Assembly (NCBI GenBank): GCA_903905455.1 | Contig: CAIVGN010000101.1 | Span: 1-63,630 of the forward strand | Reading direction: 5' to 3' | Source of the DNA: an uncultured Archangium sp. | GTDB lineage: Bacteria; Myxococcota; Myxococcia; Myxococcales; Myxococcaceae | Length of the DNA: 63,630 nt | Part shown: piece after piece, positions 1 through 63,630 of the stretch | Numbering within the stretch: position 1 is the first letter of the stretch | How the letters are laid out: every line of letters begins with the position of its first letter | Translations under genes and position numbers: made by a program | The notes under the pieces: model-generated | Database searches by the model: none | What the model was told of the DNA's origin: nothing | The model's input: only the letters and a program-made list of their open reading frames with translations

Positions 1-114
1 ACCAACCTCGGTGGTCTTCTCGACCACCTTCAGGATCCTGAGCTTCTCCTTGGCGCTGAAGTGCCTGCGCTTCGCCTTGGCGATCACCTCGACATCTTGC
101 ACCACGGCGCTCAT
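1..114 (-). CDS. IS3-family transposase OrfA, N-terminal part (cut by window edge)
   Basis: The minus strand reads 38 codons from an ATG at 112-114 to the window edge. The product begins MSAVVQDVEVIAKAKRRHFS and continues with AKEKLRILKVVEKTTEVG, which resembles the helix-turn-helix start of IS3/IS911-type OrfA proteins (FSAxEKLRIL pattern). A GGAG ribosome-binding site lies about five bases upstream. The catalytic DDE part would lie outside the window. On the same strand, about 85 bases upstream of the ATG (near plus position 200), the sequence starts TGTCGTTCTACCAG, a possible terminal inverted repeat, but its partner is outside the window and cannot be checked. Confidence 0.7.
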   Translation of the reverse strand, partial: MSAVVQDVEVIAKAKRRHFSAKEKLRILKVVEKTTEVG

Positions 115-326
115 TGAAACTCCGGCCCACAGGGCCGCCACCGCTTCGCGCCGGCGGGTCGACCGACCACAACTGGACGACTACGACTGGTAGAACGACA
201 CATGCGAGACGACTCCATCGCCCTCGACAGTAAATTTCACCGGGGTCGCTGTCTCACTCACGTTGTCAGAGAGGGGAGTGTCTGGGGAAGGCCCTGGATT
301 TCTTCAACCGCTGCCTGAGTTGGTAA

Positions 327-773
327 ATGTCCGCTCGAGAGGAGTGCTCAATTTGTGGTGCTGCTGAAGCCGAGTTTGTTCTGGCATTCGGCCCGCGAGT
401 GTGTCGGCCCTGCGCTGTCAGCACCGGGGAACTCGTTTTGGAAACTCCCAGACCCGCTCTTAGGCAAGTTTGGCGGATCGGTCACGGCGGTGGCTTCTTG
501 GCGCCTGACCACCTGAGAAAGCCCCAGGTGCGAGCGCTGTGGTTTGCCGCTGACCAAGCGGAACAGACCAATGCGCGTGGACACGTCGAGATGTCGAAAA
601 TGTTCTTGGAGATGAATTTGAGCGACGAGGCGTTGGTTGAGGCTGCCGTCGCGCTCTGCATGCCAAGTGATTCGGCGATGGTCGCGCTGGCACTCGAGGC
701 GAGCTTCGAGCCTCGCCTCTTCCGTGGGGATCTGAAGCCCCTGCGAATCCTGCTCGGCCTCCCAAGAGGCTGA
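327..773 (+). CDS. Small protein with ClpX-like C4 zinc finger
   Basis: This 148-residue protein starts with two CxxC pairs, Cys7/Cys10 and Cys26/Cys29, in a context (CSICG...CRPC) resembling the ClpX N-terminal C4 zinc-binding domain. The rest (about residues 45-148) is unlike ClpX: there is no AAA+ Walker motif, and the tail is helical and rich in Ala/Leu. It may be a zinc-binding adaptor of unknown partner. It stands alone between an IS3 end and a convergent patatin operon, and its codon use looks less GC-biased than the neighbours, which could mean recent acquisition with the IS. There is no strong ribosome-binding site before the ATG. Confidence 0.6.
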   Translation: MSAREECSICGAAEAEFVLAFGPRVCRPCAVSTGELVLETPRPALRQVWRIGHGGGFLAPDHLRKPQVRALWFAADQAEQTNARGHVEMSKMFLEMNLSDEALVEAAVALCMPSDSAMVALALEASFEPRLFRGDLKPLRILLGLPRG

Positions 774-794
774 CCGTTCCGCACAGCCTCCGGC

Positions 795-818
795 GCTCCT
801 GCAGCGGTGTGCAGGAGC
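795..818. terminator. Bidirectional hairpin between convergent genes
   Basis: A perfect 9-bp inverted repeat (GCTCCTGCA at 795-803 and TGCAGGAGC at 810-818) encloses a six-base loop. It lies in the 48-base gap between the stop codons of two convergent genes, the usual place for a shared terminator. No T-tract follows on either side. Confidence 0.6.
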
Positions 819-821
819 CGC

Positions 822-3110
822 TCAGAGAAACTGCACGCCGATCGCGAAGTGCAGGTTGTACCAGCGCGGATCCGACGCGTAGAGCCCGGGGTAGGTCTGC
901 CACACGAACTGCGCGCGCACCCGCTCGAGCAGCGACACGGAGATCATCCCCTCCAGCAAACTCTGGGTGCACCACCGCGGGTCGACCGCGAGGTCCTTGC
1001 AGCTCTTCGACCCCACCCCGTCCAGCGTCCCCAACTGCACGCCCGCCCGCACCGCGACGCGCGGCTGAAAGAGCGCGTTCGAGAGGAACGAGAGGTGGAA
1101 CTCCGGCCCGCCCACGAGGTTGAACGAGAGCCGCTGCGTGCCGGGGGTGAAGAGCGAGGTCAGCTGGCCCAACTGCAGCGCCCCGGTGATCTGAAACCAG
1201 TGCGTCTGCCAACCCAGCGGCACCGCGCTCACCCCACCCTCGACGATGGTGCCCACCACGAAGTGCTCCGAGAGCTGCGGCGGGGAGAACTGCAGGTTGT
1301 TGAGCGCCACCCGGCCCACGGTGCGCGCGAGGATGCGGTCCGCGAAGCTCGCCTGCGCCTCGGCCCAGTGCTGCACCATGGCCTCGAGCTCGCGCCGGAT
1401 CGCCAGCCGCCCCAGGCTCGAGTTCGAGCGCGCCAGCCCCAGGTCGGTGAAGTCGAAGTGGTACGCCGCCAGCAGCCGCATGAAGAAGTCGAAGGCGGTC
1501 TCCTCGCCTTGCCGCACGCGCTCCTCGAAGATGGGCCGCACGCCCGGCACGTCGGCCGTCGAGAGCCCCTGCCGCGCCCGCGCACAGTGCTGGTGGTAGC
1601 CCCCGAGTGCCGCCACGCGGATCGACTCGGGTGAGGGCCGGCACGCCGAGGCCACGCGGTCGATGCTCACCTGCAGCAGGATGGCGAAGCGGCTCAGCTC
1701 CGGGTCCTTGCACAGCGCGCGATCCTGCTCGCGGCCCGGCTCGTACATCGCCAGCATGCACTGGAAGGGCTTCCACTCTTTGGGGTGCTCGGCGGCGTAG
1801 CGCGCGATGAGGCCGTCGACGTCGAAGTCGGCCCCGTGCCAGCCCACGCCCGCCTTCAGCTCGCGGTACGCGTCGTACATGCCCAGGTAGAAGTCGAAGA
1901 TCCGGAAGTCCTTCTCGAAGAAGCCCACGAAGGCCGAGAGGTGCTCGCTGGCCTTGGGGTACTGGCTCACCGTGAGCTTCATGCGCTGGGCGAGGTCCTT
2001 GCGCTCCTCGGCCAGGGCCGACAGCTCCTTGGCCCGCGCGCTCTCCACGAAGCCGCCGCCCAGCTTGAAGAACTGCGCGATGAGGCCCTTGTCACCCGGC
2101 GCCTCGCTCACCGTGTCCTCCGCCGGGTAGGCCAGGGTGTCGGGGTCGAGGTACAGGTGCAGCACGTCGGGGTGCGCTTCGCCCTGCGCAGGCCCGAGCA
2201 CGTCACGCCACTGCGGCCGGCCGTTGACGTCGCGCTCCAGCCGGGTCTGCGAGACGTTGTACGCGAGGCGCAGCGGGTTGTTGTCGAACACCCCGCCGTC
2301 CACGAAGAGGTCGAGGTACTCGGCCACCGTGCACTCGATGTTGGCCGCGCCGGCGACCTCGCCCTCCTTCGGCGGCTTCGAGAGGCAGTACTCGATGGGC
2401 TGCGGCGCGAAGGCCACGGGGAAGGCCGACGACGCGAAGAGCAGCGAGCGCAGTTGGTTGAAGTTGCGATCGCTGGCCACCTGGTCGGTGCCGTCGTGCT
2501 CCACGAAGGGCAGCAGCGGCTGCGGCAGGTGACTCGAGGGCGTGACGTAGTTCGACAAGCGCACCCGCTTGCCCGGCCCCCGCCCCTGGATGCGCACCAG
2601 GAACTTCTCCTCGAGGCGCGGCACCGAGAGGCCCTTCTGCAATTCGACCTGGCGCGCGCTGACCCGGGTCACCACCACGCCGAGCACCACGTCGCAGGTC
2701 TCGGGCAGGCCCTTCGCGTCGAGGCCACGCAGGCGATCGAAGCTGCGCTCCAGCGCGTCGCGGCTGAAGAGCGCGGCGCCGGAGCTGTGCTTCTTGTCGA
2801 ACAGGTCGCGGTACCCCACGTCGCCCCAGGCCAACCAGCCGGGGTCGGCAAAGGGGTCGCTGGTGGGAGGCAGGCAACTGGCCATCGCGCTGACCAGGGC
2901 GTTGATGCTGCCGGCCGAGGCGCCGGTCACCATCTTCAACTCGAGCACCGGGTCGGCCTTGAGCTGCTCCAGCGTGAGGTACATGAAGCCGGCTTCGTAG
3001 GTGCCCAGCGAGACGCCACCGGAGATGGTGACCCCCAGCGGGCGCGGCGGAGCACGGGGCACCTCGGCCTGCGCCAGGGCCACGAAGAGCAGCGAGGAGA
3101 GGAGCATCAT
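822..3110 (-). CDS. Secreted patatin-like phospholipase
   Basis: The 762-residue product has an N-terminal signal-like segment (residues 1-15, ending AQA). A patatin catalytic core follows: a glycine-rich oxyanion loop (SGGVSLGTYEAG, 30-41), the nucleophile elbow GASAG with Ser65, and the Asp of DGG at residue 271 followed by VFDNNP. Patatins are Ser-Asp lipid acyl hydrolases. The C-terminal 200 or so residues alternate polar and aromatic residues and end in GVQFL, so a small outer-membrane barrel or surface domain is possible, although a full type Vd layout is not evident. The start codon overlaps the cyclase stop (ATGA at 3107-3110), so the two are probably translationally coupled. It is the last gene of a four-gene operon. 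A cytosolic role is unlikely given the signal peptide. Confidence 0.85.
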   Translation of the reverse strand: MMLLSSLLFVALAQAEVPRAPPRPLGVTISGGVSLGTYEAGFMYLTLEQLKADPVLELKMVTGASAGSINALVSAMASCLPPTSDPFADPGWLAWGDVGYRDLFDKKHSSGAALFSRDALERSFDRLRGLDAKGLPETCDVVLGVVVTRVSARQVELQKGLSVPRLEEKFLVRIQGRGPGKRVRLSNYVTPSSHLPQPLLPFVEHDGTDQVASDRNFNQLRSLLFASSAFPVAFAPQPIEYCLSKPPKEGEVAGAANIECTVAEYLDLFVDGGVFDNNPLRLAYNVSQTRLERDVNGRPQWRDVLGPAQGEAHPDVLHLYLDPDTLAYPAEDTVSEAPGDKGLIAQFFKLGGGFVESARAKELSALAEERKDLAQRMKLTVSQYPKASEHLSAFVGFFEKDFRIFDFYLGMYDAYRELKAGVGWHGADFDVDGLIARYAAEHPKEWKPFQCMLAMYEPGREQDRALCKDPELSRFAILLQVSIDRVASACRPSPESIRVAALGGYHQHCARARQGLSTADVPGVRPIFEERVRQGEETAFDFFMRLLAAYHFDFTDLGLARSNSSLGRLAIRRELEAMVQHWAEAQASFADRILARTVGRVALNNLQFSPPQLSEHFVVGTIVEGGVSAVPLGWQTHWFQITGALQLGQLTSLFTPGTQRLSFNLVGGPEFHLSFLSNALFQPRVAVRAGVQLGTLDGVGSKSCKDLAVDPRWCTQSLLEGMISVSLLERVRAQFVWQTYPGLYASDPRWYNLHFAIGVQFL

Positions 3111-4081
3111 CCCGGGAGCAGCGTCATCTCTTGCGAGAAGTCCTCGGAGGCGAACTCGAGGGTGATGGCGCCGCCCAGCCGCACCTTCGCGCCGGGCCGC
3201 AGCAGCACGTCTTCCCCATGGCCGACATGCTGCCCGTCGAGCTCGGTGGTGCTGGTGGACACCGCGCGCAGCATGAAGCCATCGGCCCGGCGGTGGAGCT
3301 CGAAGTGCCAGCGGCTCACGCGGCTCTGCAGGTTCGGGTCGGACAGCGCGATGACCACGTCGTTGGCCAGCGCGCCGTCCTGCTCCCGCAACCGCCCGAA
3401 GCGGATGACGTCGAGCATCGGCAAGCGCACCTCGGCGCCGTCTTCGAAGCGCATCAACGTGGGGAACCTGGAGGCGTCGAGCCAGTCGAGGGTGAAGAGG
3501 TCTTGCGGCTTGTCGATGCCCTTGAGCTCGATGGCTCGCTGGCGGTGGCTGCGCAAGCGCAGCTCGACGTCGGTGAGCTCGCCGTGGGCCACCAGCGAGC
3601 AGCGGATCTCTCCCGACGCCGCCGAGCCGGCCACGCGGCTGCAGAAGTTCACCGCGTCACCCGAGACCAGCACCCCGTCGGTGAGCACCGGCCCCACGTG
3701 GATGCCCACGCGCACGTGCAGGCGGTGCTCGGCGGCCCGCGAGTCGCTGTCCTTCACGATGGCGCGCTGGAGCATGACCATGGCCCGGGCCGCGGCGGTG
3801 ACGCTCTCGAAGCAGAGGAAGACGCCGTCGCCCGCGGTGTCCACCACCCGGCCGCCCTCGGGGGTGATGGCCGCGGTGACCAGGTCGTAGTGGCGCTGCT
3901 GCAGCTTGCGGCCCGCCTCGTCACCGAAGCGCGCGAAGTACGGGGTGCTGCCCACCACGTCCGAGAAGACCAGCGCCAGGCGCTTCTCGAAGCGGCGCAC
4001 GATGGCCTTCGAGAGCACGTCCTGCACGCGGATGAGCTCCGTCATCGACAACTGCTCTGCGAGCTCTTCGAAGTTCTTCAC
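3107..4081 (-). CDS. Class III nucleotide cyclase with C-terminal FHA domain
   Basis: Residues about 33-200 form a class III adenylate/guanylate cyclase domain. The metal-binding Asp residues are in FSDVVGST (Asp41) and AGDGVF (Asp85), and the transition-state Asn and Arg are in GDAVNFCSRV. The position that holds the adenine-selecting Lys in many adenylate cyclases (K-T-x-G-D) is Asp81 here (VVDTAGD), so the nucleotide made is uncertain. Residues about 230-315 form an FHA phosphothreonine-binding domain (IRFGR and VSRWHFELH). The short N-terminus is helical. The start is GTG with AGGAAAC upstream. It sits between a cNMP-binding protein and a patatin gene, which suggests a local cyclic-nucleotide circuit steered by Ser/Thr phosphorylation. 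Confidence 0.88.
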   Translation of the reverse strand: MKNFEELAEQLSMTELIRVQDVLSKAIVRRFEKRLALVFSDVVGSTPYFARFGDEAGRKLQQRHYDLVTAAITPEGGRVVDTAGDGVFLCFESVTAAARAMVMLQRAIVKDSDSRAAEHRLHVRVGIHVGPVLTDGVLVSGDAVNFCSRVAGSAASGEIRCSLVAHGELTDVELRLRSHRQRAIELKGIDKPQDLFTLDWLDASRFPTLMRFEDGAEVRLPMLDVIRFGRLREQDGALANDVVIALSDPNLQSRVSRWHFELHRRADGFMLRAVSTSTTELDGQHVGHGEDVLLRPGAKVRLGGAITLEFASEDFSQEMTLLPG

Positions 4082-4097
4082 GGCGTTTCCTGGGGCC

Positions 4098-5363
4098 TCA
4101 GCGCGCGGCCGAGAGCGTCCGCACCCGCTCGGCGAGGTTGCTGCTGAACAACCGGTAGATGCGGATCGCCGCGGACGGCGTGTTGAACAAGTACTGCTTG
4201 AAGGCTTCGCGGCCGATGAAGAGCGCCTTGACGTTGGTGCGCGCCGTGACCCGCGCGCTGGTGGGGCCGTCGAGCAGCAGGGAGATTTCCCCCACGTAGC
4301 CCCCGACGCCCATGGTGTTGAGCAGCCGCGCCTCGGCGCCCACGCCTCCGTAGACCTCGACCTGGCCGTCGATGATCACGAACAGCCCGCGGCCCGGCTG
4401 GCCCGGCTCGATGAGGTGCATGCCCGGCCCGAAGCCGTGCTGCACGCAGATGCGGAACAGCGAGCGCATGTCCTCGATGGACAGGTCGGCGAACATCGGC
4501 AGCGCCTTCAAGAAGCCGTAGCCGTCGGCCGAGGGCGTGGTGGGCAGCGGCAACGTCGCGCGCAGCACCGGCACCGGCTGGGGTTCCTTCGGCGCCGAGG
4601 GGGCGATGCGGGCGCGCACCTTGGCCGCGGCCGGCGCGTTGTTGGTCGCGTCGAGCAGCCGAGCCAGGTACTCGAGCAGGGTCGCGTCGTCGCGGGCCTT
4701 CGCCGAGCTCCGCGCGCAGCCCATCAACAGCTCGATGGCCTTGTCGGGGTGGCCGTGGTTGGCGAGCAGCTCGGCCAGGCGCAGCGCCGGGGCGATGGCG
4801 TCGGGCGTCGCCGCCACGCACGCGCGCAGCGTCTCGACCTCGGCGTGGAGATTGTTGAGGGCGCGGTAGAGCGCCGCGGCCTCCTCGAGCTTGCCCGCGC
4901 GGGCGAGGGTCTCGGCCATCTGCTCCTTGGAGCCGGCCTGGCCGTAGAGCGCCACGGCGTCGTCCACGCGGCCCGCACGCTCGTAAGCCGCGGCGGCGCG
5001 CATCAGCTCACCCGCCCGGCGCCAGCAGGCGGCGGCCCGCGCGAAGTCGTTGGCCTGCTCGAAGCAGCCCGCGGCCTCGGCGTCGTTCTTGAGCACCTCG
5101 AAGGTGGTCCCCGCGGCGCCGAAGTCGCGCGCCTTGCGGAACATCTGGCCGATGGCCTTCTTCAGCTCGAAGGAGCCGACCACCATCTCCTGCAGCAGCC
5201 CTTCGCGGGCCGAGCCGCCGGTCTCTTCGTAGATCTTCACCGCGGTGTCGATCTCGCCGCGCCCCAGCAACCCGCGCAGCTGGGGGAGCGCACCACCACC
5301 GACGGGGACGAGCTGGCCATCTTGACCGTCGTCGAGGAACTCGAACTCGAGGGAGTGGCTCAT
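4098..5363 (-). CDS. TPR protein with C-terminal cyclic-nucleotide-binding domain
   Basis: Residues about 25-245 are tetratricopeptide-like helical repeats rich in Ala and Arg (for example AAAYERAGRVDDAVALYGQAG). A Pro/Ala linker follows. Residues about 285-405 are a cNMP-binding beta-roll of the CRP/PKA type, with FGPGMHLIEPGQPGRGLFVI and a phosphate-binding-cassette-like stretch GGYVGEISLLLDGPTSARV, in which Glu and Arg are in the expected places. No DNA-binding domain is present, so it is more likely a cyclic-nucleotide-controlled scaffold than a transcription factor. It lies 15 bases after the FAH gene and 16 before the cyclase gene, so cyclase and receptor are co-transcribed. Confidence 0.88.
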   Translation of the reverse strand: MSHSLEFEFLDDGQDGQLVPVGGGALPQLRGLLGRGEIDTAVKIYEETGGSAREGLLQEMVVGSFELKKAIGQMFRKARDFGAAGTTFEVLKNDAEAAGCFEQANDFARAAACWRRAGELMRAAAAYERAGRVDDAVALYGQAGSKEQMAETLARAGKLEEAAALYRALNNLHAEVETLRACVAATPDAIAPALRLAELLANHGHPDKAIELLMGCARSSAKARDDATLLEYLARLLDATNNAPAAAKVRARIAPSAPKEPQPVPVLRATLPLPTTPSADGYGFLKALPMFADLSIEDMRSLFRICVQHGFGPGMHLIEPGQPGRGLFVIIDGQVEVYGGVGAEARLLNTMGVGGYVGEISLLLDGPTSARVTARTNVKALFIGREAFKQYLFNTPSAAIRIYRLFSSNLAERVRTLSAAR

Positions 5364-5378
5364 GAAAGTGACGCGAGG

Positions 5379-6362
5379 TTAGCGGGTGACGACCTTCACA
5401 TGCTGATCAATTCGGCCAAACACGGTCCGGCCGTCGAGGCCCTTCATCTCGATCTCCACCCGGTCGCCGTGCTTCATGAAGGGGGTCTTCGGCGCCCCGG
5501 TGTCGATGGTCTCGATCATCCGCGTCTCGGCGAGGCACGAAATGCCCCGGGCCCGGTCTTCGTTGGACACCGTGCCGCTGCCCAGGATGGTGCCCGCGGT
5601 GAAGCGGCGCGTCTTGGCGATGTGCTGCACCAGGTCGAAGAAGCTGAAGTGCATCTCCGGACCTGCGTGCGTGTCGCCTACCAGCACACCATTGAGCCAG
5701 GTCTGCAGGGTGAGGTGAACCCGCCCGTCCTTCCATGCCGGGCCCACCTCGTCGGGGGTCACGGCCACGGGGGAAAACCCGGTCGCCGGCTTGCCCTGGA
5801 AGAAGCCGAAGCCCTTGGCCAGCTCGTCGGGGATGAGGTTGCGCAGGGTCACGTCGTTGACCAGCATCAGCAGGCGCACGTACTTCCCGGCCTCGGCGGC
5901 AGTGGTGCCCATGGGCGTGTCTCCCAGCACCACGGCGACCTCCGACTCGAAGTCGATGCCGAAGCGCTCGTCGAAGGCCACGATGTCCTCGGTCGGGCCC
6001 AGCATCTGGCTCGCGCCGCCCTGGTACACCAGCGGGTCGGTCTTCAGCGTCGCCGGGGGCTCGGCCTTGCGCGCCTTGCGCACGAGGATGACGTGGTTCA
6101 GGTACGCCGACCCGTCGACCCACTCGTAGGCGCGGGGCAGCGGGGCCATCAGCTTCGTGGCGTCGAAGGGCTCGCTGGGCACCTGGCCGGCCTCGAGCGA
6201 GGCGGCGAGCGCGAGGAGCTTCGGGCTCAGGGTGTCCCACGCATCGAGCGCGGCCTGCAGGGTCGGGGCGACGTGCGCCGCCGGAGTCCACGCCGAGAGG
6301 TCCTTCTTCACCACCACCAGCGAGCCATCCCGGGTGCCGTCGTGCCGCGTTGCGAGCTTCAT
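5379..6362 (-). CDS. Fumarylacetoacetate hydrolase family protein
   Basis: The 327-residue length and sequence fit the FAH superfamily, which cleaves C-C bonds in 2-oxo acid or acylpyruvate intermediates using a Mg2+ or Ca2+ ion. The metal-site stretch DFESEVAVVLGD is near residues 138-149, and other family-typical segments are LMLVNDVTLRNL and the glycine-rich TAGTILGSGTVSNED. It has no signal peptide and should act in the cytoplasm, for example in aromatic amino-acid breakdown, but the exact substrate cannot be read. It is the first gene of the operon leading to the cNMP/cyclase/patatin genes. No ribosome-binding site precedes the ATG; see the promoter candidate. Confidence 0.85.
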   Translation of the reverse strand: MKLATRHDGTRDGSLVVVKKDLSAWTPAAHVAPTLQAALDAWDTLSPKLLALAASLEAGQVPSEPFDATKLMAPLPRAYEWVDGSAYLNHVILVRKARKAEPPATLKTDPLVYQGGASQMLGPTEDIVAFDERFGIDFESEVAVVLGDTPMGTTAAEAGKYVRLLMLVNDVTLRNLIPDELAKGFGFFQGKPATGFSPVAVTPDEVGPAWKDGRVHLTLQTWLNGVLVGDTHAGPEMHFSFFDLVQHIAKTRRFTAGTILGSGTVSNEDRARGISCLAETRMIETIDTGAPKTPFMKHGDRVEIEMKGLDGRTVFGRIDQHVKVVTR

Positions 6363-6370
6363 GGCGTCGC

Positions 6371-6397
6371 TTCATAACTCGCGCCGCGGCAAGTCAA
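6371..6397 (-). promoter_or_regulatory. Candidate promoter for the FAH-cyclase-patatin operon
   Basis: On the minus strand TTGACT (6392-6397) and TATGAA (6371-6376) are separated by 15 bases, short for a sigma-70 promoter. If used, transcription would start a few bases from the ATG at 6362, giving a nearly leaderless mRNA, which fits the missing Shine-Dalgarno sequence. Confidence 0.3.
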
Positions 6398-6449
6398 GAC
6401 CTTGAAAGGACTTGCCCGGGTGCGGTTTGGGCCTACGCTCGCCCGCCTC

Positions 6450-7796
6450 ATGGCCGACGCGCTCGGGCTGTCACCCGTGCACCGCATCATCGACACCTAT
6501 TCCCGCGCAGTCGAGGCGCTGGGTCTTGGTGTGCCTCCACTCTTCGTGGAGCGCTGGGCGGTGGCGGTGCACCAGGCGCTGTCGTCCCGGGCCCGCGAGT
6601 TCCACACCCACCAGCACGTGCTGGAGCTGGTGCGCGACGCCGACGCCATCGAGACGCTCGCCGCGCTGTACCACGACATCGTCTACGTGCAGGTCGACCT
6701 GGACGTGCCCACCCACTACGCGGAGCTGCTCAGCCCGCTGGTGGCCCGCGACGGCACCACCGAGACCGGCTGGCGGCTGTTGCCCCACTGCGGCGTCGAC
6801 CCCACCGCCCGCGACGTGCTGGCGCTCTTCGGCTGCAACCCCGGCGACGTGCTCACCCCGTTCACGGGCCTCAACGAGCTGGCGTCCGGGCTGGTGGCCG
6901 CCAAGGAGCTCGAGGGCGTCCTGGCGCGCGAGCAGATCCTCGCGGTGGTGGCGTGCATCGAAGCGAGCATCCCCTTCCGGGACGGCGAGGCGGTGCAGCT
7001 GCGCGATCGCCTTACCGCGCTGGGGCTCACGGGCGAGGAGATCGGCGTGATGGTGCGCCGCGCGACCCGGCTGTCGAACAACGACGTGGGCAACTTCGCC
7101 GACCCCGACCCGGCGCGCTTCCTGGACAACACCTGGAAGTTGCTGCCCGAGACGAACCCCTCGCTGCACACGCCCACGACGTACAGCATCCGCGACTACC
7201 GGGTGGCGCTGATGAAGATGGAGGGCTTCCTCTCGAAGCTCCCCCCCGAGCGCGTGTTCCACACCTGGGGCGGCGAGCCCTCCGCCGAAGAGCACGGGCG
7301 CCGCATCGCCGCCGCCGCGCGGAACATCGACCTCGCCGTGCGCTACATGCGCTGCAAGCTGTACTCGTCGACGCTGGTCGAGGCGCTGGCCTACGAGTCG
7401 GGCGGTGACGCGCCCCTGCCCTACTTCATCGGCGGCGCGCCCGAGTTCCCCGGCGCCCCCATGAAGCGCCTCGAGAACTTCCTGCCCGTGCCCACGCCCA
7501 CCCGCGAAGACCTGCTCGACCCGGTCTTGCGCGCGCTGCTGCAGGGTGGCCGTTCGACCGCGTCCAGCTTCGACATGGCGCCCTCCCCGGTGGCCGACTT
7601 CGTCTACGTGCTGCTCGGCGAGGCGCGGCTGATGAAGGGCTTCGCCGAGGCGAAGTCGCTGTGGGAGAACAAGATCTCCCCCCGGGTGTTCCTCTCGCTG
7701 CAGCCCCGCGAGCCGACCCTGGCCATCGCCGAGGCCTGCTGCGAGATGGCGCCCACCCGCGCCGGCGCCATGCGCGAGCTGATGAAGCTGCTCTGA
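6450..7796 (+). CDS. HD-like metal-dependent hydrolase domain protein, function unknown
   Basis: The product is about 448 residues from the ATG at 6450. A TTG at 6402 in the same frame is an alternative start, and neither has a clear ribosome-binding site. Residues about 45-80 contain FHTHQHVLELV and, 20 residues on, LAALYHDIVY. This His plus HD spacing is that of predicted HD-superfamily phosphohydrolases of the COG4339 type. A second helical region follows with SNNDVGNFAD. The C-terminal half (about 230-448) is not recognised. No signal peptide or membrane segment is seen. It is divergent from the FAH operon. Confidence 0.6.
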   Translation: MADALGLSPVHRIIDTYSRAVEALGLGVPPLFVERWAVAVHQALSSRAREFHTHQHVLELVRDADAIETLAALYHDIVYVQVDLDVPTHYAELLSPLVARDGTTETGWRLLPHCGVDPTARDVLALFGCNPGDVLTPFTGLNELASGLVAAKELEGVLAREQILAVVACIEASIPFRDGEAVQLRDRLTALGLTGEEIGVMVRRATRLSNNDVGNFADPDPARFLDNTWKLLPETNPSLHTPTTYSIRDYRVALMKMEGFLSKLPPERVFHTWGGEPSAEEHGRRIAAAARNIDLAVRYMRCKLYSSTLVEALAYESGGDAPLPYFIGGAPEFPGAPMKRLENFLPVPTPTREDLLDPVLRALLQGGRSTASSFDMAPSPVADFVYVLLGEARLMKGFAEAKSLWENKISPRVFLSLQPREPTLAIAEACCEMAPTRAGAMRELMKLL

Positions 7797-7893
7797 GCGC
7801 GCGCGGCTGAAACGCCGCACGAGGCGTTGGCACCCCACGTGAAGAGGTCGAGGTCGCCGCGGTCCTGCGGCCTCACTTCCCCTGGAGCTTCAC

Positions 7894-9072
7894 GTGCGTC
7901 GCCTGCTTCTCTTCGTCCTCTTCTCCATGTCGGCCCTCGCGGGCGAACCGGTGCAGGTGCAGGTCTTGAGCGCGGTGGTCAAGGACCAGCGCATCGAGGG
8001 CGCCGAGGTCATCGTGCAGAAGAACGGGGCGCAGTCGGTGGGCGGGTTGACCCGGGGCGACGGCCTGGTCTCGGTGAGCCCGGCCTTCGCCGACACCGAT
8101 GAGGGGGTGCTGCTGATCATCAAGAAGAGCGGGTACTCGCCGCTGGTCTCGAAGTGCCCCTGTCGCGGCATGACCTACGCGCTGAGCCCGGTGATGCGCA
8201 GCCTCGACGGCCTGCGCGTGGTGCTCACCTGGGGCAGCAGCCCGGCCGACCTCGACCTGCACGCGGTCTTTCCCGGCAACCACGTGTTCTTCAGCAAGAA
8301 GACGGGGCGCCACTCGAACCTCGACGTCGACGACACCGACGCCTTCGGGCCGGAGACCATCACCATCGAGAAGAAGGCCTTCGGCGAGCCCTACGTCTTC
8401 GCGGTGCACGACTTCACCCACCGCGACGTGTCGACGGGCGCGGCCCTGGCCGAGAGCCACGCGCGCGTCTTCGTGTACATCGGCGAGTCGTTGATCCGCA
8501 GCTACGCGGTACCCACCCAGGGACAGGGCACGTTGTGGACGGTCTTCTCCATCGACGCGCAGGGTGACTTTCACGACGTGGACACCCTGCAGCGCATCGC
8601 CCCGGACCCCGAGGCGAGCCTGCGCCTCACGCTCGAGGGCCTGGGCGGGAGCGCGGCGGTCGCGGTGGAGCCGGCCGTGGCGACGCCCTTCACGGCCGAC
8701 GCCACCAGCCTCAACGCCCAGGGCGAGCGCGCCTACCACGCGGGGCAGCTCGAGGAGTCCGTCGCGCTCTACCGCCGCGCGCTGGAGATCGCCCCCCGCT
8801 TCGGCCAGGCGTGGTCGAACCTCGGGCTCTCGTACCGGAAGTTGAACCGCGTCGCCGAGGCGCTGTGGGCCACGCGCCAGGCCATCTCGCTCGCCTCCGG
8901 GGCCGACGCGCCGACGGTGCGCGCGAGCAGCTACTACAACGTGGCGCGCATCTACGAGGCCGAGGGCCAGTTCGCCGACGCGCTGGTGCAGTACCAGCTC
9001 GCCTCGCAGGAGCGGCCCATCAAGGTGTACGCCGACTCCATCCGCCGCATGCAGGGGAAGCTGGGGCGCTGA
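7894..9072 (+). CDS. Secreted DUF2135-like protein with TPR repeats
   Basis: A GTG start with GGAG six bases upstream gives 392 residues. A signal peptide (residues 1-16, SALAG) is followed by a carboxypeptidase-regulatory-like beta domain (about 20-95). Next comes a segment LRVVLTWGSSPADLDLHA (about 105-122) typical of DUF2135/YfaP-type domains with an acidic, possibly calcium-binding loop. The last third (about 280-385) holds tetratricopeptide repeats (AYHAGQLEESVALYRRALEIAP). It is probably periplasmic or surface-exposed. It is followed one base later by the deacetylase start, so the two are likely one operon, perhaps acting on the envelope. Confidence 0.72.
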   Translation: MRRLLLFVLFSMSALAGEPVQVQVLSAVVKDQRIEGAEVIVQKNGAQSVGGLTRGDGLVSVSPAFADTDEGVLLIIKKSGYSPLVSKCPCRGMTYALSPVMRSLDGLRVVLTWGSSPADLDLHAVFPGNHVFFSKKTGRHSNLDVDDTDAFGPETITIEKKAFGEPYVFAVHDFTHRDVSTGAALAESHARVFVYIGESLIRSYAVPTQGQGTLWTVFSIDAQGDFHDVDTLQRIAPDPEASLRLTLEGLGGSAAVAVEPAVATPFTADATSLNAQGERAYHAGQLEESVALYRRALEIAPRFGQAWSNLGLSYRKLNRVAEALWATRQAISLASGADAPTVRASSYYNVARIYEAEGQFADALVQYQLASQERPIKVYADSIRRMQGKLGR

Positions 9073-9073
9073 G

Positions 9074-10159
9074 GTGAGCCGCGCGCTGGTGGTGGCGGTG
9101 CTGTGCAGTGCGGCCGCCTGGGCGGCTCCGAAGTACCCCGCGGCGTGGACCCACCGGCAGGCCTGGCCGCACCCGGTGGGCAGCGCCACCGAGTTCGACC
9201 TCGCGTCCCGCGCGGAGACCCTGGCCTTCGTCGAGGCCTTGTCGGCGCCGCCGGAAGACCTCGGCGTCAAGCACCCCGACCTCGCGGCGACGGCCAGGTG
9301 GCGCGTGGTGAAGCAGGGGGTGCTGCTGGAGAATTTCCGCCGGGCGATGGGCACCTGCTCCGCGGGCCTGCCGCTGTGCCCGGCCCGCGCGCCGGAAGCC
9401 TGGAGCGAGCTGTCAACCTACGCACACGCCGCGCTGGAGGCGTTGCCCCCGGCCTACGCGGCGTGGCGCACCGAGGCGCGCGCCTTTCACCTCGGCTACG
9501 CGCGGGAGTTGCTGCGCCTGGCGATGCTCTCGGGGCGCACCTCGAGCGAGATCGTTCCCCTGGCCCCGGGCGAGGTGCTCGGCGACACGCTGCCTGACCG
9601 CACGTTCCTCCTCACCTTCGACGACGGCCCCACCGGCGCTGCGGGGGAGACCGACCGGGTGGTGGCGTTGATGCGGCAGCACGCGCAACACGCGGTCTTC
9701 TTCACCGTGGGCGCGGCGATGCACGCGCGGCGCTCCATCGCGGGGCTGTACGACGGCCAGTGCCTCGGCTCCCACGGCATGGAACACGAGAGCCACGTGA
9801 CCTCGGCGGCGACCGCGAGCGCCCTGCCCACCTGGAACCGGGAGTTGGAGACGCTGCAGCCTCCGGGCGCCCACCTGCGCTGGTTCCGCCCTCCCTACGG
9901 CCAACGCACCACGGCGCAGGTCGCGCAGCTCGCGGCAGAGGACATCGGGGTGATGCTCTGGAACATCGACTCGCAGGACTGGCAGGCCCCGCGTGACGCG
10001 AGCCTGGTGAGCGGGCGGGTGCTGACCCTGATGCTGTTGTGGCGCCACGGGGTGGTGCTCTTTCACGACGTGCACCCCGCCGCCCGCGAGGCGCTGCCCC
10101 GGGTCTTCGAAGCGGTGGAGGGCGGCGCAGTGACGTGGGCCGATTGTCGCGACCTCTGA
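9074..10159 (+). CDS. Secreted polysaccharide deacetylase (NodB / CE4 family)
   Basis: An N-terminal signal peptide (residues 1-18) and about 155 residues of family-unknown helical sequence precede a NodB domain with all five motifs. These are TFDDGP (181-186, catalytic base and metal Asp), SHGMEH (233-238, two metal His), RPPYG (272-276), WNIDSQDW (296-303) and LFHD (329-332). CE4 enzymes remove acetyl groups from chitin, peptidoglycan or other N-acetylated glycans using a divalent metal. The start GTG lies one base after the preceding stop. It likely acts in the periplasm or outside the cell. Confidence 0.88.
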   Translation: MSRALVVAVLCSAAAWAAPKYPAAWTHRQAWPHPVGSATEFDLASRAETLAFVEALSAPPEDLGVKHPDLAATARWRVVKQGVLLENFRRAMGTCSAGLPLCPARAPEAWSELSTYAHAALEALPPAYAAWRTEARAFHLGYARELLRLAMLSGRTSSEIVPLAPGEVLGDTLPDRTFLLTFDDGPTGAAGETDRVVALMRQHAQHAVFFTVGAAMHARRSIAGLYDGQCLGSHGMEHESHVTSAATASALPTWNRELETLQPPGAHLRWFRPPYGQRTTAQVAQLAAEDIGVMLWNIDSQDWQAPRDASLVSGRVLTLMLLWRHGVVLFHDVHPAAREALPRVFEAVEGGAVTWADCRDL

Positions 10160-10184
10160 GGCGGGCAGCGCCTATGAGGGGCAC

Positions 10185-10754
10185 ATGAGCTTCGGGGCGA
10201 TCTTCCTGTTGGCGCTGGGCCTTTCGATGGACGCGATGGCCGTGGCCGCGGCGCGCGGGCTGGCGACGCCGCGCATTCTTCCCCGGCACGTGCTCCTGGT
10301 GGCCGGCTTCTTCGGCGGGTTCCAGGCGCTGATGCCCATGGTCGGTTGGCTGGTCGGCGCGCGCCTCGGGCCCATCGTGCAGGCGTGGGATCACTGGATC
10401 GCCTTCGTGCTGCTGGGGGCCATCGGCGGGAAGATGTTGTGGGAGGCCCGCGGCTCGGCCGAAGCGGAGCCCACCGGCGACCAGGACCTCTTCGGGTTCA
10501 AGGTGATGCTGGTGCTGGCCATCGCCACCAGCATCGACGCGTTGGCGGTGGGGGTGACCTTGCCCATGCTCGACGCGCCCTTCGTGCTCTCGCTGGTGAC
10601 CATCGGCGTGACCACCGCGGTCTTGAGCGCGCTGGGGCTCTACGCGGGGCGGCGCTTCGGTGCGCTGCTCGGCAAGCGCCTCGATGCCGCAGGCGGCGTG
10701 GTCCTCATCGGCCTGGGGACCAAGATCCTCTACGAGCACCTCACCGCGGCCTGA
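10185..10754 (+). CDS. mntP: Manganese efflux pump MntP
   Basis: The 189-residue protein has six predicted membrane helices and the duplicated family signature: SMDAMAVAAARG near residue 14 and SIDALAVGVTLP near residue 117, each with the conserved Asp needed for Mn2+ export. Length matches the MntP (DUF204) family. Only 25 bases separate it from the deacetylase gene, leaving no room for a yybP-ykoY manganese riboswitch, so its control may differ from the Escherichia coli case. A strong hairpin follows. Confidence 0.92.
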   Translation: MSFGAIFLLALGLSMDAMAVAAARGLATPRILPRHVLLVAGFFGGFQALMPMVGWLVGARLGPIVQAWDHWIAFVLLGAIGGKMLWEARGSAEAEPTGDQDLFGFKVMLVLAIATSIDALAVGVTLPMLDAPFVLSLVTIGVTTAVLSALGLYAGRRFGALLGKRLDAAGGVVLIGLGTKILYEHLTAA

Positions 10755-10761
10755 GTTGAGT

Positions 10762-10796
10762 TGCGCAGAATGCTCGGGGAGCGCGCATTCTGCGCA
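10762..10796. terminator. Strong bidirectional terminator hairpin
   Basis: A perfect 12-bp inverted repeat (TGCGCAGAATGC at 10762-10773 and its complement at 10785-10796) encloses an 11-base loop. It lies between the convergent ends of mntP and the histidine kinase, 8 bases after one stop and 12 before the other. Confidence 0.8.
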
Positions 10797-10808
10797 GGTC
10801 GATGGGGC

Positions 10809-11996
10809 TCAGAGCGGCAGGGCCACCACGAAGGTGCTGCCCTTCCCCAGCGTGCTCTCCACGCGCAGCGTTCCCTGGTGCGCCTCCACGAGCTTGCGGG
10901 AGATGGACAGGCCCACGCCGGTGCCCCCGAAGCGCCGGGTGTTGCCGCCTTCGACCTGGCGGAAGCCCTCGAAGATCATCGCCTGGTGCTCCGAGGCGAT
11001 GCCGATGCCCTCGTCGTGCACCGACAGCTCGAGGGTCGTCCCGCGCACCACCGTGGTGACCGTCACCGTCCCGTGGCCGTCGGCGAACTTGAGCGCGTTG
11101 CCCACGAGGTTGAGCAGCACCTGCGTCATCCTCACCCGGTCGAGGTCGAGCGAGAGCGGCGGTGGGGGGGAGATCAGCAGGCGCACGCCCGCGCGCTCGG
11201 CCAGCGGATCGAGGGCCACCCGCACTTCGTCGAGCAGCTCAGACAGGCGCGTCGGCTCGCGGTGCAGCGTCAGCCGCCCGGCCTCGATCTTCGAGTAGTC
11301 GAGGAGATCGTTGACCACCGCCAGCAGGTGCTTGCCGTTGGCCACCACCGAGCCCAGCAGCCGCGCGGTCTCTTCCGGCTCGAGCTCCAGCTTCCAGGTG
11401 GGGGGCTGCAGCACCAGCGCCGCCGCGCCGCAGCCGGGCACTTCGCCGACGCATCGACCTGCTCGCCGCAGGTGCTCCAGCAACCCCTGGGGGATGTTGA
11501 TGATGGAGTTGAGCGGGGTGCGCAGCTCGTGGCTGGTGTTGGCGAGGAACTCGCTCTTCGCGGGCGAGCTCTCCTGGGCCTTGAGCAGGGCCTGGGCCAG
11601 CTGCAGGAACTCGCCGACCAGGACCATGGCCGAGGCGATGGCGAGGTTGGTGACGCCGAAGGTGAACAGCCGGGGGAAGAAGACGAGGTCCAGGTCGACG
11701 AGCACGTCGGTCACCGCCGAGGCGGCCGCGAGCACCAGGGCCGTGGTGACCAGCGGGCCGAAGCGCGTCTGCCGCCGCACCAGGTCGCGCAACGAGAGCC
11801 CCAGGGACGCCAGCACCACGACGAAGAGCCACACGCTGTAGAGCTGGTACAGCTGCTCGCTGGCGCCGGGGAACGTGGGCTCGAGCGGCAGGGCCAGCGT
11901 CGAGACGACGAGGAACAGACCGCTGACCACGCGGTTGACGCGGCGGAACAGGGTGACGCGCCCCAGGTAGTACGACTCGACGAACTCCGGCGTCAC
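10809..11996 (-). CDS. Membrane histidine kinase, catalytic part of a TAG-split gene
   Basis: About four membrane helices (residues 22-36, 49-68, 81-100, 111-133) lead to a kinase core: H-box SHELRTPLNSI with His156, N-box NLVGNALKF, G1 DEGIGI and G2 GGTGVGLSIS. Between the two dimerisation helices there is an extra loop of about 35 residues with Cys182 and Cys189 (RCVGEVPGCG), not part of an ordinary HisKA domain and possibly a redox or metal site. The annotated GTG start has no ribosome-binding site. The same frame continues upstream through a single TAG (12009-12011) into two more membrane helices, so this is probably the 3' part of one sensor gene. No response regulator lies nearby. It is the last gene of the Fur-box operon. 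Confidence 0.8.
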   Translation of the reverse strand: MTPEFVESYYLGRVTLFRRVNRVVSGLFLVVSTLALPLEPTFPGASEQLYQLYSVWLFVVVLASLGLSLRDLVRRQTRFGPLVTTALVLAAASAVTDVLVDLDLVFFPRLFTFGVTNLAIASAMVLVGEFLQLAQALLKAQESSPAKSEFLANTSHELRTPLNSIINIPQGLLEHLRRAGRCVGEVPGCGAAALVLQPPTWKLELEPEETARLLGSVVANGKHLLAVVNDLLDYSKIEAGRLTLHREPTRLSELLDEVRVALDPLAERAGVRLLISPPPPLSLDLDRVRMTQVLLNLVGNALKFADGHGTVTVTTVVRGTTLELSVHDEGIGIASEHQAMIFEGFRQVEGGNTRRFGGTGVGLSISRKLVEAHQGTLRVESTLGKGSTFVVALPL

Positions 11997-12008
11997 CAGC
12001 CCCAGCGC

Positions 12009-12263
12009 CTAGACCGAGACGCTGAGCAACCCGATGACCCCGCGCGCCGGCAAGAGCGCGGTGAGCAGCAACCCCGTCTTGGTCACCACGTAGAGCAGGG
12101 CCATGCCCAGCAACCCGAGCGTGCCCAGGTAGAGGTTCTTCGGAGCCCGGCCCCCCTGCAGCCGCCACAGCACCAGCACCATCAGCGCGGCGAGGAGCAT
12201 CACGCTCCCCAGCTCCAGCGCGTTGCGCACGCTGCTCTCGTGAAAGGCCCACTCGCCCAGCAC
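12009..12263 (-). pseudogene. N-terminal membrane segment of the sensor kinase, ended by in-frame TAG
   Basis: These 84 codons from a GTG at 12261-12263 encode two membrane helices (near residues 17-35 and 44-66) and end at TAG. They are in the same reading frame as the kinase just downstream, with only four codons (ALGL) between TAG and the kinase GTG. Joined, the two would give a six- or seven-helix sensor of 7TM type. The open frame also extends upstream of the GTG (GVTDSRILFGRHD) without a better start. Either the gene is broken by a nonsense mutation or a sequencing error, or two short proteins are made. The preceding gene ends 40 bases before. Confidence 0.55.
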
Positions 12264-12303
12264 GTCGTGGCGGCCGAAGAGGATGCGCGAGTCGGTGACG
12301 CCG

Positions 12304-12786
12304 TCAGCCTGGCGTGTCGACCGGCTGCGGCTCGCGGCGCCAGAACGCGTGCACCAGCAGCAGCACCCACGCCAGCAGCGTCAGCTCGAGCCCGGCGAAG
12401 GCGAGGAGCTTCACCACCGACAACCACGGCCACAGGTAGCGAACGCCGAGGCCCGCGACGAGGCCCACCAGGGCCAGCCCGAACGAGAGCCGGGCCAGCA
12501 CCTGCAGCGCCTCGCGCGCCACCAGCCCCGCCCAGCCCACGAGGTGAATGACGATGAACAAGGTCAGCGGCACCGCCAGCAGGTGGGGCACCGCGACCTC
12601 CAGCAGGCCGGTCAACGAGCGCGGCCGCGTCATGGCCGTCGCCGAGCCCCGGTAGAAGGACTCGATCGACGCGGGCCCCAGGCCCAGCTTGAGCGCGAAG
12701 AGCACCGCGGCGCTCACGGCCTGCACGAGCACGAAGCCCGCGAAGATCAAGATGAGCGGGCGAAACGCCGCGACCCGGGCCTTCAC
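12304..12786 (-). CDS. Four-helix membrane protein of the flavin/iron operon (second of a pair)
   Basis: The real start is the GTG at 12784-12786, overlapping the previous stop (GTGA), giving 160 residues with four membrane helices (near 9-28, 57-77, 92-112, 120-143). Helix 2 has two histidines 13 apart (HLLAVPLTLFIVIH), the spacing used by two-haem cytochrome b helices, so haem binding is possible. The family is not recognised. Helix 2 resembles the LVESLHVSAFVYGFLW segment of the upstream gene, so the two may be paralogous halves of one membrane electron-transfer unit. It is co-transcribed with the FMN-binding protein. Confidence 0.7.
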   Translation of the reverse strand: MKARVAAFRPLILIFAGFVLVQAVSAAVLFALKLGLGPASIESFYRGSATAMTRPRSLTGLLEVAVPHLLAVPLTLFIVIHLVGWAGLVAREALQVLARLSFGLALVGLVAGLGVRYLWPWLSVVKLLAFAGLELTLLAWVLLLVHAFWRREPQPVDTPG

Positions 12787-13256
12787 GCCGGCTCTCGGCC
12801 GTAGGTGCGCCCGAGCACCACCACGCTCACCGCGAGGAACCCCAGCGCGAGCCCGAACGAGGCGACGCGCAGCAGGGGCGCGCCGTGCAGCCCCACCACC
12901 AGCCACGGGCTCGCCAGGTCGAAGGCGCAGGCCGCGGCGCCGCCGAAGGTGAGCCCCGCCCGGAGCCGCTCGCGCACCGGGCTGACCACCAACAGCGAGC
13001 CGAGCATCAACCACAGGAAGCCGTAGACGAAGGCGCTGACGTGCAGCGACTCGACGAGGGCCGCGACGGGCATCACCTCGGAGGGATCTCCCGACCCCAG
13101 GTAGCGCTCGAACACGCCGCTGGCCGTCAGCTCCCCCTCGACGCCGCGCTGCCCCACCAACGCCAGCAACAACACCGCGCCAAAGCCGAGGAACAGCTGC
13201 ACCGGGGGCCGCGAACGGGACAGGGCCTCGCGCGTGGGGCTGATGAGGAACCTCAC
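12783..13256 (-). CDS. Four-helix membrane protein of the flavin/iron operon (first of a pair)
   Basis: The GTG at 13254-13256 overlaps the FMN-binding gene's stop (GTGA). The 157-residue product has about four membrane helices (near 19-35, 67-89, 103-121, 128-148) and histidines in LVESLHVSAF and VVGLHGAP that could be haem or metal ligands. No family is recognised. Tight coupling on both sides suggests it forms a complex with the FMN-binding protein and the following membrane protein, perhaps carrying electrons from the quinone pool to the flavin. Confidence 0.7.
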   Translation of the reverse strand: MRFLISPTREALSRSRPPVQLFLGFGAVLLLALVGQRGVEGELTASGVFERYLGSGDPSEVMPVAALVESLHVSAFVYGFLWLMLGSLLVVSPVRERLRAGLTFGGAAACAFDLASPWLVVGLHGAPLLRVASFGLALGFLAVSVVVLGRTYGREPA

Positions 13257-13795
13257 GGCGTCGCCTTCGGGGGCCCCGCCACCTTCGCCTCCTGGAAGGC
13301 GAGCAGCACCCAGCGCGCGGTCTCCGAGATGCTGCGGGCCGACAACGTCGCCCCGGAGATGGCCATCACGTCGTCGCCCACCGTGAGCCGGTCGGCCGTC
13401 GACTTGCCCGGGAACTGCGCGAGCCACTGCGCGGTCGGCGCGTATTCCTCGGGCTCGAGGAACACCGCGAGGTCGATGCGCTTCAACTTCCCGTCGGGCT
13501 CGAGGCCCAGCACCAGGGTCTCGTTCTTGGTGCGGACCTTGTGGGTGTGAATCACCGCGTAGCCCACGGGCTTGCCCGCCACGGTGGCCACGTAGAAGGT
13601 CACCATGCGCTCGGTGATCCTGGTGCGCGCCAGCGACTGCAGCTTCGCCGCCAGCTCGTCGGTGAGGAACACGTCCTTGGGGGTGAAGCGCTCGGCCTGG
13701 GGAAACAGGCTCTTGAGCGCGGCCTGCGTGCGCTCGGTCTGCGCCGCTGCCGCCCCCGCGATGAGCACCACTGCGATGAGAAAGAGACGCCGCAT
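13253..13795 (-). CDS. Exported FMN-binding (flavinylated) protein
   Basis: The 180-residue product has a signal peptide (1-18, GAAAAQ) and an FMN_bind domain ending in the flavinylation motif SGAT (147-150) followed by LS, matching NqrC/RnfG-type sites where ApbE attaches FMN through a phosphoester to the Thr (here Thr150). It should be an electron carrier outside the cytoplasmic membrane. The ATG overlaps the porin stop by one base (TGATG). The matching apbE gene is divergent at 15167. In known systems such proteins feed electrons to extracytoplasmic acceptors; the Fur-box context suggests ferric iron here. Confidence 0.87.
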   Translation of the reverse strand: MRRLFLIAVVLIAGAAAAQTERTQAALKSLFPQAERFTPKDVFLTDELAAKLQSLARTRITERMVTFYVATVAGKPVGYAVIHTHKVRTKNETLVLGLEPDGKLKRIDLAVFLEPEEYAPTAQWLAQFPGKSTADRLTVGDDVMAISGATLSARSISETARWVLLAFQEAKVAGPPKATP

Positions 13796-15072
13796 CAGAA
13801 GACGAAACCCACGCCCAGGTTGACGGTGCTGCTCTGCCCGCCCGCCCCCGGAAAGACGTGCTGGTAGTCGGCCTTGAGTACCACGTTGGCGATGGGCTTG
13901 TAGTGGAGCCCCGCGGTGACGCTCTGCCTCGACTGCGCCGGGTCCCGAGACGACCCCGCAGCTACCGACTTGTGCAGGTCGAACGACTCGTAGCGCACGA
14001 AGGGGCTCAGCGACTGGTCCCCGCCGGGCATCAGCAGGCCGAACACGTCGTAGGCCGCCTCGGCGTAGCCGCCGAGCACCTCCTGGCCCACCGTCACGCC
14101 GTTGGCCGCCGAGATGCGGTCGGCGTCACCGAGGCGCCCGTAGGCCATGATGCCCCGCAGCCAGAAGCCCTTGTACTGCCAGGCCGCGTGCACCTCGCCG
14201 AGGAAGAGGTCGCCCTTCACCACGCTGTCGTCGACCACCGCGCCCTGGCCCGAGCGACCGAAGTAGGCCGACGCGCCGACCCGCAGCCCCTGCACCGTGT
14301 AGTCCACGGCCGCGACTCCGGCGACGTTCTCCGCGACGGCCTCGGCGCCAGCCTGGCGGCCCCCGCGAATCCACGACGAGTCGGAGAACCGGTCGGTGCC
14401 CACCGCGCGCATGCCGTTGACCAGGTAGGCCCGGTACCGCAGCCCCTGGTACTCGCCGTACAGGCCGATGCCGTTCTCGTTCCACGTCGCGGGGATGAGG
14501 CTGCGCTCGAGCTGCGGCCGGGCCACGCCGAAGAAGAAGGGCGGCTCGTGGATCTCGTTCACGAAGCCCACCGGGATGAGCACGTTGCCCACCCGCACCG
14601 AGAGCGTGTCGAAGAGCTTGAAGTCGAGGTACGCGAACTCGACGCTCACCGCGCCGCCGCGCTCCGTCGAGCCGTGCTCGAACTCGATCTCCGAGTTGAA
14701 GACGATGCGGTCCGAGAAGCGGTAGCCCATGTAGAGCACCACGCGCAGCAGGTCCGTCTCCGTCGGCCCGCCGGTCGGCTTGAAGCGGTAGTACGCCTCG
14801 CCGTAGCCACCGAGGCTCAGGCCCCGCGGCGTGAAGTAGACCTTGGAGGCCGCCGGGCCCATGCCCGCGAAGCTCTGGTAGGTCGGCGCGGGCAACGCGA
14901 GCTCTTCCTTCAGGCGGCGCAGCTCGGCGGTGATGATCTCGAAGAACGAAGGCGGGGTCTCGGCCGCGGGCGCGGGGACCGCCGCCACCGGCTCGTCCGG
15001 CGTGCCGCCGTCGACCTGCGCCCACGCGCCCGTCGCCAGCACCACCATCGTCACCACTGCCACTCGATTCAT
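13795..15072 (-). CDS. Outer-membrane porin, first gene of the flavin/iron operon
   Basis: From the ATG at 15070-15072 the product is 425 residues: a signal peptide (1-18, ATGAWAQ), a Pro/Ala stretch, a short helix (FFEIITAELRRLKEEL), then a beta-barrel of alternating residues ending in the C-terminal GVGFVF with the final Phe needed for outer-membrane assembly. It resembles phosphate-selective-type (OprO/P) porins in general layout. It probably brings a soluble acceptor or ion to the periplasmic FMN protein. An upstream in-frame ATG near 15119 lies inside the Fur-box region and would give a non-signal N-terminus, so I rejected it. Confidence 0.8.
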   Translation of the reverse strand: MNRVAVVTMVVLATGAWAQVDGGTPDEPVAAVPAPAAETPPSFFEIITAELRRLKEELALPAPTYQSFAGMGPAASKVYFTPRGLSLGGYGEAYYRFKPTGGPTETDLLRVVLYMGYRFSDRIVFNSEIEFEHGSTERGGAVSVEFAYLDFKLFDTLSVRVGNVLIPVGFVNEIHEPPFFFGVARPQLERSLIPATWNENGIGLYGEYQGLRYRAYLVNGMRAVGTDRFSDSSWIRGGRQAGAEAVAENVAGVAAVDYTVQGLRVGASAYFGRSGQGAVVDDSVVKGDLFLGEVHAAWQYKGFWLRGIMAYGRLGDADRISAANGVTVGQEVLGGYAEAAYDVFGLLMPGGDQSLSPFVRYESFDLHKSVAAGSSRDPAQSRQSVTAGLHYKPIANVVLKADYQHVFPGAGGQSSTVNLGVGFVF

Positions 15073-15104
15073 TGCGCGCACGTTCGACTCCCGGTCCGTC
15101 AGCC

Positions 15105-15119
15105 TGATTTTGATTCTCA
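15105..15119. promoter_or_regulatory. Candidate Fur box between porin operon and apbE
   Basis: TGATTTTGATTCTCA (minus strand TGAGAATCAAAATCA) matches the 7-1-7 Fur consensus TGATAATNATTATCA at 12 of 14 defined positions. The minus-strand context GCAAATGAGAATCA equals the left half of strong classical Fur sites. It lies 33 bases upstream of the porin ATG and 48 upstream of apbE. A minus-strand TTGACG (15141-15146) could be the -35 of the porin promoter. This AT-rich patch stands out in otherwise GC-rich sequence. Confidence 0.65.
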
Positions 15120-15166
15120 TTTGCAAGATTACGGGACCGCCGTCAAGCGAGCTAGGTTGCCGCACC

Positions 15167-16204
15167 ATGGGTGCGGTGCTGCTCACGCTGGTGTTGGCCT
15201 CGGCTGATGGGGGCATCGTCGACCTCGAGCAGCGCACCCGCGAGGTGATGCACACCCTGGTGACGGTCTCGTTGCCGTCGACCCTCGCGCCCCCCGAGCG
15301 CGAGGCCGCGTACGAGGAGGCCTTCGCGGTGTTCGAGGCCATCGACCTCGAGCTCAACGAGTGGAGGCCCGAGTCGGCGCTCTCGCGGGTGAACGCCGGG
15401 GCCGGTGGTCCGGGCGTGGAGGCCCCGGCGCGGCTGTGTGAAGTGCTGCGCCTGGCGCTCGACGGCGCGCGCCGCACGGGCGGTCTCTTCGACCCGACCT
15501 GGGCCTCGGTGCGCGGGCTGTGGCGCTTCGGGACGGACCAGACGGGGGAGGTGCCCGCCCCGGCGAAGGTGCGCGCTGCGTGCGCGGCCGTGGGCTGGAA
15601 GAAGGTCGAGCTGCGGCCGCTGGAGCACCCCACGCCGGCGGCGAGCTGCCGCATCCGGCTCGCGACGCGGGCCACCCAGCTGGGCCTCGGAGGCGTGGTG
15701 AAGGGCTGGGGCGTGGACCAGGTGGCGCGGCAGCTCCGGGCGCGCGGCGTCGGCGACTTCGTGGTGCAGGCCGGGGGTGATCTCTACGTGGCGGGCCAGG
15801 CGCGGCAGGTGGGCCTGCGCGAGCCCCGGGGGACGCCCGACGAGTCCTTCGCGCGCCTGGCGGTCAGCGACGCGGCGTTCTCCACCAGCGGCGACTACGA
15901 GCACTTCTTCGAGCAGGGCGGCGTGCGCTACCACCACCTGCTCGACCCGCGCACCTGCCGGCCGGCCCCGGCGTCGGTCTCGGTGTCGGTGCTCGCACCC
16001 TCGGCGACCGACGCCGAGGTCCTCACCAAGGCCGCCTTCATCCTCGGTCCCCGGGCCGGGCAGCGCCTGCTCGAGGCCTTTCACGCCGAGGCGGTGTGGG
16101 TGACGCCCGACGGGCGCGTGCACCCCACGCCCGGGCTCAGGGCGCGGGTGCAGGCCCAGCGCCCGCGGGGCTTCGAAGCAAAGAAGACGGCACCCCTGCA
16201 GTGA
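15167..16204 (+). CDS. apbE: FAD:protein FMN transferase ApbE
   Basis: From the ATG at 15167 the product is 345 residues with the ApbE signatures in order: LNEWRPESALSRVN, GGVVKGWGVDQVA, VQAGGDLYVAG, STSGDYEHFF, LLDPRTC and the Mg2+-site region APSATDAEVLTKAAF. ApbE moves FMN from FAD to Ser/Thr of exported proteins. The likely target is the divergent FMN-binding protein (13253-13795). A short hydrophobic N-terminus suggests export. The usual DPRTG motif reads DPRTC here, an unusual Cys. It shares the Fur-box intergenic region with the porin operon. Confidence 0.9.
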   Translation: MGAVLLTLVLASADGGIVDLEQRTREVMHTLVTVSLPSTLAPPEREAAYEEAFAVFEAIDLELNEWRPESALSRVNAGAGGPGVEAPARLCEVLRLALDGARRTGGLFDPTWASVRGLWRFGTDQTGEVPAPAKVRAACAAVGWKKVELRPLEHPTPAASCRIRLATRATQLGLGGVVKGWGVDQVARQLRARGVGDFVVQAGGDLYVAGQARQVGLREPRGTPDESFARLAVSDAAFSTSGDYEHFFEQGGVRYHHLLDPRTCRPAPASVSVSVLAPSATDAEVLTKAAFILGPRAGQRLLEAFHAEAVWVTPDGRVHPTPGLRARVQAQRPRGFEAKKTAPLQ

Positions 16205-16233
16205 CGCCCGAAGCGGTGTAAATCGGCGCGCTC

Positions 16234-17439
16234 ATGAGCATCCCCGTCCCTCCGGTCCCCAGCTTCCCCCCCGCGGAATTCACCCTGACCTCGGTGAAGG
16301 GCCTCTCGGCCGCCGGCGTGCGCGCGGGCATCAAGGCGAGCGGCAACCCCGACATCGGCCTGTTGGTGTCGGACAAGCCCATGTCGTGCGCCGGCGTCTT
16401 CACCCAGAACCACTTCGCCGCGGCGCCGGTGCTGCTCTCCAAGGCCCACCTCGTGCGCTCGGGCGGCGTGGTGCGGGCCATCATCGTCAACTCCGGCAAC
16501 GCCAACGCGTGCACCGGCGCCCAGGGCGACAAGGACGCGCTCGAGATGTGCGAGCGCGTGGCCAGGGCCCTGGAGTGCCCCGTGGAGCAGGTGCTGGTGT
16601 GCAGCACGGGCGTCATCGGCGTGAAGCTGCCGATGGACAAGGTGCGCACGGGCATCGACCTGGCGCTCGCCGAGCGCGCCAGCGACGTCGAGGCCGGCCG
16701 CCGCTTCCTCGCGGCGATCATGACCACCGACGCGTACCCCAAGGAGGCCTGCGCGCAGTACGCGGGAGCCACCATTGCCGGCGTCTGCAAGGGCGCGGGG
16801 ATGATCGAGCCGAACATGGCCACCATGCTCGCCTTCATGGCCACCGACTGGGACCTGCGCGCGGAGCAACTCAAGCGCGCCCTGCCGGGCATCGCCGCCA
16901 ACACCTTCAACGCGGTGCACGTCGACACCCACACCAGCACCAACGACACGCTGCTGCTGCTCTCCACGCGCGCGGTCCCCCCCCCCAACGACTGGGCCCG
17001 GCACGTCGAGCCCGTGGCGCGGCGCCTCGCGTGGCTCATCGCGCGCGACGGTGAGGGCGCGACCAAGGTGACCACCATCGAGGTGTCCGGCGCCTCGAGC
17101 GACGAGGCCGCGAAGGCCATCGCCCGGCGCGTGGCGTCCTCGGCGCTGGTGCGCACCGCGCTCTTCGGCAACGACCCCAACTGGGGCCGCTTCACCAGCC
17201 AGGTGGGCAACGCGCCCCAGGTCCGCCACGCGCGCTCGCTGTCGTGCGTACTCCAGGGCATCGAGGTCTTTCGCGGTGGGGAGCCCACCGCGTTCGACCG
17301 CGCCGCGGCCTCGAAGGCCATGCAGGCCGAGGACGTGAAGCTGGAGCTGAAGCTCAGCGACGGCCCGGGGAAGGCCATCGTGATGACCTCCGACCTCGGG
17401 TACCGCTACGTGCAGGTCAACGCCGAGTACACGACCTGA
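16234..17439 (+). CDS. argJ: Bifunctional ornithine acetyltransferase / N-acetylglutamate synthase ArgJ
   Basis: The 401-residue protein matches ArgJ length and motifs, including the self-cleavage site NMATMLAFMATD, where Thr197 becomes the N-terminal nucleophile of the beta chain. Other typical segments are VNSGNANACTG, CSTGVIG and GNDPNWGR. ArgJ recycles the acetyl group in arginine synthesis in the cytoplasm; whether it also makes N-acetylglutamate from acetyl-CoA cannot be read. It lies 29 bases after apbE and may be read through from it, although the functions are unrelated. Confidence 0.95.
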   Translation: MSIPVPPVPSFPPAEFTLTSVKGLSAAGVRAGIKASGNPDIGLLVSDKPMSCAGVFTQNHFAAAPVLLSKAHLVRSGGVVRAIIVNSGNANACTGAQGDKDALEMCERVARALECPVEQVLVCSTGVIGVKLPMDKVRTGIDLALAERASDVEAGRRFLAAIMTTDAYPKEACAQYAGATIAGVCKGAGMIEPNMATMLAFMATDWDLRAEQLKRALPGIAANTFNAVHVDTHTSTNDTLLLLSTRAVPPPNDWARHVEPVARRLAWLIARDGEGATKVTTIEVSGASSDEAAKAIARRVASSALVRTALFGNDPNWGRFTSQVGNAPQVRHARSLSCVLQGIEVFRGGEPTAFDRAAASKAMQAEDVKLELKLSDGPGKAIVMTSDLGYRYVQVNAEYTT

Positions 17440-17442
17440 CCG

Positions 17443-18144
17443 TCACTTCTCGAGCATCGCCTCGAGGGCCTTGCGCGGCTGCACCCCGGAGCGCCGCGCG
17501 CGCTCCTTGCCGCCGACGTAGAGCACGAACACCGGCACGCCCTGGATCTTCTCGCGGGCGCCCAGCGCCTCGCTCTGGTCGAGGTCGATCTTCAGCACCC
17601 GCACGCCCTTGACCGACGTGGCGAGCGCGTCCACCACCGGCGCCATCTGCTGGCAGGGCGTGCACCAGGGCGTCTGGAAGTCGACGAGCACGCGCGGCTC
17701 GCGCTCGAGCAACGCGTCGAAGGCCTCGGGGGTCACCGCGTCTCCCGACGGCGGCGGCGCGTCACGCCCCGGCTCGACCGGGAGCCCGGCCGCGACCCAC
17801 GCGCGCAGGCCGCCGGCGAGATTGGTGACGTGGGTGAAGCCGAGCTTCGCCATCACCGCCGCGGCCTGGGCGCTGCGGTTGCCGCTGGCGCAGTAGATGA
17901 ACACCGGGCGATCACGCGCGATGAGCGCTACCTTCTGCTCGAACTTGCCGCCGTTGAAGTCGAGGACGCTGGCGCCGGACAGCTTACCCCGGGCGACCTC
18001 GAGGGGCGTGCGCACGTCGAGCAGCAGGCCCTGCTGCGCCTCGACCTGGGCCTTGAACTCCGCGGGCGAGAGGTCGTCGGCGAGCGCGGCGGCAGCGAAC
18101 AGCACCACGAGCGAACAGAGCGAGCGGTTCATGGGTGCAGGCAT
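17443..18144 (-). CDS. Exported rhodanese-thioredoxin fusion protein
   Basis: A signal peptide (ending near residue 22) is followed by a rhodanese domain (about 25-125) with active Cys85 in CASGNRS, then a thioredoxin domain (about 135-230) with the redox pair WCTPC (Cys161/Cys164). Rhodaneses move sulfane sulfur, and the fused thioredoxin could reduce the persulfide or act on periplasmic disulfides. Met5 (18130-18132) is an equally good start, giving a cleaner signal peptide. The stop lies three bases from the argJ stop on the other strand. Confidence 0.85.
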   Translation of the reverse strand: MPAPMNRSLCSLVVLFAAAALADDLSPAEFKAQVEAQQGLLLDVRTPLEVARGKLSGASVLDFNGGKFEQKVALIARDRPVFIYCASGNRSAQAAAVMAKLGFTHVTNLAGGLRAWVAAGLPVEPGRDAPPPSGDAVTPEAFDALLEREPRVLVDFQTPWCTPCQQMAPVVDALATSVKGVRVLKIDLDQSEALGAREKIQGVPVFVLYVGGKERARRSGVQPRKALEAMLEK

Positions 18145-18185
18145 ACCACCGGGCCTCGGCCCACGCCGTGGTACGCCTCGCGCTC

Positions 18186-18302
18186 ATGCGTACGCTGCCC
18201 TTCGCCACCTTCGACGCGGTCGCGGGTCGTGTCTCCTTCGTCGCCGTGGGCCACGTGAGCGGCACCTCGACGACGCTGCCCACGCTGAAGATCAACGACT
18301 GA
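18186..18302 (+). CDS. Possible 38-residue ORF upstream of the lactonase-like gene
   Basis: A small frame (MRTLPFATFDAVAG...LKIND) fills the 165-base gap between two genes and ends seven bases before the next ATG, so it could be a leader peptide or a fragment. There is no ribosome-binding site and no recognised family. The same bases could simply be the leader of the next gene. Confidence 0.25.
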   Translation: MRTLPFATFDAVAGRVSFVAVGHVSGTSTTLPTLKIND

Positions 18303-18309
18303 GGACCTC

Positions 18310-19062
18310 ATGGCCCGTCTGACTCCGTTGCTCACGGCGCTGCACCGCTACGACAAGTCGCTCTCGACCTGGGGGCGGGGCAAGGGCACGGTCATCGAAG
18401 CGCCGGTGCTGGCGTGGCTGGTGGAGACGAAGCAGGGCCGGCTCCTCTACGACGTGGGCTGCGACTGGAAGAAGCTCGACGATCCCGTGGCGCGCGCGCA
18501 GCACTACGCGAGCTTCGTCTTCGGGCCGCCGCGCATGACGTCCGCGCAGCGGATCCCGGCGCTGCTCGCCTCGCTGGGCCTGACGCCGCTCGACGTGGAC
18601 CTGGTGGTGCTCAGCCACCTGCACTTCGACCACGCGGGCGGGCTGGGTGACGTCGCCCACGCCGAGGTGCACGTGCAGCAGGCCGAGCGGGAAGCCGCGC
18701 TGTCCGGCCGGGACCCTGCCTGCTTCGACGACGAGATCCGCGCGCCCTACCGGTGGCAGGAGAAGGTCGGGGGCTATGCGCCGATGGAAGGCGTGACCGT
18801 CATTCCCTCACCCGGGCACACCGCGGGACACGTCTCGCTGTTGCTCGAGCGCGACGAGGGTGCGCCGGTCTTGCTGTGCGGCGACGCGGCCGATCTCGAG
18901 GAGAACCTCGTCGACGAGGTGGCCCCCGGGCTGTGCTGGGGCGACGACCCGGAGCCGGCGTTGGCGAGCATCCGGGCCCTCAAGCGCATCGCCCGAGACA
19001 CCGGCGCCGAGCTCTGGCCCAACCACGACCTCGCCTTCTACCGGCGGCTCATTCTTCGCTGA
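18310..19062 (+). CDS. Metallo-beta-lactamase fold hydrolase, N-acyl-homoserine-lactonase-like
   Basis: The 250-residue protein carries the dizinc site HLHFDH (His103, His105, Asp107, His108), then GHTAGH (His170), GDAAD (Asp192) and a late His in WPNHD. Spacing, length and the GHTAGHVSLLLE segment resemble AiiA/AttM-type lactonases that open acyl-homoserine lactones, but other MBL hydrolases share them, so the substrate is open. There is no signal peptide. A GAGG ribosome-binding site precedes the ATG. Confidence 0.82.
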   Translation: MARLTPLLTALHRYDKSLSTWGRGKGTVIEAPVLAWLVETKQGRLLYDVGCDWKKLDDPVARAQHYASFVFGPPRMTSAQRIPALLASLGLTPLDVDLVVLSHLHFDHAGGLGDVAHAEVHVQQAEREAALSGRDPACFDDEIRAPYRWQEKVGGYAPMEGVTVIPSPGHTAGHVSLLLERDEGAPVLLCGDAADLEENLVDEVAPGLCWGDDPEPALASIRALKRIARDTGAELWPNHDLAFYRRLILR

Positions 19063-19099
19063 GCGAGAACCCGGACCACCGCGCGCTGTCGGAGCGACG

Positions 19100-20104
19100 A
19101 TGAAACTCGCTGGGGCATGGGCATCGCTGGTCCTCGTGGCGTGTACGAGCGCACCCTGTCCCTCGAACCCCGAGGTCCCGGCCTGGCCGGTGGTGCGCGG
19201 CAGCATCGGGGGCGAGGAACTGCAGTGGTACGTCGCGTTCCCCCAGGGAAAGGGGGTCGCGTTGTGCGCGCTGGAACCGGCCGACTGGATTCTCTGCCGC
19301 GCGCTGGATGGCCTGCCGATGAGCGGGTTGCGGGCGCTGGATGCCGGCGTGTGGTCACCGGGCAGCACGTTCTTCCTCTCCGCGCGGCTCGAGGGCACGG
19401 TGCCTCCCGCACTGCTCGCCGACACGCGGTACGTGACCGGGTTGCTCGAACGCAGTCGCGCCGGGGCCGGTGACGCGACGTTCGACTCGGCGCTCGAGAC
19501 CCTGGTGGAGTCGGTGCCCCAGCCCGAGGAGCGCACGTGGGCCCAGGCCCATCGCAGCGACGACGCGCTCTACGCACGCTTCGCCCACCACCGCGCCACG
19601 GGGACCTGCCACGAAGACCCCATCCGTGAAGCGACGGCGCGCCTCTACGCCGAGCTGGCGCTGGCCCGCCACGACCTGCCGACCTTCGCGGCGGTGCAAC
19701 TGCAACTGCTCGACCATCAATTTCCCCGCGTGGCGTGGTCCAGCTTCATCGACACCGGGCCCTCGACCGGCGCGCCCCGGCTGCTGGACAGCGGCCTCGA
19801 GGTCGACCGCTTCTTCATGGGCCTCGTGCTGCAGTTCCCTGGCAGCGCGCCCCTGCTCAACGACGGCCGCCTGGCGCGCGCGATTCGTGAGGCCGGGCGC
19901 GCCGACGCCCTGCGGCCCCGGCTGGAGTCGCTGGCCACCTCGCCTTCCCTCGACGCGTACAACCGCTTCCGCGCGGCGCAGGTGTGGCTGCTGCTGCAGT
20001 CCTCCGACGAGGCCGGCGCGACCAACCTCGAGGCCGTGAAGGCCCGCGCGCGAACGCTCACCCTGCACCCGCTGGCTCGAGGCCGCGTGGAAGCGGAGCG
20101 CTGA
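19100..20104 (+). CDS. Hypothetical lipoprotein
   Basis: GGAG precedes the ATG at 19100. The 334-residue product starts with a lipoprotein signal (LVLVAC, acylated Cys15). The body has no recognised family. It contains several Cys and Trp residues in the first 80 residues and Ala/Leu-rich helical repeats afterwards (RLYAELALARHDLPTFAAVQL), which could be a TPR-like solenoid. It probably sits on the inner face of the outer membrane. It lies 37 bases after the MBL gene. Confidence 0.6.
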   Translation: MKLAGAWASLVLVACTSAPCPSNPEVPAWPVVRGSIGGEELQWYVAFPQGKGVALCALEPADWILCRALDGLPMSGLRALDAGVWSPGSTFFLSARLEGTVPPALLADTRYVTGLLERSRAGAGDATFDSALETLVESVPQPEERTWAQAHRSDDALYARFAHHRATGTCHEDPIREATARLYAELALARHDLPTFAAVQLQLLDHQFPRVAWSSFIDTGPSTGAPRLLDSGLEVDRFFMGLVLQFPGSAPLLNDGRLARAIREAGRADALRPRLESLATSPSLDAYNRFRAAQVWLLLQSSDEAGATNLEAVKARARTLTLHPLARGRVEAER

Positions 20105-20128
20105 CGGCCCCCGCAGCGCTTCGTCCGC
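20093..20128. terminator. Possible composite hairpin after the lipoprotein gene
   Basis: GCGGA (20093-20097) and TCCGC (20124-20128) frame an inner AGCGCT pair (20097-20102 and 20115-20120). The structure overlaps the stop codon and faces a convergent gene. The stem is interrupted, so support is modest. Confidence 0.35.
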
Positions 20129-20157
20129 GTCGGACTTCTTCCACGGGCGTCATCGGC

Positions 20158-20856
20158 TCAGTCGACACAGTCGGCGGCCCGTTCGGCCGGGGTGCACCGC
20201 AGGCGCAGGTGGAAATGGTCGTCGTGCGGAGGGGCGTCCGAAGGCTGGTGCAGCTTCTCCCTCGCCGCGTCGATCACCCCCGGCGCGGCCTTGATGCGCG
20301 TGGCGTGGGCGAGGAGCGCGGCCTTGAGCTCGTCGCTCACGAACAGCCACTCGAGTTCGATGCGCTCGTCACTGAGCAGCGAGGCCACCAGCGCCCAGTT
20401 GCGCGCCACGTCGAAGCGCAGGGCCCCTTCGCGCCCCCGCAGCATCGCGTCGTAGTGCTCGAGGTCGTCCACCGCGACCGGGCCGCTCGCGTCGAGCGCA
20501 TAGAACGCGAGGTCGCAGTCGCGGCCCGCCTGGTGGCTCTTGGAGTACGGCACCAGGGAGCCGCCCCGCGCGCGCCCGATGTTGCCCACGCCCAGCGGCG
20601 GGGAACCCTCGACGCGCTTCTGCACGTCGCGCCCGGCACGCGCGAGGGCGGCGACGAGGCGCGGCGTGCCCCAGTTGAGACAGCGCGACTTGTGCCTCTT
20701 CGGCAGCACCCGCACCGAACTGCTCTCGGCGAGCGCCAGGGCCCCCTCCACGCGGCCGTGCGCCGGGCGACCGCGAGAGGCCGGCGGCTCATTCGTGGGG
20801 CGCTCGTCACAGAAGGTGGGCTCGGCCGCGAGGAGTGCGAGGACCAGGGGCGTCAT
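20158..20856 (-). CDS. mepA: Penicillin-insensitive murein endopeptidase, MepA-like (peptidase M74)
   Basis: The 232-residue exported protein has a short signal (residues 1-11) and the LAS-type zinc motifs of MepA: SHQAGRDCD (His, Asp ligands) and DDHFHLRLRC (second His pair). PPLGVGNIGRARGGSLVPYSKSH before the first motif also fits. MepA cuts D-Ala-meso-DAP cross-links in peptidoglycan in the periplasm. The Cys residues near the N- and C-termini may form disulfides. It is convergent with the preceding lipoprotein gene and divergent from the next. Confidence 0.85.
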   Translation of the reverse strand: MTPLVLALLAAEPTFCDERPTNEPPASRGRPAHGRVEGALALAESSSVRVLPKRHKSRCLNWGTPRLVAALARAGRDVQKRVEGSPPLGVGNIGRARGGSLVPYSKSHQAGRDCDLAFYALDASGPVAVDDLEHYDAMLRGREGALRFDVARNWALVASLLSDERIELEWLFVSDELKAALLAHATRIKAAPGVIDAAREKLHQPSDAPPHDDHFHLRLRCTPAERAADCVD

Positions 20857-20894
20857 CGCCTGACTCTCGCGCAGCCTGTGCTAACCGGCCACTG

Positions 20895-21962
20895 ATGCGG
20901 TCCACCCTGCTCTGCCTGTTCGTCTTCGCCGCGTGCAAGACCCCCGCGACTCCGGCCCCGAACGCGACAGCCGCCGCGCCGACGGCCCAGGACGAGCTCA
21001 CGGCGCTGCTCAAGAGCATCCCCGTCGAGTGTGTCGCGCCGCTGACCGCGCCGCCGGTGGAGTGCCCGGTGCTGGGCCCGCCGCCGCCCGGGGCCTGCGT
21101 CGTGGAGCGCTTCGACCTGCGCAGCGGACGCAAGACGGATCAGTTGGTGTACCTCGACGGGCTGCTGCAGTCAGAGGCGCTCACGCTCGCCGACAACGCG
21201 AACGAGTTCACCGGGTTCCACTACGACGCGGCCCGGAGGCTGAGCGGGAAGACCACCTGCTTCTCCGCGGGCCCCGGCGAGCCGGGGTGGAGCCCCTCGT
21301 GGCGCCCTCCCTTCGCGGTGTACGAGCACCCGATGCAGGAGCGCACCCGCACCACGCTCACCTACGAAGGCGACGCGGGCGTGCCCAGCGCGGCCGACGT
21401 GACCTCGAGCACCAGCGGCGTGGAGGGCTACCAGATGCGCCTCTGCTACCAGTACGCCGAGGGCCGTCGCGCGCGGCGCGTGCAAACCTTCCGCGGCGAC
21501 GCCACCACCCTGCAGACCCAGGTGCGCAACTACGCGTGGTCGAAGGCCCGCCTCGACGCGATCGAGCTGCACAACCTCGCGCTGCGCGGCACGAGCGTGG
21601 TGCGCCGCAACGACGCGAAGGTGACCTTCAGCTACGGCCCCGGCGAGCAGCTGCTCTCGATCACCGCGGGCCCGAGCTCCACGAAGTTCACCTGGGACCC
21701 CCAGGGGCGGCTGGCCACGTACGGCACGGTGGTCTTCGAGTGGAACGAGCAGGACCAGCTCGCGGGCACGAAGTTCGGTGACCCGACGCTCGACGGGCGC
21801 TTCGCGTGGGACGAGGGCGGACGCATCGAGGGCGCGTCCTTCGCCAACGGGGACGGGTACCGGGTGGCCTACGGCGCCGCGTGTCCCCGGGACTTCCGCG
21901 CGGCCGGGGTGACCCCGAGCGTCGAGCCGTTCCTGTCGTACGAGGGCAAAGACGCGCTCTGA
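20895..21962 (+). CDS. Lipoprotein with RHS/YD-like repeat region
   Basis: From the ATG at 20895 the product is 355 residues with a lipobox (FVFAAC, Cys14). The N-terminal part is Ala/Pro-rich with several Cys. From about residue 245 the pattern TFSYGPGEQLLSI, TKFTWDPQGRLATY, VVFEWNEQDQLAG and GRFAWDEGGRIEG repeats roughly every 20 residues. This is the YD/RHS strand pattern that builds beta-sheet shells in RHS toxins, though the region is too short for a full cocoon and no toxin domain follows. It is probably a surface protein of unknown role. Confidence 0.65.
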   Translation: MRSTLLCLFVFAACKTPATPAPNATAAAPTAQDELTALLKSIPVECVAPLTAPPVECPVLGPPPPGACVVERFDLRSGRKTDQLVYLDGLLQSEALTLADNANEFTGFHYDAARRLSGKTTCFSAGPGEPGWSPSWRPPFAVYEHPMQERTRTTLTYEGDAGVPSAADVTSSTSGVEGYQMRLCYQYAEGRRARRVQTFRGDATTLQTQVRNYAWSKARLDAIELHNLALRGTSVVRRNDAKVTFSYGPGEQLLSITAGPSSTKFTWDPQGRLATYGTVVFEWNEQDQLAGTKFGDPTLDGRFAWDEGGRIEGASFANGDGYRVAYGAACPRDFRAAGVTPSVEPFLSYEGKDAL

Positions 21963-21970
21963 CCCGCGCT

Positions 21971-22390
21971 TCAGGTGCGGCGAAGGAAGAGCGACCCACC
22001 GGCGCGCACCGCCTCGAAGCGGAGCAGCGGCCGGGTCGCCGGCCCCTGGATGACGTGGCCGTCGATGCCGAACACCGAGCCGTGACAGGGGCACTCGAAG
22101 GTCTCGTCGGCGCGCGGCGCCACGTCGCAGGCGCCATGCGTACACACGCGCCAGACTGCCGCGAAGGTGTCGTCGGCCCGGTGCACCACCCAGGCGTTGA
22201 TCAACGCCTCGGGTCGCTCGAACACGGCGCTCCCGCCCACCACGTCGAGTGACGGGAAGTCGGACAGCGCGAACTCCGACCAGCCCGGCCCTCGCGGTGG
22301 GTCGCCCGCGTCGACGACCGGCGTGGACACCATGCCCCCGCACGCGCTGAACGCGAGCCCCCCCGCGAGGATGGCGCGGCGGCTGATCAC
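21971..22390 (-). CDS. Exported Rieske 2Fe-2S protein in a cobalamin-riboswitch operon
   Basis: From the GTG at 22388-22390 (overlapping the previous stop, GTGA) the product is 139 residues. The start SRRAILAGGLAFSAC combines a twin-arginine-like motif with a lipobox, so a folded cluster protein may be exported and lipidated. The Rieske motifs are CTHGACDV (first Cys-His) and CPCHGSVF (second Cys-His). Length fits a small Rieske ferredoxin-like domain with no catalytic partner. It is the last gene of the operon headed by a B12 riboswitch; its electron partner is not in the operon. Confidence 0.85.
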   Translation of the reverse strand: MISRRAILAGGLAFSACGGMVSTPVVDAGDPPRGPGWSEFALSDFPSLDVVGGSAVFERPEALINAWVVHRADDTFAAVWRVCTHGACDVAPRADETFECPCHGSVFGIDGHVIQGPATRPLLRFEAVRAGGSLFLRRT

Positions 22391-23046
22391 AGAGGCCCCC
22401 CGTTCACCACGGCCACCGCGTCGAGATCGAACCCGCCCCCCGGAGGCCCGTAGAACCGGTTGGCGCCGCTGTCGCTGATGCGCACGAAGCGGGCGCGCGT
22501 GAGCCCGACCTCCGCGAGATCGTAGCCCTCGCCCCCGGCCACCGCCGGGTCGGTGCCCGAGATGCCCAGCGCGGGGTTGGCGGACACCGGGTGCAGGCCC
22601 GCGCACCGGGACGGCCCCGCGTCGAGCCCGCAGGGGAACGCGCGCCAGTCGACCCCGTCCTCGCTGACCTCGACCGCGCCGGTCTCGAAGAAGCCGGCAA
22701 AGCCGTTCTCGAACACCAGCAGGTCCACGCCGGGGCCGTCGATGGCCACGAGATCGATGAACTCCAACTCGATGACGCCGAGCTTCCCCAGCGAGAGTAC
22801 GTCGAGCGAGCCCTGGGCCTCGCCCCCACCCGACGGGGCTCCGAGCACCACCTGGGGAAACAGGTCTTGCCCGAAGCCCGCACCGGGGCCCGGCGAAAAG
22901 CGCACGACGCGATCAGCCCACGGATCGACGGGGCGCGGTGGCCCGGCGTCGACTTCACCGTCGAGCACCACGCCCGCGTCGACGCTCGGCGGCGCGCCGC
23001 AGGCCGACACCAGGAGCAGGCTGATCAGCCGTGCGCCGCGCCTCAC
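22387..23046 (-). CDS. Surface lipoprotein with VFENGF-type domain
   Basis: The GTG at 23044-23046 overlaps the previous stop. The 219-residue product has a lipobox (LLLVSAC) followed by an acidic Ala/Pro spacer typical of exported myxobacterial lipoproteins. The body contains GPGVDLLVFENGF and VEVSEDGVDWRAF, features of a beta-sandwich family of secreted cell-surface proteins. The function is unknown. Its place between a propeller-like lipoprotein and a Rieske protein under a cobalamin riboswitch suggests a part in capture or handling of corrinoids at the surface. Confidence 0.7.
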   Translation of the reverse strand: MRRGARLISLLLVSACGAPPSVDAGVVLDGEVDAGPPRPVDPWADRVVRFSPGPGAGFGQDLFPQVVLGAPSGGGEAQGSLDVLSLGKLGVIELEFIDLVAIDGPGVDLLVFENGFAGFFETGAVEVSEDGVDWRAFPCGLDAGPSRCAGLHPVSANPALGISGTDPAVAGGEGYDLAEVGLTRARFVRISDSGANRFYGPPGGGFDLDAVAVVNGGPL

Positions 23047-24296
23047 GGCAGCACGCGCAGCACGCGTCGGCCGTTGCGATCGCTGACGCCGAGGAGGAGC
23101 TGCGTCCCACCACCCACCGCGAACACCACCCTGGTGCACCGGTGGGTCGCCTCCACGAAGGGCACCGGTCGGCCCGCACTCACCGTCTGCACGCCCGAGC
23201 CGGCGACGCTCATCGTCACCCGCGTGACCTGCGTGGTGAAGGACTCGAAGTTCGAGTCGTAACCGCCGCGCACGAGGATCGCGTCTTCGCCGAAGGTGGT
23301 GAGGTCCTGCAGGTCGTCACCGCTCGCCACGTCGACCGCGCCCGCGAGCGGGAACGAGGTGCGGGCGGCGAACGCGCTGGCGTACTGCGAGGCGGGCACG
23401 GCGCGCACGTGGTTCTGGAAGTCGGTGCCGTCGAAGTACCCCAGGAGCAGCACCCCGTTGGAGGTGACCCCGGTGAAGCCGTTGCTCGCCATCCACGCGG
23501 CGTCGAAGGTCGAGAAGCCGAACGCGCCCTGGGCATCGAGCGCGTACACCCCGGCGCCGGTCGCGCCGCCCACCTGGCCACCGTTGATCAGGAACGAGCC
23601 CTGGAACCCGACAGCCGTGTAGTTCGCCGGCGCGCTCACGTACTGCACGCCCGCGTCAGCCGTGTCGTAGACCACCACGTTCCCCGGGAAGCCCGCGCCC
23701 GACTTCGTGTAGCCGGCGAGCAACTGCGTGCCGCTGACCGCGAGCGAGCCCCCGAGGAACACGCTGGCGTTGGCCGCCTCGTCGGCCGGCGAGCGCACGT
23801 TGGCCAGCGGCGCGCTCTTCACCAGGTTCGGCAGTGAGCCGAGCTGGTAGAGCTGGTGATCGCTCCCCACGCCGTAGAGCGTCGCGCCGTTCACCCCCAC
23901 GGTGGTGATGCCCGTGGGCAGGACCGCGCCCTGCACCAGCGTCGCGCCGTTGCGCAGCACGAGGTCGCCGAGCATCGGATCGAGGGCCAGGGTCGCGCAG
24001 TCGATGCCGCCGTCGCCGTCGCCCGAACCCGCGTCGACCGGCCCCGCGTCCACCACCACGTCGGGCGCGCGGCACACGCCATCACCGCAGGTCTGCCCCC
24101 CGGCGCAGGTCGCGCACGACAGGCCGTTGAGCCCGCAGGCGCTCTGACTTGCGGCCGTCACGCATTCCCCGGCGGCCGAGCAGCACCCGTTGGCGCAGCT
24201 CTGCGCGCTGCACTTCGTCACCCCGGGTCCGGCGTTCGAGCAGCCCAGCACCACCACCGCGCACACCGCGGCGAACATCAGCGTCATCGTCTTCAC
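23043..24296 (-). CDS. Cys-rich, propeller-like surface lipoprotein under B12 control
   Basis: A GTG at 24294-24296 with strong AGGAG upstream gives 417 residues. A lipobox (VVVLGC) is followed by a Cys-rich module (about 28-80; [21 protein letters not shown]) and an Asp/Gly spacer. Residues about 110-410 repeat short beta strands with motifs such as [25 protein letters not shown] and [12 protein letters not shown], the look of a beta-propeller. In Bacteroides the propeller lipoprotein BtuG binds cobalamin at the surface; I infer a similar role here from the riboswitch, not from sequence identity. It is the first gene of the operon. Confidence 0.7.
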
Positions 24297-24429
24297 GTCA
24301 CTTCTCCTGCGCGACCCCCGCGGGTCACGTGTTGCTCGAGAAGGGACGACGCGACGGGAGACAGACGTCACCACCGAAAAGGCGCGAGGGCTCAGGCTGC
24401 CCCATCGCGCTCCCCTCGGAGCGGGTGGA

Positions 24430-24612
24430 CACTACATCGAGAGGCAGGTCTTCGGACTCACGGGCGCGCGCTCCAGCTTCAGAGCGCTCCTACCGGCCGT
24501 CGCTTCCCAGGCGCCCCCATGGCCCCCAGTGCTTCGAGTTGACGGCTTTCGTTCCTGCTTACCGCTGCGGGGCAGTCCCGGAATCACACCGGGTTCCCTT
24601 ACCTTCGACCCC
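24430..24612 (-). ncRNA. Cobalamin riboswitch
   Basis: On the minus strand the 5' core reads AAGGGAACCCGGTG, then TGATTCCGGGACTGCCCCGC, then AGCGGTAAGC (24557-24599). About 100 bases later comes GAGTCCGAAGACCTGCCTCTC (24439-24459). These are the conserved boxes of AdoCbl riboswitches in the right order and spacing. The switch points to the lipoprotein operon whose start is at 24296. Between it and the start lie small hairpins (CGCTCC/GGAGCG; GACCC-CCGC-GGGTC beside the AGGAG), so control of translation start is likely. Exact ends are approximate. Confidence 0.9.
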
Positions 24613-24615
24613 TCG

Positions 24616-24644
24616 CGTGTACGGCGCTCGATGCATGCGGTCAA
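24616..24644 (-). promoter_or_regulatory. Sigma-70-like promoter of the riboswitch operon
   Basis: On the minus strand TTGACC (24639-24644) and TACACG (24616-24621) are 17 bases apart, placing the start of transcription just before the first conserved riboswitch box. It overlaps the leader of the divergent yebC-family gene. Confidence 0.55.
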
Positions 24645-24666
24645 CGAGTTCGGTAAGAGCGGCCCC

Positions 24667-25389
24667 ATGGGACGCATCTTCGAGACGCGCAAGCACACCA
24701 TGTTCGCCCGGTGGAACAAGATGGCGAAGGCCTTCACCCGGGTCTCCAAGGATATCGCCATCGCCCTGAAGTCGGGCGGCATCACCCCGGAGACGAACCC
24801 CGCCCTGCGCCGGGCCATCCAGAACGCCCGCGCGGCGAACATGCCCAAGGACAAGGTCGACGCAGCGATCAAGCGGGCCGCCGGCCACGACACCAAGGAC
24901 TACGACATCGTCATCTACGAGGGCTACGGCCCGCACGGGGTGCCGGTCATCGTCGAGACCGCCACCGACAACGTCACGCGGACCGTGGCCAACGTGCGCG
25001 TCAACTTCAAGGACTGGGGCGGCAACATGGGCACCACCGGCTCGGTGGGCTTCATGTTCAAGCACATGGGGGTCTTCCGCCTCGACCCCACGGGCATCGA
25101 CCACGACGCGCTGGAGCTCGACCTCATCGACCACGGGCTGCAGGAGATGGGCGAAGGCACCGGGGAAAAGGGAGAGAAGCTCCTCATCTGCCGCTGCGAT
25201 TTCCAGGACTTCGGGCGGCTCCAGCACGCCATCGAAGAGCGCAAGCTCAACGTGGTCTCGGCCGAGTCGGAGTACGTGCCCCAGACCCCCGTCGAGCTGC
25301 CCGAAGAGAAGGCCCAGGAGGTGCTCAAGATGATTGACGCCCTCGAACAGGACGACGACGTGCAGCGGGTCTTTCACGCGCTGGCCTGA
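24667..25389 (+). CDS. yebC: YebC/PmpR family regulatory protein
   Basis: From the ATG at 24667 the product is 240 residues with the family start [21 protein letters not shown], the helical [37 protein letters not shown] segment and the acidic central domain ([19 protein letters not shown]). YebC-family proteins act as transcription regulators or, in recent work, as translation factors helping proline stretches. Longer upstream starts in this frame run through the riboswitch on the other strand and are not real. ychF follows 23 bases later. Confidence 0.92.
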
Positions 25390-25412
25390 TCCGTGCTACT
25401 GCGCGGGCCGCT

Positions 25413-26528
25413 ATGGCTCTTTCCATCGGAATCGTCGGCCTGCCGAACGTCGGTAAGTCCACCCTCTTCAACGCGCTGTCGAACGCAGGCGCGCTGGCTG
25501 CCAACTACCCTTTCGCCACCATCGAGCCGAACATCGGCATCGTGCCGGTGCCCGACGAGCGCATCGACCAGATCGCCGCGCTGGTGAAGCCGCAGCGCAC
25601 GCTCTTCACCACGCTCGAGTTCGTGGACATCGCCGGCCTGGTGCGCGGCGCGAGCAAGGGTGAAGGCCTGGGCAACCAGTTCCTGGCGAACATCCGCCAA
25701 GTCGACGCGGTGCTCTACGTGCTGCGCTGCTTCGTGGACGACAACATCACCCACGTCGAGGGCAGCGTGGACCCGCAGCGCGACAAGGACGTGGTCGACA
25801 CCGAGCTGTGCCTCAAGGACCTCGAGACCGTCGAGAAGCGCCTCGACAAGACCGCGCGCAACGCCAAGGGCCCGGGCAAGGAGGGTGAGCTGGCGAAGCT
25901 GGAGCTGGCGGTGCTCGTCAAGCTCAAGGACAAGCTCGACCAGGGCATCCCCGCGCGCGCCCACGGCCTGTTCAAGGAGGAGATGGACCTGGTCCGTGAC
26001 CTCTTCCTGCTCACCGACAAGCCGGTGCTCTACATCGCCAACGTGTCCGAAGGTCAGCTGGCCACCGCCGCGACCGACCCGCTGGTGATGAAGGTGTTCG
26101 AGATCGCCGCCAAGGAGAAGGCCGAGGTGGTGGTGCTCGCCGCGGCCCTCGAGGCCGAGATCCAGCAACTGCCCGAGGCGGATCGCCCGTCGTTCCTGAA
26201 GGACTCGGGGCTCACCGAGCCCGGCCTGAACAAGGTGGTGCGCGCCGGCTACAAGATGCTCGGCCTGCAGACCTACTTCACGGTCGGCGAGAAGGAAGTG
26301 CGCGCCTGGACGATCCACAAGGGCGACAAGGCCCCGGCGGCCGCGGGCGTGATCCACACCGACTTCGAGAAGGGCTTCATCAAGGCCGAGGTCATGTCCT
26401 GGAAGGACCTGCTGACCCACGGGAGCGAAGCGGCGGTTCGCGAGAAGGGCCTGCTGCGCGTGGAAGGGAAGGAATACGTGGTGCAGGATGGAGACTGCAT
26501 GCACTTCCGTTTCAACGTGACGACCTGA
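25413..26528 (+). CDS. ychF: Ribosome-binding ATPase YchF (OBG family)
   Basis: The 371-residue protein begins with the G1 loop GLPNVGKSTLFNAL, followed by DIAGLVRGASKGEGLGN (G3) and, in place of the NKxD guanine motif, YIANVSE, which explains the ATP preference of this family. A coiled-coil (about 130-190) and a C-terminal TGS domain (LQTYFTVGEKEVRAWTI) complete the usual order. It acts on ribosomes in the cytoplasm. Its TGA shares one base with the next ATG (TGATG). Confidence 0.95.
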   Translation: MALSIGIVGLPNVGKSTLFNALSNAGALAANYPFATIEPNIGIVPVPDERIDQIAALVKPQRTLFTTLEFVDIAGLVRGASKGEGLGNQFLANIRQVDAVLYVLRCFVDDNITHVEGSVDPQRDKDVVDTELCLKDLETVEKRLDKTARNAKGPGKEGELAKLELAVLVKLKDKLDQGIPARAHGLFKEEMDLVRDLFLLTDKPVLYIANVSEGQLATAATDPLVMKVFEIAAKEKAEVVVLAAALEAEIQQLPEADRPSFLKDSGLTEPGLNKVVRAGYKMLGLQTYFTVGEKEVRAWTIHKGDKAPAAAGVIHTDFEKGFIKAEVMSWKDLLTHGSEAAVREKGLLRVEGKEYVVQDGDCMHFRFNVTT

Positions 26529-27511
26529 TGGCCCTCAAGCTCCACTTTCTGGCTCGCGCCCGACTGTGGTCCGAGGTCGTCCTCTCCGGCGGTGATCGCG
26601 TCTTCGTCCCCACCACCGAGGTCCTCGTCCCGGGGACCCCGGTGAGCGTGGAGATCGAAGCCCCGGAGTTCGAAGCGCCGCTGCTGGTGACCGCGGTGGT
26701 GCAGCAGCTCCGGCCCTTAGGTTCAGGGCCCTCGGGCGTGCTGGTGAAGCTCGACGCGGCCTCGCTCGAGAAGTGCCGGGCGCAGGTGGCCGAGCACGAC
26801 GCCGCCGCGCGCATCGCGGGCCGGGCCGAGCCGCGCGTCGACTGCGATCTCCCCGCCCGGGTGCTCTCGCCCTCGGTGCTCAACGGCTGCTTCACCAAGA
26901 GCCTCTCGGCGCACGGGCTGACGCTCAAGACGAGCAAGGCCCTGGCCCCGGACGCGCTGGTCGGCCTGGCGCTGCGCCTGCCCGATGGCTCCGAGGCCCT
27001 GGTCAACGCGCAGGTGATGTGGACGCGCGACGACCTGATGCTCTCGGGGCTCAAGCTGACGCAGCTCGACGCGGTGACCGAGCAGCGGCTCCAGGACGCC
27101 GTCGAGGTGTTGCTCGGCCGGCGCGCCGTGGGCCCTTCGCTGGCGCGCACCGTGCTGGTCGCCGACGACGACCCGTCGATCCTCGACTTCACCTCGCGGG
27201 TGGTGACCAAGGCCGGGCACCGGGTGGTGCGGGCCGACCGCGGCGACGTGGCCCTCGAGCTGGCGCGCAAGGAACGCCCCCAGCTCATCTTCCTCGACGT
27301 GCTGATGCCCGGCCTCGATGGCCTCGAGGTGTGCAAGGCGATCCGCGCCGACGCGGTGCTCGCGCGCACGCCGGTGGTCCTCTTGTCTGCGATGGGGGAA
27401 GACCGGTTGATCGCCGCCACGAAGACCGCCGGCGCCGATGGCTACCTCACCAAGCCGATGCGCCTCGAGGCCGTGCGCGCGCTGCTGGTGGAATACCTGG
27501 CGCCGCGCTGA
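26528..27511 (+). CDS. PilZ-domain protein with C-terminal response-regulator receiver
   Basis: Residues about 5-75 and 95-190 look like two PilZ-type beta-barrels of the myxobacterial TIGR02266 kind (RVFVPTTEVLVPGTPVSVEI; later a degenerate RVDCDLPARVL). The canonical RxxxR...D/NxSxxG c-di-GMP motif is incomplete, so binding is uncertain. Residues about 205-325 form a receiver domain with VADDDPS, phospho-acceptor Asp257 (FLDVLMPG), LSAMG and TKPMR. It may link phosphorelay input to motility or surface behaviour. It is coupled to ychF by a one-base overlap. Confidence 0.82.
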   Translation: MALKLHFLARARLWSEVVLSGGDRVFVPTTEVLVPGTPVSVEIEAPEFEAPLLVTAVVQQLRPLGSGPSGVLVKLDAASLEKCRAQVAEHDAAARIAGRAEPRVDCDLPARVLSPSVLNGCFTKSLSAHGLTLKTSKALAPDALVGLALRLPDGSEALVNAQVMWTRDDLMLSGLKLTQLDAVTEQRLQDAVEVLLGRRAVGPSLARTVLVADDDPSILDFTSRVVTKAGHRVVRADRGDVALELARKERPQLIFLDVLMPGLDGLEVCKAIRADAVLARTPVVLLSAMGEDRLIAATKTAGADGYLTKPMRLEAVRALLVEYLAPR

Positions 27512-27524
27512 AGGCGCTCAGCGC
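27505..27524. terminator. Hairpin spanning two convergent stop codons
   Basis: GCGCTGA (27505-27511) and TCAGCGC (27518-27524) form a perfect 7-bp stem with a six-base loop. Each arm contains one of the two stop codons, a compact shared end for the convergent genes. Confidence 0.45.
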
Positions 27525-27976
27525 CAGCTGACGAGGCCACCGCGCGCGACCCCGCGGGCGAGCTCATGGCCCCGCGCGTCGACCAGCAGCACCTGCGCCT
27601 GGGACCGCTGCGAGACCTGCACCTGGTAGGTGCGTTCACCGTCGATGCTGTTGAGCGCGACCTCGGCCGGGCCGCCGTGCTGGGCCGCGAAGGCCTCGGT
27701 CACGCGCTGCACCGCCGGGGGAGGCGACTTCACGAGGAAGCACGCGGGCAACTTCGGCGCGCCGTGCATCGAGATCAGGTCGGCGTAGTCGCGCCGGGCC
27801 GCGGTGACGAAGGCCGCTGAACCGGCGACCAGCGGGGCCTTCGTCGGCGCCACGCCCCCCTGCAGCCGGGCGAAGAGGGCCATCTCCTTCGCCAACCGCG
27901 TCACCTGCTCACGCTCGGGGCCGCTCAGCGCTCGCTGAGGGGTCTGGACACGCTGGGTGAGAGGAGAGAGACGCAT
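27518..27976 (-). CDS. Hypothetical protein
   Basis: About 152 residues from the ATG at 27976, or seven more from a GTG at 27997; neither has a clear ribosome-binding site. The protein has no signal peptide or membrane segment. It contains a region with a Cys (LPACFLVKSPPPAVQRVTEAF) and a beta-rich end (ERTYQVQVSQRSQAQVLLVD). I do not recognise a family. It is convergent with the PilZ-receiver gene. Confidence 0.5.
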   Translation of the reverse strand: MRLSPLTQRVQTPQRALSGPEREQVTRLAKEMALFARLQGGVAPTKAPLVAGSAAFVTAARRDYADLISMHGAPKLPACFLVKSPPPAVQRVTEAFAAQHGGPAEVALNSIDGERTYQVQVSQRSQAQVLLVDARGHELARGVARGGLVSWR

Positions 27977-28068
27977 GTGGGTGAGGGCCTGTCCCACATT
28001 GTCGGAAGCAGCGCGTCAGAGTTGCGGAACAATCGGTGATTCCTGAAGCGTTCCGGGTGATTGGCGAC

Positions 28069-28530
28069 TCAGGCGAGGTCGAGCCGGTAGCCCCGGGAGC
28101 AGCGGCTGGCGCGGCGCTGGGCGTCGTCGCGGACGAAGCCGTTGCGCTCGTAGAAGCGGATGGCGGCGGTCATCTGCTCGGTGGTGTCGAGCACCAGGCG
28201 CGTGGCCCCGCGGGCCTTCGCGGCCGCGCGGCAGGCCTCGAAGAGCCGCTGCCCGAGGCCCCGGCCGCGCGCCTCGGGGGCGAGGTACATCTTGCGCAGC
28301 TCGAAGACGCCGGGCTCCACGGGCATGACGCCGGCGGTCCCCAGGATCGTGGGGCCATCGACGGCGACGAAGAAGGCGCCTCCGCGGGCCTCGTAGCTTT
28401 CGGGGAGCGACTCGAGCTGGGTGTCGGTCTCGGCGCCCTGGCCGTAGGTGATGCCGAACTCGGCGAGGGTCGCGCTGACCAGCGCCACCACCGCGGGCAC
28501 GTCTTCGCGTCGCACGGGCCTCGTGTCCAT
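28069..28530 (-). CDS. GNAT family N-acetyltransferase
   Basis: The 153-residue protein has the GNAT fold order with the acetyl-CoA pyrophosphate loop in MYLAPEARGRGLGQRLFEA (motif A, R/QxxGxG/A) and the late YERNGF motif. Acceptor substrate is unknown; candidates are a small amine, an amino acid or a protein amino terminus. It is divergent from the next lipoprotein gene with a 36-base gap. Confidence 0.87.
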   Translation of the reverse strand: MDTRPVRREDVPAVVALVSATLAEFGITYGQGAETDTQLESLPESYEARGGAFFVAVDGPTILGTAGVMPVEPGVFELRKMYLAPEARGRGLGQRLFEACRAAAKARGATRLVLDTTEQMTAAIRFYERNGFVRDDAQRRASRCSRGYRLDLA

Positions 28531-28566
28531 GGGCCGGTCTTACACCGGCGCGTGTACGCTGCGGCG

Positions 28567-30042
28567 ATGCGACGGTGGGCGATGGCGGTGGCGGTGGCGG
28601 TGGCGGTGGGAGCAAGCGTGGTGGTGCTGGGCGGGTGTGGCGACGGGCCGGCGCCGCAAAGGGCGAAGGTGGCGCTGCCCCTGCCCGAGCTGACGCCCGC
28701 GCCGCCCCGCGAACGGCCGGTGCCTCCCGAGGGCCCGGAGTCGATCGCCGCCTTCCCCGACACGCCCGCGGACCGCGACGCGACCAACGAGGGGCGGCTG
28801 CTGCAGGCGTTGCTCTTCGACCCGGTCGCTGCCGAGAAGGCCCTCGACTCGCTCGAGAACCCCGACGCGTGGCGCGCGGCGCTGATGGCGAGCTTCGCCG
28901 CGCGGCGAGGCGAGAAGTCCTTCGAGGTCGACCCCGAGCCGGCGCTGCCGCCGGCGGAGCCCGGTGACGGCCCGGCGCTGCAGGCCGGCGCGCAGGCGTG
29001 GCTCGCGGTGGACCAGGCGCCGCTGTGGAGCGGGGGCAAGCAACGAAAGGTCCTCGCCACCTTGCCGCTCCACACGCCCGTGGAGGTGGTCTCGCTGACC
29101 GCCGACGAGGCCCGGGTCGCGGTGGCCATCGCGCAGAGCGCCGTCTGGGCCGAGAGCGGCAGCCACCCCGCCCGGGTGGTGACCCGGCGCATCGAAGGTC
29201 GCGTGGCGCGCGCGGCGCTGGGCCCGGAGGTGAACCTCGAGGCGCTGCTCAAGCGCGCGGTGAACCAGGCCGACGACGCGGCGGGGCGGCTGGCGGCCGT
29301 GGTGCTCTGGGAGCAAGGCTGGCGCATGGAGCGCAGCGCGCGCACGCGGGAAGGCTGGCTGCGCGCGGCCTGGGCTGCGCGAAGGGCCTCGAGCGTGGTG
29401 AGGGCGGCGTTCGCCCACGACCTCGTGCCGGTGCGCGGGCTGCGCTTCGCCTGGGCCTGCACCGGGGCCGCGCCGCCGACGGCGAAGTGGCTCGAGGTGG
29501 GCCGCACGCCGCCCAAGGTGACGCCGCCAAACGCCTGCCTCTGGGGGCCGGGGACCCGGGCCCACTGCCCCGGCGAGGGGGCCTCGGCGCTGAAGCTGGG
29601 CGCGTGGCTGACGAAGCAGCACCTGGCGCCGCAGCCCTGGCTGCGGTTCACCGTCGACGCGCGCAGCCGGCGCCAGGTCTTCCTGGTCACCACGCCGCTC
29701 GAGGCCGTCGACGCCTGCGACGACTTCCTGGAAGTCAGCTTCGAGGCCGGCAGCGGCGTGGTGCGGCGCCTGGCGTTGCCCCTGGGCACCGGCGAGCTCG
29801 AGGTGTGGGTGCCGGTGACGCGGCACCAGGGCGTGGACTACTCGGTGGCGGCCGCGGCCTCGGAGGGACAGGCCGTGAGCTGGCTGCGCACGAAGGAGAA
29901 CCACCGCTGGACCCTCGACGCCCTGGGCCAGCTCGAGCCCTCGCTGGGCACCGAGGCGCGCGCCTTCGAGGTGCCCGCAGACTTCAACGCCACGTCGCTG
30001 GCGCTGCCACCGGGACCGAACTGCGAGTGTGCGGAGCGCTGA
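28567..30042 (+). CDS. Large hypothetical lipoprotein with SH3-like region
   Basis: From the ATG at 28567 the product is 491 residues. The signal peptide is built from a Val/Ala repeat (see the hexanucleotide repeat) and ends in a lipobox (VVLGGC). A Pro-rich spacer follows. Residues about 135-215 (AWLAVDQAPLWSGGKQRKVLATLPLHTPVEVV) resemble a bacterial SH3 domain. The remainder has paired Cys residues (CTG, NACLWG, HCPG, CDD, CEC) that could form disulfides. Function is not recognised. Confidence 0.6.
   Translation: MRRWAMAVAVAVAVGASVVVLGGCGDGPAPQRAKVALPLPELTPAPPRERPVPPEGPESIAAFPDTPADRDATNEGRLLQALLFDPVAAEKALDSLENPDAWRAALMASFAARRGEKSFEVDPEPALPPAEPGDGPALQAGAQAWLAVDQAPLWSGGKQRKVLATLPLHTPVEVVSLTADEARVAVAIAQSAVWAESGSHPARVVTRRIEGRVARAALGPEVNLEALLKRAVNQADDAAGRLAAVVLWEQGWRMERSARTREGWLRAAWAARRASSVVRAAFAHDLVPVRGLRFAWACTGAAPPTAKWLEVGRTPPKVTPPNACLWGPGTRAHCPGEGASALKLGAWLTKQHLAPQPWLRFTVDARSRRQVFLVTTPLEAVDACDDFLEVSFEAGSGVVRRLALPLGTGELEVWVPVTRHQGVDYSVAAAASEGQAVSWLRTKENHRWTLDALGQLEPSLGTEARAFEVPADFNATSLALPPGPNCECAER
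28585..28608 (+). repeat. GCGGTG hexanucleotide x4 in a signal-peptide coding region
   Basis: Four tandem copies of GCGGTG encode Ala-Val four times inside the hydrophobic core of the lipoprotein signal peptide. Slippage would change the core length in two-residue steps. Confidence 0.8.
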
Positions 30043-30088
30043 GCGGGGCGGCTGGGCAGCCTGCGACGCAGCGCCTAGAGTCCGGGGC

Positions 30089-30289
30089 ATGGCCTCCGGC
30101 TATCGCCCCGACCGACGCATCGACGGCATCAAGGCCCTCTCGGCCGTCTCGAAGAACGAGGCCACCGAGGCCACCGACGTGCGCCTCGAGCACGCCTGGG
30201 AGGTGGAGCGCGAGAAGATCGCCGACCAGCTGAAGGCCGCCCACCCGCCGAAGCGCTCCTTTGCCGACCTGCTCACGAAGAAGCCGTGA
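30089..30289 (+). CDS. Small hypothetical protein (66 residues)
   Basis: The ATG at 30089 starts a highly charged 66-residue protein (GYRPDRRIDGIKALSAVSKNEATEA) with a predicted amphipathic helix and a Lys-rich tail ending LLTKKP. Its stop overlaps the start of the DJ-1/PfpI gene (GTGA), which supports it being translated. No family is recognised. Confidence 0.55.
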   Translation: MASGYRPDRRIDGIKALSAVSKNEATEATDVRLEHAWEVEREKIADQLKAAHPPKRSFADLLTKKP

Positions 30290-31005
30290 AGCACGTCTTC
30301 ATCCCGCTGCCCGACACCGACTTCGACGTGACCGAGGTCGCCGTACCCTGGAAGCTGCTGACCCGCGCGGGCCACCGCGTGACCTTCATCACCGAGACTG
30401 GCGCGGTCATCCCCGCGGCCGACCCGTTGCTGCTGACCGGCGTGCTCTTCGGGCAGTTGGCCGCCGAGGCCGAGCCCAAGCAGTTCTACGAGGAGCTGAC
30501 GCGCGCGCCCGAGTTCCGGGCGCCGGTGTCGTGGAAGGGCCTCGACGTGTCGGCCTTCGACGCGCTGCTGCTGCCGGGCGGGCACGCGCCGGGCATGAAG
30601 CAGTACCTGGGCAGCGTGGAGTTGCAGGACTGCGTGCGGCGCTTCGTCGCGCTCGGCCGTCCCGTGGGCGCCATCTGTCACGGCGTGCTGGTGGCAGCGC
30701 GGGCGGGCGTGCTCGTGGGCAAGAAGACCACCTGCCTCCCGGCCTACATGGAGCGCACCGCCTTCTGGCTCACCGCGTGGCGCCGGGGCAGGTACTACCG
30801 GACGTACCCGGCCTACGTGGAAGAAGAGGTGCGCTCGAGCCTCTCGGCACCAGGTGACTTCGTGCGCGGGCCGATGCACCTCATGTCGCGGGGCACCGAC
30901 ACCGACGACGGGCCGGCCTTCGTGGTCGAAGACGGGAACTACGTCTCGGCGCGCTGGCCCGGAGACGCGTACCGCTTCGCCAGGGCGTTCATCGCGAAGC
31001 TCTGA
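30286..31005 (+). CDS. DJ-1/PfpI family glutamine-amidotransferase-like protein
   Basis: The 239-residue protein has the family's elbow AICHG with nucleophile Cys131 and the LLPGGHAPGM segment (95-104). Members include glyoxalase III, chaperones and proteases; the FWLTAWRRGRYYRTYP insertion is typical of a subgroup of cytoplasmic amidotransferase-like proteins. Activity cannot be assigned from sequence. The GTG start overlaps the previous stop. Confidence 0.87.
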   Translation: MKHVFIPLPDTDFDVTEVAVPWKLLTRAGHRVTFITETGAVIPAADPLLLTGVLFGQLAAEAEPKQFYEELTRAPEFRAPVSWKGLDVSAFDALLLPGGHAPGMKQYLGSVELQDCVRRFVALGRPVGAICHGVLVAARAGVLVGKKTTCLPAYMERTAFWLTAWRRGRYYRTYPAYVEEEVRSSLSAPGDFVRGPMHLMSRGTDTDDGPAFVVEDGNYVSARWPGDAYRFARAFIAKL

Positions 31006-31032
31006 GCCGCGGCGCGTGCTTCACTGCGCGTC

Positions 31033-32082
31033 GTGGTCCTGCCCCGGCACCTGGCCCTGCTGATCGTGCTGCTCGCCACGAGCGGCTGCTTCACCACGCG
31101 CTACCTGGCGCAGGCCGCCGGGGGCCAATACGAGCTGGTGCACCGCGCGCGCTCGCTGCGCTCGGTCATCGCCGACGAGCAGACCGACCCGAGGGTGCGC
31201 GCGCTGCTGGCGAAGGTGCCGGCCATCAAGCGCTTCGGGCAGGGCCACGGGCTGACGCCCACGGCGAACTACCGGGACTACGTCGATCTCCATCGCTCGG
31301 CCGCGGTGTACGTGGTGCAGGGCTGTGCGCCGCTCGAGTTCAAACCGCGCCGCTGGTCGTTCCCCATCGTGGGCAGCGTGCCGTACCTCGGCTTCTTCGA
31401 CGAGGCCGCCGCCCGCGCCTACGCCAGCCAGCTCGAGCGAGACGAGGCCCTCGACGTCACGGTGCGCACCGCCGCGGCGTACTCCACGCTGGGCTGGTTC
31501 CATGACGCGGTGCTCTCCACGATGATCCCCACGGGGCCCGAGGCCTTCGCCGAGCTGGCCAACGTCATCCTCCACGAGAGCGTGCACGCCACGGTCTACG
31601 TGGCCGATCAATCGGCCCTCGACGAGAGCCTCGCCAGCTACGTGGCCGACGAGCTGACGTGGGAGCTGGTGGTCGGGCGCAGCGGGCTGCAGTCACCCGA
31701 AGCGAAAGCATGGATCGCCGGCGAAGCCCGTGGCCAGCGGTTCCTCGCGGAGCTGCGGCGCGCGCACGACGAGCTCGACGCGCTGTACCGCTCGGCGCTG
31801 CCCGACGACGAGAAGCGGGCCCGGAAGGACGCGCGGCTCACGTTGCTGCAGCAGACGCTCGGGCTGCGGCGCCGCTACAACAACGCCGACCTCGCCGGGG
31901 TGCGCACCTACGACAGCGGCCACGAGGCCTTCGCCCGACTGCACCGGGCGTGCGGGAGTTGGTCCAAGATGCTCGGGGCCATCGGCACGCTCGCGCCGAC
32001 CGACTTCGCCGGGCCCCAGCAGGCGCACTTCGACGACGTCATCGACGCGTTGGCCGCGCGCGCCTGCGTCGCTGGGCGCTGA
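31033..32082 (+). CDS. Predicted zinc aminopeptidase lipoprotein (PF10023-like)
   Basis: The 349-residue product has a lipobox (LLATSGC, Cys19) and the metallopeptidase motif HESVH (181-185) followed by the third-ligand region ESLASYVAD (Glu199). This spacing and the AAYSTLGWFHDAVLSTM segment fit the putative aminopeptidase family PF10023. It should act at the periplasmic side of a membrane. It starts 27 bases after the DJ-1 gene and may be co-transcribed. Confidence 0.82.
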   Translation: MVLPRHLALLIVLLATSGCFTTRYLAQAAGGQYELVHRARSLRSVIADEQTDPRVRALLAKVPAIKRFGQGHGLTPTANYRDYVDLHRSAAVYVVQGCAPLEFKPRRWSFPIVGSVPYLGFFDEAAARAYASQLERDEALDVTVRTAAAYSTLGWFHDAVLSTMIPTGPEAFAELANVILHESVHATVYVADQSALDESLASYVADELTWELVVGRSGLQSPEAKAWIAGEARGQRFLAELRRAHDELDALYRSALPDDEKRARKDARLTLLQQTLGLRRRYNNADLAGVRTYDSGHEAFARLHRACGSWSKMLGAIGTLAPTDFAGPQQAHFDDVIDALAARACVAGR

Positions 32083-32235
32083 GGCCCGACGCTCCATCGA
32101 TCTGAAGGCGCGCGTCCTCAGTTTGATGAGGTTGGTGCCGACCCACGCCCGCAGGTCCCCGGACTCACGGGGGATCCGCGCGGCCCGAATGCTGCTCACC
32201 GCTCCTGCGCAATCACTCTCACCAGGAGCTGAACC

Positions 32236-32478
32236 ATGAAGAACCCCCAGACGAAGCAGCTCCCGGGCCGATGGGCGGCGTGGGTGTTGGGCGGCGTGGC
32301 CTCGGTGGCCGCGCTCGCCATAGGCCTCACGCGCCGTGCCCGGGCCCGGGCCTCGGCCGCCCTCTCCAGCCGTTGGTCTCGCCAGGACAGCGAAGCCGTC
32401 CACCGCATGGAAGGCGAAGGCGGGCCACCCCTCGCCACGCCTCCGAAGCCGGCGGATCTCCCCACCCCTCACGCCTGA
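32236..32478 (+). CDS. Small single-pass membrane protein upstream of ferritin-like gene
   Basis: CAGGAG lies seven bases before the ATG. The 80-residue product has one membrane helix (about 14-30) and a basic then Pro-rich cytoplasmic-looking tail. It is 10 bases upstream of the ferritin-like gene, so the two are probably co-transcribed. The 153-base gap before it holds a small inverted repeat (CCTCA at 32116-32120, TGAGG at 32127-32131) that may be regulatory. No family is recognised. Confidence 0.55.
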   Translation: MKNPQTKQLPGRWAAWVLGGVASVAALAIGLTRRARARASAALSSRWSRQDSEAVHRMEGEGGPPLATPPKPADLPTPHA

Positions 32479-32488
32479 AAGGCCCACC

Positions 32489-33037
32489 ATGACCACCAAC
32501 TTCAGCATCGACCTCGACGGCATTCGCAAGCGCGCCCGCAGCCACATCGAGGCAGGCGCCGTCACCGACGGCTACCAGGGCGACCGCGACACCATCATCA
32601 AGCTGCTCAACGACTCGCTGGCCACCGAGTTGGTGTGCGTGCTGCGCTACCGCCAGCACCACTTCATGAGCGCCAGCCTCGGCGGCATTGCCGGCTACGC
32701 GGTGACCGGCGAGCTGCTGCAGCACTCGCAGGAAGAGCTGGCCCACGCGGACCGGCTCGCCGAGCGCATCACGCAGCTGGGGGGCGTGCCTGACTTCTCG
32801 CCCCAGACCCTCATCGCGCGCAGCCACGCCGACTACGCGATCAGCGACTCGCTGCGGGGCATGCTGGTGGAGGACCTGGTGGCGGAGCGCATCGCCATCG
32901 ACACCTACACCGCCATCATCCGCTTCGTGGCCGACAAGGACCCGACGACGCGGCGGCTGTTCGAGGAGATCCTCGCGCAGGAAGAGGACCACGCCGACGA
33001 GCTGTCGGACTTCCTCAAGCGGCTCCCCATCTCGTGA
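32489..33037 (+). CDS. Bacterioferritin/ferritin-like diiron protein
   Basis: From the ATG at 32489 the product is 182 residues, a four-helix bundle with the diiron ligands in order: Glu47 (ATELVCVLRY), ExxH at 83-86 (EELAH), Glu133 (VAERIAID) and ExxH at 165-168 (EEDH). It should oxidise and possibly store iron in the cytoplasm. The Met that binds haem in true bacterioferritin is not evident. The stop is followed at once by the hybrid kinase gene. Confidence 0.87.
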   Translation: MTTNFSIDLDGIRKRARSHIEAGAVTDGYQGDRDTIIKLLNDSLATELVCVLRYRQHHFMSASLGGIAGYAVTGELLQHSQEELAHADRLAERITQLGGVPDFSPQTLIARSHADYAISDSLRGMLVEDLVAERIAIDTYTAIIRFVADKDPTTRRLFEEILAQEEDHADELSDFLKRLPIS

Positions 33038-33051
33038 AGGGAACGCCGGTC

Positions 33052-35706
33052 ATGCCAGGAAACCGAAGGATCGTCGGCTGGTTCATCGGCGCCGCCTCGA
33101 CGGTGGCGGTGGTGGTGGCGCTCTCCTTCTCGAGCTTTGAGCGCATCGAGCAAACCGCCGAGGCGCGCAAGCAGAACAACCTGGTGCTGCACCGCGCCAA
33201 CGAGTTGCTGACCTCGCTCGTCGACGCCGAGACGGCCGAGCGCGGCTACCTGTTGACGGGCAACGAGCGCTTCCTCGAGCCCTACCTGCGCGTGCGCGAC
33301 GAGGTCGAGGGTCACCTGCGCCTGATGCAAGGCAGTTCCAGCGTGGCGCAGGAGCACCTGACCCTCGTCGCGCCGATGATCACGGCCAAGATGGCCTTCC
33401 TCGAGGAGAACATCGAGCTGCGTCGCGCCGATGATCTCGCCGCGGCCCTGGTCAACGTCAGAAGCGCACGGGGCAAGGCGCTGATGGACTCGATTCGCGC
33501 CGAGCTGGGCAGCTTCACCGAGTTGGTGGAGGTCGAGCGCGACGCGGCCCACGCCGCGTTCATGGCGAGCATGCGGAGCCTGTACTTCACGCTGGTGCTC
33601 ACCGGGCTGCTGTCGCTGCTGGTCACGCTGTGGCTGGCGCGGCTCATCCACCGCCAGACGGAGCAGCGCCTGACCGACGAGGTGCACGCGGTCACCCGCC
33701 GGGCCCTGGTGACGCAGGAGAAGGCGAGCGCCGAGCTGCAGCGGGCCCACGCCACGCTGCAGGTCAGCGAGGAGAAGCTCGCGGTGACCCTCAACTCCAT
33801 CGGCGACGCCGTCATCGCCACCGACGAGCAGGCGCGGGTGACGCTGTTCAACACCGAGGCCGAGCGCCTCACCGGCTGGCCCCGGACCGAGGCGCTGGGG
33901 CGGCCCATCGACGAGGTCTTTCGCATCATCAACGAAGAGACCCGCCTGCCCTCCACCATTCCCGTGCTCAGCACGCTCGCCGAGGGCACGACCCAGGGGC
34001 TCGCCAACCACACGGTGCTGATCAGCCGCAACAGCGAGGAGTGGTCCATCGCCGACAGCTGCGCCCCCATTCGGGAACGCAGCGGCCAGGTGGTCGGCGC
34101 GGTGCTCGTCTTTCGCGACGTCTCGACGGAACACGCGGTGCAACGCGCGCTCGGCGAACTGCAGTTCTACACGCGCTCGCTCATCGAATCGAACGTCGAC
34201 GCCCTGGTGACCACCAACCCCGGGGGGAAGATCACCGACGCCAACCGACCCATGGCGCTCCTCACCGGGTACAGCCGCGAGGAGCTCATCGGCACCGACT
34301 TCAAGGCACACTTCACCGACGCGCTGCGGGCGGAGAACGGCATCTCGCTCACGCTCGTGCATCGCAGGGTGTCCGACTACGAGCTCACGGTGCGCGCCCG
34401 CGACGGGGCGCTGACGGTGGTGTCATACAACGCGACCACCTTCTACGACCGCGACGGCAAGCTGCAGGGCGTCTTCGCCGTGGCCCGGGACGTCACCGAC
34501 CGCAAGCGCTTCGAGCTCGAACTGCATGACAAGAACGTCGAGCTCGAGAAGGCGACCGCGGTGGCCGAGAAGGCCAACCTCGCGAAGTCGGAGTTCCTCT
34601 CGAGCATGAGCCACGAGCTGCGCAGCCCGCTCAACGCGATCCTCGGGTTCGCGCAGTTGATGGACACCGACGCCGCGCCGCCGACCCCGAACCAGGCCGA
34701 GGGCATCGCGCAGATCCTCAAGGCGGGTTGGCACCTGCTCACGTTGATCAACGAGATCCTCGACCTGGCGCGCGTGGAGTCGGGCCAGGTGCCGCTCTCG
34801 AAGGAGCCGGTGTCGCTGGCCGAGGTGTTCCTCGAGTGCCAGGGGATGATCGCCCCCCAGGCGCAGCAGCGGGGCATTCGGCTCGTGTTCCCCGACTTCC
34901 CGAAGCCGCGCTTCGTGCACGCCGACCACACCCGGCTCAAGCAGGTGATGATCAACCTCCTGTCGAACGCCATCAAGTACAACACCGCCAACGGGTCGGT
35001 GACGGTCAGCTACGCCGAGCCGACGACCGGCGCGGTGCGGGTGAGCATCTCCGACACCGGCCCGGGGCTCTCGCCGGCGCAGGTGGGCCAGCTCTTCCAG
35101 GCCTTCAACCGCCTCGGCCAGGAGGCCGGCGGCGAGGAAGGCACGGGCATCGGCCTCGTGGTCTCGCGGCGGCTCATCGAGTTGATGGGCGGCACCATCG
35201 GCGTCGAGAGCACGGTGGGCGCGGGGAGCGTGTTCTGGTTCGAGCTCCCGGCCATCGAGGGCCCCCACCTCGAGGAAGGAGACGAGCCGTCGCTGGCCAC
35301 GGGAGCGGAAGCCCTGAGCCGCCCCGCCCCGGTGCGCTCGGTGCTCTACGTGGAGGACAACCCGGCGAACCTGCTGCTGGTCAAACAGATCATCGCCCGC
35401 CTGCCCTCGCTGCGGCTGCTGACCGCCGCCGACGCGCGCACGGGCATCGACATCGCGCGCGCCTCGCGTCCCGACGTGGTGTTGATGGACATCAACCTGC
35501 CCGGGCTCAACGGCGTCGAGGCGATGAAGATCCTCCGCGCCGACCCCGTGACCGCGGGCATTCCCGTCATGGCGCTGAGCGCGAACGCCCTGCCGCGCGA
35601 CGTCGAGAAGGGCCTCCAGGCGGGGTTCTTCCGCTACATCACCAAGCCCATCCAGGTGAACGAGTTCATCCGCGCGCTGCAGTCGGCGCTGGAGCTGCCG
35701 CCGTAG
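33052..35706 (+). CDS. Hybrid sensor histidine kinase: CHASE3-PAS-PAS-HisKA-HATPase-receiver
   Basis: I prefer the ATG at 33052, which has GAAGGGA upstream; a GTG at 33034 overlaps the previous stop. Two membrane helices (about 8-26 and 178-198) enclose a CHASE3 sensor with ETAERGYLLTGNERFLEPY. Two PAS domains follow (about 240-370 and 375-490). The kinase core has His521 in SHELRSPLNAI, NLLSNAIKYN, DTGPGL and GTGIGLVVS. A receiver with Asp813 (VLMDINLPG) closes the protein. No output domain or partner regulator is adjacent. Confidence 0.93.
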   Translation: MPGNRRIVGWFIGAASTVAVVVALSFSSFERIEQTAEARKQNNLVLHRANELLTSLVDAETAERGYLLTGNERFLEPYLRVRDEVEGHLRLMQGSSSVAQEHLTLVAPMITAKMAFLEENIELRRADDLAAALVNVRSARGKALMDSIRAELGSFTELVEVERDAAHAAFMASMRSLYFTLVLTGLLSLLVTLWLARLIHRQTEQRLTDEVHAVTRRALVTQEKASAELQRAHATLQVSEEKLAVTLNSIGDAVIATDEQARVTLFNTEAERLTGWPRTEALGRPIDEVFRIINEETRLPSTIPVLSTLAEGTTQGLANHTVLISRNSEEWSIADSCAPIRERSGQVVGAVLVFRDVSTEHAVQRALGELQFYTRSLIESNVDALVTTNPGGKITDANRPMALLTGYSREELIGTDFKAHFTDALRAENGISLTLVHRRVSDYELTVRARDGALTVVSYNATTFYDRDGKLQGVFAVARDVTDRKRFELELHDKNVELEKATAVAEKANLAKSEFLSSMSHELRSPLNAILGFAQLMDTDAAPPTPNQAEGIAQILKAGWHLLTLINEILDLARVESGQVPLSKEPVSLAEVFLECQGMIAPQAQQRGIRLVFPDFPKPRFVHADHTRLKQVMINLLSNAIKYNTANGSVTVSYAEPTTGAVRVSISDTGPGLSPAQVGQLFQAFNRLGQEAGGEEGTGIGLVVSRRLIELMGGTIGVESTVGAGSVFWFELPAIEGPHLEEGDEPSLATGAEALSRPAPVRSVLYVEDNPANLLLVKQIIARLPSLRLLTAADARTGIDIARASRPDVVLMDINLPGLNGVEAMKILRADPVTAGIPVMALSANALPRDVEKGLQAGFFRYITKPIQVNEFIRALQSALELPP

Positions 35707-35715
35707 CCGGGCCCG

Positions 35716-36801
35716 TCACCTCGCGGTGAGGAACCCCTCGGCCGCGAGCAACTCGGCGCTGAGCACCGCGCCACCGGCCGCCCCGCGCACCGTGTTGTGC
35801 GAGAGCGCGACGAAGCGCCAGTCGAACACCGCGTCGGGGCGCAGCCGGCCGATGCTCACCGCCTGGCCGTGGCCGAGATCGCGGTCGAGCCTGGTCTGCG
35901 GGCGGTTCTCTTCCTCGAAGTAGTTCAAGAACGGCGCGGGCGCGCTGGGGAGGCCGAGGGCCTGCGGCTTGCCCGAGAACGAGCGCCACGCCGCGAGGAT
36001 CTCGTCCTTCGACGGCTTCTTCTCGAACGAGACGAAGACCGCGGCGAGGTGCCCATCCGACACCGGCACGCGAATGCACTGCGCGGTGATCAAAGGCGCG
36101 GTGGCGGGCACGATGCGCCCGTCGGCGACCGTGCCCCAGATCTTCAGCGGCTCCTGCTCGCTCTTCTCTTCCTCGCCCTTGATGAAGGGGATGACGTTGT
36201 CGAGCATCTCCGGCCAGGTCTCGAAGGTCTTCCCTGCGCCGGAGATCGCCTGGTACGTGCACACCGCCAGCTTCGTGAGGCCGAAGTGCCGGAGCGGGTG
36301 CAGCGCCGGCACGTAGCTCTGGATGGAGCAGTTGGGCTTGACGGTGATGAAGCCGCGCTGGGTGCCGAGGCGGCGCCGCTGGGCCTCGATGACCGCCACG
36401 TGGCTGTCGTTGATCTCCGGGATGAACATCGGCACGTCGCTCGTCCACCGGTGCGCGGAGTTGTTCGACACCACCGGCGTCTCGGCGCGCGCGTAGGCCT
36501 CCTCGAGCTGCGCGGTGGCCTCCTTGCTCATGTCCACGGCGCAGAACACGAAGTCGACCTGGCCGGCCACGCGGGCGACGTCTGACGCGTCGAGCACGGT
36601 CATGGACGCCGCGCGGGGCGGGATGCCGCCGGGCAACGACCAGCGACCGCCGACGGCCTCGGCGTACGACTTGCCCGCCGAAGCGGGGCTCGCGGCGACC
36701 ACCGCCAGCTCGAACCACGGGTGGTTCGCCAGGAGAGACACGAAGCGCTGACCGACCATGCCCGTCGCGCCGAGGACACCCACTTTGAGTTTCACAGACA
36801 T
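35716..36801 (-). CDS. asd: Aspartate-semialdehyde dehydrogenase
   Basis: From the ATG at 36799-36801 the product is 361 residues with NADP-binding GATGMVG (11-17), the nucleophile Cys158 in KPNCSIQ and the late SDGHLAAVFVSFE region (His in the acid/base position). It reduces aspartyl phosphate to aspartate semialdehyde for lysine/DAP, threonine and methionine synthesis. The sequence resembles the archaeal/fungal-type subgroup more than the E. coli type. A longer frame to 36852 has no better start. Confidence 0.92.
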   Translation of the reverse strand: MSVKLKVGVLGATGMVGQRFVSLLANHPWFELAVVAASPASAGKSYAEAVGGRWSLPGGIPPRAASMTVLDASDVARVAGQVDFVFCAVDMSKEATAQLEEAYARAETPVVSNNSAHRWTSDVPMFIPEINDSHVAVIEAQRRRLGTQRGFITVKPNCSIQSYVPALHPLRHFGLTKLAVCTYQAISGAGKTFETWPEMLDNVIPFIKGEEEKSEQEPLKIWGTVADGRIVPATAPLITAQCIRVPVSDGHLAAVFVSFEKKPSKDEILAAWRSFSGKPQALGLPSAPAPFLNYFEEENRPQTRLDRDLGHGQAVSIGRLRPDAVFDWRFVALSHNTVRGAAGGAVLSAELLAAEGFLTAR

Positions 36802-36835
36802 CGTGCCGGCCACCGTACCCGACGCCGCCCTGCCT

Positions 36836-37306
36836 TCACTCCTGGAAGTCACCCGGGGCGATGCGGCGCACCTCTGGCGCCGGGGCCCCGGTGGCGGGCC
36901 ACGGCAGGGTGAACATCACCCCGGGCACCGGCGGCTGCTCGGACTGGAGCCGCTGCCACCCGGCCGCCCCCAGCAGCTTGCGCAGGCGCAGCTGCAGCCC
37001 GAGGCGATTCTTCTTCACCGCGAGCTCGGCCCGGGCCACGGCCTCGAGGCGCTTCATCACCGCGGCCTCGTCGGGCACCGGGTCGGCGAGCGCCCGGTCG
37101 AGCTCGAGCTGCGCGCGCTTCCACTCCGCCTCGAGCGGAATGAGGACCTCCTGGGCGTCGAAGGTCAGCGCCTGCACCTGCCTCGCGCGCTCCGGGGACA
37201 GCCCCCCCGAAGGAGGCGTCGGCGGCTGGGGCGGGACCGGGGGCACCAGCTGGGCCCACCCGGCGGTCGAGAGGAGCACGCTGAAGACCACCCACCGAAG
37301 GCACAT
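36836..37306 (-). CDS. Periplasmic Spy/CpxP-like helical protein
   Basis: GGAGG precedes the ATG at 37306. The 156-residue product has a signal peptide (1-18, AGWAQ) and a Pro-rich spacer. A long charged helical region follows (AEWKRAQLELDRALADP...AELAVKKNRLGLQLRLRKLL), the look of Spy/CpxP/metal-resistance LTxxQ-type chaperones. It may guard against envelope or metal stress. The last 40 residues are Pro-rich. It lies 34 bases upstream of asd on the same strand and may be co-transcribed. Confidence 0.65.
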   Translation of the reverse strand: MCLRWVVFSVLLSTAGWAQLVPPVPPQPPTPPSGGLSPERARQVQALTFDAQEVLIPLEAEWKRAQLELDRALADPVPDEAAVMKRLEAVARAELAVKKNRLGLQLRLRKLLGAAGWQRLQSEQPPVPGVMFTLPWPATGAPAPEVRRIAPGDFQE

Positions 37307-37383
37307 CGAAGACCTCCACGTACACACCCTGCACGACACCGCGCCGGCGCCAGTCCCACGCGGCCGATGGTGACACTGCGGGG

Positions 37384-37400
37384 GAATTCAGCATGAATTC
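37384..37400. promoter_or_regulatory. GAATTC-N5-GAATTC palindrome upstream of a Ser/Thr kinase
   Basis: Two GAATTC palindromes (37384-37389 and 37395-37400) are 11 bases apart, one helical turn, making a nearly perfect 17-bp dyad in the divergent gap between the Spy-like and kinase genes. It could bind a dimeric regulator. It is AT-rich against a GC-rich background. Confidence 0.35.
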
Positions 37401-37445
37401 GCCTGCCAGATTCGCCGCTTCGGCGTATTGGCTCCAGGCCCCCCC

Positions 37446-39329
37446 ATGATGGACACCACCATCAGCCGCAAGACCGCGCCGCCCCCCATCCCCGGGTACG
37501 AGCTGCTGCAGCTCGTCGGCAAGGGCGGCATGGGCGAGGTGCACCAGGCGACCCAGCTGTCGCTGCAGCGCACCGTGGCGGTGAAGCTCCTCAAGCACGA
37601 GCTGGCGAGCGACGTGCAGTTCGTCAGCCGCTTCGAGAAGGAAGGCGCGGCGCTGGCCACGCTGCGGCACCCGCACATCGTGTCCATCGTCGACCGGGGC
37701 AAGGCCGGCGACACCTACTACCTGGTGATGGAGTTCGTCGACGGGCCGTCGCTGCGCGAGAAGATGCGCGACCGCGACTTCGACACCAACCGCGCGTTGA
37801 TCACCATGCTGCTGGTAGCGCGGGCCATCGAGTACGCGCACGGCCGCGGCGTCATCCACCGCGATCTCAAGCCGGAGAACATCCTCTTCGACGAGCAGGC
37901 GGGCGGCATCCCCAAGGTGACCGACTTCGGGCTCGCGGGCCTCGACGAGTCGTTCGGGCCGCAGCAGCGCAACCTCACCCAGACCCACGTCTCCATGGGC
38001 ACCGCGTCGTACATGGCGCCCGAGCAGGCCGTCGACGCCAAGAGCGCGGGGCCGCGGGCCGACCTCTACTCGTTGGGGGTGATGCTCTACGAGACGCTCA
38101 CCGGCGAGCTGCCCGTGGGCCAGTTCGACCCGCCGTCGGTGAAGAAGCCGGGCCTCGACAAGCGCCTCGACGCCATCGTGGCGCGCTGCCTCAAGCCGTC
38201 GCCCGACGATCGCTACCCCTCGGCCAGCGCGCTCATCGCCGACCTCGAGAAGGTGGTGCAGCTCAACTCGTCGGCGCTCTCGTTCTCGAAGGAGACGCCC
38301 ACCCAGCGGTTGCTTCGGCGCGGCCTGGAGATCGGCAAGCGCGTCGGCCGCACCGCGGCGGTGATCGTCGTCACCCTGGCGTTGGTCATCGTCGGCGCCG
38401 TCTTCCTGCGGGCGAAGGCCGAGTCCAGGCACCAGCCGTCGGGCCTCGAGCTGATGACCGACTTCGGCGCGAAGTTCCCCCTCACCACCCCGGGCCGCGT
38501 CGATCGCCAGACGCGCGAGGTGACCCTGGGCGAGGGCCCGGACACCGTGGGGCTGATGGCCCTGGGGCGCAAGCCGGTGGTGACCCTGGGCGACATCGAC
38601 TTCGGCCTGCCCGAGGACGAGCCCACCGGGCGCGTGGTGATCGACGTGGACGTGGTCGGCAGCGGCGTCGACTTCTCGGCGCTCGTGGACACCGAAGACG
38701 AGAAGCCGTCGTCGCTCGAGCCCCTGTGGCAGCTGTTTCGCGGCCGCAAGCCCGAGGCCCGCTCGGCGCTGATGATGCTCGGCGAGAACGGGCGCTACGT
38801 GGCCCTCGTGGTGTCGGGCAACGGCAACGAGCCGACGCTCGAGTGGGCGCTGGGCCCCGACAAGCGCGGCTTCATGCAGGCCCCGCTGCCGGTGAAGCGT
38901 GAAGGCCAGCGGCTGACCCTGCGCATGGACCCGGAGACCGGCGAGCTCTTCGCGGTGTCCGGTGAAGGCCGCGACGCGCGGGTGCTCGGGGACGGGCTGT
39001 GGTTGGGGCCCTACTGGCGCCAGCTGCTGGGTGACTCGCCCCGGCTCGCGGTGGGCTGTCTCGAGGGGCGCTGCGTGTTCCACAAGGTGGTGGTGCAGGG
39101 CCTCGAGCTGCCCAGCGGGCTCTCGCCGCCCCCCATGCCGCGCGAGGGCGTGGGCGTCGCGGAGAACACCGAGGAGCAGGCGGGCCTCAAGACCGCGGTG
39201 GCGCCGAAGCCGAAGCCCAAGGTGGCCGCGCCCAAGCCCGCGCCGAAGGTGGTGGTGACCAAGCCGCCGCCCCCGAAGCTGAACCCCAAGCCGCTGCCCA
39301 GGCCGGGACCGCCGCCGAAGAAGAAGTGA
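37446..39329 (+). CDS. Transmembrane Ser/Thr protein kinase
   Basis: The product from the ATG at 37446 is 627 residues. The kinase domain (about 18-270) has GKGGMGEV, catalytic Lys47 (VAVKLL), HRDLKPEN (138-145), DFG (160-162) and APEQ, all intact, so it should be active. One membrane helix (302-321) leads to an extracytoplasmic domain with beta-rich sequence (about 325-560) and a Lys/Pro-rich tail (KPKPKVAAPKPAPK) that could span the cell wall. The outer domain might sense a ligand. The GAATTC dyad lies about 50 bases upstream. Confidence 0.92.
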   Translation: MMDTTISRKTAPPPIPGYELLQLVGKGGMGEVHQATQLSLQRTVAVKLLKHELASDVQFVSRFEKEGAALATLRHPHIVSIVDRGKAGDTYYLVMEFVDGPSLREKMRDRDFDTNRALITMLLVARAIEYAHGRGVIHRDLKPENILFDEQAGGIPKVTDFGLAGLDESFGPQQRNLTQTHVSMGTASYMAPEQAVDAKSAGPRADLYSLGVMLYETLTGELPVGQFDPPSVKKPGLDKRLDAIVARCLKPSPDDRYPSASALIADLEKVVQLNSSALSFSKETPTQRLLRRGLEIGKRVGRTAAVIVVTLALVIVGAVFLRAKAESRHQPSGLELMTDFGAKFPLTTPGRVDRQTREVTLGEGPDTVGLMALGRKPVVTLGDIDFGLPEDEPTGRVVIDVDVVGSGVDFSALVDTEDEKPSSLEPLWQLFRGRKPEARSALMMLGENGRYVALVVSGNGNEPTLEWALGPDKRGFMQAPLPVKREGQRLTLRMDPETGELFAVSGEGRDARVLGDGLWLGPYWRQLLGDSPRLAVGCLEGRCVFHKVVVQGLELPSGLSPPPMPREGVGVAENTEEQAGLKTAVAPKPKPKVAAPKPAPKVVVTKPPPPKLNPKPLPRPGPPPKKK

Positions 39330-39332
39330 TGC

Positions 39333-39719
39333 ATGCCGCGTGACGCCGAAGAGGTCATCGCGTCGTTGCGGCCCCGCTGGGCGACCCTGGGCGAAGCCGC
39401 GCGCGCCGACTTCGCCGCGAGGTGGGTCGACCGCTGCGTGCGGCTGGAGTGCGGCCTCGCTACCGGGGCCATCACCGACGAGGCCTCGATGCTCCGCGTG
39501 GAGGTCGAGCTGAGCCGGCTGCTCAAGGCCCCGCTCGACGAGACCCGGCTGGCGACGGTCTACTTCCTGCTGGGGCACTTCGAGCTGCTCAAGGGCGTCT
39601 TCGAGCTCGACGAGGTGGCCCACCTGGTCATCGGTACTTCGCGTCGCGTGCAGGGCGATGATCGCCTCGTCAGGTTGGTCGAGCAGGACCTCGCTGCGAT
39701 CTCGCGGGGCGCGCGTTAA
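39333..39719 (+). CDS. Hypothetical protein downstream of the kinase
   Basis: A 128-residue, mostly helical, acidic protein that starts three bases after the kinase stop and is probably co-transcribed. It has no signal, membrane helix or recognised motif. It could be a partner or substrate of the kinase, but nothing in the sequence shows this. Confidence 0.55.
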   Translation: MPRDAEEVIASLRPRWATLGEAARADFAARWVDRCVRLECGLATGAITDEASMLRVEVELSRLLKAPLDETRLATVYFLLGHFELLKGVFELDEVAHLVIGTSRRVQGDDRLVRLVEQDLAAISRGAR

Positions 39720-39730
39720 GTCGCAGGCGC

Positions 39731-40537
39731 GTGGAAGCCCTGGTCGAGCTGCTCAGCGGGAAGAAGGTGTGCGTGCTCACCGGCGCGGGCATCAGCACCG
39801 AGTCGGGCATCCCCGACTACCGGGGCCCCACCGCGCCGCCCCGCAAGCGCCCGCCCATCCAGCACCGCGAGTTCCTCGAGGACCCGCGCATCCGTGCCCG
39901 CTACTGGGCCCGCTCCATGCTCGGCTGGCCGCGCTTCCGCGACTTCCAGCCCAACGCCGCGCACCACGCGCTCGCGGCCTGGGACCAAGTCACCGGGCTC
40001 ATCACCCAGAACGTGGACCGGCTGCACCAGAAGGCGGGGCACGGTGAGGTCATCGAGTTGCACGGCGCGCTGGCCTGGGTGCGGTGCCTGTCGTGTCCCA
40101 CGCGCATCGATCGCGACGACCTGCAGCACCGGCTCGAGGCCGACAACCCGCTGGCGCGCGCGTGGTCGTACACGCTGTTTGCCGACGGCGACGCGGATCT
40201 CCCCGACGAGGTGGTGCGCGAATTCGTGGTGCCGTCCTGCGCGTGCGGCGGCGTGCTCAAGCCCGACGTGGTGTTCTTCGGTGACTCGGTGCCGCGGCCC
40301 CGGGTGGACGAGGCCTTCGCGCGCCTCGACGCGGCCGAGGTGCTGCTGGTCATCGGCAGCTCGCTGACGGTGTTCTCGGGCTACCGCTTCGTGCTGCGCG
40401 CCAACGAGCGCGGCCAGGACGTGGCGGTGCTGAACCTGGGGCCCACGCGCGCCGACGCCGACGCGCGGGTCAAGCTCGAGGCCCGCGCGGGCGAGGTGCT
40501 GCCCGGACTGCTGGAGCGACTGCGGCGCTCAGGGTGA
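39731..40537 (+). CDS. Sir2-family NAD-dependent protein deacylase
   Basis: The 268-residue protein has the sirtuin motifs GAGISTESGIPDYRG, TQNVDRLH, the catalytic His in ELHGAL, a zinc site with Cys pairs (RCLSC and CACGG) and GSSLTVFSGYR. Sirtuins remove acetyl or other acyl groups from lysines using NAD+. The substrate class cannot be read. The last nine bases overlap the end of a convergent gene. Start is GTG. Confidence 0.92.
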   Translation: MEALVELLSGKKVCVLTGAGISTESGIPDYRGPTAPPRKRPPIQHREFLEDPRIRARYWARSMLGWPRFRDFQPNAAHHALAAWDQVTGLITQNVDRLHQKAGHGEVIELHGALAWVRCLSCPTRIDRDDLQHRLEADNPLARAWSYTLFADGDADLPDEVVREFVVPSCACGGVLKPDVVFFGDSVPRPRVDEAFARLDAAEVLLVIGSSLTVFSGYRFVLRANERGQDVAVLNLGPTRADADARVKLEARAGEVLPGLLERLRRSG

Positions 40538-41797
40538 CGGCTTCTGACAGCCGTACTTCCCCTCGAACTTCGCGCTGCCGGCGCGAATGGCGTCGTCGAT
40601 GCCCAGGCGCGGCAGCCACACCTCGGCGTCGTCCGCCACCGCGTTGGCCTGCAGCGGCAGCCCGAGCATCCCGCGCAGCGCGTTGGCCCCGTTGTTCGCG
40701 GCCTTCGCCTTGGCGTCCACCGCGGCGCGGCTGACCTCCTTGCGCCCCGCGTAGAGCTTGGCGAACGCCTCGCCGATGGGCACCTTGATCTCCGCCGACA
40801 CGTTGCCGGTGGAGGCCACGAGCTGGTCCGCCTCGTCCTCGAACTCCGAGACCTTCACCGAGGTGTTGAACTCGCGGTAGTCGTAGAGCCGGTTGCCGGT
40901 GAAGAGGTTGTCCTTGAGGGTGATCTTCTTGGCGAGCTTGATGTTGTCCACCCCGCCGTAGTCACCGAAACCGAAGACGTTGTTCGAGGCAGTCAGCTGG
41001 ATCTCCTGGTCGAACTTGAGCCCGTTGCCCCCGTAGGTGGCGATGGGGTCGTGCTTCCACGAGAAGAGCACCGTGTTGTCGACCACGGTGAAGGTGGGCA
41101 GGCCCTTGCCGTCGCGGGGCTTCCACTTCGACTGCAGGAAGATGCCCTCGCCGGTGTTGTTGAGGACCAGGTTGTTCTTGATGGTGATCTTCGCGTCCTG
41201 GTTGGCCCAGGCGGAGATGGCGCCGCCGGTGGGCGCGGTGTTCAGCACCACGTTGTTGGAGATGGTGCCGGTGCAGTTGGAGGGCACCTCGAACTTGATG
41301 GCCCCGGACTCCGGCGTGGCGTTGAGGTTGTGCACGGCGTCGGCGCGGCGGAGGATCACCAGCTCCTTCTCGGTCTGGTAGTGGTTGCGCGGGCCGTTGT
41401 CGAACACGATGCCGTCGACGAGCATGTCGGCGCACTTGTCGCCGGAGACGATGAGCCGGTACTGCGTCGAGCCACTCATCACGTTGACGCCGGTGAAGAT
41501 GGTCTTGTGCGCGCCCCACGGGTCCCGCTTGCTGAAGTCGTCGGCCCAGCCGCCGATGATCTTCACCGAGGCCGGCACCGAGTCGCTGCCCGTCTCGTCG
41601 CGGCCCACGTACACGCCTTCGGCGATGTTGATGACGTCGCCGTCCTTCAGCTTGGCGGTGATGTTGCCGAGGTCCTTCGCGGGCTTCTCTTTCGTGGCGT
41701 CCTTCCCTTTGCCGCGGCCGATGCTCACGAAGTACTCCTCGGCGAGCGCAGCGGTGGACAGCAAGACGACGAACGAGGCCATGAGGCGTGCGTGCAT
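40529..41797 (-). CDS. Secreted right-handed beta-helix repeat protein
   Basis: GGGAGG precedes the ATG. The 422-residue product has a signal peptide (1-19, STAALAE) and long stretches of pectate-lyase-like beta-helix turns with Asn ladders (TGTISNNVVLN, AKITIKNNLVLNNTGEGIF, LTASNNVFGFG). The start DGDVINIAEGVYVG is typical of such proteins. It may bind or cut polysaccharides, but catalytic residues were not identified. The C-terminal 90 residues are helical and contain one Cys. Confidence 0.8.
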   Translation of the reverse strand: MHARLMASFVVLLSTAALAEEYFVSIGRGKGKDATKEKPAKDLGNITAKLKDGDVINIAEGVYVGRDETGSDSVPASVKIIGGWADDFSKRDPWGAHKTIFTGVNVMSGSTQYRLIVSGDKCADMLVDGIVFDNGPRNHYQTEKELVILRRADAVHNLNATPESGAIKFEVPSNCTGTISNNVVLNTAPTGGAISAWANQDAKITIKNNLVLNNTGEGIFLQSKWKPRDGKGLPTFTVVDNTVLFSWKHDPIATYGGNGLKFDQEIQLTASNNVFGFGDYGGVDNIKLAKKITLKDNLFTGNRLYDYREFNTSVKVSEFEDEADQLVASTGNVSAEIKVPIGEAFAKLYAGRKEVSRAAVDAKAKAANNGANALRGMLGLPLQANAVADDAEVWLPRLGIDDAIRAGSAKFEGKYGCQKPSP

Positions 41798-41868
41798 GGA
41801 GGTCCCTCCCCAAACGGGTGTCCGGTAAGGCTAGCGGCCGGAACGCCGCGCGCATCAATAAGTGCGTT

Positions 41869-42804
41869 TCAGAGCCGGGCGAGCGCCTGCGGCCCGAAGC
41901 GCGCCTCGAGCTGGGCGGCGAGCGAACCGGGCAGCGGCGTGGGGATGTTGGTGCGAATGCGCGCCCTTCGCAGCGTGGGGTGGGCCAGCAGCGCCTGGGC
42001 CACCTCGGGGGACGAGCGGAACACCGAGAGCGAGATCGACTCGAGCCGAGGGAGGTGGGCGAGCACCGGGGCGACCTCTTCGACCGCGTCGCTGGTCGAG
42101 ACGTCGAGGTGCGTCAAACGCCTGGTCCACGCCAGCTCGCGCAGGTACCGCAACGGCCGCGCGGTCAAGGTGCCCTCGAGGCGCAGGCGGGTGAGCCGCG
42201 GGGCCCGGCCCGCCTCGCGCAAGATGAACATGGCCCGCGCGTCGGCCTCGGCGAAGGGGGTGCCCGCGTTGAAGTCGAGCTCCGCGAGGCCCACGAACTC
42301 GTCGGAGGCCACGAGGTCTTCGAGGCGCCGCTCGGACAGCGGCAGCGGGCCTCCGACGCCCAGCCCCTCGAGGCGGAAGCCGCGAATGGTCTCGAGGAAC
42401 CGGTCGGGATCGCAGTCGTCGAGCTCGAGGTGGCGCACCGTGCCCGCGTCGAGCAGCTGCCGCTTGAGGCGCTCGTCGAGCCGCGGCGCCCAGAGGCTGG
42501 TGAGGTGGCCGCGTTGAAAGTGCACGCTCCACAACTCGAAGTTCGAGTTCACCCGGTGCATCGCGCTCGACAGGCCCGGGCCCTTCACGAACCAACCCAG
42601 CGGCGGCAAGCCCTGCTCGGCGAGCCACTGCACGTGGTGCGCGGCCCACAACTCGGCGATGCGCGGCGCGGTGGGCTGGGTGCACTGGAGCAGGATGAAC
42701 TCCCCTCGCGGGTCGCCCCGCGTCGTGAGCACGTCGGCGTGCACCAGCCGCGACGCGTCGTCGAGGTCGTCCCACCAGTCGGGGGCGCAGAGGCGGGGAA
42801 ACAC
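41869..42804 (-). CDS. TIGR02996-type N-terminal domain protein with leucine-rich-like repeats
   Basis: The first 45 residues contain DASRLVHADVLTTRGDPRGEFILLQ, the pattern of the myxobacterial TIGR02996 domain (YADWLEERGDPRGEFI). The remainder has irregular leucine-rich repeats (RHLELDDCD, LAELDFNAG, LTRLRLEGT, LTHLDVSTS). Such proteins are abundant in large myxobacterial genomes, with unknown function, perhaps protein-protein contacts. The start is GTG at 42804. Confidence 0.75.
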   Translation of the reverse strand: MFPRLCAPDWWDDLDDASRLVHADVLTTRGDPRGEFILLQCTQPTAPRIAELWAAHHVQWLAEQGLPPLGWFVKGPGLSSAMHRVNSNFELWSVHFQRGHLTSLWAPRLDERLKRQLLDAGTVRHLELDDCDPDRFLETIRGFRLEGLGVGGPLPLSERRLEDLVASDEFVGLAELDFNAGTPFAEADARAMFILREAGRAPRLTRLRLEGTLTARPLRYLRELAWTRRLTHLDVSTSDAVEEVAPVLAHLPRLESISLSVFRSSPEVAQALLAHPTLRRARIRTNIPTPLPGSLAAQLEARFGPQALARL

Positions 42805-42918
42805 GGGCGCCAGTGTACTTCGCGCGGCGGGGCGCCACTGCGGGTCCTTGTCCCCGGAGAGTCGGAAGCCCAGAGTGGCGCGCGAGCGCTGTCGGCCGGG
42901 GAGCGCATGGAGGCGGGC

Positions 42919-43854
42919 GTGAAACGAATCGTGTTGGTATCGGCCGCGGTGTTCTCTTCGGCGGCGTGGGCGTGCAGTGGGTTGACGTGCGAGCAGACCA
43001 TCACCGCCGTCCCCGCAGCGGGCTCGGTGATCCCCTCGAACGCCCCGGCGCTCGGCGTCCAGCGCGCCCTCTTCACCGAGGTCGCCCTCGACGGTGGCAC
43101 CACGCCGCTCGGTGCGAGCAGCGCGCCGGTGCGCCTCGGAGGGCCGGATGGAGGCGTGTTCACCAACCCGGTCAGCAACTCCGCGGTCGGGTTCTTCCTC
43201 ACGCCTCCGCCCCTGCCCGTCGGCTCGCGGTGGAGCCTCAGCTACGAGGAACCCAACAGCGTCTGCGCCACCGACGCGGGGTTCACCATCGGCGCCGCGG
43301 CGCCCCTGCCCACGGTCTCCGCCGAGGTCGCCTTCGTGGCGAGCCAGTTCGTCGAGGTGAGCCCCACCACCAACAGCTGCACCGGCCCCCGGTCAGCGCT
43401 GCAGGTGACCCAGTTGAGCATCACCGCCTCCAACGAGATGACGCCCTGGCTCCCGCTCGCGCGCTGGGAGCTCGAGGTCGACGGCCAGAACCTGGGCACC
43501 TCGGCCTTCGGTCGGGTGACCACCGCGCCGTTTGCTCCGCTGGCGAACCCGCCCTTCGTCCCCTTCAACAACTTCGTGGTGCAGTGCTCGAGCCCGCTGC
43601 CTGCGGGCGCGAACCCCGAGCGGCTGCTGCCCGGGACGCACCAGGTGCGCGTGCTCGCGCGCATCGCCGGCGTCGCAGACCCGGTCGCGTCGAACACGCT
43701 CAGCGTGAACGTGACCTGTGTCCCGCCCGCGGGTGGCGGCTCTGGCGGCTCTGGCGGCTCTGGCGGCTCTGGCGGAGGGTGCGCGGCGAGCCCGGGGGTG
43801 TCCCTGGTGTCAGCGCTGCTGCTCGTGCTGTCGCGCCGTCGCCGCACGCGCTGA
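42919..43854 (+). CDS. Exported protein with Gly/Ser linker and MYXO-CTERM-like tail
   Basis: GGAGG five bases before the GTG at 42919 decides the start (an in-frame ATG at 42907 contains that site). The 311-residue product has a signal peptide ending AWA, a beta-rich body with several Cys, then a (GGS)n linker and the C-terminal GCAASPGVSLVSALLLVLSRRRRTR split as Gly-Cys, hydrophobic helix and Arg cluster. That tail matches MYXO-CTERM-type sorting signals, thought to lead to cell-surface anchoring. Body function is unknown. Confidence 0.75.
   Translation: MKRIVLVSAAVFSSAAWACSGLTCEQTITAVPAAGSVIPSNAPALGVQRALFTEVALDGGTTPLGASSAPVRLGGPDGGVFTNPVSNSAVGFFLTPPPLPVGSRWSLSYEEPNSVCATDAGFTIGAAAPLPTVSAEVAFVASQFVEVSPTTNSCTGPRSALQVTQLSITASNEMTPWLPLARWELEVDGQNLGTSAFGRVTTAPFAPLANPPFVPFNNFVVQCSSPLPAGANPERLLPGTHQVRVLARIAGVADPVASNTLSVNVTCVPPAGGGSGGSGGSGGSGGGCAASPGVSLVSALLLVLSRRRRTR
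43735..43770 (+). repeat. GGCGGCTCT 9-bp tandem repeat x4
   Basis: Four perfect copies of GGCGGCTCT encode the Gly-Gly-Ser linker before the MYXO-CTERM-like tail. Copy number could vary by slippage in frame, changing linker length. Confidence 0.9.
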
Positions 43855-43920
43855 AGGCCCGCCGCCGCGAAAGACTTGCGCCACGAACCGCGGGAGCCGG
43901 TGCGAGTCTCCAAGGCGACC

Positions 43921-45138
43921 ATGCTCCGCACCTTCCTGTTCGCGTTCCCAGTCGTCTGGTTTGCCGCCTGCCGCTCGACCCACCCGGCGCCGCCGCCCAC
44001 GACGCCTGCAGCGCCCGCGGTGGTGAAGGTGAACGAGGTGGCGGCGGCGCTCGCGCCGGGCCTCACGCTCGACGCGAATGACCCGGCCACCTGCGAGGCC
44101 TGCCACGCGGCCGTGGTCTCGGAGTGGAAGGAGAGCCTCCACGCGCGGGCCCACCACTCGAAGGATCCGCTCTACGCGGCGGTCCGCGCGCTGCGCACGG
44201 AGAAGCAGGGCCCCCACATTCCCGGGGCGTGCGCGCAGTGCCACAACACGCGCGACCCGGTCGACCACGAATCGAAGGCCGCGCAGGCGGGCGTGACGTG
44301 TGCCACCTGCCACCAACTCGAGGGCGTGCACCCGGGAAGGAAGGGCCTCGCCGGGCTCATGGTCGGGCCCGAGAAGCGCTTCCGCGGGCCGCACGACATC
44401 GCCGACGGCACCTCGCCCCTGCACGCCAATGGACCCGCGCTCGACGCGCTCAAGGACGGCACCACGCTCTGCCTCGCCTGCCACGGCGAAGAGCAGAACC
44501 CCGCGGGGGTCCCCACCTGCACCACCGGCCCAGAGTACGTGGTCTCGAAGGAGACGAAGTCGTGCACCTCGTGCCACATGAAGGAGCTCGAGGGGCGTTC
44601 GGGCGCGGTCATCACCACGCGCACCACGCACCGCAGCCACCACTTCGCGGGCCCGCACCAGCAGCAGCGCCTGGCGAGCCCCGGGATGCTCGAGGAGGCC
44701 GTCGGCCTCACGGGCCGCTTCGACGGCGACAAGGTCGTGGCGAGCCTCGAGAACCGCTCGGCCCACGGCTTCCCCACCGGCTTTCCCGCACGCATGGCCT
44801 TGATCGAGGTGCGGGCGCTGGACGCCACGGGCCAGGAGCTGGCCCGCAACATCACCACCGACCCGATGAAGGAGCACCCCGAGGCGGTCTTCAACCGAGG
44901 CTACGTGGACGCCGAGGGAAAGCCCGTGCTGGCGCCCTTCGGCGTGAAGCTGGTGCGCGACAGCCGCCTCAAGCCCGCGGAGAAGCGCGAGGTCTCCTTG
45001 GCCGTGCCCGCGAAGACCACGAAGGTCGAGCTGCGGCTCAAGTTCTTCCTCATCGCGCCGTTCGCCGCCAAGCAGCTCAACTACGCCGGCCCCGAGACGA
45101 AGCCGGTGGTGCTCGCGCCCGTCATCGTCGCGCGGTGA
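43921..45138 (+). CDS. Pentahaem c-type cytochrome lipoprotein
   Basis: From the ATG at 43921 the product is 405 residues with a lipobox (VVWFAAC, Cys17) and a Pro/Ala spacer. Five CxxCH haem sites follow: CEACH (58-62), CAQCH (104-108), CATCH (127-131), CLACH (184-188) and CTSCH (215-219). The first, in TCEACHAAVVSEWKESLHA, resembles cytochrome c554-type domains. Residues 250-405 form a beta-rich domain without haem. It should be a membrane-attached electron carrier facing the periplasm or outside. Part of this gene is copied at 46177-46365. Confidence 0.88.
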   Translation: MLRTFLFAFPVVWFAACRSTHPAPPPTTPAAPAVVKVNEVAAALAPGLTLDANDPATCEACHAAVVSEWKESLHARAHHSKDPLYAAVRALRTEKQGPHIPGACAQCHNTRDPVDHESKAAQAGVTCATCHQLEGVHPGRKGLAGLMVGPEKRFRGPHDIADGTSPLHANGPALDALKDGTTLCLACHGEEQNPAGVPTCTTGPEYVVSKETKSCTSCHMKELEGRSGAVITTRTTHRSHHFAGPHQQQRLASPGMLEEAVGLTGRFDGDKVVASLENRSAHGFPTGFPARMALIEVRALDATGQELARNITTDPMKEHPEAVFNRGYVDAEGKPVLAPFGVKLVRDSRLKPAEKREVSLAVPAKTTKVELRLKFFLIAPFAAKQLNYAGPETKPVVLAPVIVAR

Positions 45139-45167
45139 CCGCCAGTTGCGCTGCGCTTCTCGGGGTT

Positions 45168-45181
45168 CTACGGTTCTGTAG
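45168..45181. promoter_or_regulatory. Small inverted repeat before the toxin-antitoxin genes
   Basis: CTAC (45168-45171) and GTAG (45178-45181) with a six-base loop lie 18 bases before the antitoxin start, where ribbon-helix-helix antitoxins usually bind their own promoter. AGAGGA (45187-45192) is the ribosome-binding site. Confidence 0.3.
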
Positions 45182-45198
45182 GCTCCAGAGGAATCGCC

Positions 45199-45492
45199 AT
45201 GGCCGACACCCAGATTTCAGCTTTCATTTCCCAAACGACGAAGCGGCAGGTCGAGCGGTACGCCGAGGCGCATGGCGTGAAGAAGGGGCACCTCATCGAG
45301 GAGGCGCTCCTGCATCACCTGCAGGCGCTCCGCGAATTGCCTGCTGACATCGTGATTCCGCCTCAGCTGGTGCTGACCCCGAAGTCGTTCGCGCACGTCG
45401 CCAAGCTCGTCAAGAACCCACGCAAACCGAACAAGGCCTTGCGCGATCTGGTGGCGGGCAAACCCATTCCGCGTGAGCCCGAGGGCTGGTGA
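45199..45492 (+). CDS. Ribbon-helix-helix antitoxin of a GNAT toxin pair
   Basis: The 97-residue protein begins with ISAFISQTTKRQVERYAEAHGVKKGHLIEEALL, a ribbon-helix-helix DNA-binding fold as in DUF1778/TacA-type antitoxins. A Pro/Lys-rich C-terminal arm follows that would wrap the toxin. Its stop overlaps the toxin GTG start (GTGA). Such antitoxins neutralise the acetyltransferase and repress their own operon. Codon use is less GC-biased than neighbouring genes. Confidence 0.82.
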   Translation: MADTQISAFISQTTKRQVERYAEAHGVKKGHLIEEALLHHLQALRELPADIVIPPQLVLTPKSFAHVAKLVKNPRKPNKALRDLVAGKPIPREPEGW

Positions 45493-46010
45493 AGGTTCGC
45501 CGCCTCGAGCCAGAGGATGATCGCTCTGGCTTCCAGTCGGGCAATGCCGACCTCGATCGCTTTTTCATTCGATACGCGGGGCAGAATCAGTTCCGTCACC
45601 ACATCGGAACGACCTACGTGGCCGTTGATGAGGAAGGCCGAATCGCCGGTTTTGCGACAGTCACGCCGTCGGAGATTCTCAGCGAGCGCTTGCGAGTCAA
45701 CCAGCGCAAGGGCTTCCCAGGGTACCCGCTGCCCGTGCTGCGCCTTGCAAGGCTCGCGGTTGATCGACGCGCACAGGGTCGAGGCGTGGGTAGACAACTC
45801 TTGAACGCGATGCTCGCGCTGGCACGGCAGCTCGCCCTTGCCGTGGGCTGTATCGGGGTCGTCGTCGATGCGAAGCCCGACGCCGTGTCGTTCTACGAGG
45901 GCCTCGGCTTCGCGGAACTCGAAGCGACTTTCGGGCAACTCGGAGATCGACCCGAGCCTGTGCCGATGTTCCTCGCGCTTGCGGCGATACCGGTCCGAAC
46001 TGCACCGTGA
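45489..46010 (+). CDS. GNAT-family toxin (TacT/AtaT-like)
   Basis: The 173-residue protein has FQSGNADLDRFFIRYAGQNQ near its start, the substrate-side helix typical of TacT-type toxins, and the acetyl-CoA loop RLAVDRRAQGRGVGRQLL with YEGLGF near the end. TacT/AtaT toxins acetylate the amino acid on charged tRNAs and stop translation. The Tyr used in catalysis by TacT is plausibly in SFYEGLGF. The gene looks intact and may be active. It is followed by scrambled DNA. Confidence 0.85.
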   Translation: MKVRRLEPEDDRSGFQSGNADLDRFFIRYAGQNQFRHHIGTTYVAVDEEGRIAGFATVTPSEILSERLRVNQRKGFPGYPLPVLRLARLAVDRRAQGRGVGRQLLNAMLALARQLALAVGCIGVVVDAKPDAVSFYEGLGFAELEATFGQLGDRPEPVPMFLALAAIPVRTAP

Positions 46011-46052
46011 GCGCGATTTCCGCCCCTCTCGTGCCAGGAGCTGCTGACTCCA

Positions 46053-46175
46053 TCAGGGCGTCAGTTCGCACGCCTGCGGCGACTTCTCCACCAGGCCGCC
46101 ATCAAAGAGCTCGCGCAGCTCGTTCGCCAGCACCACCGCGCACACCTCGAGGCCATCGACCTGCAGGCCGCGGGG
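46053..46175 (-). pseudogene. C-terminal fragment of an unidentified gene
   Basis: On the minus strand about 40 residues (GLQVDGLEVCAVVLANEL, then RELFDGGLVEKSPQACELTP) end at a stop at 46053-46055. The reading stops making sense at 46176-46177, where the copy of the cytochrome gene begins. It looks like the end of a gene whose front was lost. The family is not recognised. Confidence 0.35.
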
Positions 46176-46176
46176 G

Positions 46177-46365
46177 ACGTGGTCTCGAAGGAGACGAAGT
46201 CGTGGACCTCGTGCCACATGAAGGAGCTCGAGGGCCCTTCGGGTGCGGTCATCACCACCCGCACCACGCACCGCAGCCACCACTTCGCGGGCCCGTACCA
46301 GCAACAGCGCCTGGCGAGCCCCGGCATGCTCGAGGAGGCCGTCGGCCTCACGGGCCGCCTCGACG
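46177..46365 (+). pseudogene. Copied fragment of the pentahaem cytochrome gene
   Basis: These 189 bases align without gaps to 44537-44725 at a constant offset of 1640, with about nine differences by my count (roughly 95 percent identity). The fragment covers haem site five and the following 40 residues. The first Cys of that haem site is changed to Trp (WTSCH), so it could not bind haem normally. The frame runs on to a stop at 46490 through unrelated sequence. It is a recent partial duplication, not a functional gene. Confidence 0.88.
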
Positions 46366-46404
46366 ATGAGCCAGTCGACGGCAGAGAGCGCGAAGGTGGC
46401 GAAG
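46361..46404 (-). pseudogene. Copied 44-bp fragment of the P-type ATPase gene
   Basis: These 44 bases match 48488-48531 (the end of the cation ATPase gene, around AVDWLIVGG on the minus strand) with one difference. The first five bases, CGACG, are shared with the end of the cytochrome copy, so the junction has a five-base microhomology. Confidence 0.8.
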
Positions 46405-46486
46405 GGCGAGGACGTCGCGTTCTGCGAGGGGAAGATTCCTCGGCGAAGTTCCTCGCGCAGGAGGTGCGGCCGAACACCGCGTTCAG

Positions 46487-46636
46487 ATGACGCTGGTGAA
46501 GGAGCGCTCGCTGGCGGCGATGGAGCTGAAGGAAGAGCACTTTGAGCTGAGCGGATTGCCTCGATGGGAGGCGGTCGGGTCGGGCGCCACGACGTGGGTG
46601 CGCGTGTTTTGCGAGTGTGAGAGACGACGCTCGTGA
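46487..46636 (+). other. Short open frame in the scrambled region
   Basis: A 49-residue frame (MTLVKERSLAAMELKEEHFE...) starts overlapping the stop of the chimeric cytochrome frame (ATGA). Its codon pattern changes half way and no family is recognised. It may be a gene fragment. I note it because the stretch 46405-46736 has no other explanation. Confidence 0.2.
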
Positions 46637-46736
46637 GCCACGCGTGGCCTCGTCACCTTCGCGCCACTGGTGGTCACGTTTTTGCTGAAGAACAACCCCG
46701 CGAACTGCCGCAGCGGGTTGGGGATCAAGCCTGACG

Positions 46737-46862
46737 AGAGGGGTCCGCGCGCGCCGGAGCGGCAGAGGCGCTGGAGCACCACCCTCCCTGTCGAAGGCGT
46801 ACACGGCCGTGTCGGCGTGCAGCGAGAACCCCAGGGCCCGCGCCAACCTCCGGGCGTTCGCT
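46737..46862 (-). mobile_element. IS91-type transposase remnant, frameshifted
   Basis: The minus strand reads ANARRLARALGFSLHADTAV then YAFDREG in one frame, and LQRLCRSGARGPLS in the next frame immediately after. Together they resemble the IS91/Transposase_32 pattern RRLGFSLHAxxxVxxxDREGLERLCRYGARP. The shift near 46782 and loss of flanking sequence show that it is dead. It may mark how neighbouring fragments were moved. Confidence 0.65.
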
Positions 46863-46891
46863 GGCGCGAGTGGGACTTCAGCCCAGGACGG

Positions 46892-47650
46892 CTACTTCAC
46901 CTTGCGCCGGGCGGGCTTCCGAAGTCGCGCCTGTCGCTCGGCACTTGCACGGACGTTGGCGACCGGGGTGAAGGGCGCGAACGGGCTGAGGAGGAACCAC
47001 TTGGCGAAGCTGGCCGCGTGCTTCGCCGCGCCCTCGAGCTTCATCACCTCGAGGCTCGTCGCGGTGTTGATGGGCAGGTAGCCGCGCCACACGTCGACCA
47101 TGCTGCGCAGGTCGGCCTCGATGCGGAGGTCGACGTCGTAGCCCGGGTGCTGCGTGCACAGCTCGGCGCTGCGCTCCTCGACGAGGATCCACCAGGACCG
47201 CCGATTCGTCGGCGCGTCGCGGATGGTGAACTCCGCGAGGAAGCGGCCCTGCGCGGGGAAGGCCTTGAGGTCGAGGCGCCGCCGCACGTCCCACATCAGC
47301 AGGCCGGGGTCGAGCTCATGCTCGGCCAGTTCGTGGATGACGTAGCGCTGGCCCCAGGTGCCCAGGGCCATCACGAAGGGCGTCAGCTCGCGGCCGATGT
47401 CCGTGACGACGTAGCTCGCGCTCCGCGGCCCGTTGCCCTTCTCCTTGCGGATGATGCCGGCCTCCTCCAGCTCGCGCAGGCGCTGAGCCAGCAGCGAGGG
47501 CGACATGCGCGAGAGGCCCTTGCGCAGCTCCGAGAAGCGCGTGCTACCAGCGAGGAGTTCGCGCAGGAGCAGCGGCGTCCAGCGACTGGCGACGAGCTCC
47601 GCGGCGCGCGCCACGGGACAGAACTGGCTGTAGATTCCTTGATCGCTCAT
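46892..47650 (-). CDS. HxlR-family regulator with SCP2-like C-terminal domain
   Basis: GAGGGG precedes the ATG at 47650. The 252-residue protein begins with an HxlR winged helix (CPVARAAELVASRWTPLLLRELLAGSTRFSELRKGL and MSPSLLAQRLRELEEAGII). The second half (about 120-240) resembles the sterol-carrier/SCP2-like domain found fused to some HxlR proteins and may bind a ligand. It is divergent from the truncated haemoglobin gene across an 88-base gap and may control it. Confidence 0.82.
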   Translation of the reverse strand: MSDQGIYSQFCPVARAAELVASRWTPLLLRELLAGSTRFSELRKGLSRMSPSLLAQRLRELEEAGIIRKEKGNGPRSASYVVTDIGRELTPFVMALGTWGQRYVIHELAEHELDPGLLMWDVRRRLDLKAFPAQGRFLAEFTIRDAPTNRRSWWILVEERSAELCTQHPGYDVDLRIEADLRSMVDVWRGYLPINTATSLEVMKLEGAAKHAASFAKWFLLSPFAPFTPVANVRASAERQARLRKPARRKVK

Positions 47651-47738
47651 CGTTCCCCTCGAGGTTGGTACAAACAAAGAACTACTTCGCGTCGCGTGCG
47701 CTCGCTACTCCTCTTCGCCTCACTCACACGGAGCGCAC

Positions 47739-48293
47739 ATGCACAACGTCACGTTCTTGAAGTCGGTCTTCACTGCGGTTCTCGTCCTTGGGAGCACCGT
47801 GGCGCTCGCGGGCCCGGCCCCGAAGGCGGAGAAGACCCCCGTCGCCGCGCCGGCGCCCACCGACGCCGAGCAGGTCGCGGGCTTGCAGAAGATGTGCGCC
47901 GACAACGCGGCGGCCATTCAGAAGCGGCAGGCCGAGAAGTCCCTCTTCGAGCGCCTCGGCAAGGAGCCGAAGATCCAGACGCTGGCCGAGAAGCTCTTCG
48001 GGGCGCACAGCAAGAACTCGAAGATCGGCCACCTCTTCGTGAAGGTGCAGAAGGAGGCCTTCGTGAAGAATGTCACCGCCTTCCTCGTGAACGGCACCGG
48101 CGGCAAGGCGGAATACAAGGGCAAGGACATGTCGGCCGCGCACAAGGACCTCAAGATCACCAACGGTGACTTCCTGGCCGCCGGCGGTGACGTCAAGGGG
48201 GCCATGACCGAGATGGGCTACGGCGAGAACGAGGTGCAGGAGATCGTCTGCGCGCTGACCTCCTTCGTGCCGGTGGTCGTCGCCCAGAAGTGA
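47739..48293 (+). CDS. Exported group-1 truncated haemoglobin-like protein
   Basis: The 184-residue product has a signal peptide (1-24, STVALAG) and an Ala/Pro spacer. From about residue 68 it carries a truncated-haemoglobin fold: SLFERLGKEPKIQTLAEKLF, then the proximal His135 in MSAAHKDLKIT. Most such globins are cytoplasmic; an exported form suggests oxygen, NO or redox handling in the periplasm. It is divergent from the HxlR regulator. Confidence 0.8.
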   Translation: MHNVTFLKSVFTAVLVLGSTVALAGPAPKAEKTPVAAPAPTDAEQVAGLQKMCADNAAAIQKRQAEKSLFERLGKEPKIQTLAEKLFGAHSKNSKIGHLFVKVQKEAFVKNVTAFLVNGTGGKAEYKGKDMSAAHKDLKITNGDFLAAGGDVKGAMTEMGYGENEVQEIVCALTSFVPVVVAQK

Positions 48294-48404
48294 CGGCCGC
48301 CGTGCTGTTCTGGCTCGCAGCGGCGATCGGCTGCTGCACGAGGCTGGCCGTTGTCTACGGCCGTGGAGCGCGCAGCGAGCTGCTCGGCTCACTCCTGCGA
48401 CCGC

Positions 48405-51104
48405 TCAATCGAGCTTCCCGAACCAGCCGCGCCGCTCCATCCACTTCGAGAGCTCGAGCACCGGCACGATGGTGAGCGCCGCGCCACCGACGATGAGCCA
48501 GTCGACGGCCGAGAGCGCGAAGGTGGCGAAGAGGTTCTGCAGGAACGGCACGTAGAGGATCGCCAGCAGCAGCACCAGCTCCCACCCGATGGCGAGGTTG
48601 AGCCGCGTGTTCGCGAACGGCCGGTGCAGCACCGAGACGCGATCCGACCGGTAGTTGTAGGCCTTGAAGAACTGGATCAGCACCAGGGACACGAAGGTCA
48701 TGGACATCGCCTCGGGCAGGCCGCGCCCCGACTGCGACGCCCAGGCAAAGAGCCCCACGTTCACGAGGGTCGACCACGCCCCGCCCACGGCCATCAGGAT
48801 GACCACGGGCCGGGTGAAGATGCCGGCCTTCCCGTCGCGCGGGCGCCGCTGCATGAGGTCGTCTTCGGGCGGGTCGACGGCGAGCGCGAGCGCCGGCAGC
48901 CCGTCGGTCGCGAGGTTCACCCAGAGGATCTGCACCGCGGTGAGCGGGAGCCCCAGGCCGAAGAGCGAGGCCCCGACCATCAGGCCGATCTCCCCGATGT
49001 TCGAAGACAGCAGGTACATCAGGTACTTCTTGATGTTGCCGAAGACGCGGCGGCCCTCCTCCACGGCGGCGATGATGGAGGCGAAGCTGTCGTCGGTGAG
49101 CGTCATCGCGGCGGCCTCGCGCGAGACGTCGGTGCCGGTGATGCCCATGGCGATGCCGATGTCGGCCTTGCGCAACGAGGGCGCGTCGTTCACCCCGTCG
49201 CCCGTCATGGCCACCGAGTGCCCGCCCGCCTGCAGCGCGGTGACGATGCGCAGCTTGTGAGCCGGGGACACCCGCGCGAACACGTCGATGCCCTCGATGG
49301 CCGCCGCGAGCTGGGCCTCGTCCATGGCGTCGAGCTCGCGCCCGGTGGCCACGCGGCCCGCCTTGAGGATCCCCAGCTCGCGGGCCACCGCCTCGGCGGT
49401 CTCCGGGTGGTCCCCGGTGATCATCACCGCGCGAATGCCCGCTGACTCACACTTCGCGATGGCGTCGAAGGCCTCGGGCCGGGGCGGGTCGATCATCCCC
49501 ACGAGGCCCAGCAAGGTGAGCCCGGCGCTCGAGTCCTGCAACGAGCCGCCGGGCTTCTGGGCGATGGCCAGCACCCGCAGCGCGGCAGCCGCGAGCTGCT
49601 TCGCCGCGCCCAGCACGCGCTCCCGCCCAGCGTCGTCGAGCGGCGTCGGCCCCTCGGCCCCTTGCTCCCGGGAGCAGGCCGCGAGCACCACCTCGGGGGC
49701 GCCCTTGACGAAGACGACCTGGCCCGTGGGCCCGCGGTGCAGCGTCGCCATGCGCCGGCTCTCGGAGGTGAAGGGCACCTCGCTCAGGCGCGGATGGGCG
49801 GCGTCGAGCGTGGCCTTGTCGAGGCCGAGCTTCGCCGCGGCGACGACGAGCGCCCCCTCGGTGGGATCTCCGCGGACGCCAAAGGCCGCTTCGGCGGCGG
49901 CGTTCGCTTGCGGGGACAGCGGCTTGCGCACCAACGTGGCATCGGACGCCAGCCCCCCGGCCTCCAGGAGCGCGCGCAACGGGGCCGTCATCGCGGCCGG
50001 CTGCCCATCACGGGTGAGAAGGCCCTTCGGCTCGTAGCCGGCCCCCGACAACTCCAGCAGCTCGCCAGCCACGAAGAAGCGGCGCACCGTCATCTCGTCT
50101 TTCGTCAGCGTGCCCGTCTTGTCCGAGCAGATGACCGAGGTGCTGCCCAGCGTCTCGACCGCGGGGAGCCGGCGGATGAGCGCGTTGCGCTTCGCCATGC
50201 GCTGCAGGCCCAGGGCGAGCGAGACGGTGACCACGGCGGGGAGCGCTTCGGGCACCACGGCCACGGCCAGGGCGATGCCGAAGATGAACATCTCCACGAA
50301 GGGCTGCCCGCGCAGCAAGCCGACGCCGACGATGACGGCGACCACCACCAGCGCCACCTTCGCCAGCACCGCGCCCACGCGATCGAGGTTCTTCTGCAGC
50401 GGCGTCTTCGCCGTCTGCACGGTGTCCAGCAGCGCGGCGATGCGGCCGAACTCGGTCTGCATGCCGGTGGCCACCACCACCGCGCGGCCCCGCCCGGAGG
50501 TCAGCACCGTGCCCGCGTGCACGAGGTTCTTCCGATCTCCCACCGGCAGCTCGCCGTCGAGGGGCGCGGTGTGCTTCTCGACGGGCATGGACTCGCCGGT
50601 GAGCGCGGCCTCCTCGGCCTGGAGGCTGATGGCCGCGAGCAACCTTCCGTCCGCGGGCACCCGGTCGCCGGTGTGCAGCACCACCACGTCACCGGGCACC
50701 ACGTCCCGCGCGGGCACCGTGGTCTGCTCGCCGTCGCGCAGGACGTTGGCGTGCGGCGCCGCGAGCTTCTGGAGCGCTTCGATGGCGCGCTCGGCGCGGT
50801 ACTCCTGCACGAAGCCCAACAGCACCGCGAAGAGCACGATGACCGCGATGACCAGCGACTCGAGCCCGTGCCCCATGGCGACGGAGAGGACCGTCGCCCC
50901 GAGCAAGATGAGGATGAGCACGTTCTTGAACTGCGCGAGGAGGATGCGCCAGCCCGACACCCGTTCGGTGGCCCGCAGCTCATTGGGGCCGACCTCCCTC
51001 AGGCGCTGGGCGGCCTCGGCGTGGGTCAGGCCCGCCTCTCGGCTCTTCAGCGTGGCGAGGGCATCGACGGTCGACAGTTGGTGCCAGGCAGTCGCGGTAA
51101 ACAC
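48405..51104 (-). CDS. P2-type cation-transporting ATPase (calcium-type)
   Basis: I take the GTG at 51104 as start (GAGG upstream); an ATG at 51140 adds 12 unlikely residues. The 899-residue protein has TGES (169-172), VVPEALP in helix M4 (283-289, a P2A-type ion site), phosphorylated Asp328 in DKTGT, and MTGDGVNDAPSLRKADIGIAMG. The layout is that of SERCA/PMCA-like pumps that export Ca2+ or related cations from the cytoplasm. The last 130 residues form the C-terminal helices. A copy of 44 bases from its end is at 46361-46404. Confidence 0.92.
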   Translation of the reverse strand: MFTATAWHQLSTVDALATLKSREAGLTHAEAAQRLREVGPNELRATERVSGWRILLAQFKNVLILILLGATVLSVAMGHGLESLVIAVIVLFAVLLGFVQEYRAERAIEALQKLAAPHANVLRDGEQTTVPARDVVPGDVVVLHTGDRVPADGRLLAAISLQAEEAALTGESMPVEKHTAPLDGELPVGDRKNLVHAGTVLTSGRGRAVVVATGMQTEFGRIAALLDTVQTAKTPLQKNLDRVGAVLAKVALVVVAVIVGVGLLRGQPFVEMFIFGIALAVAVVPEALPAVVTVSLALGLQRMAKRNALIRRLPAVETLGSTSVICSDKTGTLTKDEMTVRRFFVAGELLELSGAGYEPKGLLTRDGQPAAMTAPLRALLEAGGLASDATLVRKPLSPQANAAAEAAFGVRGDPTEGALVVAAAKLGLDKATLDAAHPRLSEVPFTSESRRMATLHRGPTGQVVFVKGAPEVVLAACSREQGAEGPTPLDDAGRERVLGAAKQLAAAALRVLAIAQKPGGSLQDSSAGLTLLGLVGMIDPPRPEAFDAIAKCESAGIRAVMITGDHPETAEAVARELGILKAGRVATGRELDAMDEAQLAAAIEGIDVFARVSPAHKLRIVTALQAGGHSVAMTGDGVNDAPSLRKADIGIAMGITGTDVSREAAAMTLTDDSFASIIAAVEEGRRVFGNIKKYLMYLLSSNIGEIGLMVGASLFGLGLPLTAVQILWVNLATDGLPALALAVDPPEDDLMQRRPRDGKAGIFTRPVVILMAVGGAWSTLVNVGLFAWASQSGRGLPEAMSMTFVSLVLIQFFKAYNYRSDRVSVLHRPFANTRLNLAIGWELVLLLAILYVPFLQNLFATFALSAVDWLIVGGAALTIVPVLELSKWMERRGWFGKLD

Positions 51105-51248
51105 TCGGGCCTCACGGGGGATTCGGGGGCTTCCGGGCAAGAGACCGCACGACGCATGCCAGCCGCTCGTTGCAGCCGATTCACCGCGGCAGCAGCGCAG
51201 GTTCTGCGTCGAGGCGCCGCTTCGTGCACAGCGTGAGGAAGTGGGCCG

Positions 51249-53114
51249 CTACTGCTCCGCGAGCGCGCGCACGGCGGGCAGCTCGGGATCGTCCTTCGGA
51301 GCGACCGTCACGTAGCGCGTGAAGGCCGCCTTCATCTCCGCGGTCTTCCCCAGCCGCCCGGCGGCGATGCCGAGGTTCTTGAGCACGTTGGGCTGCGGCG
51401 CCTCGTCGTGGTCCGCGCCGTCGCGGAGGATGTCGTAGGCCCGCGTGAGCCACGTGACGTCGTTGCCGCGCGCGATGCCAATGGTCAACGCCGTCAGCCC
51501 CCGCTGCCCCCGCGCGTTCCACACGTCGCGCCGCACCACCTCTTCCCACGAGCCCTTCGGCGCGGTGGCGCTCGTGCCCTCCAGCGCCGGCAGTTGCGCC
51601 TGGCTCTCGCGAAACCACGCCTCTTCATCGAAGGGCGCCCCGGGAGGCAGCAGCCGCTCACACAAGCCCCACGGCACCGCGCGGAAGTCGGTGACGTCGC
51701 CGGTCTTGAAACCTCCGCACACGATGAGCGGACGCTGCGCATTGGCGACCAGGAGTTGCTGCAGCCGGAACGCGCCGGGCGCCGAGGGATGCCAGCGGTC
51801 GCCCTCGGGGAAGTGCACGTCGGGGAAGGCGCGCCGCAGCCGGGTCGAATACCAGGGGTACGTGAGGAGCTGCTGATCGATGACGCGCAGTTCCGGCCGC
51901 ACGCCTTCGCAGGCCTGCAGCCCGCGCATCGCGTTGCCGATGAGGTCTCCCTGGGTGAGCACCAGCGCGCCTTCGGGTTGGTGCAGCAACGCGAGCCCGT
52001 ACTGGCGCACCGAGGTGGCGTCGTGCCGCGGGCGCTGCAGGACTCCCACGCCGAGCAGCACCACCACGAGCCCCAGCGTGACGTCTCGCCGGCGGAGCCA
52101 CAGCGGGCACGCGGCGCACAGCAGCAGGTGCGGCATGAGGAAGAAGCGCGCCACCACGTCGCGAAAGAGCGGGTTGTCCAGCGGCAGGTTGGCGAGCGAA
52201 CCAAAGACCACGAGACAGAGCACGAAGGTACCCGCGCCGAGGAGCACCCAGCGCTGCGACTTCAGCGTCCTCCACGTGAGCCCCAGGCCGATGACCACCA
52301 ACACCGCGACGACGGCGAACGACTGGTGCCCCTCGAAGTCGGCGAAGGCCCGGAGGAACGCGCCCAGCCCTCCGCTCGCCGGTTCCCCGGCCGCGAGTTG
52401 AAAGGTGCCGTACTCGCGCCGCAGCAGGTGCGTGAGCGCGCCGACGAGCGTGCGCAGGTCGCCCCACGAGAACGGCGTGTCCACCCCGCTCCACATGGGC
52501 AGCAACAGCAGCGGCGCGCCCCCCAACGCGAGGCCCGCGAGCAGCGCCTGCCATGACGGGTGCTTCCCCCCCCGTGCGAGGAGCAAGGGCCCCACCACGA
52601 AGAGCGCCGTCTGGTGGTGCGTCAGCGCCAGCCCGCTGGCCACCCCGAAGAGCAGGGCCGAGCGCTTGCCGCCGCCTCGTTGCACGTCGCGGGTCAACGC
52701 CCAGGCCACCAGCGCGACCAACGCGGTGTGCAGCGCAAAGACCTCGGTCGTCGTCGCGTAGAGCCACGGCAGAGGGCTGGCGAACCAGGCCGCCCCCGCG
52801 AGGAGCCCCGAGGCCGGCCGCTTCGTCCACCGCGTGACCAGGTCGACCAGCAGCGCCACCGTCACCGCGCCGCACACCGCCGAGACGAAGTGAAAGCGCA
52901 GCAGCGGGGTCCCCAGCGGAACGAGGCCCGCGAGGCGCAGCAGCAGGCCATGCAACGGGTACCCGGGGGGATGCGCCACGCCACCGGCGCACGCCGCGGC
53001 CGCGAGCTCGCCGGCATCACCTCCGGGGATCCCGGGGTGCAACGTCAGGGCATAGGCCACGAGGGCCACCAGGCCGCTCCCCACCGACCATCGCCAGGTG
53101 CGCGCGTCGACCAT
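51249..53114 (-). CDS. DUF2723 membrane protein (GT-C glycosyltransferase-like)
   Basis: The 621-residue protein begins with YALTLHPGIPGGDAGELAAA and GVAHPPGYPLH, the hallmark of DUF2723 proteins, where the Asp of GDAGE is the likely catalytic residue of a GT-C fold. About ten to twelve membrane helices follow, then a soluble periplasmic region (380-621) ending in TPR-like helices (NVLKNLGIAAGRLGKTAEMKAAF). Such proteins are thought to move sugars from lipid carriers. It starts four bases after the upstream small membrane protein and is likely in its operon. Confidence 0.85.
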   Translation of the reverse strand: MVDARTWRWSVGSGLVALVAYALTLHPGIPGGDAGELAAAACAGGVAHPPGYPLHGLLLRLAGLVPLGTPLLRFHFVSAVCGAVTVALLVDLVTRWTKRPASGLLAGAAWFASPLPWLYATTTEVFALHTALVALVAWALTRDVQRGGGKRSALLFGVASGLALTHHQTALFVVGPLLLARGGKHPSWQALLAGLALGGAPLLLLPMWSGVDTPFSWGDLRTLVGALTHLLRREYGTFQLAAGEPASGGLGAFLRAFADFEGHQSFAVVAVLVVIGLGLTWRTLKSQRWVLLGAGTFVLCLVVFGSLANLPLDNPLFRDVVARFFLMPHLLLCAACPLWLRRRDVTLGLVVVLLGVGVLQRPRHDATSVRQYGLALLHQPEGALVLTQGDLIGNAMRGLQACEGVRPELRVIDQQLLTYPWYSTRLRRAFPDVHFPEGDRWHPSAPGAFRLQQLLVANAQRPLIVCGGFKTGDVTDFRAVPWGLCERLLPPGAPFDEEAWFRESQAQLPALEGTSATAPKGSWEEVVRRDVWNARGQRGLTALTIGIARGNDVTWLTRAYDILRDGADHDEAPQPNVLKNLGIAAGRLGKTAEMKAAFTRYVTVAPKDDPELPAVRALAEQ

Positions 53115-53118
53115 GGGT

Positions 53119-53628
53119 TCAGGTGTCGAACGCCGTGAGGTGGACCCACGTCACGCCACCCGTTCCTTCGAGCAACACCGCGTTGCGATGGAGCCACACA
53201 CCTCCGTCCGGCGTGACCGAGGCGGGCAGCTCGAGCTTGGTGCCCGTCAGCGAAGGCGTGGTGGGCTCGAGCACGCGCATGCGGTCGACGACGTCGGGCT
53301 CGGCGATCTCCTGCTCCGCGCCGCGGGCGAGGTGGTTGCTCGAGAGGAACGCAGGCGCGCCGCCCGGAGGCAGCTGCACCAGCACCTCGTAGTACGAGTC
53401 CTGGAAGCCCAGCTGGCGGCTGTCGTAGTGCAGCGGTCTGCTGGGCAGGCGCACCCCGAAGAGCGTGGGCAAGTCGCGCTCGGGCACGGCGTCGGGGCTC
53501 CACTCGCCGGTCGCTCCGAAGGACGACACCGCGCTGGTCAGCACCCACACCAACGCGCCGGTGCCCAGGCAGCCGAAGAAGGTCAGCCCCGCGAGCACCC
53601 ACACCACCGTCTTCGTCGACTTCGTCAC
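53119..53628 (-). CDS. Single-pass membrane protein, function unknown
   Basis: I chose the GTG at 53628 because the upstream ATG at 53664 would overlap the start codon of the divergent gene. The 169-residue product has one N-terminal membrane helix (about 8-30) and an extracytoplasmic beta-rich domain (LPTLFGVRLPSRPLHYDSRQLGF; EVLVQLPPGG). No family is recognised. It lies four bases before the DUF2723 gene. Confidence 0.6.
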   Translation of the reverse strand: MTKSTKTVVWVLAGLTFFGCLGTGALVWVLTSAVSSFGATGEWSPDAVPERDLPTLFGVRLPSRPLHYDSRQLGFQDSYYEVLVQLPPGGAPAFLSSNHLARGAEQEIAEPDVVDRMRVLEPTTPSLTGTKLELPASVTPDGGVWLHRNAVLLEGTGGVTWVHLTAFDT

Positions 53629-53662
53629 GGCTCGCAGCGTAGCGATGCGGTAGAGCGAGCGC

Positions 53663-54787
53663 ATGAAGTCACTCGCGTTCCTGCTCTTCGGGCTCCTGGC
53701 CGGCTGCGCCACCGTGCAGCCCTCGCGCGCGCTTCCGACCGCCGACGCCCACCGCCGCTTCGGCCTCGACGAGCAGGTCATCGCCCCGTGGGAAGACGGC
53801 CTGCGCACCGACTCCACGCCCGGCACCTACGAGTGGTGGTACTTCGACGCGCACCTCGACGACGGCTCGACGCTGGTGGTGGTCTTTCACACCAAGCCCT
53901 TCACCGGCACCAATGGCCCGCTGAGCCCGGTGGTGCAGGTAGACCTCGTGCGGCCCGACGGCACGAAGGTCTCGAAGACCGTGGCCCTGCCCGCCGACCA
54001 GTTCTCGGCCTCGAAAGAGCGCTGCGACGTCTCCATCGGGAAGAACCGCTTCGAGGGCGATCTCCACGAGTACCGCATTCACCTCGACACGCCGGAGCTC
54101 GCCGGAGACCTCACCCTGACCGGAGAGGTCGAGGCCTGGCGACCCGCGGCCGGCATCCTCGCCTTCGGGGCCACGGACGAGAAGTACTTCGCCTGGCTCC
54201 CCGCGGTGCCCCAGGGCCACGTCGAAGGCGCGCTCACCGTGGAGGGCACGCGCATGGAGCTCCACGGCACCGGGTACCACGATCACAACTGGGGCAACGC
54301 CCCGCTCACCGAGCTCATCCACGACTGGTACTGGGGCCGCGCGCGGGTGGGCGAGTACTCGGTCATCGCCAGCTTCATCACCGCCGACAAGAAGTTCAGC
54401 GGCACGCAGTTCCCCATCTTCCTCCTCGCGAAGGGTGACCAGGTGCTCGCCGGTGACGGGACGCACGTCACCTTCTCCAGCAGCGACGTCACCACCGACG
54501 AGGTCACCGGCAAGCCCATCGCCTCGCGGCTCGAGTGGAACTACGCGCACGACGGCAAGCGCTACCGGGTGACGTTCCTGCGCAAGCGCGACCTCGCGCG
54601 CGCCTCGATGCTCGACCTGCTGCCCGGCGTCACCCGCTTCTTGGCGCGGCTCTCGGGCTTCGACGGCGCCTACCACCGCTTCACCGGCGACGTGACCGTG
54701 GAGGCCTTCGAAGGCGAGACCCTCGTCGACACCCAGACCAACGCCACCGCGGTGTGGGAGCTGATGTACCTGGGCCACGCGCCCTGA
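53663..54787 (+). CDS. CrtC/AttH-family lipocalin-like lipoprotein
   Basis: The 374-residue product has a lipobox (FGLLAGC, Cys15) and the two CrtC/AttH signatures: TYEWWYFDAHLDDGSTLVVVFH near residue 55 and GTGYHDHNWGN near 205. CrtC hydrates carotenoid precursors, but most family members have unknown lipophilic ligands. The lipidated form here may bind lipids or pigments at a membrane. Its end is followed within six bases by the palindrome that precedes the TonB receptor operon. Confidence 0.85.
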   Translation: MKSLAFLLFGLLAGCATVQPSRALPTADAHRRFGLDEQVIAPWEDGLRTDSTPGTYEWWYFDAHLDDGSTLVVVFHTKPFTGTNGPLSPVVQVDLVRPDGTKVSKTVALPADQFSASKERCDVSIGKNRFEGDLHEYRIHLDTPELAGDLTLTGEVEAWRPAAGILAFGATDEKYFAWLPAVPQGHVEGALTVEGTRMELHGTGYHDHNWGNAPLTELIHDWYWGRARVGEYSVIASFITADKKFSGTQFPIFLLAKGDQVLAGDGTHVTFSSSDVTTDEVTGKPIASRLEWNYAHDGKRYRVTFLRKRDLARASMLDLLPGVTRFLARLSGFDGAYHRFTGDVTVEAFEGETLVDTQTNATAVWELMYLGHAP

Positions 54788-54792
54788 CCCGT

Positions 54793-54813
54793 TGTTGCAA
54801 CATGGTGGCAACA
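54793..54813. promoter_or_regulatory. Operator-like 21-bp imperfect palindrome
   Basis: TGTTGC (54793-54798) and GCAACA (54808-54813) frame a nine-base centre. The half sites TGTTGCAAC and TGTTGCCAC (minus strand) agree at eight of nine positions. Size and symmetry fit a Fur/Zur-type dimer site, and it lies 35 bases before a small His-rich gene and a TonB receptor. No consensus for this phylum was checked. Confidence 0.5.
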
Positions 54814-54847
54814 GCGCTTGACGCCACGGTGAGGGCCCAGTAATCAG

Positions 54848-55222
54848 GTGACCGTGTCTCCCCGGGGCCTGATCAGCGCGGTGTTGCTGCTCGTGCAAGT
54901 GCTCGGGCTGGGGCACCTCGCGGTCTCGCACCACCTGCTGAGCAACACCGGCGCGGTGGTCGACGCGGTCGAGCTGAGCCTCGAGCCGCACTCGCACGCG
55001 GCCGAGCACCTGTGTGAAGGCGACGTCTCGTTCCACGCGCAGGGCGCCGGCGACGAGTGCCTGGTGGTGGCGTCGTGGAAGGCCCCGGCCTTCTTCGCCC
55101 CCGGGCCGGTGCTCACCACCGAGGCGCGCGGCTGCGCCGAGCTCACCCACTTCGTCTCCCGCGGGCAATCGTCGCTCGCGGTGCTCTTCGTCGCGCCCAA
55201 GGCTTCCCCGCCACGAAGTTGA
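54848..55222 (+). CDS. Small exported His-rich protein
   Basis: The 124-residue product (GTG start; the next GTG two codons on is possible) has a hydrophobic signal-like start (LISAVLLLVQVLGLGHLAVSHHL). It also has clustered histidines (SHHLL, EPHSHAAEHLCEGD, FHAQ) and three cysteines, suggesting metal binding outside the cytoplasm. No family is recognised. It is the first gene after the operator-like palindrome and 45 bases before the TonB-dependent receptor, so a role in metal uptake or sensing is likely. Confidence 0.6.
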   Translation: MTVSPRGLISAVLLLVQVLGLGHLAVSHHLLSNTGAVVDAVELSLEPHSHAAEHLCEGDVSFHAQGAGDECLVVASWKAPAFFAPGPVLTTEARGCAELTHFVSRGQSSLAVLFVAPKASPPRS

Positions 55223-55267
55223 TCAGCCGCCGTCGTCTTCGCTGATCACCTTCGCACCGGGAAGCCC

Positions 55268-57796
55268 ATGTCATCCCTCACCCCTTCACGGGGGCTGCTG
55301 CTCTCACTGCTGCTGCTGACCACGCGCGCGTTCGCGGACGTGGTGCCCCCCGAGGTCGTCTCGCGCTTCGAGGCGACGCTGCCCGCCGACGCGCCGCCGC
55401 CGAACCACGACCACGTGCTGCTCGAGTTCACCGTCAGCGCCGAGGGGCGCGCGGGCGACGTGCTGGTCATCGAGTCGGCCGGCGCGCAGTGGGACAAGGC
55501 GTCCATCGACGCGCTGCTCAAGTGGCAGTTCAAGCCCGCGCTCCACGACGGCACCCCGGTGGCCTCGCGCACGCGGCTCTCGTTCAACATGCCGGTGCAG
55601 TTGATGGTGAAGCCCGACGCGGGCCCGCCGCCCGAGCCTGGTGACGGAGGCGTCGCGCCGCCGGCCATCGTGCCCAGCGACGAGGCGGACGCGGGCCACC
55701 CGCACCACGACTACGCCACCACGGTGCTGGGGCGCAGCCAGCCGAAATCTCGCGGCAGCGCGGACTTCACCATCGACGTGGGGGCGCTGCAGGCCGTGCC
55801 CCACAAGAGCGCCGCCGACTTCCTCAAGCTGGCGCCCGGCATCCTCCTCACCAACGAGGGCGGCGAAGGGCACCCCGAGCGCATCTTCCTGCGCGGCTTC
55901 GACGCGCGTGAAGGGCAAGACCTCGAGCTGACCGTGGACGGCGTGCCGGTCAACGACTCGGGCAACCTGCATGGCAATGGCTACGCGGACCTGAACTTCA
56001 TCATCCCCGAGCTGGTGGAGAACCTGCGGGTGCTCGAGGGGCCGCTCGACCCGCGCCAGGGCAACTACGCGGTGGCCGGCAGCGCCGACTACCAGCTGGG
56101 GCTGCCCGAGCGGGGGCTCACGGTGAAGGGCTCCTACGGCAGCTTCGACACCATGCGCCTCGTGGGGCTGTGGGGCCCGCCGGGGGAATCGTCGCGCACC
56201 TTCGGCGGGGTGCAGCTCTTCCGCACGTCGGGCTTCGGGCAGAACCGCGAGGCGCAGAACGCCAAGGTGATGGGGCAGTACGAGGGCCGACTCTCGGACA
56301 GCACCAGCTTCCGCCTGGGCGCGCTGGGCTACGGCACGATGTTCAAGTCCGCCGGGGTGCTGCGCGTGGACGACGTGAAGAATGGCCAGCTGGGCTTCTA
56401 CGACACCTCCGACGCGCGCCAGGGCGGCGACGCGCTGCGGGCCCAGGTCCACTTCGATCTCCACGGCCACACCGGCGACTTCTCGCACGACCAGGCGGTG
56501 TTCCTCATCTACCGCTCGACGCGCATGCTCGAGAACTTCACGGGCTTCCTCCATGACGTGCAGCTCGCGCAGCAGTCGCCCCACGAGCAGCGCGGTGACC
56601 TCTTCGACCGCGACACCAGCACCTTCACCGTGGGGGCCCGGGGCGCGGCGCGCTGGCGCACCAAGCTGCTGGGCCGCAACCAGGACCTGGAGATCGGCTA
56701 CTTCGGCCGCTTCGACGCGGTGCGCGGCACCCAGACCCGGCTGCTGGCGGGCAGCAACACCCCGTATGCCCGCGACCTCGATCTCGACTCCAAGCTCACC
56801 GACGTCGGCGCCTACGTCGACTTGAACCTCTCGCCGGCGTGGTGGCTCACGCTGCGGGGAGGCCTGCGCGGCGAGATGCTCACCTACGACGTGCTCGACC
56901 TCTGCGCGCAGAAGGAAGTGCGCCGCCCCTCCACCACCTCGCCTCCCGGCGACGAGAGCTGCCTCTCGCAGCGCGACCTCGGGCTGTACCGCGACCCCTC
57001 GGAGCGCAACAGCACCTCGGGCGGCGCGCTCATGCCCCGCGGCACGCTGCTCCTCGGGCCCTTCCAGAACGTCACCTTCAGCGGCGCCGCCGGCACGGGG
57101 GTGCGCAGCATCGACCCGCAGTTCATCAGCGAGAACCTGAAGGCGCCCTTCGCGAGCATCTTCTCGTGGGAAGGCGGCGCGAGCTGGCAGCAACACACCG
57201 ACGCCTGGGACGCCAACGCCCGGGCCGTGGTCTTCGGCACCCGCGTGGACAAGGACCTGGTGTTCAGCGCACAGGACGGGCGCGGGCTCATCGGCGGCAG
57301 CACCTCGCGCCTCGGCGGCCTGGTCACTGCGCGCGTGCGCGGCACCTTCTACGATCTCGCCGGCAACGTGACCTACGTGCAGTCGAAGTTCGACGACACC
57401 AACCTGCTGGTGCCCTACGTGCCCGACCTCGTGGCGCGCCTCGACGCGAGCGTCTTCCACGCGCTGCCGTGGCTCGAGCCGCTGGGCTCGCCGCTCAAGG
57501 GCCGCGCGGGCCTCGGGGTCACCTCCGTGGGCCGGCGCGCCCTGCCCTACGGCCAGCGCAGCGACGTCATCTTCACCATCGACGCCTCGGCGGAGGTGGC
57601 CTGGCGCCAGTTCAGCGTCGGGCTCTCGGCCACCAACCTGCTCGACACCCAGTACAAGCAGGTGGAGCTCAACTACGCGTCGGACTTCCACACCTCGGGC
57701 TCGCTGCCCAGCCTCGTGCCCGCGCGCCACTTCGCCGCCGGCGCCCCGCGCATGGTGCTGGTCACGCTCGCCGTGCACCTCGGAGGTGAGCCGTGA
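55268..57796 (+). CDS. TonB-dependent receptor with N-terminal TonB-C-like domain
   Basis: The 842-residue protein has a signal peptide (ending near 22, TRAFA). Residues about 25-115 look like a TonB C-terminal domain (LLEFTVSAEGRAGDVLVIES, LLKWQFKPALHDGTPV). A plug (about 160-275) with LRGFDAREGQDLELTVDGVPVND and a 22-strand barrel follow. It imports a scarce substrate across the outer membrane; neighbours suggest a metal or metal complex. Having a TonB-C domain in the receptor itself is unusual. The stop overlaps the next GTG (GTGA). Confidence 0.88.
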   Translation: MSSLTPSRGLLLSLLLLTTRAFADVVPPEVVSRFEATLPADAPPPNHDHVLLEFTVSAEGRAGDVLVIESAGAQWDKASIDALLKWQFKPALHDGTPVASRTRLSFNMPVQLMVKPDAGPPPEPGDGGVAPPAIVPSDEADAGHPHHDYATTVLGRSQPKSRGSADFTIDVGALQAVPHKSAADFLKLAPGILLTNEGGEGHPERIFLRGFDAREGQDLELTVDGVPVNDSGNLHGNGYADLNFIIPELVENLRVLEGPLDPRQGNYAVAGSADYQLGLPERGLTVKGSYGSFDTMRLVGLWGPPGESSRTFGGVQLFRTSGFGQNREAQNAKVMGQYEGRLSDSTSFRLGALGYGTMFKSAGVLRVDDVKNGQLGFYDTSDARQGGDALRAQVHFDLHGHTGDFSHDQAVFLIYRSTRMLENFTGFLHDVQLAQQSPHEQRGDLFDRDTSTFTVGARGAARWRTKLLGRNQDLEIGYFGRFDAVRGTQTRLLAGSNTPYARDLDLDSKLTDVGAYVDLNLSPAWWLTLRGGLRGEMLTYDVLDLCAQKEVRRPSTTSPPGDESCLSQRDLGLYRDPSERNSTSGGALMPRGTLLLGPFQNVTFSGAAGTGVRSIDPQFISENLKAPFASIFSWEGGASWQQHTDAWDANARAVVFGTRVDKDLVFSAQDGRGLIGGSTSRLGGLVTARVRGTFYDLAGNVTYVQSKFDDTNLLVPYVPDLVARLDASVFHALPWLEPLGSPLKGRAGLGVTSVGRRALPYGQRSDVIFTIDASAEVAWRQFSVGLSATNLLDTQYKQVELNYASDFHTSGSLPSLVPARHFAAGAPRMVLVTLAVHLGGEP

Positions 57797-58587
57797 AGAC
57801 CCTCTTCCCCCTGCTGTTCGTCGCGCTGCTCGGCGCCTGCATTCCCACCACCGGCGGCAACCTCGTCACCTTCCATGCGCAGGCGAGCGGAGACCCGGCC
57901 CTCGTCAACGGGGGGCCGCTGACCTTCACCACCCCGCGCGGCTTCGAGGTCACCCTGACCCGCGCGCGGGTCACGGTGGGCGCGCTGTACCTCAACCAGC
58001 AGAACCCCCAGAACTACTCGCTGGAGCAGAGCTGCATCCAGGACGGCATCTATTCGGGCGAGGTGCGCGGCGGGCTGACCATCGACGCGCTGTCGCCGAC
58101 GCCGCAACCCTTCCCCGTCGAGGGCAACGGCACCGACGGGCCGACGCGCGCGGCCGAGCTGTGGCTCACCGGCGGCGACCTGCTGGCCGACACGGACAAG
58201 ACGGTGGTGCTCGACGTCGCGGGCACGGCGACTTCACCCACCGACGGGCCCTTCCCCTTCGACGCGCGCTTCACCATCAGCGGCAACCGCGTCATCCCGC
58301 CGCGCAACCCGGCGCTCCCGGGGAGCAACCCCCTGTGCCGGCAGCGCATCGTCAGCCCCATCGCCTTCGACACCCGGCTCGCCGAGGGGAGCACCGTCAG
58401 CCTGCTCGTCGACCCGCGCGCGTGGTTCGTCTCCGTCGACTTCACCGACCTGCCCAAGGTGAGCGACACCCCGCTGCTGTACCGCTTCACCGATGACTCG
58501 AGCTCGTCGGCCCAGGCCGACAAGGCGCTGTTCACCGCGCTGCGCAACGCCGCGGGGCCGTACCGCCTCGAGCTCACGACGCCCTGA
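57793..58587 (+). CDS. Lipoprotein coupled to the TonB receptor
   Basis: GGAGG six bases before the GTG and a GTGA overlap show translational coupling to the receptor. The 264-residue product has a lipobox (LLGAC). The body is beta-rich with FEVTLTRARVTVGALYLNQ and a Cys pair (SCIQDG; LCRQR) that may form a disulfide. It shares the pattern of a long strand followed by VTxGxxxxx with the next gene. Possibly a surface or periplasmic partner that hands substrate to or from the receptor. No family is recognised. Confidence 0.7.
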   Translation: MKTLFPLLFVALLGACIPTTGGNLVTFHAQASGDPALVNGGPLTFTTPRGFEVTLTRARVTVGALYLNQQNPQNYSLEQSCIQDGIYSGEVRGGLTIDALSPTPQPFPVEGNGTDGPTRAAELWLTGGDLLADTDKTVVLDVAGTATSPTDGPFPFDARFTISGNRVIPPRNPALPGSNPLCRQRIVSPIAFDTRLAEGSTVSLLVDPRAWFVSVDFTDLPKVSDTPLLYRFTDDSSSSAQADKALFTALRNAAGPYRLELTTP

Positions 58588-58619
58588 AGTCCCCTCCCAC
58601 TCCCCTGTCCCGAGGTCCC

Positions 58620-59834
58620 ATGTCTTGCTACCGCTTCGTCGTCACCTCGTTCGCCCTCGCGCTCGCCGCGTGCGGCGCCCCCATCACCACCACCGACGCC
58701 GGGCCCACGCGCAGCGATGGCGGCTTCTTCGCCGACTTCACGCCGCCCCCGACCGCCGCGGTGAACAACAGCCTGCTCGTGACCATCACCGGCGAGACGA
58801 GCGCCACCGAGGGCAATCCCTTCCCCCCCGCGAGCTCCGGTGCGCCGTACTTCCTCGACGGCTGGGAACTCAGCTACCAGCACGTGCTGGTCACCATCGG
58901 TACCGTCTCGGTCTCGGACAACCCAGACCTGAACCCGAATGATCAGGCGGTGACCGGCGCCCTGGTGGCCCAGGCCGATGGCCCGTGGGCAGTCGACCTC
59001 GCGCAGCCGGGCCCGCTCGACGCCAAGGAACAGAACGGAAAGGCCTTCGCGCTGGCCCGCATCGTCAAGCAGAACCAGAAGTCGGGCGCACCGGCCTTCG
59101 ACGTGAGCGCCAAGTACGCCTTCGGTTACTCGCTGGTGACCGCGGCCGAGGGGGCGCTCAACGTGAACCTCGACGCCGACGCGCAGCGCGCCTACCGGGC
59201 GATGGCCCAGTCCGGAGCGTCGGTGCTGCTGCAGGGCACCGCGACGTGGAAGGGCGACCTCGGCACCCCGGCCTGCCGCGCCACCAGCACCACCTACGAC
59301 TTCGGGCGCTTCCCGAAGGCGGTGAAGTTCTCGCTCGCCTTCAAGGCGCCGGTGAACTTCAAGAACTGCGCGAACCCCGAGCTCTCGCCCATCGGCTCGC
59401 GCGGCGTGCAGACCTCCACCAACGCGCAGACCAGCGCCCAGCTCACCTTCCACCTCGATCACCCCTTCTGGGAATCGTTGGCCGAGGACGCGCCGCTGCG
59501 CTTCGACGTGATCGCCGCGCGCAAGTCGGTGGCCACGGGGCCGGGCGCCGCCTCGGCCGAGGTGACCGTCGACGACCTGGGCCTCGATCTCTATGCCCCG
59601 AAGGACGCGCAGAACGCCGCGATCCCCTGGCGCACGTGCGGGCCGGCGCAGGCGGGGGAGCGCACCGCGGGCACGGTGTCGCTGGACCCGGTGAACGTGC
59701 CGGTCAACCCCGCGGGCGGCGCCACCGGCCTCAAGGACCTCGTCGACTACATGACGTGGAACCTCTCGACCTTCGGCCACCTCAACAACGACGGGCTCTG
59801 CTTCCCGGATCGCCAGTACCCCTCGCCGCGCTAA
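58620..59834 (+). CDS. Second lipoprotein of the TonB receptor operon
   Basis: The 404-residue product has a lipobox (LALAAC) followed by a Thr/Asp-rich spacer. The body includes LDGWELSYQHVLVTIGTVSVSDNPDLNPND, similar in pattern to the previous gene, three paired Cys regions (PACRA, NCAN, RTCG, LCFP) and LTFHLDHPFWES. It ends four bases before the stop of a convergent gene. It likely works with the receptor at the cell surface. No family is recognised. Confidence 0.65.
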   Translation: MSCYRFVVTSFALALAACGAPITTTDAGPTRSDGGFFADFTPPPTAAVNNSLLVTITGETSATEGNPFPPASSGAPYFLDGWELSYQHVLVTIGTVSVSDNPDLNPNDQAVTGALVAQADGPWAVDLAQPGPLDAKEQNGKAFALARIVKQNQKSGAPAFDVSAKYAFGYSLVTAAEGALNVNLDADAQRAYRAMAQSGASVLLQGTATWKGDLGTPACRATSTTYDFGRFPKAVKFSLAFKAPVNFKNCANPELSPIGSRGVQTSTNAQTSAQLTFHLDHPFWESLAEDAPLRFDVIAARKSVATGPGAASAEVTVDDLGLDLYAPKDAQNAAIPWRTCGPAQAGERTAGTVSLDPVNVPVNPAGGATGLKDLVDYMTWNLSTFGHLNNDGLCFPDRQYPSPR

Positions 59835-61348
59835 CGACGCGGGGGCGCTGGGCTCGAGGCGCTCGCGAGGCAGGGCCCCTCGAGGTGCAGGTAGACGCTC
59901 ACCCGCGGCACGCCGGCGCCGTCACCGGCCTCCCGCTCGAAGAAGCGCGGGGGCCCGTAGCACCGCGAGAGGTACTCGGTGAACACCGGGTCGTGCTCGT
60001 AGACGCCGTGATCCACCACGAAGGCGCGCACCCGGTCGGCCTCGATGGTCTCGATGACCGTCTTGCGTGACACGAGGCCCAGCTGCAGCCACCGGGGGGC
60101 GAGGTCGGCGAGATCTCCGGCCACGCGGTGGTGCATCGCCCCGGCGACGGCCGTCACCAGCGGCGGCGCGCCGAACAGCGTGTCGCCCTCGTGCAACACC
60201 GGCTCGAGGGCGGCCACCACGCGCTCCGCCACCACCAACCGCTGCAGCCGGGACATCTCCACCTGCCGCAGCATGGGCACGAAGGCATAGCCCCGGTGGT
60301 CCCGGGCCTCGTAGCGCGCCTGCGCGAGGAACCAGCCGCCGCCGAGCAGCGCGGCCACCACCACCAGCGCCCATCTCCCGGGTCCGGGGCGGAGCACGGC
60401 GACGAGCCCGTGACCGGCGAGCAGCGCGAGGAGCGGCATGGCCGGGAAGAGGTACAGCACCAGGCCGCCGGTCATGCTCGCCACCACGCCCAGGTGGGCC
60501 ACCACCAGCAGCCCCACGAGTGCCCGCGCGCGCCGCACCTCGACGTTGCCCTGGGGCCACACCGCGCCGAGCACCGCGAGACCGAGCCACGGCAGGTTCT
60601 CGAAGGCCGTGGAGAGCAGGAAGAACGAGAGGTCTCCCTCGGCCGACGGGGCGGCGTGGCCCAGGTGGTAGAGGTGCCGGGCCACGAGGTCTTGCCAGAC
60701 CGCCGCTGGGCCCGCGGCCACGGCGACCACCGCGAGCGGAACGCCGAGCCCGACCCCGAGGCCGCCCGCAAAACGGAGCACCTGCGCCCGGGAGCGCACC
60801 AGGCTGATCAGCCCAGCGCCAGCCACCAGCACGGCCGCGTGTTGCCCGGCGGCGAGCGCGAGCCCCCCGGCGAGCCCGGCGGCGAAGAGGCGCCCGCGCA
60901 GGGTGAGCACCACGCAGCAAAGGCACCCCAGCGCGACCCAGTGAATGCCGGTGTAGGCGCCCCGCGCAAAGGCCTCGGGCAGGAGCAGGAAGAGTGCGGC
61001 GGCGGCGAGGCCGGCCCACTGCCTGCGCCCGGCCCACCACAGCGTCGCCGCGGTGAGCACCAGGCAGAGCACCACCGCGAGCCGCGCCACCAGCAAGGGA
61101 GGCAGCCCCAGGCCGAGCCCCGCCACGAGGGGCAACAGGGCCAGCGGAGGCCGCGCGCTGGGGATGGCGGCGTAGAGCCGGGCGCCCTCCAGCACCCGCT
61201 GCGCGACGTAGAGGTGCACGTTCTCGTCGGTCCACCGGGTGAAGAAGGTAGCGACGTGAAACCAGCAGGTTGCCAGCAGGGCAGCGGAGAGGATCAGCAG
61301 CCCCGGCCAGCGCGTCGCTCGAGGGGTGCCGGGCTCCGGGGGGGTCAC
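59831..61348 (-). CDS. GT-C-type membrane glycosyltransferase-like protein
   Basis: I use the GTG at 61348 as start (505 residues); weak ribosome-binding support makes this uncertain. The first helix is followed by TRWTDENVHLYVAQRVLEGARLYAAIPSARPP. Here Asp-Glu in the first periplasmic loop is the usual metal/catalytic site of dolichyl-phosphate-mannose-type GT-C enzymes (ArnT/PMT-like). About ten membrane helices follow, then a soluble C-terminal domain with HGVYEHDPVFTEYLS. It probably moves a sugar from a polyprenyl carrier onto an envelope acceptor. Confidence 0.75.
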   Translation of the reverse strand: MTPPEPGTPRATRWPGLLILSAALLATCWFHVATFFTRWTDENVHLYVAQRVLEGARLYAAIPSARPPLALLPLVAGLGLGLPPLLVARLAVVLCLVLTAATLWWAGRRQWAGLAAAALFLLLPEAFARGAYTGIHWVALGCLCCVVLTLRGRLFAAGLAGGLALAAGQHAAVLVAGAGLISLVRSRAQVLRFAGGLGVGLGVPLAVVAVAAGPAAVWQDLVARHLYHLGHAAPSAEGDLSFFLLSTAFENLPWLGLAVLGAVWPQGNVEVRRARALVGLLVVAHLGVVASMTGGLVLYLFPAMPLLALLAGHGLVAVLRPGPGRWALVVVAALLGGGWFLAQARYEARDHRGYAFVPMLRQVEMSRLQRLVVAERVVAALEPVLHEGDTLFGAPPLVTAVAGAMHHRVAGDLADLAPRWLQLGLVSRKTVIETIEADRVRAFVVDHGVYEHDPVFTEYLSRCYGPPRFFEREAGDGAGVPRVSVYLHLEGPCLASASSPAPPRR

Positions 61349-61467
61349 CTCGCGGAGTATGACAGCAGCGCCGCCGTGGAAAACTTCACGTTCGTTCCGG
61401 CGATTGATCAGCCGCGAGGGGGGGCCGAAATTGACGGCCCGTGCGGGGCCACGCACACTGCGTCTTC

Positions 61468-63231
<1,764 letters not shown>

Positions 63232-63323
63232 GGTTCGGAGTGGCTTCGATGGGAGGCTTTCGTCTCCTGTGATCGGCACAGGTCGTCTCTCTGTTTGGGT
63301 GCCAGGGATCGCCCCAATCCCTT

Positions 63324-63343
63324 CCTTTCCCCCCGGGGAAAGG
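63324..63343 (+). terminator. Hairpin downstream of the kinase
   Basis: CCTTTCCC (63324-63331) and GGGAAAGG (63336-63343) make a perfect 8-bp stem with a four-base loop, about 93 bases after the kinase stop. No T-tract follows. Confidence 0.5.
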
Positions 63344-63399
63344 GGAGCGCTCACCTGCCGCGCGGGCTAGACGAGCGCACAGAAGTTCGGGGCAAGGCC

Positions 63400-63579
63400 T
63401 CAATTTCCAGGAACGAATCGGTGTTGCCTGATCCACCGTCGGCCCTCGACGGTTTTCGTGAGTGGCGACGCGGGGCGCTGAAGCAGCAGCTTGAAGCTGC
63501 AAGTGCTGCCCTTCGGCAGCAACTGCTGGAAGTCAGCTGGTGCTGCCTGGGCGGTGGATCCTGCGCAGGCCAAGACCAT
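63400..63579 (-). CDS. Short secreted-looking ORF, possibly a broken gene
   Basis: From a minus-strand ATG at 63577-63579 the frame encodes 59 residues: a signal-like start (MVLACAGSTAQAAP), then DFQQLLPKGSTCSFKL and an Arg-rich end. The LPxGxxC pattern after the signal is seen in some longer secreted proteins, so this may be the N-terminal part of a truncated gene. An upstream in-frame start at 63624 is possible. The flanks 63232-63323 and 63580-63630 hold nothing else I can support. Confidence 0.3.
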   Translation of the reverse strand: MVLACAGSTAQAAPADFQQLLPKGSTCSFKLLLQRPASPLTKTVEGRRWIRQHRFVPGN

Positions 63580-63630
63580 CGAGAAGAAGCGTGGGGGTCC
63601 TGCGCTGCGAGCGGTCCTGCACATCGAGGC

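Follow-up and report, generated by a model that had tools for sequence, protein, structure and literature searches.

Lipoprotein-assisted capture of vitamin B12 has so far been worked out in gut Bacteroides. In Bacteroides thetaiotaomicron, the lipoprotein BtuH2 (BT_1956) belongs to a cobamide-uptake locus under a B12 riboswitch; its C-terminal domain binds cyanocobalamin in the crystal, where the vitamin is contacted by Gln333, Asn399, Phe401, His476, Tyr510, Trp511, Trp577 and Leu578 (PMC8941943). The propeller lipoprotein BtuG occurs in the form of BtuG1 with a fused BtuH domain (PMC10404256). A further group, the corrinoid-binding jelly-roll lipoproteins of the BtuJ/DUF4465 family (IPR027828), is likewise linked to B12 riboswitches and has been reported from Myxococcota too (PMC13398666). 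For Rieske proteins, we found in the open-access literature no paper linking them to B12 uptake, only incidental genome papers.

The locus described here resembles the Bacteroides BtuG/BtuH system in its proposed mode of working. It lies in a window of 63.6 kb, the whole stretch of DNA analysed, which belongs to contig C101 of a genome of 8.6 Mb (98% complete) from a predatory soil bacterium; among named genomes of the collection its closest relatives are Myxococcaceae, with an Archangium MAG first. Most probably, it represents a cobalamin-repressed accessory operon for the capture of corrinoids at the outer surface, accessory to BtuB/BtuFCD. As with BtuG and the BtuG1 fusion, a propeller lipoprotein goes together with a BtuH-type domain under a riboswitch, and btuB/btuCDF are neighbours in relatives; unlike in BtuG1, however, the propeller and the BtuH-like domain are separate proteins here, and the propeller similarity is generic. 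Predatory soil bacteria, and further lineages besides, would thus have a surface protein with a BtuH-like domain linked to B12 riboswitches, from a family without a Pfam model. This gives a testable function to the VFENG/LIC_13355-type family, whose members have until now been labelled hypothetical proteins or adhesins.

The riboswitch and the genes it faces

The features of the locus, all on the minus strand, are as follows.

24426..24628, minus strand: cobalamin riboswitch aptamer RF00174, full length (cmscan, model positions 1-189)
24297..24425, minus strand: leader, from the aptamer to the first start codon (fold prediction, terminator scan and sequence)
23043..24296, minus strand: gene 1, lipoprotein with a Cys-rich N-terminus and a beta-propeller domain (P0001), 417 aa
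22387..23046, minus strand: gene 2, VFENG-family lipoprotein with a BtuH-like domain (P0002), 219 aa
22699..22716, minus strand: VFENxF motif of the VFENG protein, Asn invariant in 68 sequences and Phe kept in at least 90%
21971..22390, minus strand: gene 3, Tat-type lipobox Rieske [2Fe-2S] protein (P0004), 139 aa
22082..22144, minus strand: Rieske cluster-binding and disulfide residues CTHGAC...CPCH, all six invariant in 18 of 19 sequences

When the window was searched with cmscan against all Rfam families, RF00174 was the single match, covering model positions 1-189 at 76.6 bits (E 4.2e-17) against a gathering score of 31.5. The clear cobalamin riboswitch of the original prediction is therefore confirmed by the covariance model, and it is one of two cobalamin riboswitches in the genome. 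The promoter that had been ascribed to it found no such support: a consensus scan for sigma-70 promoters was negative, a result that is not decisive in a high-GC myxobacterium.

The aptamer is oriented toward the three-gene operon and ends 130 nt from the start of gene 1. Within the leader the terminator scan saw no terminator, and the predicted minimum-energy fold (z -2.0) holds the Shine-Dalgarno sequence AGGAG of gene 1 in base pairs; on these grounds a translational expression platform may be the likelier. The predicted pairing is similarly suggestive of control of the downstream genes by corrinoid, and no stronger than that. Throughout the operon, every stop codon overlaps the GTG start that follows it (GTGA), so the three genes are almost certainly co-translated through translational coupling. 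Together with the match of the gene 3 product to Pfam PF00355 (E 1e-10), the genes and their overlaps agree with the predicted operon of a Cys-rich propeller-like lipoprotein, a VFENGF lipoprotein and a Tat/lipobox Rieske protein.

A predicted BtuH-like fold and the neighbouring propeller

The VFENG family has an invariant lipobox cysteine, and Pfam scans placed the protein in no family. Its AlphaFold model has a pLDDT of 94.4 and a pTM of 0.90, and the top match of this model in a Foldseek search of the PDB was the BtuB1-BtuG1 complex. On re-alignment (VIA), BtuH2 came first, through its C-terminal domain at 315-592 (Z 14.2, rmsd 3.0, 152 aligned), followed by the BtuH domain of BtuG1 (chain B, 388-660; Z 12.5, rmsd 2.9, 151 aligned); generic galactose-binding-like folds reached Z 10.3 at most, with many CBM32 and discoidin matches at 8-10. 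Because the BtuH domains of BtuH2 and BtuG1 are the best PDB folds, ahead of the generic ones, the model suggests for the VFENG protein the role of a corrinoid binder of BtuH type, which would itself bind B12. Identity to BtuH2 and BtuG1 over the structural alignment is about 18-20%, and PDB searches with single sequences and profiles gave only chance matches, none of them to BtuH; the assignment thus draws on the predicted fold, the identity of about 18% and the gene context. The N-x-F spacing of the VFENxF motif recurs in Asn399 and Phe401 of BtuH2, a correspondence taken from spacing only.

Set against BtuH2, the VFENG protein is alike in being a lipoprotein of a cobamide-uptake locus under a B12 riboswitch, in its predicted fold and in the spacing of its N-x-F residues. 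It differs in lacking the PKD/Ig domains, in having a domain about 100 residues shorter, in showing no detectable sequence similarity and in coming from another phylum. Furthermore, its companions in its own genome are a propeller and a Rieske protein in place of a btuB operon.

Other assignments were rejected. The BtuJ/DUF4465 proteins resemble the VFENG protein in being small B12-riboswitch-linked lipoproteins, but none of the 68 family members matched Pfam DUF4465 at E 0.1. Pfam matches to Nodulin_late, PARP and Ago_N_2 were judged to be compositional noise, and a VFENG query against plasmids found nothing.

The product of gene 1 is confidently modelled as a beta-propeller (pLDDT 93.8) with a Cys-rich N-terminus, and its best structural matches are generic propellers. 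BtuG is absent from the best 50 structural matches listed, which does not in itself exclude a likeness, and neither Pfam nor single-sequence and profile searches of the PDB, where only chance matches appeared, gave a sequence match to BtuG. The gene 1 propeller is therefore not demonstrably BtuG. Hence the surface corrinoid-capture module that had been envisaged is strongly supported through the BtuH-like fold of the second lipoprotein, whereas a specific similarity of the first to BtuG, beyond a structure of generic propeller type, could not be demonstrated. Nor is the gene 1 propeller encoded beside btuB in its own genome, as a BtuG would be: the btuB-adjacent slot (locus L003) is taken by another Cys-rich propeller, and in relatives btuB lies near the operon. 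This second Cys-rich propeller, placed between btuB and btuF, sets the arrangement apart from the BtuG system and is unrelated in sequence; homology between the two propellers was considered and found unsupported beyond low-complexity Cys repeats. Judged by gene position, the propeller lipoprotein of the operon would be a capture or docking protein.

Outside Myxococcaceae, the propeller slot upstream of the VFENG gene is often filled by an undescribed repeat lipoprotein, whose members stand under cobalamin riboswitches and consist of up to three repeats (at least one), each about 95 residues long with GCGGFSWT at its end. It lies directly upstream of VFENG in L125 (8610-9818), L135 (8913-9926), L136 (2695-3372), L139 (8304-9716), L141 (8523-9842), L170 (8499-9803) and about 11 more loci; in L137 it is found between VFENG and Rieske. 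The members tested had no Pfam or PDB match. Possibly, the family is another corrinoid-linked surface protein.

These elements can be combined in a model of capture. When cellular corrinoid is low, the riboswitch would permit synthesis of the three lipoproteins, probably through release of the ribosome-binding site. Corrinoids would be bound by the BtuH-like domain of the VFENG protein, the propeller lipoprotein would serve as a second capture or docking protein, and both would feed the BtuB-propeller-BtuF/BtuCD route encoded under the genome's other riboswitch. The Tat-exported Rieske lipoprotein may then engage in a one-electron exchange with the corrinoid, be it captured or delivered, such as between Co(III) and Co(II) of aquo- or hydroxo-corrinoids; this might aid release or protect the ligand. 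Within this scheme B12 binding and delivery to BtuB are inferred, and the redox step most of all.

The Rieske lipoprotein and the redox question

The third protein shares with the Rieske subunits of cytochromes b6f and bc1 and with AioB a Tat-type export signal and a CTHxxC...CPCH arrangement that includes the disulfide cysteines. It is distinguished from them by a lipobox in place of a membrane anchor, by the lack of a cytochrome or oxidase partner and by its control through a B12 riboswitch. Among its relatives, the twin arginines and the lipobox cysteine never vary, and 18 of 19 retain the two Cys/His ligand pairs along with the disulfide cysteines. The exception, a homologue at 5284-5724 of L106 without the first cluster motif (CTHGAC), may be a decayed gene or an assembly error.

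This Rieske protein is specific to its locus. In 60 genomes, all ten homologues scoring above 64 bits, our own included, are encoded directly beside a VFENG gene, and all other Rieske proteins in those genomes score below 64 bits. Pairs of VFENG and Rieske genes stand under a riboswitch in 20 of 20 loci, from several lineages of Myxococcota and Deltaproteobacteria; outside Myxococcaceae the pairing under a riboswitch is seen in L125, L129, L133, L136, L137, L139 and L142. Over 12 loci the Rieske protein and the adjoining VFENG protein have diverged in step (Mantel r 0.73), a pattern that functional coupling and shared species history alone would explain equally. About half of the Myxococcaceae loci have no Rieske gene; the protein is therefore optional and dispensable for capture.

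It is tempting to speculate that the Rieske lipoprotein performs an extracytoplasmic one-electron step on the captured corrinoid, a reading we put forward tentatively. In such a step, the corrinoid would pass between Co(III) and Co(II) while sitting on the propeller or the BtuH-like carrier, so as to loosen, load or protect the ligand before it is handed to BtuB. The recurrence of an intact Rieske cluster under the riboswitch, in 20 loci of several lineages, suggests that the attached redox step of the original prediction has become more plausible. A disulfide-type Rieske centre has a potential of about +0.3 V, and the aquo-Co(III)/Co(II) corrinoid couple lies at about +0.2 V. At these potentials electrons could pass between the two, with the Rieske centre more readily the acceptor than the donor. 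Reductive removal of a cyano or alkyl upper ligand is unlikely on account of the potential of about +0.3 V; the variant in which the Rieske protein strips the upper ligand is accordingly disfavoured on thermodynamic grounds, and a Co(II)/Co(III) step is still compatible with these values.

It is also quite conceivable, if well short of established, that the capture module stands and that the Rieske protein has no corrinoid redox role within it, being a carrier for some other surface or periplasmic enzyme needed at B12 shortage, or a structural partner. The many Myxococcaceae loci without the gene are in keeping with this, as are a potential too high for the reduction of cyano- or alkylcobalamin and a profile comparison in which the closest solved relatives are b6f/bc1-type Rieske subunits. 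Against it, in 20/20 cases the Rieske gene adjoins that of the putative corrinoid binder and follows a B12 riboswitch, and genes for a partner such as a dioxygenase or cytochrome b are absent alongside. A Rieske protein travelling with a BtuH-like lipoprotein across distant bacteria hints that B12 scavenging includes a redox step so far overlooked, and its recurrence as a locus-specific protein raises the question of whether electron transfer takes part in corrinoid import outside the cytoplasm. If true, this would be a redox-assisted route of B12 uptake not described for any bacterium.

Linkage to uptake genes and to the riboswitch in relatives

In many Myxococcaceae the operon is embedded in an array with the order btuB, Cys-rich propeller, btuF, btuC, riboswitch, propeller, VFENG and, where present, Rieske, followed by genes for an FHA/GAF/cyclase protein and a Ser/Thr kinase and then by btuD. 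In our genome this array is split over contigs: on contig C107 (L003) the second riboswitch leads into genes for a TonB-dependent receptor (btuB), a Cys-rich propeller lipoprotein and a BtuF-type periplasmic binding protein, and the BtuC permease is encoded on a third contig. The original statement that none of btuB, btuCDF or cob is here is thus correct for the operon itself, but not for its wider setting, as the genome holds btuB-propeller-btuF and btuC and the operon of relatives adjoins btuB, btuF, btuC and btuD. The genome also encodes the B12-dependent methionine synthase MetH, and CbiC and CbiG, markers of corrin-ring synthesis, were not found in it at 98% completeness. With MetH and uptake genes present and CbiC and CbiG absent, the bacterium is probably a corrinoid scavenger and consumer, seemingly with no B12 synthesis of its own. 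Its metH gene (genome G000) is broken into three fragments at contig ends on C140 and C222, an assembly gap.

For the wider comparison, 79 loci encoding relatives of the VFENG lipoprotein were retrieved and searched both with Rfam and with a profile built from Myxococcaceae riboswitches, the latter checked against a shuffled control. A gene was taken as linked if a cobalamin riboswitch lay on the same strand at most 4.5 kb upstream, and the count took in genes preceded by 3 kb of DNA or more. Across 60 relatives and our own genome, cobalamin riboswitches occur at about 0.25 per Mb; by chance, therefore, only about 0.05% of genes are expected to have one in the correct orientation no more than 4.5 kb upstream. 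The original prediction had named relatives without the riboswitch as evidence against it. Within Myxococcaceae, which hold 31 VFENG genes, a riboswitch lies upstream of all 29 for which the locus extends 3 kb or more upstream, so that no such relative turned up within the family among these genes. In other lineages, the same applies to 27 of 44 genes, mostly from Myxococcota and 'Deltaproteobacteria' with some from Planctomycetes and others, so that for about 40% of the non-Myxococcaceae relatives the retrieved locus DNA contains no riboswitch. The association between riboswitch and VFENG gene is not due to chance.

The VFENG protein has a distant match to NCBIfam NF033170 (LIC_13355) in 65 of 68 members (best E 1.4e-14), the protein of the window scoring below the curated cut-off. 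This distant relative in Leptospira has been described as an adhesin and not as a B12 binder: it is reported to bind laminin and plasminogen, in a paper that makes no mention of B12 (PMC11891782). Since it belongs to the same broad family, leptospiral LIC_13355 may be a BtuH-like B12 binder. A rival reading, in which the VFENG protein binds a glycan or another surface ligand in the manner of CBM32 or F5/8C domains and the riboswitch regulates a stress-type remodelling of the surface at B12 shortage, appears unlikely to us. The galactose-binding-like fold, with its many CBM32 and discoidin matches, and the reported laminin and plasminogen binding would fit it; however, the top two PDB matches are B12-binding domains that stand 2-4 Z units above the rest, btuB, btuF, btuC and btuD are neighbours, and the riboswitch linkage spans Myxococcota and some Planctomycetota and other loci. 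That the riboswitch serves gene 1 alone or the divergent YebC-type gene, only about 40 bp from the aptamer, and that the three genes are an accidental neighbourhood, is highly improbable, as the aptamer faces the operon, the genes overlap by GTGA, and many genera share the order riboswitch-propeller-VFENG(-Rieske) although the flanking genes differ.

The preferred reading thus remains that of an operon for corrinoid capture, and some further observations concern its distribution. The riboswitch-propeller-VFENG unit is tandemly duplicated in L098 (G035) and in the Corallococcus loci L112, L116, L118, L119, L121, L122, L124 and L168, each copy with its own riboswitch and beside btuB. Myxobacterial-type operons were also retrieved from L117 and L171, records that bear the titles Comamonas sp. 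KCTC 72670 and Bifidobacterium breve, probably through mislabelling or contamination. The genes for a conserved FHA-GAF-guanylate-cyclase-type protein and a Ser/Thr kinase, which in many Myxococcaceae follow VFENG or Rieske just before btuD (L092 2725-8212, also L093, L095, L096 and L098), occupy a position that suggests either a signalling link to corrinoid uptake or a mere conserved gene order.
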